DNA from: Planctomycetaceae bacterium
Lineage (GTDB): Bacteria > Planctomycetota > Planctomycetia > Planctomycetales > Planctomycetaceae
DNA: 32,500 nucleotides
Assembly: GCA_024742875.1 (NCBI GenBank)
Contig: JANSXP010000024.1
Location: forward strand, 1 to 32,500
Reading direction: 5' to 3'
Shown here: piece after piece, positions 1 through 32,500 of the stretch
Layout of the letters: each line of letters begins with the position of its first letter
Position numbering within the stretch: the stretch's first letter is position 1
The notes under the pieces: generated by a model
The model's input: only the letters and a program-made list of their open reading frames with translations
Databases searched by the model: none
What the model was told of the DNA's origin: nothing
Program-made: the position numbers and the translations under genes

Positions 1-1511
1 ACGGTCAGAAGCTCGAAGGCCCCGTCAATCACCAGATCGTTTTCATGCGTGTTCCGGACGATGGAGCCGCTTCACTGGTGGCCGGTGTCACCAATTTGTT
101 CAAGCTGGCCGAAGGCGCCACACAGGGCGCGATCACGGTGGAAAATGAAACCCACGAAGGCGTGGCACTGACCGCCATGCGACTGCCACCGCAGGTTCCC
201 ATGTCACCGTGTGTGGGCGTCGAAGGCGATCTGTTTGTCTTCAGTACGTCTCCCGAAATGGCGAAGCGCTGTGTATCACTGCTGAAGAACCCTTCAGCAG
301 AATCCAAATTTGACGACCCTCGTGTTGCCAAAGCTCTGTCCAACCTGCCGAAGGCCGAAGATGCGCTGATCTTCTTTGACGGCGTGGCGCTGCAGCAGCA
401 GCTCAATGGCATTGTGGCCTTCATCCGTGGCGTTGGTGCCAACGATGATGACGCACTGCGGGCCGCTTCACTGATTGAAGCCATCTTCTCCGAAATTCAG
501 TACTGCGAATACGAAGTCACTGTGGAGTACACAGAAGGCTATCGCAATCTGACGGCCGCTTACGGCAAGCGTGACGCCAATGCGGCCAACACGGTCGTGG
601 GCAAAATGATGGGCGGTCAGGAAACATTCGCTGACTGGAAAAAATGGGTGCCAGCGGACGCCAGTGGATTCTCGCTCAACAGCGGTGCCAGTCTGCATCC
701 TCTGTACGAATGGATCACCACCAAAGTGCCCGAGATGTTCCCGGAAAGCAAGCAGGGCTTCGATCAGTTTGCCGCCATTCAGGAACAGTACGACATCTAC
801 CTCGACGCGGACTTCCTGCAGGGCTTCAGTGGCGAAAACGTGTCCATCACACTGCCGGGGCCTCAGACGCCGTTTGGCAAATCTGCCAAGTCTGTGGCCT
901 TCATGAAGTGTGACAAGCCGGAACGCATCAACGAACTGATCGAACGCGGTCTGGACATTGTGATGCAGATTCCTCAGGTCCAGCAGCAGGGCATTCAGGT
1001 GGTTGATGCCGACCTGGAAGGCTTCAAGCAGGTCAAAGCTAACTTCTTCATGATGATGGGTGGACTGACGCCTGTGTTCGGCATGAACGACGGCTGGATG
1101 GCCATTGGCTCTCATGCAGATGCCGTGCAGACCGTGATGATGACCAAAGGCGGCGAAGCGCCCACGTTTGCGGACTCCGACGCGTTTGCCAAATTCGGTC
1201 TGGCCGTAGACGGCCCGGTCTACAACATCAGCTACGCCAACACGGGTGAGAACATCCGCCAGGCGGCCGCCGCCATGCAGCAGATGGGCGCTATGGCTCC
1301 TATGCTCATGATGAGCATGCCGCAGAACGGCAACGGTCCCGACATGAAGCCGATGCAGGACATTCTGGGTCTGCTGCCCAGCGTGGGACGCATCATCGGC
1401 AAAATGGACTTCATTGAAGGACAGCTAAACGTGTGTCAGCCTGGTGATTCGGAAGACACCTACGTGCGTCACGGCGTGACCACGATTCGTCCGCCCGAAG
1501 GCACTCGCTAG
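1..1511 (+). CDS. Large uncharacterised protein, 3' part (5' end outside window)
   Basis: The frame is open from the first complete codon at position 3 (GQKLEGPVNHQIVF...) through a possible internal ATG at 45 to TAG at 1509-1511, so the gene almost certainly begins upstream of the window. At least 502 residues are visible. They alternate hydrophobic strands with polar loops and include a Met/Gln-rich stretch around 1270-1330. No catalytic motif, membrane segment or signal is visible in this part. The pattern (repeated 'LxFSTSPEMAKRC', 'GWMAIGSHADAVQ', 'PVYNISYANTGENIR' segments) resembles the large uncharacterised exported proteins of planctomycetes related to DUF3352, but that is a weak resemblance and I assign no function. 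A strong terminator lies 50 nt after the stop, so this is the last gene of its transcript. Confidence 0.8.
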   Translation, partial: GQKLEGPVNHQIVFMRVPDDGAASLVAGVTNLFKLAEGATQGAITVENETHEGVALTAMRLPPQVPMSPCVGVEGDLFVFSTSPEMAKRCVSLLKNPSAESKFDDPRVAKALSNLPKAEDALIFFDGVALQQQLNGIVAFIRGVGANDDDALRAASLIEAIFSEIQYCEYEVTVEYTEGYRNLTAAYGKRDANAANTVVGKMMGGQETFADWKKWVPADASGFSLNSGASLHPLYEWITTKVPEMFPESKQGFDQFAAIQEQYDIYLDADFLQGFSGENVSITLPGPQTPFGKSAKSVAFMKCDKPERINELIERGLDIVMQIPQVQQQGIQVVDADLEGFKQVKANFFMMMGGLTPVFGMNDGWMAIGSHADAVQTVMMTKGGEAPTFADSDAFAKFGLAVDGPVYNISYANTGENIRQAAAAMQQMGAMAPMLMMSMPQNGNGPDMKPMQDILGLLPSVGRIIGKMDFIEGQLNVCQPGDSEDTYVRHGVTTIRPPEGTR

Positions 1512-1558
1512 ATCGTGCACATCTGTTCGGGTGACGGAACAGATTTTTCACTGAACGC

Positions 1559-1594
1559 AAGCAGCCCAGGCTCACCGCCTGGGCTGCTTTTTTT
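1559..1594 (+). terminator. Intrinsic terminator after the first gene
   Basis: A perfect 10-bp GC-rich stem (GCAGCCCAGG at 1561-1570, CCTGGGCTGC at 1578-1587) with a 7-nt loop is followed at once by seven T residues (1588-1594). This is a textbook rho-independent terminator on the plus strand. It separates the upstream gene from the YqiJ-like/flotillin cluster. Confidence 0.93.
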
Positions 1595-1747
1595 GGGCGC
1601 GGTCGGAACTGCTACAACCGTTAAAGTCGAAGTATCGCCACGACTGGGCGTGTTTTTGTGATCCCTTACGCCGGCCGTGCGTTCCCATAGAGGAATCCGG
1701 TCAGGGATGACTCAATAATCGACCCTTCTTCAGCGACGGACAGATCC

Positions 1748-2389
1748 GTGGAACAATTCATTGAAGGCTGCCTTTCCTGGCCCGCTTTGCCGGCCACAAC
1801 GCTGCTGGCCTGCGTTGTTTTGTACTGGGTGCTGGCGCTGCTGGGGGCCGTTGACCTGGATTTTCTGAGCATCGATCTGGACTTCGATATGGACGTGGAG
1901 GTCGGCGGTGATGTGTCGGTGCTGCAGGTCGGCTTTGTGCCGGTCAAATGGCTCAACATTGGCAGCGTACCCACGATGCTGTGGGTTTCGATTTTTTCGC
2001 TGTCAGGCTGGTTCATTGGTCGGATCTGGGGTTCACCGGAACCGCATCCTCACTTCGAATGGACGAGCGACACTGTGGCCATCATTCGTGATTTCGGCGT
2101 CGCCGCGTTTGTGACCAAAGCGGCCACTCAGCCGCTGCGGGGAAGATTTGAGCCGGAAGAGCCCAATCGCGCTGAAGATCTGCTGGGACGCATCTGCCAG
2201 GTCACCACCAGCGAAGTGACATCGACGTTTGGTGAAGCTGAACTGCCAACGGACGGAGCGCCACTGAAGCTGAAAGTTCGCAGCCGTGATGCGGCCATCG
2301 GCAGGGGAGACTCCGTGCTGATCGTGGATTTTCAGGCAGAAGGGAATCTGTATTTTGTGACTCCCTTTGATGCGCCCGATCTGTCTTAG
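1748..2389 (+). CDS. YqiJ/NfeD-like inner-membrane protein with C-terminal OB-fold
   Basis: 213 residues from a GTG start. There are hydrophobic segments at about residues 14-37 and 75-95, separated by an unusually acidic loop (DLDFLSIDLDFDMDVEV). After the second segment comes a soluble domain; about residues 140-210 look like the small beta-barrel (OB-fold) of the YqiJ/NfeD group ('GRICQVTTSEVTSTFGEAELP', 'GDSVLIVDFQAEGNLYFV'). In known families these proteins are encoded next to flotillins and are thought to act with them in membrane domains. The flotillin gene lies directly downstream, as in the yqiJ-yqiK pair of E. coli. The start is weak: I see no SD, and the GTG is chosen because the first TM segment follows at the usual distance. 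The molecular role is not known from sequence. Confidence 0.82.
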   Translation: MEQFIEGCLSWPALPATTLLACVVLYWVLALLGAVDLDFLSIDLDFDMDVEVGGDVSVLQVGFVPVKWLNIGSVPTMLWVSIFSLSGWFIGRIWGSPEPHPHFEWTSDTVAIIRDFGVAAFVTKAATQPLRGRFEPEEPNRAEDLLGRICQVTTSEVTSTFGEAELPTDGAPLKLKVRSRDAAIGRGDSVLIVDFQAEGNLYFVTPFDAPDLS

Positions 2390-2404
2390 CCAATTGAGCA
2401 ATGC

Positions 2405-2505
2405 CCGTCCGGTGCCGGACGGCGACCATGGAACGTGCCTGAACGCGTCCTTCTGTTGAACGTGCCCTTCTGTTTTTCCTTCGCCCTGATCATCGTCAGG
2501 GCGAA
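2405..2505 (+). repeat. Two perfect stem-loops in the yqiJ-like/flotillin intergenic region
   Basis: Stem-loop 1: CCGTCCG (2405-2411), loop GTGC, CGGACGG (2416-2422). Stem-loop 2: TTCGCCCTGA (2480-2489), loop TCATCG, TCAGGGCGAA (2496-2505), a perfect 10-bp stem ending 17 nt before the flotillin ATG. Neither has a T-tract behind it on the plus strand, so they do not look like terminators. Between them GAACGTGCC is directly repeated (2431-2439, 2459-2467), each copy near a CTTCTGTT. They could set relative expression of the two genes by RNA processing or translational control (inference). Confidence 0.6.
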
Positions 2506-2522
2506 TGCTACTGGAGCAACCT

Positions 2523-4562
2523 ATGAATATTCCCATCACCTTTGCGTGGACGACGGAAGAGGCCATCGCGACGGCCGTGTTTATCGGGCTGGTGGCCGTC
2601 ATCGCGCTGGCGGCCGGATTTGTGTTTTCCAAGTTCTACCGCAAGCCCGGGCCGGAAGAGGCCATTGTGCGGACCTGTGTGAAGGGCCTGTCGGTGGTCA
2701 CCGGACGCGGCATGATGGTTGTGCCTTTGATTCAGGAAGCCCACGTGATGGATTTGTCCGTGAAGCGGATTCTGATTTCGCGAGACGGCGAAGATGGCCT
2801 GATCTGCCAGGACAACATGCGGGCCGACATCAAAGTCACGTTCTTCGTCCGCGTCAACAATCAGGTGAACGACATTAAGACGGTGGCTGAGACCATCGGG
2901 CCACGGCGTGCGTCCACTCAGGACAAACTGGAAGAACTGTTTGAGGCCAAGTTCTCAGAGGCCCTCAAAACGGTGGGCAAGAATTTTGAGTTTGTGCAGC
3001 TGTATACCGAACGCGATCAGTTCAAGGAGCAGATCCTGAAGGTGATCGGCACCGACCTGAACGGCTATGTGCTGGACGACTGCGCGATTGACTATCTGGA
3101 ACAAACGCCCCTGGAACGACTGAGCCCCACCAACATTCTGGATGCAGAAGGCATCAAGAAAATCACCGAGCTGACATCGGCTGAACGCGTGAAGGAAAAC
3201 TACTTCACCCGTGAGAAAGAAAAGACGCTCAAAAAGCAGGACGTGGAAGCCCAGGAGGCCATTCTGGAACTGGAAAAGCAGCGGGTCGAAGCGGTCGAAA
3301 AGCAGCAGCGTGAAATTGCCGCCATTGCCGCCCGCGAGCAGGCGGAAGCCTCGAAGATCTCAGAAGAGGAGCGGTTGAAGGCGGAGGCCGCCCGCATCCG
3401 CACTGAAGAAGAACTGCAGGTTCAGGAGGAGAACAAGCAGCGACAGGTGCTGGTGGCCCAGCGCAACAAAGAGCGTACCGATGCGGTGGAAGTGGAACGC
3501 GTGTCGCGTGACCGTGAACTGGAAGTCACTGAGCGGGAGCGCATCGTGGGGCTGGCGGAGATTGAAAAAGAAAAAGTCATTGAAGTTGAACGCAAGAACA
3601 TTCAGGAAGTGATTCGCGAGCGTGTGACTGTCGAACGCGACGTCGTGGAAGAGCAGGAGAAAATTCGCAATACCGAAGCGTTCATGAATGCCGACCGCGA
3701 AAAGCAGGTGGCCGTAACTTTGGCTGAGAAGTCGGCCGAAGAATCCATGGTGAAGGAAGTCAAAGCGGCGGAAGCCGCCAAGACGGCCGCGGAACTCAAA
3801 GCTGAGCAGTTGCTGATCGAAGCCGAAGCCCGCCGCGGAGCGGCCGAGAAGCAGACGGAAGCCACCAAGATGCTGGCGGAAGCGAAGTCGGCCGATCACG
3901 CGGCTGTGGGGTTGGGTGAGGCCGAGGTGCTGGTGGCCAAAGCCGACGCCACAAAGAAAACAGGCACGGCAGAAGCCGAAGTGCTGAAGATGAAGTTCGC
4001 CGCCGAAGCGAACGGCATTCAGGAGAAGGCCGAAGCTATGAAGCTGTTCGACAGCGTCGGCCGCGAGCACGAAGAATTCAAACTGCAGCTGAACAAAGAA
4101 AAGGAAATCGAAATCGCGGCCATCCAGACGCAGAAGGAAATTGCGGAAGCTCAGGCTGGCATCGTGTCCGAAGCGTTGAAGACGGCTCGTATCGACATCG
4201 TCGGTGGCGAAAGCACGTTCTTCGATCAGATTGTCGGCTCTGTGAAGGCCGGTAAGGCGGTCGATCGATTCGTGCACAACAGCCAGACGGTGACCGACGT
4301 CAAGCAGACATTCTTCAACGGTGATCCGGAGTATTTTGCCGGCAAACTGATGAAGTTTGGGCAGCAGTTCAACATGAGTTTTGACGACGTGAAGGATTTG
4401 TCCGTGGCGGCCGTGCTGGGCCGAATGCTGATGAAGGCCGACAACGACGAAGCCCGCTCAGAGCTGACCCGCATGCTGGAGTCTGTGGCCGGCTCGCCCA
4501 TGGCCAACCGGAAAATCTCGGCCGTCGCCGGGCAGCTGGGCAAGTCCGCCGACGCCTCGTGA
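2523..4562 (+). CDS. Flotillin (SPFH/band 7 protein, YqiK-like)
   Basis: 679 residues when started at ATG 2523, which has GGAG at 2513-2516 with good spacing. An in-frame ATG at 2505 lies inside a stem-loop and is less likely. Residues about 10-36 form the single N-terminal membrane segment, followed by an SPFH/PHB domain (about 40-210: 'EEAIVRTCVKG', 'VKRILISRDG', 'KVTFFVRVNNQV', 'DDCAIDYLEQ'). A long Glu/Ala/Lys-rich coiled coil (about 215-570) contains the EA-repeat heptads typical of flotillins. A C-terminal region of about 100 residues ('FFDQIVGSVKAGKAVDRF', 'GKLMKFGQQFNMS') follows. Flotillins oligomerise at membranes and organise microdomains. The neighbours, a YqiJ-like OB-fold protein before and a giant AAA ATPase after, suggest one membrane-bound assembly. 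Confidence 0.93.
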   Translation: MNIPITFAWTTEEAIATAVFIGLVAVIALAAGFVFSKFYRKPGPEEAIVRTCVKGLSVVTGRGMMVVPLIQEAHVMDLSVKRILISRDGEDGLICQDNMRADIKVTFFVRVNNQVNDIKTVAETIGPRRASTQDKLEELFEAKFSEALKTVGKNFEFVQLYTERDQFKEQILKVIGTDLNGYVLDDCAIDYLEQTPLERLSPTNILDAEGIKKITELTSAERVKENYFTREKEKTLKKQDVEAQEAILELEKQRVEAVEKQQREIAAIAAREQAEASKISEEERLKAEAARIRTEEELQVQEENKQRQVLVAQRNKERTDAVEVERVSRDRELEVTERERIVGLAEIEKEKVIEVERKNIQEVIRERVTVERDVVEEQEKIRNTEAFMNADREKQVAVTLAEKSAEESMVKEVKAAEAAKTAAELKAEQLLIEAEARRGAAEKQTEATKMLAEAKSADHAAVGLGEAEVLVAKADATKKTGTAEAEVLKMKFAAEANGIQEKAEAMKLFDSVGREHEEFKLQLNKEKEIEIAAIQTQKEIAEAQAGIVSEALKTARIDIVGGESTFFDQIVGSVKAGKAVDRFVHNSQTVTDVKQTFFNGDPEYFAGKLMKFGQQFNMSFDDVKDLSVAAVLGRMLMKADNDEARSELTRMLESVAGSPMANRKISAVAGQLGKSADAS

Positions 4563-4639
4563 TGCACAGCAGCGTCGTCATTCCTGCCATGGTTGGACCT
4601 TGAGCGTGGCAGGCGGGCGACCCCATGCGGTGTGCTGCG

Positions 4640-4677
4640 GTGCGTTCCGTGCGGCTTGATGCCGACCGGTAACGCAC
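4640..4677 (+). repeat. Nested inverted repeat upstream of the giant ATPase
   Basis: GTGCGTT (4640-4646) can pair with AACGCAC (4671-4677), and inside this CGGC (4652-4655) pairs with GCCG (4661-4664) around loop TTGAT. It lies 44 nt before the ATPase start in a 158-nt gap. There is no T-tract. It may be a folded leader or nothing more than GC-rich chance pairing. Confidence 0.3.
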
Positions 4678-4720
4678 GACAGGTTCCTTTGTCTCACCAG
4701 AGCCACGGTGCTTTGCCCTC

Positions 4721-7700
4721 ATGTCTGAAACCACAGAAAACGATCAGGAAACGTCGGTTCCGGACGTCGGTCTGGAAAGCAGCACTTACGAGATCATTCG
4801 TAATCGGCTGCTCTCCAGCGGACGGGAGCTGAAGTCCCGTCTCGACAGCCTGAACGAGGCCCGCAAGGCGGCGTTCGGCTCGATTGAGACGGCTCTGCTC
4901 AGCACCGAACGCATCACCACCGATCACAACTGCATCCCGCAGGACATGGTGGCGGTCGGGAACCGCTTTGTCTTTGGCTACAACATTCACTTCGGGTTGA
5001 AGTCAGAAACCGATCTGGAAGACGTGTTCTCCGTCTACAGTTTTGAAGATCGCGCGCTGCATGCTCAGGACGTGGATCTGCTCCGCAGTGAGGGCTTTGA
5101 GCGAGACTTCAAGGAGCTGTTTCGCTACTACAAGAACGCTGAGTTTTCCCGCTTCGCGCAGCGGGGCGTGCACCTGTTCATGGTGTTTCGGGTGGGCCGC
5201 ACGTCCTCGGAGGTGAAGGTCTTCAAATGGATTCTGCAACCCGGTGCTGACCAGCCGCTGCAGTATGTGGACAATCGCAGCGAGCACGAATTCCGCTATC
5301 CGCCGCAGCACGATTTTGAGTGGGTTCGCTCCACGCGCGACGATCATCACTACGGCGAACATCCGCATGTCTCCATCAAAGATCGCGTCTTTGTGGAGAC
5401 CGTGGGTGGCGACCTGACCATCAAAATTGAAAACAACACGGCCACTGGCGAAGGCATTTACGCCGAGCCGGTCGACAATCCCGATCAGACACTGGACGAC
5501 GCCGAGATTCTGTATGCGATTGTGGGCAACACCATTCTGTTGCGCATGCGTCCCTATCAGGAGAAGGAGTACCGGCATTTTGTCTACAACGAAAAGCTGC
5601 AGCGGGCGATGCGGCTGGATTCTGTGGCGGATGCCTGCATTCTGCTGCCCGATGATCACGGACTGATTTTCTCAAACGGCTATTACCTGCAGGACGGCGA
5701 GTACAAAACGTTCGATCACAATCTGTCCGGGATGCTGTTTGAACGAACGATAGCTGCGCCCAACGGCGAGGACTTTCTGTATGTGTTCTACAATCAGGAC
5801 AGCAGCACGTACGTTTTGCTGCATTACAACCTGATTGAGCAGAAGGTCAGCACGCCACTGATTTGTAACGGCTGGACGTTCTTTGAGGCGGGCGAGCTGC
5901 TGTGTTTCAAAACGCAGGGGGACGCGCAGAAACATCACGCGATTCAGCTGTGGCAAACGCCGTATGTCGGGGCCGACTATGTCGCCCCCGTGCAGAATGA
6001 CTCTTACCTGCACCGCATTGGCAACAAGGACATTGTCCGTGGCATGGCCGAGTGCCACGAAGTCCTCAAGCTGATCAATAAGGAGGATTCCTACGCCAAC
6101 CTGTACACGGATCTGGTCAAACAAAGTGGTGACATTGTTGATTCGTATTTCTGGCTGACGTCCGATGAGACATTTCAGCTGGCGGAATCGCTGCTGGAAG
6201 TCAAAGCCGCCGCATCTGCGGCCGTCGATGAGTTCGACAAAGTGGTGCGTGTCCGTCGCAGTACACTCGAGCAGACGCAGGCCGCCGAACAGCAGGTCCG
6301 CAGTATTCTGGGACAGATTCGCAATCGTCGCTTTGAAGGGATTGAAGAGTTTGTCGCCACTTTGGCCGAGTTGCGGAGTATCCGTGGCAACATCATCTCT
6401 TTGCAGGAACTGCGGTATGTTGACGCGGAACTGGTCGCCTCGCTGGAAGCCGATGTGGGGGAGCAGACGGACAAGCTCTCACAAAAATGCGTGAAGTTTC
6501 TGCTGCAGCCGGAATCCCTGCAGCCTTATGAGGCGCGGGTGGCCGCTCAGCAGGGGCGCATTGAGGGACTGACGCGCGAAGCGGACGCCAGACAGCTGGA
6601 AGAAGACATCGGCAGCAGCGCGGCCGATCTGGAAATGCTGATTGAAATTGTCAGCAATCTGAAGATCGATGATGCCACCCATCGCACGACGATCATTGAT
6701 AACGTCTCCACCATCTTCTCCACCATCAATACGGCTCGCGCGGTGCTGAAGAAGAAACGCCGGGAGCTGGCGTCGGTGGAGGGCGTGGCGGAATTCAACT
6801 CGCAGATGAAGCTGCTCAATCAGGGGGTGGTTAACTATCTGGATCTGTGCGACGCGCCGGAGAAGTGCGATGAGTTTCTGACAAAGCTGATGGTGCAGCT
6901 GGAGGAACTGGAGGGCCGATTCGCGGAGTTTGATGACTTCCTGCTGCAGCTGACCGAAAAACGAGAGGAAGTCTACAACGCTTTTGAGTCTCGCAAGCTG
7001 CAGCTGGTGGAGGCGCGCAACAAACGGGCGACGTCGCTGGTTGCGGCCGCCGATCGTGTGCTCAAGGGGATTGCCTCGCGTCTGCAGAGTTTTGAGTCCG
7101 TTAATGACATTAACGGATACTTTGCCTCCGATCTGATGATCGAAAAGGTGCGGGACATCGTGGAGCAGCTGAAAGCGCTCGACGATTCTGTGCGCGTGGA
7201 TGAGATTCAAAGCCGCCTGAAAACGGTACGCGAAGATGCCGTGCGGCAGCTGAAGGATCGGCAGGAACTGTTTGTCGACGGAGAAAACGCGGTCCGCTTT
7301 GGCCAGCACGTGTTTTCCGTCAACACGCAGCCGCTGGATCTGACGACCGTGCTGCGAGATGACGAATTGAATCTTCATCTGACGGGCACCAGTTTCTTTG
7401 AGCCCATTGTGTGGGGCGATCACAGCGGTGCGGTGGGACTGACGGGGCTGGATGATCCTGTCCTGTTCCGTCAGTTGCTTAATCAGGAGGTGGTTTCCGA
7501 AAACGCAAAGGTGTACCGCGCGGAATTTCTGGCCTGGCAGATCCTGCTGGCCGCAGACGAACAGTCATCGTCAGAGGCCGTCTCCTGTGACGAACTGCTC
7601 GCGCTGGAAGACGGACAGCTTCTGGCCTTTGTGCAGCGTTTCATGGGACCTCGCTATGCCGAAGGCTACACCAAAGGCGTGCACGATGTGGACGCCGTCC

Positions 7701-10264
7701 AGCTGCTGCGCCCGCTGTTGAGCATGCAGCAGAGTGTGGGGCTGCTGCGATTCAGCAGTGAGGCGCGGGCTCAGGCGATGCTGTGCTGGCATCTGCTGCC
7801 CGAAGATCAGCGGGCCGTTTTGCAACCGCGATTGAAGGGCGCCGGTCAGATCGAAAAAGCGTTTGGCGTGCTGTCGGCTCGACACGCTTATGTGTCCGAG
7901 CTGCACACACTGCTGGCTGACTTTGGGCCGGCATTTGGCTGGGAAGACTCGGTTGTCACCGCCGCAGCCGCGGAATATCTGTACCAGGAACTGTCTGCCG
8001 AGGCAAAGTTTCTGCTGAGCGAATCGGCCAGTGGGCTGCTGACCGGATTTCGTGAGCACCTGAAACGCGGTTCGTTCACGCGGGCCTTCCAGCAGTCGGT
8101 GAAAGCTGTGGCGGAAGATCCCCGCAGCTGCTTTGTGCTGCTGCGGCACTGGCTGCAGGCCTATGTGACGGGCAGTGAGAGTGTTGATGAGATCGCCGCC
8201 GATTACATCAGCGAGGCGGCTGTCGGCCTGATGCCCACGTGGAAGAAGTCGTCGTCTGTGCTCAAGGCAGACGTCAATGCCGTCGTGAGCGGGCTGGTGG
8301 GCTCACATCCGCTCACACAGCAGGGCGATTATCATCTGAATTACAACCGTTTTACCGATCGACTGCAGTCCTACTGCGATCAACAGGTGCCTCAGTTCAC
8401 CCGGTTTGCCGAACTGAAGCATCGCGTGATTGACCGGGCACGGGACGAGATGCGGCTGGAGGAGTTTCGCCCCCGTGTGCTGACGTCTTTTGTCCGCAAC
8501 AAGCTGCTCAATGATGTCTATCTGCCGCTGATTGGTGACAACCTGGCCAAGCAGATTGGCAGCACAGGAGAGGGCAAACGGACCGACCTGATGGGACTGC
8601 TGCTGCTGGTGTCACCACCCGGTTACGGCAAGACGACATTAATGGAATATATCGCCAATCGACTGGGGCTGATCTTCATGAAGATCAATGGTCCGGCGCT
8701 GGGGCATTCCATCACATCGCTGGATCCCTCCGAAGCCACCAACGCTGGCGCCCGTGAAGAAGTGGAGAAGCTGAATCTGGCGTTTGAGATGGGTGACAAC
8801 GTCATGATTTATCTGGACGACATCCAGCACACCCATCCGGAGTTTCTGCAGAAGTTCATCTCTTTGTGCGACGCTCAGCGGAAAATTGAGGGTGTCTACA
8901 AGGGGCGTACGCGGACCTACGACCTGCGGGGCCGGAAAGTGGCCGTGGTGATGGCCGGAAATCCGTACACAGAAAGCGGAGAGAAGTTTCAGATCCCCGA
9001 CATGCTGTCCAACCGTGCCGACATCTACAACCTTGGTGAGATTATTGGTGAGTCGGCCGACGCGTTTGAAATGAGCTATCTGGAGAACGCGCTGACGTCC
9101 AACCCGGTGCTGTCTCGACTGGCCAGTCGCAGCCAGCAGGATGTGTACGCCATCATTCGTATGGCCAACAACGAACCCCGCGAGGACGTGGATCTGGAAG
9201 GCAATTATTCCCTGGAGGAAATCAGCGAACTGGTGAGCACCATGCAGAAGCTGATGCGGGTGCGTGATGTGATTCTGACGGTCAATCGGGAGTACATTCG
9301 ATCGGCCGCGCAGAGCGACGACTATCGCACCGAGCCGGCGTTCAAGCTGCAGGGTTCTTACCGCAATATGAACCGCATTGCCGAAAAGGTGGTGCCCATC
9401 ATGAACGACGATGAGCTGACGTCACTGATTGTTTCCAACTACGAAAACGACGCGCAGACTCTGACGTCAGGGGCCGAAGCCAACCTTCTGAAGTTCCGTG
9501 AACTGACGGGCCTGCTGACTCCCGAGCAGCAAATGCGGTGGGACGATATCCGCCGCACGTTCCGGCAGAATCTGAAGATGCGAGGCATCGACAGTGATGA
9601 CAAAACCGGCCAGGTGATCGCCACGCTGGCCACGCTGAACGATGGCCTGGCCGACATTCAAAAAGCGGTCGCGCTGGGAGCCGAGCGACTGACGAAGCAG
9701 GCGGCGCCGCAGGTACCCGCCACATCGTCGGTGCCCGCACCTGCCGACAACTCGGCGGAAGAGCCCGCCCTGGTTCAGGCCATGGTGCAGGCGGTGACGG
9801 ATCGCTTCGAGGACCTTCGCGGGGAATTACAGCAGATCAGTGTCGCACTGGTGGCGGGAGTGGATGAACTGAAACAGCGCGAGTTTTCACGTGTCGTCCA
9901 GCCACAGAATCCCGGCCAGTCGGGTGGGGCAGAATCTACTGACGGGTCCGCAGGCAACATGGCGCAGGAGCAGACTGCTCCGATCACGGCCGAAGGCGAG
10001 GCGGCTACGCCGGCTGCCGAAGGTCCCGGCGTGCACAACGCTGTGGCGGGACGGGGCGAGTCGCAGAAGATTACCATCGTCAACAAGATTCCGCCGACCG
10101 TGGTGGGTGTACTCAAGCAGCAGTTCAAGCTGATGAATGCCTGGATGCAGCCCATTCACGAAGCGGCCACTTCTCAGCGGCGCGATATGAAGCGGCTGCA
10201 GGCCCAGCTGGAAGAGTGCCTCGATTTGTATCGCCGGCTGATTGGTCGCATCGAGGACGAGTAA
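4721..10264 (+). CDS. Giant DUF3686-type AAA ATPase ('DNA repair ATPase' family)
   Basis: 1847 residues. Residues about 20-480 match the N-terminal DUF3686 region as I know it ('TYEIIRNRL', 'ERITTDHNCIPQDMVAVGNRF'). A long helical/coiled-coil region follows (about 480-860), then a mainly helical region to about 1280. A single AAA+ module comes next: Walker A PPGYGKTT with Lys1304, Walker B VMIYLDDIQ with Asp1366-Asp1367, and a sensor-1-like 'VVMAGNPYTESGEKF' followed by 'PDMLSNRADIYNL', which resembles the MoxR/dynein-like AAA branch. Residues about 1690-1785 are Pro/Ala/Glu-rich and probably disordered; the last 60 residues are a basic helix. The family is often labelled 'ATPase involved in DNA repair', but I know of no firm biochemical proof. 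Linkage to a flotillin suggests work at the membrane. It is longer than the members I remember (about 1600-1700 residues). Confidence 0.88.
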   Translation: MSETTENDQETSVPDVGLESSTYEIIRNRLLSSGRELKSRLDSLNEARKAAFGSIETALLSTERITTDHNCIPQDMVAVGNRFVFGYNIHFGLKSETDLEDVFSVYSFEDRALHAQDVDLLRSEGFERDFKELFRYYKNAEFSRFAQRGVHLFMVFRVGRTSSEVKVFKWILQPGADQPLQYVDNRSEHEFRYPPQHDFEWVRSTRDDHHYGEHPHVSIKDRVFVETVGGDLTIKIENNTATGEGIYAEPVDNPDQTLDDAEILYAIVGNTILLRMRPYQEKEYRHFVYNEKLQRAMRLDSVADACILLPDDHGLIFSNGYYLQDGEYKTFDHNLSGMLFERTIAAPNGEDFLYVFYNQDSSTYVLLHYNLIEQKVSTPLICNGWTFFEAGELLCFKTQGDAQKHHAIQLWQTPYVGADYVAPVQNDSYLHRIGNKDIVRGMAECHEVLKLINKEDSYANLYTDLVKQSGDIVDSYFWLTSDETFQLAESLLEVKAAASAAVDEFDKVVRVRRSTLEQTQAAEQQVRSILGQIRNRRFEGIEEFVATLAELRSIRGNIISLQELRYVDAELVASLEADVGEQTDKLSQKCVKFLLQPESLQPYEARVAAQQGRIEGLTREADARQLEEDIGSSAADLEMLIEIVSNLKIDDATHRTTIIDNVSTIFSTINTARAVLKKKRRELASVEGVAEFNSQMKLLNQGVVNYLDLCDAPEKCDEFLTKLMVQLEELEGRFAEFDDFLLQLTEKREEVYNAFESRKLQLVEARNKRATSLVAAADRVLKGIASRLQSFESVNDINGYFASDLMIEKVRDIVEQLKALDDSVRVDEIQSRLKTVREDAVRQLKDRQELFVDGENAVRFGQHVFSVNTQPLDLTTVLRDDELNLHLTGTSFFEPIVWGDHSGAVGLTGLDDPVLFRQLLNQEVVSENAKVYRAEFLAWQILLAADEQSSSEAVSCDELLALEDGQLLAFVQRFMGPRYAEGYTKGVHDVDAVQLLRPLLSMQQSVGLLRFSSEARAQAMLCWHLLPEDQRAVLQPRLKGAGQIEKAFGVLSARHAYVSELHTLLADFGPAFGWEDSVVTAAAAEYLYQELSAEAKFLLSESASGLLTGFREHLKRGSFTRAFQQSVKAVAEDPRSCFVLLRHWLQAYVTGSESVDEIAADYISEAAVGLMPTWKKSSSVLKADVNAVVSGLVGSHPLTQQGDYHLNYNRFTDRLQSYCDQQVPQFTRFAELKHRVIDRARDEMRLEEFRPRVLTSFVRNKLLNDVYLPLIGDNLAKQIGSTGEGKRTDLMGLLLLVSPPGYGKTTLMEYIANRLGLIFMKINGPALGHSITSLDPSEATNAGAREEVEKLNLAFEMGDNVMIYLDDIQHTHPEFLQKFISLCDAQRKIEGVYKGRTRTYDLRGRKVAVVMAGNPYTESGEKFQIPDMLSNRADIYNLGEIIGESADAFEMSYLENALTSNPVLSRLASRSQQDVYAIIRMANNEPREDVDLEGNYSLEEISELVSTMQKLMRVRDVILTVNREYIRSAAQSDDYRTEPAFKLQGSYRNMNRIAEKVVPIMNDDELTSLIVSNYENDAQTLTSGAEANLLKFRELTGLLTPEQQMRWDDIRRTFRQNLKMRGIDSDDKTGQVIATLATLNDGLADIQKAVALGAERLTKQAAPQVPATSSVPAPADNSAEEPALVQAMVQAVTDRFEDLRGELQQISVALVAGVDELKQREFSRVVQPQNPGQSGGAESTDGSAGNMAQEQTAPITAEGEAATPAAEGPGVHNAVAGRGESQKITIVNKIPPTVVGVLKQQFKLMNAWMQPIHEAATSQRRDMKRLQAQLEECLDLYRRLIGRIEDE

Positions 10265-10392
10265 GTGCCTGGCCGGTTGACGGCCTGCAGATTCACCTCG
10301 AATTGAGGGGACTGTGTTTGTGGCCGCTATCCGGTTGTGTTAAGGTGCCCACCGTTTCGGGCCCCTTCTTTTTGCCACCGCAGGTTGTTTCG

Positions 10393-11391
10393 TTGTCTTC
10401 CATTGACTGGTCTCCAATCCGGAGCATTATCGAAGATCATCAGTCTTTTCTGATCACCAGTCACGTGCGGCCCGATGCGGACGCTCTGGGGTCCGAACTG
10501 GGCATGGCGTTTATTCTGAATTCGTTCGGCAAAGACGTCACGATTGTCAACGCCACGGCGCCTCCCTCCAATCTGCACTTTCTGAATCGCAGCGGCGTCA
10601 TTTTGAAACTGGGGGAAGACATCAAACGCGACGCACTGCCCGCATTTGACGTGCAGGTGGTGGTCGACACAAGTGCATGGCAGCAGCTGGGCGCCATGGC
10701 GGATGTGGTCAAGGGCCGTTCGGCGGCCCGCGTGGTGATCGATCACCATGTCAGTTCCGACAATATGGGGGCCGTTGAATTCAAGGACGTGCAGTCGGCC
10801 GCCACCGGAGAGCTGATTTACGAGCTCGCGCAGCATCTGGATGTGACGTTTGACGCTGACACGGCCTCGGCGCTGTACGCCGCCATTGCCACGGACACCG
10901 GCTGGTTTCGCTTCCCTTCCACGTCTTCCACGACGATGACGACCACGGCCGCTTTGATGGACCTGGGCGCGGAACCTCACGTGCTGTACAACCATCTGCA
11001 CGAGCAGCGGTCACTGGCGCGGGTGCGTCTGGCGGGACGCGTGCTGGAACGCATTGACACCGCGGCCGACGGCCGGCTGGCGTGGATTTATGCCGACGCC
11101 GAGGACCTGAAGGCCACCAGCGCGGTGCCGTCTGACACCGAGGGACTGGTCAACGAATGCCTGACGATAGCCGGGGCAGAGGCCGCCTTCATTGCGGTGG
11201 CCACGCCAGCAGGAAAAGTCAAAATCAGTCTGCGGTGCCGTCCGCCGCACAACGTGGCGGCCGTGGCGGAGACGTTTCACGGAGGTGGACATCGCCTGGC
11301 ATCCGGCGCTACGATTGCTGGTCCTTTGTCTGCGGCCGTTGAACAGATGAAGTCGGCTTTTGAGACGATGCTGGAACAGCCCGTCGCCTGA
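10393..11391 (+). CDS. DHH/DHHA1 family phosphoesterase (NrnA/oligoribonuclease-like)
   Basis: 332 residues from TTG 10393 (MSSIDWSPIRSII...). The frame stays open upstream to an ATG at 10216, but that start would lie inside the ATPase gene and add about 59 residues without family character; GTG 10345 is another candidate. Metal-binding motifs of the DHH fold are present: SHVRPDADALGS (residues 23-34), the DHH triplet VIDHH (Asp117-His118-His119), and the C-terminal DHHA1 substrate loop GGGHRLASG (297-305). The family includes NrnA-type nano-RNases and 3'-phosphoadenosine-phosphate phosphatases, plus c-di-AMP/pGpG phosphodiesterases; the exact substrate cannot be told from sequence. It follows the giant ATPase after 128 nt and may be co-transcribed with it. 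Confidence 0.9.
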   Translation: MSSIDWSPIRSIIEDHQSFLITSHVRPDADALGSELGMAFILNSFGKDVTIVNATAPPSNLHFLNRSGVILKLGEDIKRDALPAFDVQVVVDTSAWQQLGAMADVVKGRSAARVVIDHHVSSDNMGAVEFKDVQSAATGELIYELAQHLDVTFDADTASALYAAIATDTGWFRFPSTSSTTMTTTAALMDLGAEPHVLYNHLHEQRSLARVRLAGRVLERIDTAADGRLAWIYADAEDLKATSAVPSDTEGLVNECLTIAGAEAAFIAVATPAGKVKISLRCRPPHNVAAVAETFHGGGHRLASGATIAGPLSAAVEQMKSAFETMLEQPVA

Positions 11392-11532
11392 TGGCTGCGC
11401 TTTTGCTGCGTCGTCGTCCGTAATTTTTGCCAGTGTTCGTTTGAAAGTCGCCCGGTTGTCGTCCCGGAATTGGCACCTCACCTGCCGAGCGCTGGGAATG
11501 GTGTCGAACCGTCGAATCGCGTCATTCACAGA

Positions 11533-11560
11533 TTGACGGCGGGGCCCTGGGGCCTATCAT
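11533..11560 (+). promoter_or_regulatory. Sigma70-like promoter for the lipoprotein pair
   Basis: TTGACG (11533-11538) and TATCAT (11555-11560) are separated by 16 nt, five of six and five of six matches to the -35 and -10 consensus. They lie in the 342-nt gap between the DHH gene and the lipoprotein gene. Transcription would begin near 11567, giving a leader of roughly 120-165 nt. I see no strong terminator for the DHH gene in the gap and nothing else notable in it. Confidence 0.5.
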
Positions 11561-11733
11561 TGGCCCGCCCGGGTGTCGCCTTGCTGCACCCGGTAAACAT
11601 GCGATCGAAGCCTCCCGACTGACTCGGGCCCCGCCTGCTTCGTCAGATAAGTTCTCTCCATTGTGTCACTGACCCGTCCCGCGTGCGGATCTGTATTCAC
11701 GTGTTCAGTGTGACCTTCCCGGTTTCCATCCCT

Positions 11734-12297
11734 GTGTCTGTCAACAACAACAATTGTCGATTCGGTCTGGCGGTTTTCTGCCTGCTGGTGTCTGGCTGCG
11801 GTAAGGTGGATCCCATACCGGTGCAGACGGATCCGACTCCGTTTATCGAAGACAATATTGGCGAGATTCAGTCGGGCTATATCAAGTCGATGCGGGAACT
11901 GGAGTCCGCCGTGGATGCGGCTGTCGAACTGCGTGCTGCGATTACCGATATTTGGGACTTCTCCATCGAGGTTGAACGTACCGAGCAAATGCAGGCGGCG
12001 TTGAAATTCTTTCATGAGAACGATCAGGCGGCGCGGCTGCACACGCTTCAGCAGAAACGCGAGCGTATCCGAGAGACACTCACGGCGCTGGGTGGCCAGA
12101 GGCAGTCGACAACCGCTCGTGACTGGGCGCGTGATTCCTCTGAGTTGTTCGGACAGTTTGTCCGGCTGCTGGAAGGAGCCGAAGATCTGTACGGTCAGAC
12201 GCGTGACTCCTGGGTTCAGGAGACGGGAACAATGCACGACGAATTTCGCGCCGATCTGGCCGCCTTTCGTCTGATTCTGGAGGCTCCCATCCAATGA
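11734..12297 (+). CDS. Predicted lipoprotein, helical, unknown function
   Basis: 187 residues from GTG 11734 (MSVNNNNCRFGLAVF...). Earlier in-frame GTG codons at 11683, 11701 and 11710 are possible, but the later one gives a normal lipoprotein signal: a short polar n-region with one Arg, a hydrophobic core and the lipobox LVSGC. The mature part is acidic and mostly helical, with charged heptad-like segments ('YIKSMRELESAVDAAVELRAAI', 'ARLHTLQQKRERIRETL'), so a membrane-anchored coiled-coil protein is likely. The stop overlaps the next gene's start by ATGA, implying translational coupling and a joint role. I do not recognise a family. Confidence 0.72.
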   Translation: MSVNNNNCRFGLAVFCLLVSGCGKVDPIPVQTDPTPFIEDNIGEIQSGYIKSMRELESAVDAAVELRAAITDIWDFSIEVERTEQMQAALKFFHENDQAARLHTLQQKRERIRETLTALGGQRQSTTARDWARDSSELFGQFVRLLEGAEDLYGQTRDSWVQETGTMHDEFRADLAAFRLILEAPIQ

Positions 12298-13262
12298 AAT
12301 ACGTCGCACTGATCCTGCTGCTTAGTTCCGCCTGTTGCGCCCAAAACACCAATCCTGTTCTGGATACGGCTCGCGAGTTCGAGATGCGGGCCTGGGCGGA
12401 GGCCAATGCCATTAAGGCGGAGCAGTCAGCCAAAGCCAGCGCGACCGCCAAAGAGCTGATCACCAACTGGCGGGCGGCTCGTCAGAAGCACCGGGTCAAA
12501 TACAAAGCCGACCTCCCGCTGAACGACTACACCCGCGTTGATCGGGAAGTCGCGCTCGAGTGCCAGCGGAAGGTGGAGCAGATGAATGACGACAAGCTGG
12601 CCCGCTTTGAAGCGGCAGAAAGTGAGCGAATGGCGAATCACCAAAAGCTGGAGATTCAAAAGTTCGCCGCTTTTCAGACAGCCCACGAAGCGTTTCTGCA
12701 GCGTGAGAGTCAGTACTTCGACGAGTTGCGTCGCCGTGATATTAAAGTGTGGGTCGACGACAAAGCGTATCACCGCCGGCATGACTGTCCGTTCTGCATT
12801 GGCGGAGCAGAGCAATGGCTGTCTGACCAGAAGTCGGCCGCAGGTTCAGGCCGAGTGGCGTGCCTGCTGTGCCAGGCACCACCGCCGGATGTGAATCTGG
12901 ACGGTCTGCCCCAGCGGAAGGCAGAGCCCCCGCGACCACAGTCCACGGCTTACACGCCTACCGCGTTTCCCAAAGCGAAAGAAGGCGAACACTGGTCGAT
13001 GGGGCAGGCGGTCTACCTTGACAGAGTTCGCGTACAGGGCCGCAAGTACGACGCGTATTTTGCAGAGATTCAACCGGACACCGGGTTCTTCGCGCTGAAA
13101 TGGGCGCCCTGGAACAAGCTGACCAAAAGCGACATTGACAAAGTGACGGACGCGATCGTGGCCCGCCGCGAGCGAGAGCGTGAACGCGAACTGCGTCAGG
13201 AAAGCGGCAGAGCCACCGAACGGGCGAAGCAGACGGATCAAAAATCGGAGCAGGCGCCGTAA
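12294..13262 (+). CDS. Exported coiled-coil protein with paired CxxC (zinc-ribbon-like) motif
   Basis: 322 residues. The N-terminus (MKYVALILLLSSACCAQ) is an export signal, cleaved either as a weak lipoprotein site (SSAC) or by signal peptidase I after CCA. Residues about 22-150 are a charged helix rich in Ala, Glu, Arg and Lys. Then comes a compact motif: YH (159-160), HDCPFC (Cys165, Cys168) and CLLC (Cys190, Cys193). Two CxxC pairs 21 residues apart look like a zinc ribbon. The order Y-H-x-x-x-x-C ... C-x-x-C also resembles the small Ada-like metal-binding module often seen in exported proteins. A beta-type segment (about 235-285) and a highly charged RERERERELR tail follow. It overlaps the preceding lipoprotein gene by 4 nt. 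Function is unknown. Confidence 0.75.
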   Translation: MKYVALILLLSSACCAQNTNPVLDTAREFEMRAWAEANAIKAEQSAKASATAKELITNWRAARQKHRVKYKADLPLNDYTRVDREVALECQRKVEQMNDDKLARFEAAESERMANHQKLEIQKFAAFQTAHEAFLQRESQYFDELRRRDIKVWVDDKAYHRRHDCPFCIGGAEQWLSDQKSAAGSGRVACLLCQAPPPDVNLDGLPQRKAEPPRPQSTAYTPTAFPKAKEGEHWSMGQAVYLDRVRVQGRKYDAYFAEIQPDTGFFALKWAPWNKLTKSDIDKVTDAIVARRERERERELRQESGRATERAKQTDQKSEQAP

Positions 13263-13342
13263 CTCCCTGTTGCCTGGCGACTCGCCCATGATCGTTGCTT
13301 GTGGTCGTCCTCTGAGCCGATGTCCGTCTGCTGATGCTGGCT

Positions 13343-14164
13343 TTATCCGATGGGCGTGCCTTCGAGCATCTGCAGGCCGCACGAGCTGAGGACAGAGTGT
13401 CCGATGCTCATGAACAGTTCCTGGGAAACGCCGTTGAGGTTAGCCAGATCATCCCGGTCTCGTGTCTGCAGCCACAGTGCCGCCAGAAAGGCGGCCGCAT
13501 GACTGGACACTCCACTCACGGCACCACGGACGACCGCCGGGCCGACCGCTTCAGGGGCCACGATGAGTCCGGCGGCCACCACCGAGATGACGGCTGCCGC
13601 CGCGGTCAGCTCAACTTTATGCTCGTCGATCCAGACCCACGCCTGGCCGGCGCCGTCGCGGGCTAACTTCCAGGCCGCTGGAATGGCCGTACGCGTCCAG
13701 GCAATGCCGTTTTGGGTTTTGGTCTGCACCCACAGGTGAAACTCACCGGTCGTCTGTTTTGTCACCGTCCATGTTCGGCTCGCCGTATCACTGGCCCATG
13801 CGGTGGCGTCGCCTGCGTTGGCTGCGATCCACGCCCAGCCGTCGGCCGCCTGATCAGACGACCAGATCCATGCGGTGCGTGTGGCGTCCAGCACCATGTC
13901 TGTGCCGGCCACACATTTTTCGCTCACGATGGTCAGTCCGTCGGAAGTGGTTTCCGTGATGTACTCCCAGACGCCCGTGTCACTGTCTGTCTGCTGTGCC
14001 TGGCCGACTTCGGTGGCCGCATAGCCCGTTTCCGTCTCCTGTGAACGCGAGCAGCCGATGATCGGAGCAAAAAGCATCGCGAATGAGAGTGTGAGTGGCA
14101 GCGCGAAACGCTGTGTCGACAGGTTGCCGTTGTTACGACCGCCAGGTGCGGTGACATCCTTCAT
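13343..14164 (-). CDS. Lipoprotein with Trp-rich 11-residue repeats, unknown function
   Basis: 273 residues from the ATG at 14164, chosen because GGAAGGAG lies 8 nt upstream; an upstream in-frame ATG (14305) would run into the pump gene. A basic n-region and hydrophobic core end at lipobox IIGC (Cys38). Residues about 66-186 show an uninterrupted 11-residue period. Aromatic or aliphatic residues fall at 66/68, 77/79, 99/101, 110/112, 123, 132/134, 145, 154/156, 165/167 and 176/178, most of them Trp, giving units such as WIW, WAW, IAW and WVW. A hydrophobic Ala/Val-rich segment follows (about 187-215). It lies 76 nt downstream of the CusA-type pump on the same strand, so it probably belongs to that operon. 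No family is recognised. Confidence 0.8.
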   Translation of the reverse strand: MKDVTAPGGRNNGNLSTQRFALPLTLSFAMLFAPIIGCSRSQETETGYAATEVGQAQQTDSDTGVWEYITETTSDGLTIVSEKCVAGTDMVLDATRTAWIWSSDQAADGWAWIAANAGDATAWASDTASRTWTVTKQTTGEFHLWVQTKTQNGIAWTRTAIPAAWKLARDGAGQAWVWIDEHKVELTAAAAVISVVAAGLIVAPEAVGPAVVRGAVSGVSSHAAAFLAALWLQTRDRDDLANLNGVSQELFMSIGHSVLSSCGLQMLEGTPIG

Positions 14165-14240
14165 GCTGATTCTCCTTCCGCCAATGGGGCACTGCGCGGG
14201 CTCGCAGCGGCACCTGCTGTGATTCGCTGTGGTCCGCTGA

Positions 14241-17200
14241 TTATTGGCTGTTTTCCGACCAGTCTGTGACAGTCGAATCGTCCCGGGGCGTTGATTGGGT
14301 GCCAAAATACCAGAACATGCCCGGGCGAATAAGAAACTCGGCGAGCGTGGACGTGGCCAGCCCGCCCAGAATGACGGTGGCGACCGGAAACAGGATTTCC
14401 CGCCCAGGCAGGTGACCGCCCCAGACCAGCGGGACCAGTCCCAGGCCGGTGGTGAGCGCGGTCATGAGAACGGGCGCCACGCGATCCAGACTGCCATCAA
14501 TGATGACGTCCGGATGTCGGCCGTTGACACGGACTCCGTGCAGATACGTTTCCATCAGCAGAATTCCGTTCCGCGCTGCGATGCCGCCCAAAGAAATGAA
14601 ACCCACCATGCTGGCCACAGATGGCGTCTGCCCGGTCAGGAACAGTCCGGCCACTCCACCCACAAAGGCGATCGGCAGGGCGATCAGGATCTGCAGCACC
14701 AGATTCCACGAATGAAACGTGGAGAACAGCACGACAAAGACGCCCCCAATAGCCACGGTACTGAACAGCAGCAGTCGCGCGGTGGCGGCCGCCTCTTCTT
14801 CAAACTGCCCGCTGTAAACCACCGAATACCCTTCCGGCAGTCGAATGTCGGCATCAATGCGACTGCGAATCGCAGCGACGGCTGACTTCAGGTCGCGGCC
14901 ACGCGTGTTCACACGCACGACGATGCGCCGTCGTGCGTCTTCACGCTTGACCTTGTTGGGGCCTTCAGCACGTTTGATCCGGGCCAGCGTCGACAGCGGC
15001 ACACGGGCGCCATCCGGCAGTTCAATGGGCGTGCGGTCCAGGGAGTCCAGGTCGCTGCGGAACTCCTCGTCGAATCGGACCAGCAGGTCAAAGCTTCTCT
15101 GCCGATCAAGCACGGACGAGACCACGCGGCCATTCAGGGCGGTTTCCACCATTTCGTGAATGTAAGCCGCCGAGATGCCGTAGGTCGCCAGCTGCTCGCG
15201 CTTCAGTTCGATCTGAATCTGCGGAATGTAGGTGATCTGCTCCACAATCGGCGGCGCCAGACCGTCAATTTGTTCGACCACGCGCTGAATGTCTCTCGCC
15301 GTCTTTTCCAGTTCCTTCAGGTCATCGCCAAACACCTTGATAGCGATCTCGGCCGTGACTCCGGACAGCATATGGCTGATCAAATGAAAGATGGGCTGTT
15401 CGACTTCCGATTCCACTCCTTTGAGTTCACTGACGGCCTCTTCCAGGCGTTCGATCACCTGTGTTCGCGACAGGCCGCTGTCCGGGTTGAGGGACATGAC
15501 ATACTCTGTTGTGTTCACGCCCATCACGTGTTCATCGTTTTCGGCACGTCCTGTTTTGCTCGTGAACCACAGCAGCGGCCCATCAGGATTGTCGTCTGTT
15601 CGCAGCAGCCTGCGAAACTCAGCGTCAGCGCGGGCCCGTTCCTGGCTGGATGCCTCCAGCGAAGCGCCCGGGGGCAAAAACAGGTTCACCTGAGCGGCCC
15701 CCTCGTCAAACGAGGGAATGAACCGACGGCCCATGCGCAGCAGCGTCACCCCCGCGATCACCACGGACAGGAATGCGATCGTCGAAACCAGCGTCAGTCC
15801 CGAACGGCTGAGGCTGAACCGCAGCAGCGGTCGGATGGCGGCCTTCACACCTTTTAGAAAAATTCCGTCCTGTCGGCTGGCCGTCGCACGCTGTCCCAGC
15901 AGGTAATAGCTCAGGACAGGAGTCACGGTCAGTGAGACTACGGTGGAGGCGATAATGGAAACGACATAGGCGATACCGAGCGGGGCAAACAGGCGCCCCC
16001 CCATACCCGAAAGCGTGAACAGTGGGGCAAAGACGAGCACGACCATCACCGTGCTCATCAGGATTGCGCCGCGGACTTCGCTGCTGGCATCGAAGATCAC
16101 ACGCACAGCCGACAGCGGGCTGTTTAACTGACGATTTTCACGCAGGCGTCGGAAGATGTTTTCGACGTCCACAATCGCATCGTCGACCAGCTCTCCCAGT
16201 GCGATTGCAATGCCGCCGAGCGTCATCACGTTGATGGACAGGTCCAGCCACTGGAAGATCAGTGCGGTGGTCAGCACAGACAGCGGAATTGCGGTGAGCG
16301 TAATGATGGTTGTCCGAAAATTCAGCAGAAACAGAAACAGGACAATCACCACCAGCACGGCTCCGTCGCGGACTGCGTCAACCACGTTGTTCACGCTGTA
16401 GTCGATGAACTCCCGCTGCTGATAGGTCGCTTCAATGCGAACGTCGTCCGGCAGCGAGGCCTGCAGTTCCCTGAGCGCGGCATTGATTTGATCGGTCATC
16501 GCACGGGTGTCGGTCCCCGGCTGTTTCTGAACGGTGATGACAACGCCTGGGTTTCCGTTGATAGCGCTGTCACCTCGTTTCACGGCGGCCTGCTGAGAAA
16601 CGGTGGCCACGTCACGCACCAGCACGGGGCGTTCGGAACGATGATCAATGACTACCGACTCGATGTCCTGCACCGTCTGCACCCGACCGATGCCCCGTAC
16701 CAGCAGTTCCCGGGAACCCTGATTGACGTATCCTCCGGAGACGTTGAGATTGCCATCACGCAGCGCGGTCTCCACATCGTGCAGTGTCACTTCGTAGCGG
16801 TGCAGCGCGTGCGGATCCACCTGCACCTGATACTGCATGCGGCCGCCGCCCATGGTGATGACTTCCGCAACGCCCTGAATGCGCAGCAGCCGCGGTCGCA
16901 CGACCCAGTCTCCCAGTGTCCTCAGCTGCAGTGCGTCTGTTTCGTTGGTTTCACTCCACATGCCAACCAGCATGATCTGGCCAAGCAGCGAGGAGATCGG
17001 TCCCATCCGTGGTCGGACTCCCGGTGGCAGACTGTTCAGTGTGGCGGCGATTCGTTCGCTGACGATCTGCCGGGCGACGTAGACATCCTGACCCCAGTCA
17101 AAGTCGACATAAATGACGCTCAGTCCGATGTCCGAAGTGCTGCGCACAGACGTGACACCGCTGGCACCGTTGACGGCCGCCTCAATGGGAAACGTGACGA

Positions 17201-17390
17201 GCGTCTCGACTTCTTCGGGGGCCAGCCCTGGGCATTCGGTGATCAGCACCACGCGTGGACGGGTTAGATCCGGCAGTACGTCAATCGGCAGCTGGGTGGC
17301 CTGCATGGATCCATAGGCCATCAGGCCGACTGCCACTGCCAGGACGGCCAGGCGGTTGTTTAGCGCGGTGCGGATAATGAGATTCAGCAT
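14241..17390 (-). CDS. Heavy-metal-type RND efflux pump, CusA/CzcA family
   Basis: 1049 residues, the normal length for this family. The N-terminal TM with 'QATQLPIDVLPDLTRPRV', the porter motif 'EEVETLVTFPIEAAVNG', and paired 12-TM architecture (TM blocks at about 340-520 and 860-1030) are all present. The TM4 proton-relay motif reads GELVDDAIVDVEN (Glu400, Asp403, Asp404, Asp408, Glu410). The conserved Asp of CusA-like pumps corresponds to Asp403, but this version carries more acids than the E. coli motif as I remember it. The pump is driven by the proton gradient and exports metal ions or related substrates from periplasm or cytoplasm via the MFP and outer-membrane channel. Copper/silver versus zinc/cobalt specificity cannot be assigned. 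It lies 124 nt after the MFP gene. Confidence 0.92.
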   Translation of the reverse strand: MLNLIIRTALNNRLAVLAVAVGLMAYGSMQATQLPIDVLPDLTRPRVVLITECPGLAPEEVETLVTFPIEAAVNGASGVTSVRSTSDIGLSVIYVDFDWGQDVYVARQIVSERIAATLNSLPPGVRPRMGPISSLLGQIMLVGMWSETNETDALQLRTLGDWVVRPRLLRIQGVAEVITMGGGRMQYQVQVDPHALHRYEVTLHDVETALRDGNLNVSGGYVNQGSRELLVRGIGRVQTVQDIESVVIDHRSERPVLVRDVATVSQQAAVKRGDSAINGNPGVVITVQKQPGTDTRAMTDQINAALRELQASLPDDVRIEATYQQREFIDYSVNNVVDAVRDGAVLVVIVLFLFLLNFRTTIITLTAIPLSVLTTALIFQWLDLSINVMTLGGIAIALGELVDDAIVDVENIFRRLRENRQLNSPLSAVRVIFDASSEVRGAILMSTVMVVLVFAPLFTLSGMGGRLFAPLGIAYVVSIIASTVVSLTVTPVLSYYLLGQRATASRQDGIFLKGVKAAIRPLLRFSLSRSGLTLVSTIAFLSVVIAGVTLLRMGRRFIPSFDEGAAQVNLFLPPGASLEASSQERARADAEFRRLLRTDDNPDGPLLWFTSKTGRAENDEHVMGVNTTEYVMSLNPDSGLSRTQVIERLEEAVSELKGVESEVEQPIFHLISHMLSGVTAEIAIKVFGDDLKELEKTARDIQRVVEQIDGLAPPIVEQITYIPQIQIELKREQLATYGISAAYIHEMVETALNGRVVSSVLDRQRSFDLLVRFDEEFRSDLDSLDRTPIELPDGARVPLSTLARIKRAEGPNKVKREDARRRIVVRVNTRGRDLKSAVAAIRSRIDADIRLPEGYSVVYSGQFEEEAAATARLLLFSTVAIGGVFVVLFSTFHSWNLVLQILIALPIAFVGGVAGLFLTGQTPSVASMVGFISLGGIAARNGILLMETYLHGVRVNGRHPDVIIDGSLDRVAPVLMTALTTGLGLVPLVWGGHLPGREILFPVATVILGGLATSTLAEFLIRPGMFWYFGTQSTPRDDSTVTDWSENSQ

Positions 17391-17514
17391 GCGTGGCTCA
17401 AAACAGCGTTTGCCCGGAAAACGTCAGAGGATCGTAGCGGAAGATGACGCATACGGAAGCGGCGTCGCGCCCGCCCGCCGCTCTGTCTGCACGACTGCGA
17501 CGACCGCCCTGCGA

Positions 17515-19038
17515 TCAATGCTCATGTCCATGATCGTGGCCATGCCCCCCACCCTCGCTGGAGGCGCGCAACAGCATGTCTGCCTGACTGACCGCAATGG
17601 TCTGTTTGGGGCTCAACTGGTTGCGATGATCGATGACCACGGTCCGCTGGTCACGGTAACGCACGCTGACCACCAGTTTTTTCAGTTCTGCGTGCGGGGG
17701 TGTGTCTCCATGAAAGTGGTCGTGAATCGCGATTCTTCGAAACACCACCGAGTCCACGCCCTCCTCTGTCACCGCCTCAGCCGGCAGAACAACCAGGTTT
17801 TCCAGTGTGTGCATCGGGATGCGGACGTGGCCTCGCTGTCCGGGCTTAAATCTCCACGTGCGAAACCGCCGCTGCTGGCTGTTGATGTTTTCCGCCAGGA
17901 CCTCATTGGGCACTTCAATGTAGAAGCGGTACGTCTGTGTTTCGTCGTCAACGTGGTTGTCCATGAACAGCACACGCAGGTCGTCAATGACGACAGGCGA
18001 TGCATCGTCGCCGATTTCGATGGAGACCGGCAGTTGATCGTTGATGATTCCCGTCAGGGTTTCCAGATCGCGTTCGTACGCCTGTCCTTCGATCAGCAGC
18101 GTTTCATGATACGCCAGGTCGCTCACCGCCTGCCCCGCCTGCAGCACAGAACCCGGGCTGACGCGCATGGACTCGACCGAGTAAACCCAGGGACCGACGG
18201 GTTGCCGTTCGTCATGCGGTGTCAGTTGAAACAGAGAGTTCCGACCGTTTGTTCGCTGCGTCATGCCAGGTGGTGTTTCGGGACGAATATCGCGGGGCAC
18301 CCGAATGACGACAGACCGCACCAGTTGTTGTTCGCGAATGATGGCGTCCACGTCCTCCTCTGCCAGACCCCGGATCAGCAGCTCCTGTCGCTTGGCCTCG
18401 ATCACGGACTTCATGCGTCGCTGTTCGTACTGCTTTTCGATCAGATTCTTGCGGGCGATGCCGCCGTCTGCACTCGCGGGCTGCAGACGTGCGATTTCGT
18501 CGTCGATGATTTTGAGCTGCTGTACGGAGTCCAGCAGCAACGACTGGGCGGATGCCAGTTCGTCCCCGGTCAGTTCCAGTTCGACCAGAGGGTCCCCTTC
18601 CCTCACCGACTGCCCCACCTGCACAAAAATGCGTCGCACCACACCGCTCATTCGACTGGATGCCTGCAGGTTGCTGGTGGTGGGACGCTCCCGGACGAAC
18701 GCAGGCACAGAAAAGTACTGCGTGTAGGTGGTGGGCTGATCCTCGACACGCGCGAAGTTCACGCCATAGGTCTCAATCGCCGCCAGCGAGACCTCAAACA
18801 AATCGTTCTGTTCGGGCGACTCGGCCGCAGAGGTATCGCCGGTCGACTCGTCCGCCAGCCAGCCACTCACCACACCCCGCACACCCGATTGCGGGATGAA
18901 CAGCCCGCCTGCCAGACCGAATGCGGCCGCGATGGTGGTAATCAGCACAAGAAAAGTGCGGTCGCCCCGCAAACCGGCGGTGCGACTGGGGGCAGGCTTC
19001 TCAGAAGGCTCGGCCGGAGGTGGCGAGGATGGGGGCAT
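17515..19038 (-). CDS. RND efflux membrane fusion protein (CusB/CzcB-like) with His-rich C-terminus
   Basis: 507 residues from ATG 19038 (MPPSSPPPAEPSEKP...); upstream codons in frame continue but have no ATG of better quality until 19155. A Pro-rich cytosolic lead is followed by one TM anchor (about 28-47). The periplasmic part has the adaptor order: lipoyl-like halves ('SSRMSGVVRRIFVQVGQSVREGDPL' and 'PGSVLQAGQAVSDLAY'), a helical hairpin (about 185-240), then beta-barrel and membrane-proximal domains ('RFKPGQRGHVRIPMHTLENLVVLPAEAV'). The last residues GGGHGHDHGHEH form a five-His metal-binding tail. It bridges the pump and outer-membrane channel, and the His tail supports a metal substrate. 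It is divergent from the TolC-like gene. Confidence 0.9.
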   Translation of the reverse strand: MPPSSPPPAEPSEKPAPSRTAGLRGDRTFLVLITTIAAAFGLAGGLFIPQSGVRGVVSGWLADESTGDTSAAESPEQNDLFEVSLAAIETYGVNFARVEDQPTTYTQYFSVPAFVRERPTTSNLQASSRMSGVVRRIFVQVGQSVREGDPLVELELTGDELASAQSLLLDSVQQLKIIDDEIARLQPASADGGIARKNLIEKQYEQRRMKSVIEAKRQELLIRGLAEEDVDAIIREQQLVRSVVIRVPRDIRPETPPGMTQRTNGRNSLFQLTPHDERQPVGPWVYSVESMRVSPGSVLQAGQAVSDLAYHETLLIEGQAYERDLETLTGIINDQLPVSIEIGDDASPVVIDDLRVLFMDNHVDDETQTYRFYIEVPNEVLAENINSQQRRFRTWRFKPGQRGHVRIPMHTLENLVVLPAEAVTEEGVDSVVFRRIAIHDHFHGDTPPHAELKKLVVSVRYRDQRTVVIDHRNQLSPKQTIAVSQADMLLRASSEGGGHGHDHGHEH

Positions 19039-19259
19039 GACAGAATTACGCCTGGGAGGGAAAGCAGGGACCGAACTATAGCCGTCCGCTGAATGATCTC
19101 GAAGATTAACCGTCGGCGGCGGGAGGCCAGCGGGCGGAATGAGACTGCTTCTCACCTGCGGGCCTGTCGCGACCGGAATCTGATCTGCCGCAATTGCTGC
19201 CGAATCACGCCATCCAGTGCCGCCCGCTGCGGATCGGCCCGCCCATCAGAAATCCCCTA

Positions 19260-19276
19260 ATCCGATCACGTCGGAT
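19260..19276. promoter_or_regulatory. Inverted repeat, possible operator in the divergent efflux promoter region
   Basis: ATCCGA (19260-19265) and TCGGAT (19271-19276) are exact inverted copies around the 5-nt spacer TCACG. The site lies in the 350-nt gap between the divergent MFP and TolC-like genes, where a shared regulator would be expected to bind. No regulator gene is present in the window. The match is short, so chance cannot be excluded. Confidence 0.35.
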
Positions 19277-19336
19277 AAGGCGGCGGCCGCGCCGCGAGCC
19301 TCTGTGAAGCGAGAACTTCTGTTTTTTGCCCTCTTG

Positions 19337-19368
19337 CCTGGCGTCCGATATCTCCTGTGGACGCCAGG
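19337..19368 (+). promoter_or_regulatory. Perfect leader hairpin touching the SD of the TolC-like gene
   Basis: CCTGGCGTCC (19337-19346) pairs perfectly with GGACGCCAGG (19359-19368) around a 12-nt loop. The 3' arm runs directly into AGGAGGG (19366-19372), the only SD-like sequence before the ATG at 19389. Folding would hide part of it. A T-run (19322-19327) lies just before the hairpin, not after it, so a plus-strand terminator is unlikely. A translational switch is possible (inference). Confidence 0.45.
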
Positions 19369-19388
19369 AGGGCGTGCCTATCCGAAGG

Positions 19389-20741
19389 ATGGATCTGTTG
19401 AGGACGTTCTGGCTCATCGTTGTTGTTGCGATTGGTACTCAGCCGCTTTGGGCTCAGTCGCCGCCTGTTCCCTCTGCGCCAGCCGAAACGGCATTAAAGT
19501 CTGTCGAACGTGGCCCCGAGTCGGAGGCTCCCGGCAGACAACGGTCGCCTTCAGCCCCGGGTGAAGGGCAGGAGCAGCCGGTGCTCACCGCAGCCACGGC
19601 GATTGCAGCGGCTGTGGGCAACCATCCTCAATTGCGGGCCGCTCGATCGGCCATCCGTCGGCAGCAGCACCTGCGGTATCAGGCGACCCGTCGTCCCAAC
19701 CCGACAGCCGGCTACCTTGCCGCGGAAGTTGGCAATGAAGCGGATGCCGGCCAGCAGGGCCTGTTCCTGAGCCAGGAGTTTGTGCGAGGAGACAAACTCA
19801 CACTGGATGGCCAGATTCGATTTCAGGAGATGCTGCTGGAGCAGGAACGTCTGCGACTGCGGCAACTGAGAATTGAGGCCGATGTTCGTTTTGCGGTGAT
19901 TGAAGTGGCCTATGCGCAGGAGCAGCAGAAGCTGTTGCAGCGGCTGCAACAGTCGCTGGATAATGCTGTGTCTGCCGTCAACACGCTTGTGCGTTCCGGC
20001 GAGCTGAGCAGCACGGCCGCTCTGCAGTCGCGTCTGGAGGCGCAGCGGAATCTGATGAAAACAGCGCGCACCAAAGCCGCGCTGGCGACCGCTCAGCAGG
20101 CGCTGGCTGCCGTGGTGGGCTGGAAATCATTTGCGGCACCGGTGGATGTTTCCGTACTGCGACCTGACCTGGAGACGGACGATACGCTTCGCTGGGACCG
20201 CATACAATCGAGCAGTCCGGAACTGGCCGTCGTCCGGGCACAGCAGCAGGTGGCGCGAGCACGTGTCTGTCGTGAACAGGCGGAGCCTATTCCCAATCTG
20301 CAGACGCAGTGGAGTCTGCAGCAGGATGCCGCCACGGACTATACAGTGCTGGGCATTCAGCTGGGCGTGGAACTGCCGGTCCGCGATCGCAATCGCGGAG
20401 CCATCAGTGCGGCGCATGCCGAAACCTGGCGATTTCAGAATGAGGCCGAAGCGATCACACGCGATCTGAAAACGCGGTATGTGCGTCTGGCTGGTGAAGC
20501 ACGGCAGGCGGAACTGCAGCTGAAAACGATCAAGGGAGATCTCGAATCGCTGGCACTGCAAAACGTGTCCACGACACAGCGCGCGTTTCGCCTTGGGGAA
20601 GCCACCTATCTGGATTTGCTGAATGCTCAGCGGGCATATGTGTCGTTAAGCCTTGAGACGCTGGAACTGTATCGTCAGCTGGCTCTGATCGGTGCTGCAT
20701 TTGATGCTCTGCTGGTGAGCGTGCCGCCCGCTTCCCGGTGA
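19389..20741 (+). CDS. TolC/CusC-like outer-membrane efflux channel protein
   Basis: 450 residues from ATG 19389, with a normal signal peptide (MDLLRTFWLIVVVAIGTQPLWAQ, cleavage near 23). GTG 19374 is an alternative start closer to the AGGAGGG sequence. After a Pro/Ser/Glu-rich linker come the two long outer-membrane-efflux-protein repeats, each with helical hairpins: 'NHPQLRAARSAIRRQQHLRYQA' early in repeat 1, 'SSPELAVVRAQQQVARARV' early in repeat 2, and the closing 'RLGEATYLDLLNAQRAYVSLSLETLELY'. These proteins trimerise into the exit duct of RND pumps. It is divergent from the MFP/pump genes and is the likely third component. A hairpin terminator follows 16 nt after the stop. Confidence 0.9.
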   Translation: MDLLRTFWLIVVVAIGTQPLWAQSPPVPSAPAETALKSVERGPESEAPGRQRSPSAPGEGQEQPVLTAATAIAAAVGNHPQLRAARSAIRRQQHLRYQATRRPNPTAGYLAAEVGNEADAGQQGLFLSQEFVRGDKLTLDGQIRFQEMLLEQERLRLRQLRIEADVRFAVIEVAYAQEQQKLLQRLQQSLDNAVSAVNTLVRSGELSSTAALQSRLEAQRNLMKTARTKAALATAQQALAAVVGWKSFAAPVDVSVLRPDLETDDTLRWDRIQSSSPELAVVRAQQQVARARVCREQAEPIPNLQTQWSLQQDAATDYTVLGIQLGVELPVRDRNRGAISAAHAETWRFQNEAEAITRDLKTRYVRLAGEARQAELQLKTIKGDLESLALQNVSTTQRAFRLGEATYLDLLNAQRAYVSLSLETLELYRQLALIGAAFDALLVSVPPASR

Positions 20742-20756
20742 CGCCTGTCAACATTC

Positions 20757-20793
20757 TCGTCTGAAGACTCTGCCGAAGTCTTCAGACGACGTT
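20757..20793 (+). terminator. Hairpin terminator after the TolC-like gene
   Basis: TCGTCTGAAGACT (20757-20769) and AGTCTTCAGACGA (20777-20789) form a perfect 13-bp stem with a 7-nt loop, starting 16 nt after the stop. Only a short T-run (CGTTTCC) follows, so termination may be partial or the hairpin may serve as a transcript-end stabiliser. Confidence 0.6.
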
Positions 20794-20823
20794 TCCGCCT
20801 GCCGGTCGTCCCTCCGGGGGGCT

Positions 20824-20966
20824 TGCAGGCCCGCAGTTTGCCGGCCTGCACGTGGCCTCATGCGTACCCGGCAGCTCAGAAGAAACCCGTCGGAGACAAT
20901 CTGTCGCCCGGCCCTGAGAATCTGCCGCCCGTCCTCTTCTGTTGCTGCAAAAATTCTGCAAAATTC
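20824..20966 (+). repeat. Inverted repeat and tandem AT-rich repeat in the MoxR/Bat operon leader
   Basis: In the 305-nt gap before the MoxR gene, TGCAGGCC (20824-20831) and GGCCTGCA (20843-20850) form an inverted repeat. Further on, CTGCAAAAATTC (20945-20956) is followed directly by CTGCAAAATTC (20956-20966), ending about 80 nt before the MoxR start. The AT-rich tandem pair stands out in GC-rich surroundings and is a plausible promoter or regulator site, but I cannot fit clear -35/-10 boxes. Confidence 0.4.
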
Positions 20967-21046
20967 CCGCCAGGTATTCGCAGCGCCCGGCAACGGGTTT
21001 CCGCGGACCTCTGGAAACACTTGGGCACGGCAATTGACGGCGAACG

Positions 21047-22036
21047 ATGCACGCAGACATTCAACAGGTGAAGGAAAAAGTTGGCGAAAAGTCGGATCTG
21101 ATCCGCCAGCTGAAGAGTGAACTCGGCAAAGCCATTGTGGGCCAGGAGCGAATGGTTTCGCGATTGCTGGTGGGATTGCTGACAGAAGGACACGTACTGC
21201 TCGAAGGTGTTCCCGGGCTGGCCAAGACGACCGTGATTACGGCTCTGGCTCAGGCGCTGTCGGTGGACTTCAGTCGGATTCAGTTCACTCCGGATTTGCT
21301 GCCCGCAGACCTGATCGGCACACTGATTTACCAGCCGGCCGATGGAACGTTTACAACCCGCAAAGGACCGATCTTCAGCAACCTGGTCCTGGCCGATGAA
21401 ATCAACCGCGCTCCGTCCAAAGTGCAGTCGGCCCTGCTGGAGGCCATGCAGGAGCGTCAGGTGACCATTGGCGATAAGACATATGCGCTCGACAGGCCGT
21501 TTCTGGTTCTCGCCACGCAGAACCCTGTCGAACAGGAAGGCACCTATCCGCTGCCCGAAGCCCAGGTTGACCGCTTCATGCTGAAAGTCACCATCACCTA
21601 TCCGACATCCGATCAGGAGCGTCAGGTGCTGGACATGGCACTGGACGGAATCCACCGCCCGGTGAATGCCATCATGCAGCCACAGGACATCTTCGACATG
21701 CAGGATGTGTGTCGCATGATTTATATCGATGATCAGATTAAGGACTATATCGTCAGTCTGGTGCGAGCCACACGTGAGCCTGAGGCATTTCAGATCAGCG
21801 GGATGGCGGATCTGATTGACTTTGGCGCGTCACCGCGAGCCAGCATCTTTCTGGGCAAAGGGGCCCGCGCCATCGCGTTTTTAAACGGACGCGGCTACGT
21901 CACGCCCCAGGATGTCAAAGACATCGCGCCGGACGTGCTGCGGCATCGTGTGGTCCTGACCTACGAAGCCGAAGCGGAAGAGAAGACGTCGGACGACATC
22001 ATCCGTGAAATTCTCAACGCCATGCCCGTCCCCTGA
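21047..22036 (+). CDS. moxR: MoxR family AAA ATPase
   Basis: 329 residues, standard for the family. Walker A is GVPGLAKT (Lys60), Walker B LVLADEINRAPSK (Asp117-Glu118), and sensor 1 is the ATQNP segment (Asn159); the family signature EGTYPLPEAQVDRFM follows. The C-terminal lid contains 'SPRASIFLGKGARAIAFLNGRGYVTPQDV'. MoxR proteins are cytosolic chaperone-like ATPases that act with von Willebrand factor A proteins, often on envelope or metal-cofactor targets. It is the first gene of the Bat-type operon; a DUF58 gene follows after 72 nt. Confidence 0.96.
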   Translation: MHADIQQVKEKVGEKSDLIRQLKSELGKAIVGQERMVSRLLVGLLTEGHVLLEGVPGLAKTTVITALAQALSVDFSRIQFTPDLLPADLIGTLIYQPADGTFTTRKGPIFSNLVLADEINRAPSKVQSALLEAMQERQVTIGDKTYALDRPFLVLATQNPVEQEGTYPLPEAQVDRFMLKVTITYPTSDQERQVLDMALDGIHRPVNAIMQPQDIFDMQDVCRMIYIDDQIKDYIVSLVRATREPEAFQISGMADLIDFGASPRASIFLGKGARAIAFLNGRGYVTPQDVKDIAPDVLRHRVVLTYEAEAEEKTSDDIIREILNAMPVP

Positions 22037-22108
22037 CGATTCGCAGGAATGCCTCTTCAGCGGCCACAGGCCCCCATTTTTCTCCCTGTTGTTTCTTTGC
22101 TGTGACAC

Positions 22109-22993
22109 ATGACACAGTCCCTTGCCGACATCATTCGCAAAGTGCAGCGTATCCAGATCGTGGCCCGTCGATCGGTCAATGATCTGATGGCGGGGCAGTA
22201 TCGCAGTGTGTTTCGTGGCCGCGGCATGGAGTTTGATGAAGTTCGCGAGTATCAGCCGGGCGACGACGTCCGCACCATCGACTGGAATGTGACGGCCCGC
22301 GCAGGCACGCCGTTCATCAAACGCTTCAGCGAAGAACGCGAACTCACTGTTCTGTTTGTGGTGGACGTCTCGGCCTCCGGAATGTTTGGTTCGGCGGAAC
22401 GCTCCAAACTGGATGTGATGATTGAGATGTCCGCTCTGCTGATGTTTTCGGCCCTGAAAAACAATGACAAAGCGGGGCTGCTGCTGTTTGCCGGCGACGT
22501 GGTTTCGTTTTTTCCTCCCCGCAAAGGCAAAGCCAACGTGCTGCGTCTGATTCGCGAGATGCTGGCCACTGAACCTGTGGCTCAGGAGACCCGTCTGGAA
22601 GCCGCGCTGGAGTATCTGAATCGTGTGCAGAAACGCCGCGCGGTCGTGTTTTTGATTAGCGACTTTCAGACAACAGCCGCACGACAGGCGCTGGCCGTCT
22701 CCAGTGGTCGCCATGATCTGGTTGCGATTACGGTCGTGGATCCGCGCGAGCAGGCATTGCCGGATGTGGGCTTTCTCACTCTTGAAGATGCCGAAACGGG
22801 CCAGTTGGTGGAAGTGGATACGCGTCATCCTGAGGTTCGCCGAATGTTTTCCGAGGCGGCGTCCGCTCGACTGGGAAATCTCTCGGAGGGCTTGAAAAAG
22901 GCGGGCGTGGATCAGCTGAGTGTGGATACCAGCGAATCCTACACGAGTAGTCTGCGGCGTTTTTTCGAAACGCGGGAAAGGCGGCTGCGATGA
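22109..22993 (+). CDS. DUF58 domain protein (VWA-like MoxR partner)
   Basis: 294 residues. The DUF58 core signature is clear: 'FRGRGMEFDEVREYQPGDD' and 'RTIDWNVTAR' (residues about 36-64). It is followed by a VWA-like fold with the MIDAS motif DVSAS (86-90) and a second conserved strand 'KAGLLLFAGDVVSFFPPRKG'. There is no membrane segment, so it is probably a soluble partner. DUF58 proteins almost always sit next to MoxR, and here the gene lies between moxR and the batA/batB genes. It ends in a 4-nt ATGA overlap with the next gene. The exact role is unproven in the family. Confidence 0.94.
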   Translation: MTQSLADIIRKVQRIQIVARRSVNDLMAGQYRSVFRGRGMEFDEVREYQPGDDVRTIDWNVTARAGTPFIKRFSEERELTVLFVVDVSASGMFGSAERSKLDVMIEMSALLMFSALKNNDKAGLLLFAGDVVSFFPPRKGKANVLRLIREMLATEPVAQETRLEAALEYLNRVQKRRAVVFLISDFQTTAARQALAVSSGRHDLVAITVVDPREQALPDVGFLTLEDAETGQLVEVDTRHPEVRRMFSEAASARLGNLSEGLKKAGVDQLSVDTSESYTSSLRRFFETRERRLR

Positions 22994-24024
22994 CCAGGCG
23001 GGCTCGTCAGGAAGATTGGTTGCTGCCATGTGCTCTCATGCTGCTCGCGCTGCTGGGATGTCGGTCGTCCAGTGACGAGGGGGAAGATGCTCCGGCCACA
23101 GATTCCTCACCGGGTGCCGGTCAGGTGCTGACGTCAAAAACGGAACGGGGACCGCTCACGGTGGAGCTGGAGCTCTCGCCTGAAAAACCTCAACTGTCCG
23201 ATGAGCCCCGGTTGACGGTGACCGTGACGGCGGCTGACGGAGTCGTCGTCACCATGCCGCCGTTTGGCAGGGCCATGGGCGAGTTCGTGATCCGAGATTT
23301 TTACGAGCCTCCGCCGCAGACCAGGAACGGCGATCAGGTGCTGCGGCAGGTTTACACGCTGGAGCCGCAGGTCGCCGGGACATTGCTGCTGCAGCCGATG
23401 ACGGTCACGTTCACTGACAATCGCCAGCAGGGGGATGGGAAGTCTCACGAGGTCACCACAGAACCACTCAAGGTGGAAGTGTCGACCATGTTCGGTGAGA
23501 ACGTCCCTTCCTTGCTCGATCTGCAGCCGGCCGAGCAGCCGGTGGCGCTGCCGGAACCAGTGGACTACAAGGCGTGGGGATGGGGGGCAGGCGGCGCCGT
23601 TGTGCTGCTGGGCCTGTTGTGGTTTGGTCTTCGCAGGTGGAAACAGGAACGTCCGGTCGTTGTCCGGTCACCGCACGAACTGGCGACAGAAGAACTGAAC
23701 GAACTGCTGGCCTCCGGGCTGTCCAGCACAGACGTCAAAGAGTTTTTTGTCCAGCTCACTAAAGTCGTGCGGCGGTTCATCGAACGTTCCACCGGCGTGA
23801 AGGCCCCCGAGCAGACGACGGAAGAGTTCCTGCGGGAAGTGAGTACCACAACCGTATTTTCCGAAACGGATCGCACCCGCCTGAGTGGATTTCTGGTGTC
23901 TGCCGATCTTGTGAAATTTGCCGGCTTCCAGCCGGAGGCCGAGGCCATCGCTGACAGTACAAAGCGAGCAGAGGAATTTATCAATCTGCCGTTGGGATAT
24001 GCGGATTCGGAGGTGACAGCGTGA
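22990..24024 (+). CDS. Lipoprotein with BatD/DUF4381-like C-terminal half
   Basis: 344 residues. A charged n-region (MTRRARQED) leads to lipobox LLGC (Cys24), then an acidic Ser/Asp linker. Residues about 45-185 are beta-rich, of the kind found in BatD ('VELELSPEKPQLSDEPRLTVTVTAADGV'). A single TM segment lies at about 196-213, followed by a basic cytosolic helical domain ('ELATEELNELLASGLSSTDVKEFFVQLTKVVRRFIERS') as in DUF4381 proteins. The gene overlaps both neighbours by 4 nt, the DUF58 gene before and the batA-like gene after. This is the usual Bat-operon place for a DUF4381-like protein. Having both a lipid anchor and a TM segment is slightly unusual; the lipobox might instead be a plain first TM. 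Confidence 0.82.
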   Translation: MTRRARQEDWLLPCALMLLALLGCRSSSDEGEDAPATDSSPGAGQVLTSKTERGPLTVELELSPEKPQLSDEPRLTVTVTAADGVVVTMPPFGRAMGEFVIRDFYEPPPQTRNGDQVLRQVYTLEPQVAGTLLLQPMTVTFTDNRQQGDGKSHEVTTEPLKVEVSTMFGENVPSLLDLQPAEQPVALPEPVDYKAWGWGAGGAVVLLGLLWFGLRRWKQERPVVVRSPHELATEELNELLASGLSSTDVKEFFVQLTKVVRRFIERSTGVKAPEQTTEEFLREVSTTTVFSETDRTRLSGFLVSADLVKFAGFQPEAEAIADSTKRAEEFINLPLGYADSEVTA

Positions 24025-25088
24025 GCACCTTTCGCTTCCACAGTCCCTGGCTGCTGTTGCTGCTTCTACCCGTCATTGTCACCTTTGCGTGGCAGCGGCT
24101 GCGTCGCCGCCCGGCCGTCCTGTATTCCAGCACCGTGCTGGTGGCCCAGTTGCCACGCACGCTCGCGCAGCGGTTTCGTCGACTCCTGCCGTGGCTGCAG
24201 CTGACGGGGCTGTGTCTGCTTGTGATCGCTCTGGCCCGCCCTCAGCTGGGCCGGGAGGAAACGCGAATTCGCGCCGAGGGAATTGCCATCGCCATGTGTG
24301 TCGACAAATCAAATTCCATGCAGGCGATGGACTTTGAACTGGCGGGGCGACAGGTAAACCGGCTGGCGGTGGTGAAAGACGTTTTTCGAAGTTTCGTGGC
24401 GGGCGATGACGAGTTTGCGGGACGCACGGACGATCGCATTGGTTTGATCTCCTTCGGCGGATTTGCAACCGCCGTTTGTCCGCTGACACTTGATCACGGG
24501 GCGCTGCTGGAGGTGCTGCAGTCGGTGAAAATCCCAGAACCCATCGTGGATGACCGGGGCAATATTCTCAATCGCGCCACCCTGCGGGAAGAGGGGGCGA
24601 CAGCCATCGGTGATGCGCTGGCGCTGGCTGTGGCTCGACTGCAGGAATCGACGGCCAAAAGTCGCATCGTGGTGCTGCTGTCGGATGGCTCCAACACGGC
24701 TGGCGTGGTTTCTCCTGAGGAAGCGGCTGAGACGGCCAGAGAATTCGGCATTCGGGTGTACTGCATCGGAATTGGCTCCTCCGGTTTTGCGCCCTATCCC
24801 GTCCAGGATTTTACTGGCCGCGTCGTGCTGCAGTCGCAACCGGTGGAATTTGATGAATCCAATTTGAAACGCATTGCTGAAACGACTGATGGCCGCTATT
24901 TCAACGCCCGCAACACAGAAGCACTGCGGTCGGTGTACGCGGAGATCGACCAGCTGGAAAAAACGGAACTGCAGGGGCGCCTTTACACTGACTATCGCGA
25001 GACGTTTCCTTATCCGCTGTGGGCAGCTGTGGGCTGTCTGATGGTGGTTTCCGTACTTCACAGCACACGATTGCGGGGCCTGCCATGA
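24021..25088 (+). CDS. batA: BatA-like VWA-domain membrane protein
   Basis: 355 residues from a GTG start that overlaps the previous stop (GTGA). Two N-terminal TM segments (about 7-25 and 55-73), one C-terminal TM (about 328-350) and a periplasmic VWA domain between them give the BatA topology. The N-terminal 'FHSPWLLLLLLPVIVTFAW' and 'ALARPQLGREETRIRAEGIAIAMCVDKSNSM' are typical. The MIDAS DxSxS is DKSNS (Asp95, Ser97, Ser99), with Lys and Cys where most family members have Ile/Ser and hydrophobics; the motif is still complete. It is likely a MoxR-regulated metal-dependent binding protein at the membrane. Confidence 0.9.
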   Translation: MSTFRFHSPWLLLLLLPVIVTFAWQRLRRRPAVLYSSTVLVAQLPRTLAQRFRRLLPWLQLTGLCLLVIALARPQLGREETRIRAEGIAIAMCVDKSNSMQAMDFELAGRQVNRLAVVKDVFRSFVAGDDEFAGRTDDRIGLISFGGFATAVCPLTLDHGALLEVLQSVKIPEPIVDDRGNILNRATLREEGATAIGDALALAVARLQESTAKSRIVVLLSDGSNTAGVVSPEEAAETAREFGIRVYCIGIGSSGFAPYPVQDFTGRVVLQSQPVEFDESNLKRIAETTDGRYFNARNTEALRSVYAEIDQLEKTELQGRLYTDYRETFPYPLWAAVGCLMVVSVLHSTRLRGLP

Positions 25089-26167
25089 CGTGGGGCGCTC
25101 CTTCGGTTTTAATGGGACTGTGGCTGATTCCGCTGATCGGCTATTTGATTCTTCGTGCGCAGCAAAAGCGACGACGGGCGGCCGGTCAGTTTGTGGATCG
25201 CGCGATGGCCAGCCGGCTGATGCCCGCCTTTGGGCTGCAGCGAACCATCGTCAAGGCGACGCTCCTGATGACGGCCATGACGTGCCTGATCCTGGCGCTG
25301 GCACGTCCCCGCTACGGATTCTCACTGGAGGAAGTTTCCAGCCGTGGCGTGGATGTGATGGTGCTGCTTGATGTGTCCCGCTCAATGCTGGCCGAAGACG
25401 TGAAGCCCAATCGGCTGCAACGGGCCAAATCGGATATCATCGATCTGCTGCAGCGACTGGAGGGCGATCGCGTCGGGCTGGTTGTGTTTGCCGGGGCACC
25501 CGTCGTTCAGATTCCGCTGACGACCGATCACAGCTTTTATCGCATTGTCCTGCAGGATGTGGACACCACCAGCGCGCCGCGTGGCGGGACCATGATTGGC
25601 GATGCTGTTCGGTGTGCCATGCAGGCCATGCCGCCGCAGGCCGAGCGTGACCAGGCGGTCGTTCTGATCACGGACGGCGGTGACCTGGATTCCTTTCCTA
25701 TTGATGCGGCGGAGGCGGCCGCGGCGAGGAATCTGCAGATTATCAGCGTGGGTCTGGGCGATGTGTCCGAAGGAGCCCGAATTCCCAGCCGGTCGGCGGA
25801 GGGAGGGCTGGGCTTTGTGCAGTATGACGGCCAGGAAGTGTGGTCAAAAATGGACGAAGGGCTGCTGGAGCAAATGGCGACGATCACGTCGGGCGCCTAT
25901 ATCCCGGCTCAGACGCGGACGTACGATCTGGGGCAGATTTATGACGATCAGCTGTCAAAACTGACGCAAAGTGAATTCCGAAGCGAAAAACGCAGACGCT
26001 ATCATGAGCGCTATCAGTGGTTTGCTGCCGCAGGCTTGCTGCTGCTGCTGCTGGACCTGTTGATTTCGCCTTACGCCAGCGTACCGGGCGACTCCGTTCA
26101 GCGTGAAGTCGTCGCCAATCGTGACGTCTCCGCCCGTCGGGAACAGTCTGAGGGAGTGACCAGGTGA
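25085..26167 (+). CDS. batB: BatB-like VWA-domain membrane protein
   Basis: 360 residues from ATG 25085, which overlaps the previous stop by ATGA; a longer reading from 25019 would reach into the batA-like gene and is rejected. It has the same topology as its neighbour: N-terminal TMs at about 8-22 and 55-73, a VWA domain, and a C-terminal TM (about 310-330). The MIDAS is DVSRS (Asp96, Ser98, Ser100), followed by the family motif 'MLAEDVKPNRLQRAKSDI'. Further on are 'GVVFAG'-type 'VGLVVFAGAPVVQIPLT' and 'VVLITDGGDLDS'. It differs enough from the BatA-like protein to be an ancient paralogue rather than a recent duplicate. It ends in a GTGA overlap with the BatC-like gene. Confidence 0.92.
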   Translation: MTWGAPSVLMGLWLIPLIGYLILRAQQKRRRAAGQFVDRAMASRLMPAFGLQRTIVKATLLMTAMTCLILALARPRYGFSLEEVSSRGVDVMVLLDVSRSMLAEDVKPNRLQRAKSDIIDLLQRLEGDRVGLVVFAGAPVVQIPLTTDHSFYRIVLQDVDTTSAPRGGTMIGDAVRCAMQAMPPQAERDQAVVLITDGGDLDSFPIDAAEAAAARNLQIISVGLGDVSEGARIPSRSAEGGLGFVQYDGQEVWSKMDEGLLEQMATITSGAYIPAQTRTYDLGQIYDDQLSKLTQSEFRSEKRRRYHERYQWFAAAGLLLLLLDLLISPYASVPGDSVQREVVANRDVSARREQSEGVTR

Positions 26168-28044
26168 CGAATTGTCAGATGCCAAATCTCCCGGCCGCGA
26201 TTGTGATCGGCCTGTTGCTGGCTGCCGGTGATCCACAGCGAGACGCGGCCCAGCTGGTGCAGCAGGGGCTGGACCACTTTCGTGATGATCAGTTTGCGGA
26301 CGCCGAATCAGCGTTTGCCCAAGCTCTCGAAATTGTGCCCGAAAACGATATCGTGCTGTTCGATCAGGGTTGTGCGGCGCTGTCGGCTGGAAAGCGAGAC
26401 GAGGCTCGATCGCTGCTGCGCTCCGCCACGCTGTCCAAACAGCCATCGCTGGCCGCCAAAGCCCATTACAACCTAGGCAGCCTCGAGTCCACGGCCGCTC
26501 GCGAACTGCTGGGGGACGAGCCGGAGGCGGCAGAAGGCGAGACGCGGACAGAGTCGATCGCGCTGCTGCAGGCGTCCATTCAGCAGTTTCGCAGCACACT
26601 GCAGCGACAGCCAAACCATGCTGCCGCGCGACACAATCTGGAACTGATCCGACTTTACATCAAGCATCTGCAGTCGCAGTGGGCGGAACGGGACAAAGAG
26701 AAAAACCGCGATGAGAAAAACCTGCTGCAGTTTCTCGAGATGATTGAGGAGCGGCAGTTCGCCCTGCGAACGGAATCTCAGGCCCTGGTCGACGCTCCGT
26801 CTTCAGCATTTGCCAGCCAGGCGGCCTACGAGACAGCCGATGCGCTGCGGACTCTGCAGGAGGAAATCGGCCCGCTGAAGGAGAAAATCGCCAGCGAACT
26901 GCAGGGGCAGCCGTCTACTGCGCCGTCTGGGCAGGCACCGACCGGGAACGGAGCATCAGAAACAATTGACCTGCTGTTTGCCACAGCCGACCGGATGGGC
27001 GAGCAGCTGTTGGCGGCAGCCGATCGACTCGAATCCCGTCAGACCACCGAATCTGTGGCCGCGCAAACTACTGGGCTGGCACGAACCAATGAGCTCTACA
27101 CGGCGATTGCTCCCTACACGGCCGTGCTGCAGCGAGCCATCCAGACACAAAGCGAATTGCTCCCGCCAGAGCAGGAAGAGTCGGGCGAAAGCGTTTCGGC
27201 CGACACGGACCCGCCCGCAGCAACGCCCCGGAGGATGGCAGAAGATGACGCCGTTGGGCAGGATGCAAACGGCCAGGATGCTCAGACTGACACAACCGAG
27301 CCCGCAAACAGTGTGGCTGCCGAACAAATGGAATCTCAGCAGCGCGTGGCGCTGTGGTCGACCGCTTTACCGTACAAAGCGGAAGCAGAACTGCCGCAGA
27401 TCACCGCCCAGCTGGAGCAGTTGCCGGAGACACCTGAGCCGCCTGCCGGCACGGCTCCACCCGGCGCGCCGGCCAGTGTCAGCGGTCCTCCTGGTCAGCC
27501 GGATTCGCAGCAGCAGCGGGAGCAGCTGGAAGGGCTGATGAAATCGATGAATCTGGCGATCGAGCTGGCACCCCAGGCCGCGTCGGAAGCCGAACTGGCT
27601 TTGGGATGTCTGCAACAGAAATCTGATGCCGAACCCCACCAGTCGCTGACTTTGAAGATCCTGGAAGAAATTGCGGAACCGCTGAAGGATGATCCAGGTC
27701 AGGACAATGACCAGCAGGATCAGAACGATCAAAACGAAGATCAAGACGATCAGGACGAAAATCAGGACGACGGCAATTCGAACGAAGACGACAACAAAGA
27801 TGACAATGGTCAGAAGGACCAGCAGGACGAACAATCGCCTTCAGAGAATCAGCCGCAGGACAAAAAGGAAGATCCGAAACAGGACGAGTCGTCCTCACGC
27901 GAGCAACAGGACCAGCAGGCCCGTCGACAAAGGGCCGAATCCATTCTGCGGCAGGCGGCCGAACGCGAGCGAGAGCATCGGGAACAGCAAAAGCGGATAC
28001 GCGCCCTGCTGCAGCGAGCGATGAAGGTAGATCGGGACTGGTAA
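26164..28044 (+). CDS. batC: BatC-like TPR protein with long acidic low-complexity tail
   Basis: 626 residues from GTG 26164 (overlap GTGA); ATG 26179 is an alternative start. A short hydrophobic segment (about 9-22) may act as a signal. TPR units cover about 24-165 ('AQLVQQGLDHFRDDQFADAESAFAQALEIVPEND', 'AKAHYNLGSL', 'NHAAARHNLELIRLYIKHL'), a BatC hallmark. A long Gln/Ala/Glu helical region with Pro-rich linkers follows. Residues about 515-585 consist almost only of Asp, Gln, Asn, Glu, Lys and Ser, and the protein ends in a basic helix with a final 'KVDRDW'. BatC proteins are periplasmic scaffold partners of BatA/BatB. The terminal motif is conserved in this family as I remember it. Confidence 0.85.
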   Translation: MTNCQMPNLPAAIVIGLLLAAGDPQRDAAQLVQQGLDHFRDDQFADAESAFAQALEIVPENDIVLFDQGCAALSAGKRDEARSLLRSATLSKQPSLAAKAHYNLGSLESTAARELLGDEPEAAEGETRTESIALLQASIQQFRSTLQRQPNHAAARHNLELIRLYIKHLQSQWAERDKEKNRDEKNLLQFLEMIEERQFALRTESQALVDAPSSAFASQAAYETADALRTLQEEIGPLKEKIASELQGQPSTAPSGQAPTGNGASETIDLLFATADRMGEQLLAAADRLESRQTTESVAAQTTGLARTNELYTAIAPYTAVLQRAIQTQSELLPPEQEESGESVSADTDPPAATPRRMAEDDAVGQDANGQDAQTDTTEPANSVAAEQMESQQRVALWSTALPYKAEAELPQITAQLEQLPETPEPPAGTAPPGAPASVSGPPGQPDSQQQREQLEGLMKSMNLAIELAPQAASEAELALGCLQQKSDAEPHQSLTLKILEEIAEPLKDDPGQDNDQQDQNDQNEDQDDQDENQDDGNSNEDDNKDDNGQKDQQDEQSPSENQPQDKKEDPKQDESSSREQQDQQARRQRAESILRQAAEREREHREQQKRIRALLQRAMKVDRDW

Positions 28045-29948
28045 TGAGACGACGGTTGGTAACCTCTGTGACTGCACATATCGTCATGCTGCTGACCACG
28101 GTTCTGCCTGTGTGCTCGGCTCAGGAGCCTCAGGTACAGTGCGGCGTGGATCGCGCCCGCGTCTACGAGGGCGAATCGATCATCTATGAGGTATTCGTCC
28201 GGAATGTGGAAAGTCCACCGGAGCCGGAACTGTCAGGCTTTGAGGGGTTCCGAGTGCGTTTGCTGGGCGCGATTCCACAGAATTCCCGCAGTGTCACGAT
28301 CATCAATGGACGACGTTCCGAGGACAATCGTTTCGGGACCGTCTTTCGTTACCGCCTGCAACCTGCAGAGGCCGGCGAATTTGTGCTGCCCGCTCCATCC
28401 GTGGAGGTCGACGGCACCACGTATCGCGGCAACAGCGTGGATGTGTCCGTCATACCTCCCACCGATCAGGAAATCGTCCTGCTGGAGGTGTCTGCCGATC
28501 GGGACTCGGTGTACCGACTGCAGCCGTTCACTGTCACGTTGAAGCTGTTGGTGCGACAGTTGCCCGGTGAATACGCTGACATCAGTCCCTTATCTGTCCA
28601 GCGCCAGGCGCGACGTCCCAATGCCGCCATCACGGTTCCGTGGCTGGCGGAACAGTTGAACGACGACGTGACATCCGATCAGCCACTGGGCGACATCGTC
28701 AATCCCATCATCACGTCATCCTCGGACGGCATCTATCTGAATGATCTGGCTGCGGACACGGGCTTTCTGTTGTCTCGTCGCAAAGCCGTGTTTCAGCCAC
28801 GCAGTCGGGTTGTGAAAAAGCGACTGAAGGACGGCACGTCGGCCTCATTCGTCGAGTACACGATTCGCCGGAGATTTCAGGCCACGCGCGAATCGCGAAT
28901 TGAGTTTTCGCCGACGGCGGTCAAAGGGGTTTTCGCAGAGAGCGTGACGGATGGCGGCAGCCTGAATGCCATGGAGGTGTTTGCCGTCAGCAACACGCTG
29001 ACCGTCGACGTCAAGTCTCCCCCGGCCGCCGACCGCCCCGATTCGTTTACCGGTGGCATTGGTCAGTTTGAATTGACGGCTGCCTTAAGTCCGGATAACG
29101 CCAGTGTTGGTGATCCGCTCACGCTGACGTTGACGGTGAGCGGTCGTGGTACCGTTGATGATATCCGTCCGCCCGAAATCGAACGGGTGGCTGGTCTGGC
29201 CGAGCAGTTTCGTATCTACAGGCCGTCCGAGAAAACGCTGCCCGGCGGCAAAGTCTTCACGTACTCCCTGCGGGCAAAAACGGCTGATGTGGAACAGTTT
29301 CCAGCCGTGCCTTTCGCATTTTTTGATGTGGACAGGGAGAGTTACCAGGTGACCCGGTCGGAACCGATTCCCGTGACAATTCGCGACGCCGAACAGCTGG
29401 AAAGCAACCAGATCGTGGCGACTTCGCCTCAGGATTCGGCGTCTGCCCTGACCAGGAATGAATCCGGACTGTTTGCCAATTATCCCTCCGTCTCTTCGAC
29501 TGCCCCACTGCGCTGGCTGCCTCGCGACTGGCTCCTGTTGTGGGGCGGCATGTCGAGTGTTAGTGCTTTGCTCGCCGTGACACTGCGGCGCCGAAAAAAA
29601 CTGCAGTCAAATCCACAACGGCAACGGCGCCGTCAGGCCCACAGCCGGGCGCTTGGGACTTTGACCGCCGCCGGCGACCGTTCCAGCAAACAGCGATTTG
29701 AAGATATGGCGCGGGCTGTGACCGGACTGGTGGCCGACTTTACAGGTCAGTCTCCCGATGGACTGACGCCGGGCGACATCGGGCTGTGCCTGGCACAGAG
29801 AGGCGTGTCCAGCCAATTGCAGCAGGACACCGTTCGTTTTCTGCAGGAATGCGATGCTGCCAGATTTGGCGCGGAATCGGCCGGCGATGCTCAAACAACG
29901 CACTGTCGGGCCCTGTTGGAGCAACTGTCACGGGAGCTGGACCAATGA
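28044..29948 (+). CDS. batD: BatD-like membrane protein
   Basis: 634 residues. The start ATG shares one base with the previous stop (TAATG). A signal peptide (MRRRLVTSVTAHIVMLLTTVLPVCSAQ) is followed by repeated beta-sandwich domains: 'VQCGVDRARVYEGESIIYEVFVRN', 'VEVDGTTYRGNSVDVSV', 'LTAALSPDNASVGDPLTLTLTVSGRGTVDDI'. These are typical of BatD, whose oxygen-tolerance domains carry this pattern. A single TM segment lies at about 493-515, with a cytosolic helical domain after it ('RFEDMARAVTGLVADFTG...DIGLCLAQRG') like that of the DUF4381-type lipoprotein upstream. The gene overlaps the BatE-like gene by 4 nt. Confidence 0.9.
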   Translation: MRRRLVTSVTAHIVMLLTTVLPVCSAQEPQVQCGVDRARVYEGESIIYEVFVRNVESPPEPELSGFEGFRVRLLGAIPQNSRSVTIINGRRSEDNRFGTVFRYRLQPAEAGEFVLPAPSVEVDGTTYRGNSVDVSVIPPTDQEIVLLEVSADRDSVYRLQPFTVTLKLLVRQLPGEYADISPLSVQRQARRPNAAITVPWLAEQLNDDVTSDQPLGDIVNPIITSSSDGIYLNDLAADTGFLLSRRKAVFQPRSRVVKKRLKDGTSASFVEYTIRRRFQATRESRIEFSPTAVKGVFAESVTDGGSLNAMEVFAVSNTLTVDVKSPPAADRPDSFTGGIGQFELTAALSPDNASVGDPLTLTLTVSGRGTVDDIRPPEIERVAGLAEQFRIYRPSEKTLPGGKVFTYSLRAKTADVEQFPAVPFAFFDVDRESYQVTRSEPIPVTIRDAEQLESNQIVATSPQDSASALTRNESGLFANYPSVSSTAPLRWLPRDWLLLWGGMSSVSALLAVTLRRRKKLQSNPQRQRRRQAHSRALGTLTAAGDRSSKQRFEDMARAVTGLVADFTGQSPDGLTPGDIGLCLAQRGVSSQLQQDTVRFLQECDAARFGAESAGDAQTTHCRALLEQLSRELDQ

Positions 29949-30718
29949 GCGTGAGGCGAATCGGTCCAGCACTGCTGTGGTTGTGTGTACTGGCAGGCTG
30001 TGGACAGAAGCCGGATTCTGAGACGATTAGTCGGCTGGCGGCCGCTGATGCGGCGTTTCATCAGGCCCAATCCGATGAAGAATTCATCCAGGTGGCTGCC
30101 CGCTACCAGGAAGTGCTGGACACGGAATTTGTGACCGCACAGATCCTTTACAATCAGGCGAACGCGTGGGCCCGCGGCAACGAGAACGGGCGGGCCATCG
30201 CCGCCTATCTGCGGGCGCAGCAGCTGAATCCTCGCGATGAAAAACTGGCCGCCAATCTGCAACTGGTGCGCAATCGAATTGGGCAGTCGGCTGCTGGTGC
30301 TGGTGGATCTTCACTGACAGAGACACTGCTCGTTCTGAACACGTTTTTGAGTGCCGCGGAGCTGAGCATTCTGACCAGCGCTGCCCTTGCGGCTGCTCTG
30401 CTCTGCTCTGTGTGGCAGACGGTCAGCGGACGCCGACAGTCTTTACGACTGTGTTTCTTTCTGTGGGCGACGTTTGTTCTGTTGGCCGCATCCGTGAGCT
30501 ATCACTGGTATCAGCAAAGAACACCATCGGCCGTTGTCGTTTCGCCGGCCATGGCCTTTCAGGGACCTTCGGAAACATACGACAGCGCCTTCGAGCAGGA
30601 ACTTCAGGCCGGCTTGGAATGCGTCGTCCTGGGCACGCAGGGGGAATGGTGCAACGTGTCGATCCCCGGCGCGGGCGAGGCGTGGCTGCCGCAAAGGGAA
30701 CTACAGATCATCCGCTGA
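29945..30718 (+). CDS. batE: BatE-like lipoprotein: TPR, two TM segments and SH3-like domain
   Basis: 257 residues from ATG 29945 (ATGA overlap). The start is chosen because it gives a proper lipobox, LAGC (Cys19), after a short basic n-region; the frame is open further up inside the BatD gene. TPR units cover about 30-110 ('AARYQEVLDTEFVTAQILYNQANAWARGNENGRAIAAYLRAQQLNP'). Two hydrophobic segments (about 127-158 and 166-187) are followed by a C-terminal SH3-like domain (about 195-257: 'AVVVSPAMAFQGPSETYDSAFEQELQAG...WCNVSIPGAGEAWLP'). This order matches BatE. It is the last gene of the operon; the hairpin at 30747-30773 is close behind. Confidence 0.88.
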   Translation: MSVRRIGPALLWLCVLAGCGQKPDSETISRLAAADAAFHQAQSDEEFIQVAARYQEVLDTEFVTAQILYNQANAWARGNENGRAIAAYLRAQQLNPRDEKLAANLQLVRNRIGQSAAGAGGSSLTETLLVLNTFLSAAELSILTSAALAAALLCSVWQTVSGRRQSLRLCFFLWATFVLLAASVSYHWYQQRTPSAVVVSPAMAFQGPSETYDSAFEQELQAGLECVVLGTQGEWCNVSIPGAGEAWLPQRELQIIR

Positions 30719-30739
30719 GTTTGCGAGCGGACGGGAACA

Positions 30740-30773
30740 AAAAAAGGGCCAGTCACCCCTGGTGACTGGCCCT
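30740..30773 (-). terminator. Intrinsic terminator of the minus-strand HMA gene
   Basis: GGGCCAGTCACC (30747-30758) pairs with GGTGACTGGCCC (30762-30773) as a perfect 12-bp stem with a 3-nt loop. On the plus strand seven A residues (30740-30746) precede it, so on the minus strand the hairpin is followed by seven T residues. It is therefore an intrinsic terminator for minus-strand transcription. It starts 24 nt after the TAA of the HMA gene, which is strong evidence that an expressed gene ends there. It may also stop the convergent Bat operon. Confidence 0.92.
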
Positions 30774-30796
30774 GACGATATCTGCAGCAAGTTTGC

Positions 30797-31144
30797 TTAA
30801 CTGCCGGAGAGCTTCTCAGTCTGTTCAGCGGGAAAACCGCATTTCTCCAGAGCGTCGACCGCTTCATCGACGTCAAATTTGGAAGCATCACCATTCACTA
30901 CCACTGTCATTGCATCAGCATCAATGTCGAGATTCGCTACACCCGGTAGCGATTGCAGGGTCGATGTGACCGTTGCACGGCATCCAGCTCAATGCATGGA
31001 AGGGCATGAAAATTTGACAAGTGCAGCAACGTTACCCATGGTCTCAGAAGACCCTGGGCCTGTTGCTGCGTTTCCGCCTGCAGGTGGTTCCGCACATCCG
31101 ACGGCCACACCAGCAACCAGGCACAGCATAAACTTGCGCATCAT
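30797..31144 (-). CDS. Heavy-metal-associated (HMA) lipoprotein with in-frame TGA in the metal motif; candidate selenoprotein
   Basis: Read on the minus strand from ATG 31144 (AGGA 5 nt upstream; ATG 31141 also possible) to TAA at 30797-30799, the frame spans 115 codons with one internal TGA (codon 52, 30989-30991). The N-terminus MMRKFMLCLVAGVAVGC is a lipoprotein signal with lipobox AVGC. After a Gly/Ala/Pro linker comes an HMA domain: 'VAALVKFSCPSMH-TGA-AGCRATV', 'LQSLPGVANLDIDADAMTVVV', 'DEAVDALEKCGFPAE'. HMA proteins bind soft metals through MxCxxC; here the TGA replaces the first Cys and the second is kept. An intrinsic terminator lies 24 nt downstream. Sec insertion would give MHUAGC; otherwise the gene is broken by a TGC-to-TGA change. 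No Sec machinery gene is in the window. Confidence 0.72.
30934..30981 (-). promoter_or_regulatory. Candidate SECIS-like stem-loops downstream of the TGA
   Basis: Three possible hairpins follow the TGA on the minus strand. (a) GCCGT, loop GCA, ACGGT (30981 down to 30969; loop 12 nt after TGA). (b) TGCA plus GGTC, loop ACATC, GACC plus TGCA (30977 to 30954; loop 21 nt after TGA). (c) TCGCTAC, loop CGGGT, GTAGCGA, a perfect 7-bp stem (30952 to 30934; loop 43 nt after TGA). Bacterial SECIS elements usually place a G-containing loop roughly 16-37 nt after the TGA. None fits every rule: (b) has the distance but no loop G; (c) has the G-rich loop but is far; (a) is near. Confidence 0.35.
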
Positions 31145-31458
31145 TTGGTTCCTGTAGGAAAGTCCATAAGATTAGACCAACATTGGTCTGGCTATATCAT
31201 CGGATTCTGGTTGATTGCTGCCAGTGGATTTTCCGTGGTTTTTGGATCATTGGGTTCATTTCTCCTCAAGTACTGGGCAATTTCGTCCTTTCCTGCAGGT
31301 CAGGCACGAGTCTTGTGTGGCTGTGTGTCGCTGGCCCACTTGCTCAGTCGGCACCGTTGCGCAGGTGTTATGACCGTGTGATTGATGGTGTTTGCCATGA
31401 CCGCAGATCCAAATCTCCTGATCTTTGCACGTTTGATTGAGCTTGTTTCCTGATCGGA
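31145..31458. promoter_or_regulatory. Divergent intergenic region with 16-bp palindrome
   Basis: 314 nt between the minus-strand HMA gene and the plus-strand small membrane protein. AGACCAA (31174-31180) and TTGGTCT (31183-31189) form a palindrome with a 2-nt centre, 30-45 nt upstream of the HMA start, a good place for an operator in its promoter. TAATCT on the minus strand (31174-31169) could be a -10 box touching it, though no convincing -35 is visible. The region looks richer in A/T than its surroundings. No gene is seen in it. Confidence 0.4.
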
Positions 31459-31761
31459 ATGAAAGCCATGGATGAATCTGCAGCGAGTCCCTACCAGGCA
31501 CCGCAATATCGCAACGAGAAGCACCGCACTTCGAGGCCAGTGATCCTTATTCTGCTGGGCGTCATTGGCATTGCTGCCGTCATCGCCATGGGAAACTATC
31601 GCTATCGCCAGGCATTGCGCGCAGAGGCGGCCATGATTCAGGCGAGGCGAGCCGCGCAAACGCAGCTGCAGCAATTGGAGGCTGCGCAACGGGCGGCTGA
31701 TCGACAGACCCAAACAGATTCTCAATCCGGTCTGCCGCCTGCAGAACGCGACACGGACTGA
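31459..31761 (+). CDS. Small single-TM membrane protein, unknown function
   Basis: 100 residues; the ATG at 31468 (MDESAASPYQAPQYRNE...) may be the true start, with GGA 9 nt before it. A polar N-terminus with the SPYQAP motif is followed by a basic stretch and one TM segment (about 28-45, 'VILILLGVIGIAAVIAM'), then a charged Ala/Gln/Arg helix that is probably coiled coil. Small proteins with an N-terminal NPYxSP-type motif before a membrane segment are common in planctomycetes, so I take it as real. Nothing points to a function; the linkage to the divergent HMA gene may be chance. Confidence 0.6.
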   Translation: MKAMDESAASPYQAPQYRNEKHRTSRPVILILLGVIGIAAVIAMGNYRYRQALRAEAAMIQARRAAQTQLQQLEAAQRAADRQTQTDSQSGLPPAERDTD

Positions 31762-32500
31762 CGCGTCCGTGCCACGGCAGGCGTCATGCCTAACGTCCAG
31801 GACTCACACGGTTTGTCGTAGGAAATAGCAGCCAGAGACGTTCTCACTGTTCCCGAAGTGGATGCAGGTGGCTCTCCCGCCGTCAGTTGCTGAGCACTTC
31901 GGACGCCAAAGTGGTGACGCAGGACTGGATATCGCCCAGCCTCCCGACATCCGCATGGCTGTCCTTGGAAAACAGGACGTTGCTCACCTGCTTCAATTTG
32001 TTCCGGACTGCCGCTGTGGTCCTTCGCGCCCACCAGGAGTCACATCGAAATCACAATGCAGCTATCCAGTTTGGTGCAACCCGTGTCCGGAACGGCAAGA
32101 AGCAGGCTAAATGTCCTGCTTCCATTCAGCGAATGTCGGGATTGCCCACGCCTTTGCGATGGCCGAGAGCATTCTGAGGAACTTCCATCATCGCAAAATC
32201 GCAACGTCCTTTGATGCCAGAATGGGCGTCACTGAGTGTCAGTTGCCAGACGTCTACCAAAAATTGATTCTTAGCGTCTGCCATCGCCAGTTCAGGCAGA
32301 CCGTGAAGGCGAACCAACTGATTTCATAGGCGTCTTCCGGAAGCTGGCATTCGGATCAAGTTGCGTTCGTTTGGCCGGCCAGCTTGCAGGTTGGCCGGTA
32401 GTCTGACGTACCTCGGTCGATGATGGTCAAAGGCCTGCAGCTGCTGCTACGCGGATCGAGCCACCCGCGTCATTGCTCCGTCTGAACGTTGCGTTCAGGG
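31762..32500. other. Right-edge region without a convincing gene
   Basis: About 740 nt. All ORFs are short, start badly and show no motif. A minus-strand frame open from 32050 to the TGA at 31883-31885 (55 codons, '...AAVRNKLKQVSNVLFSKDSHADVGRLGDIQSC...') looks protein-like but has no ATG and a TGA just upstream; it may be a gene remnant. Inverted repeats: GAAGCAGG/CCTGCTTC (32099-32106, 32115-32122), CCGGCCA/TGGCCGG (32375-32381, 32392-32398), and CTGAACG/CGTTCAG (32482-32488, 32492-32498). None has a T-tract. Confidence 0.5.

Follow-up and report, generated by a model that had tools for sequence, protein, structure and literature searches.

A predicted selenocysteine-containing HMA lipoprotein of Planctomycetota, most likely a soft-metal binder outside the inner membrane

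Introduction

Metal selenoproteins of the heavy-metal-associated (HMA) type have already been predicted, and both UxxU and UxxC metal proteins are among those listed in PMC13188914. NCBIfam already holds two such models, NF041115 (UxxU_metal_bind, 'metal-binding (seleno)protein'), which is listed as a putative mercuric reductase with a UxxU motif (PMC13188914), and NF045683 (MerT_CopZ_Se, a MerT/CopZ fusion-like heavy metal transport selenoprotein). A cation-transporting ATPase E1-E2 with a UxxC motif (TIGR01525) is likewise given as a predicted selenoprotein (PMC13188914). Planctomycete selenoproteins have also been reported before (PMC4807772), the terms 'HMA' and 'heavy metal' being absent from the main text of that paper. 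A planctomycete HMA selenoprotein was not found in the openly accessible literature searched.

Here we describe a gene in a stretch of 32,500 nucleotides (hereafter the window; contig JANSXP010000024.1, positions 1 to 32,500) from the Planctomycetaceae bacterium assembly GCA_024742875.1. We propose, with a probability of roughly 0.85, that it is a functional selenoprotein gene whose exported, lipid-anchored HMA product most likely binds soft metals outside the inner membrane. The selenoprotein reading is supported by the frame, the position of its TGA, the decoding machinery of the genome, conservation in relatives, a downstream hairpin and the predicted fold.

Gene layout and predicted product

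The gene lies on the minus strand at 30797..31144 and is annotated here as a putative HMA selenoprotein lipoprotein of 115 residues with selenocysteine (Sec) at position 52. Read from 31144 to 30797, the frame translates as MMRKFMLCLVAGVAVGCAEPP...VKFSCPSMH-TGA-AGC...KLSGS-TAA and contains a single TGA, codon 52 (30989..30991, minus strand), which occupies the place of the first metal-site Cys of MxCxxC; the second ligand of the resulting UxxC motif, Cys55, is a TGC at 30980..30982 on the same strand. The frame closes with TAA at 30799-30797 (minus strand) and may start at 31144 or at 31141, the closest relatives aligning from Met2, and a Shine-Dalgarno-like AGGA, read from the sequence at 31150..31153 (minus strand), lies by eye 5 or 8 nt ahead of the two candidate ATGs. 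Residues 13-17 (VAVGC) read by eye as a lipobox, AVGC at 31094..31105 (minus strand), with Cys17 as the putative lipidated residue, and its Gly-Cys pair is invariant in 10/10 rows of an alignment. An intrinsic terminator with a 13-bp stem, a loop of 3 and a T run stands at 30745..30773 (minus strand). The order within the protein is lipoprotein signal, linker and one HMA domain, the last covering residues 47-104 (30833..31006, minus strand) as judged from Pfam, AlphaFold2 and Foldseek.

When Cys is substituted for U at codon 52, Pfam PF00403 (HMA) matches across the TGA with 58.8 bits against a gathering cut-off of 24.8 (E 7.1e-16). AlphaFold2 predicts a beta-alpha-beta-beta-alpha-beta order for the window protein at a modest mean pLDDT of 68, with about 75-86 in the HMA part, and the best solved match found by Foldseek is MerP (1osd), together with Atx1, CopZ and other HMA domains. 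For one member of the family with a UxxxU site, the prediction is beta-alpha-beta-beta-alpha with pLDDT 83-92 from residue 41 and one extra residue between the ligands, the modelled stretch stopping short of the last strand. A first-pass annotation of this DNA had described a frame with Shine-Dalgarno sequence, lipobox, HMA fold, TAA and terminator that is broken by a TGA alone, placed exactly at the first Cys of MxCxxC and followed by intact HMA sequence. Re-reading of the strand, where the TGA is seen at 30991-30989, and the Pfam match, which spans it (E 7e-16), agree with that description, and the gene is indeed absent from the listing of window ORFs of at least 80 aa, as had been said of ORF callers in general.

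Two further Cys residues deserve mention: Cys47 (31004-31006, minus strand), five residues before Sec, and Cys102 (30839-30841, minus strand), before GF. Both are invariant in 4/4 of the closest UxxC members and might serve as additional ligands or as a partner in a selenylsulfide or disulfide.

Recurrence of the TGA in relatives

An initial search of 58 related genomes gave matches in 26, with a TGA at the same codon among the best. A profile search at E<=1e-9 matched 63 of 170 genomes of the same family, and 38 rows carried a TGA flag; all were read, and in 35 the TGA replaces the first HMA Cys, more often than chance would place it there, while in the remaining 3 (G129, G116, G105) the TGA is either upstream of the motif or elsewhere outside it. 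These 35 loci are spread over 34 genomes, that of the window included, and comprise 27 UxxC, 4 UxxxC and 4 UxxxU sites. Across the phylum, 56 of 392 genomes match at E<=1e-11, and the 19 rows with TGA consist of the window, G116 (with its TGA outside the motif) and a further 17, which were fetched along with one Cys neighbour; the TGA stands at the first Cys in 17/17, in 17 genomes from eight further families, with 3 UxxC, 10 UxxxC and 4 UxxxU sites. Hence, among the rows read whose motif contains a TGA, this codon replaces the first Cys in 52/52, the second as well in 8, and the second alone in 0. The in-frame UGA is aligned with a Cys of homologues, which is a criterion for selenoproteins.

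Sequence after the UGA is under purifying selection. Downstream pN/pS in 18 selected pairs ranges from 0 to 0.75 and is below 0.4 in 13/18; the pairs that involve the window gene include the two highest of the 18 values (0.71 and 0.75), their third being 0.36.

Several HMA proteins with CxxxC, most of them with a lipobox, were also seen (L065, L066, L071, L089 on C40 of the source genome, L090, L092 and L093); like the UxxxC forms they have one residue more between the ligands than CxxC. One genome (G546) has both a UxxC copy (L165) and a Cys copy (L158) of the lipoprotein, encoded on one strand with about 270 bp between them. In a tree built from 63 columns of 42 HMA cores, the Sec forms fall to the same side of a weakly supported branch.

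Selenocysteine decoding and selA

The source genome, a draft of 8.18 Mb in 168 contigs that is 98% complete, has matches above cut-off to tRNA-Sec (77.8 bits, anticodon TCA (UCA)), SelA (485 bits), SelB (335 bits) and SelD (256 bits). The same searches of 14 control genomes passed cut-off for tRNA-Sec in 5/14, SelB in 2, SelD in 2 and SelA in 1; the tRNA-Sec match alone is therefore not specific. An in-frame TGA is present in 6/37 AhpC-TSA matches of the genome and by eye falls at the active-site Cys position in 6/6. These six putative thioredoxin-fold selenoproteins lie on contigs C42, C57, C22, C20, C13 and C77 of G000 (L168, L169, L172-L175) with the TGA contexts TGGU, TUPVC, WUPFC, WUFC, GUPRC and TUPPF, the last of which, from the C77 gene, we take to be deiodinase-like. 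The Sec system of the source genome thus looks to be in use. UGA nevertheless remains an ordinary stop in this genome, since TGA terminates 10/18 of the long ORFs in the window, and genome-wide UGA reassignment, which was also considered, is unlikely for the same reason. As a separate observation, the gene directly adjoining selA (L177, 2588-4765, minus strand) encodes a fusion in which an oxidoreductase domain precedes SelD, with TIGR03169 at 355 bits and selD at 255 bits, both over cut-off, and the 'fusion_not_SelD' model below its own.

Within the family, a search for selA at E<=1e-40 matched 71/170 genomes, with scores over cut-off in 70, and selA is present in 34/34 of the genomes with the TGA form (hypergeometric 3e-16, with no phylogenetic correction). 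In the phylum it occurs in 16/17 genomes with the TGA form and in 7/17 of those whose match had no TGA; 14 of the latter 17 were read and are Cys forms. Overall, selA accompanies the TGA form in 50/51 genomes. The one genome with a TGA form (L155, G439:C100:9886-10104) that has no selA match is a draft of 480 contigs that is 91% complete, so either the loss of a contig from the assembly or a genuine exception would account for it. Of the family genomes whose Cys form was read, six (G014, G059, G028, G184, G020, G183) are not among the 71 with selA, and three others (G000, G003, G065) each carry a Cys copy plus the TGA form.

A hairpin downstream of the UGA

Synonymous-codon resampling (500 resample sets) gauges RNA structure over and above that imposed by the protein sequence, and 34 of the 35 family loci were usable for folding, one stopping at a contig edge. 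In the interval +12..+42 nt, which was picked after folds of the whole stretch had been viewed and in which related sequences are not independent, the mean was -11.4 vs -4.6 kcal/mol in synonymous controls for the UxxC group that includes the window (n=12), -12.4 vs -6.3 kcal/mol for the UxxxC/U group (n=8) and -10.3 vs -6.8 kcal/mol for the g71-like UxxC group (n=14), and the observed mean was reached by 0/500 resample sets in each of these three Sec groups. The window's own value is -8.6 against a control mean of -3.4 kcal/mol (P=0.020), whereas 8 Cys homologues show no excess structure over this interval (-4.0 vs -3.7, P 0.30). The Sec groups have no excess in the control intervals -42..-12 and +60..+90. 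At +30..+60 the first Sec group is low too (-9.7 vs -6.3), with stem bases shared with +12..+42, and the Cys homologues are slightly low at +30..+60 (P 0.06) and +60..+90 (P 0.05).

Other approaches were less discriminating. Folding of the whole stretch did not separate Sec from Cys forms over +0..+42 (mean z -0.88 vs -0.87) and did not do so clearly over +0..+54 (mean z -0.85 vs -0.41). TGA-anchored RNAalifold with a null that keeps relatedness gave 13 pairs, 97% paired, in group 3 (P 0.027) and P 0.40 and 0.68 in groups 1 and 2; we lean on it little, because low P values also arose in two other intervals, +54..+108 of group 2 and -54..0 of group 3.

The SECIS-like hairpin of the window lies at 30954..30977 (minus strand), with the stem 30977-30974/30957-30954 plus 30971-30968/30962-30959 and the loop 30967-30963 (ACAUC). 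A published model of the bacterial SECIS has a loop of 3-9 nt, a stem of 4-16 bp, a distance of 16-37 nt from the UGA, and a G within the first two loop positions (PMC13188914); the window hairpin agrees with its distance and loop size, but both of those loop positions lack a G. When we scanned for hairpins of -3 kcal/mol or lower that obey the G rule, with a loop of 3-12 nt and a start 15-30 nt past the UGA, they turned up in 28/34 Sec forms vs 2/8 Cys forms, but in neither the window sequence nor 5 other Sec forms. Rfam at E<=1 gave no SECIS over 30700-31250, its one match lying over the terminator and far below the gathering score. The hairpins of three phylum loci (L150, L153, L164) have GGTCTGCAC in common with the E. 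coli fdhF element. The excess over synonymous controls at +12..+42 points to a selected hairpin just downstream of the UGA in the Sec forms.

Together with the presence of selA, selB, selC and selD, which the first-pass annotation had named as a check, the recurrent TGA and the hairpin measured against synonymous controls support its proposal of a candidate selenoprotein. The accumulation of further stops in relatives, against which it had cautioned, is not seen in the matched stretches apart from the second TGA of the UxxxU forms.

Members with two UGAs

The UxxxU members (L044, L047, L049 and L063 in the family; L151, L156, L157 and L163 in the phylum) have two TGAs 12 nt apart. In the three from the window's genus (L044, L047, L049), the hairpin has a 9-bp stem of which the second UGA forms the first three bases. 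These members pose a decoding problem, namely two Sec codons 12 nt apart and one hairpin. Whether selenium-based metal carriers outside the inner membrane are widespread in Planctomycetota, some of them UxxxU proteins in which both UGAs would be decoded via one hairpin, is a proposal that we hold at even odds.

Proposed function and alternative readings

We propose that SelB and tRNA-Sec read the UGA at codon 52 as selenocysteine, helped by the hairpin directly downstream. The product would then be exported and presumably lipid-anchored via Cys17, exposing a single HMA domain in which the site U52-x-x-C55 replaces C-x-x-C. Soft metal ions (Cu(I), Hg(II), Ag(I)) would be bound outside the inner membrane, to be sequestered or passed on, the selenolate being the ligand that the metal meets first. 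Compared with a thiolate, a selenolate is more nucleophilic and arises by deprotonation at lower pH. It is the HMA domain that points to metal binding by the window protein, and the fold, the MxUxxC site and the lipoprotein signal together suggest soft-metal binding outside the inner membrane; the identity of the metal and the transfer partner are likewise what we infer for this protein.

Across the 20 loci compared, no neighbour holds a conserved place, none at such a place points to a metal pathway or a redox partner, and the context therefore does not name the metal. An operon or a mer/cop context was looked for at these loci but did not emerge: three protein families recur near the gene in 4-5 of 20 loci at scattered distances, and the further recurrences reflect gene order shared within a genus or between near relatives, or ORFs that overlap the HMA gene itself on the opposite strand. 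One neighbour that hints at metal transport was seen, a convergent ORF about 1.1 kb from the TGA gene at L111 (G096:C592) that looks CopZ-like/MerT-like by eye. In the window itself, a heavy-metal RND efflux pump of the CusA/CzcA family (14241-17390, minus strand; 790 bits vs cut-off 701) lies about 13 kb from the HMA selenoprotein gene, and the source genome encodes a transporter with its own HMA domain that scores 299.8 bits vs the SO_0444 cut-off of 300.

The main rival on function accepts that the UGA is decoded as Sec and takes the product for a redox protein on the HMA fold, either a UxxC selenol/thiol oxidoreductase or a lipoprotein that reacts with peroxide or organometals, and the extra Cys residues near the motif, C47 and C102, would suit it with their invariance in 4/4 of the closest group. 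The HMA domain, however, matches the structures of MerP, Atx1 and CopZ, the Met before the motif is retained, the UxxxU forms retain two soft ligands and no redox partner gene stands at a conserved place nearby in the 20 loci; we consider a redox role unlikely, though worth keeping in view beside the metal-binding one. Far less probable is that the UGA acts as a programmed stop for the sake of regulation, so that a truncated lipopeptide would be the usual product and a near-cognate tRNA would read through only now and then. UGA does end 10/18 of the long window ORFs, but such a device would need neither selA nor selB, and selA accompanies the TGA form in 50/51 genomes; moreover, most of the HMA domain follows the UGA, in a stretch whose hairpin and coding constraint this reading leaves unexplained. 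The weakest reading takes the locus for an ordinary Cys HMA lipoprotein gene in which a lone nonsense mutation, or an error in base calling, turned TGC into TGA, as the first-pass annotation had suggested among its alternatives. It would take one base change in a draft assembly of 168 contigs, yet it is refuted to within a negligible residual chance by the same-codon TGA in 34 same-family and 17 further phylum genomes, and purifying selection and a selected hairpin downstream also speak against it.

On the preferred reading of a Sec-containing metal binder, Sec would be a likely metal ligand in a conserved protein family that spans nine or more families within a single phylum, which offers a natural test of what selenium adds to metal handling. 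Selenoprotein counts in planctomycetes are also probably too low, because plain ORF listing misses such a gene.

Comparison with known systems

The first-pass annotation had left open whether HMA selenoproteins had been described before. As predictions they have, in NF041115, MerT_CopZ_Se and the UxxC cation ATPase, and, as far as searched, the lipoprotein family described here is not among them. NF041115 shares a single HMA-like domain with predicted Sec for a metal-site Cys, and the window protein aligns with it over 66 residues, but at 28.6 bits against a curated cut-off of 95; 14 other family members score 26-48 bits, and 0/14 pass. The model has 74 positions, whereas the planctomycete family consists of predicted lipoproteins extended at the N terminus, with UxxC, UxxxC or UxxxU spacing. 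NF045683 resembles the window protein as a predicted selenoprotein with an HMA-type domain, but it has 235 positions, of which only the C-terminal part is matched, at 28.2 bits vs 375. The TIGR01525 ATPase likewise has Sec in the UxxC motif of a metal-handling protein; it is a multi-domain ATPase, whereas the window protein is a free lipoprotein. The best fold match is MerP (TIGR02052; PDB 1osd, 1afi), also an extracytoplasmic single HMA domain with MxCxxC, from which the window protein differs in its score (38.7 bits, below the equivalog cut-off of 92.55), in its predicted lipid anchor, in having Sec for Cys and in lacking a mer operon at a conserved place nearby in the 20 loci. As far as searched, what appears to be new is a predicted family of HMA selenoprotein lipoproteins in at least nine planctomycete families, putative UxxxC sites with three residues between the ligands, and candidate UxxxU members with two UGAs 12 nt apart.
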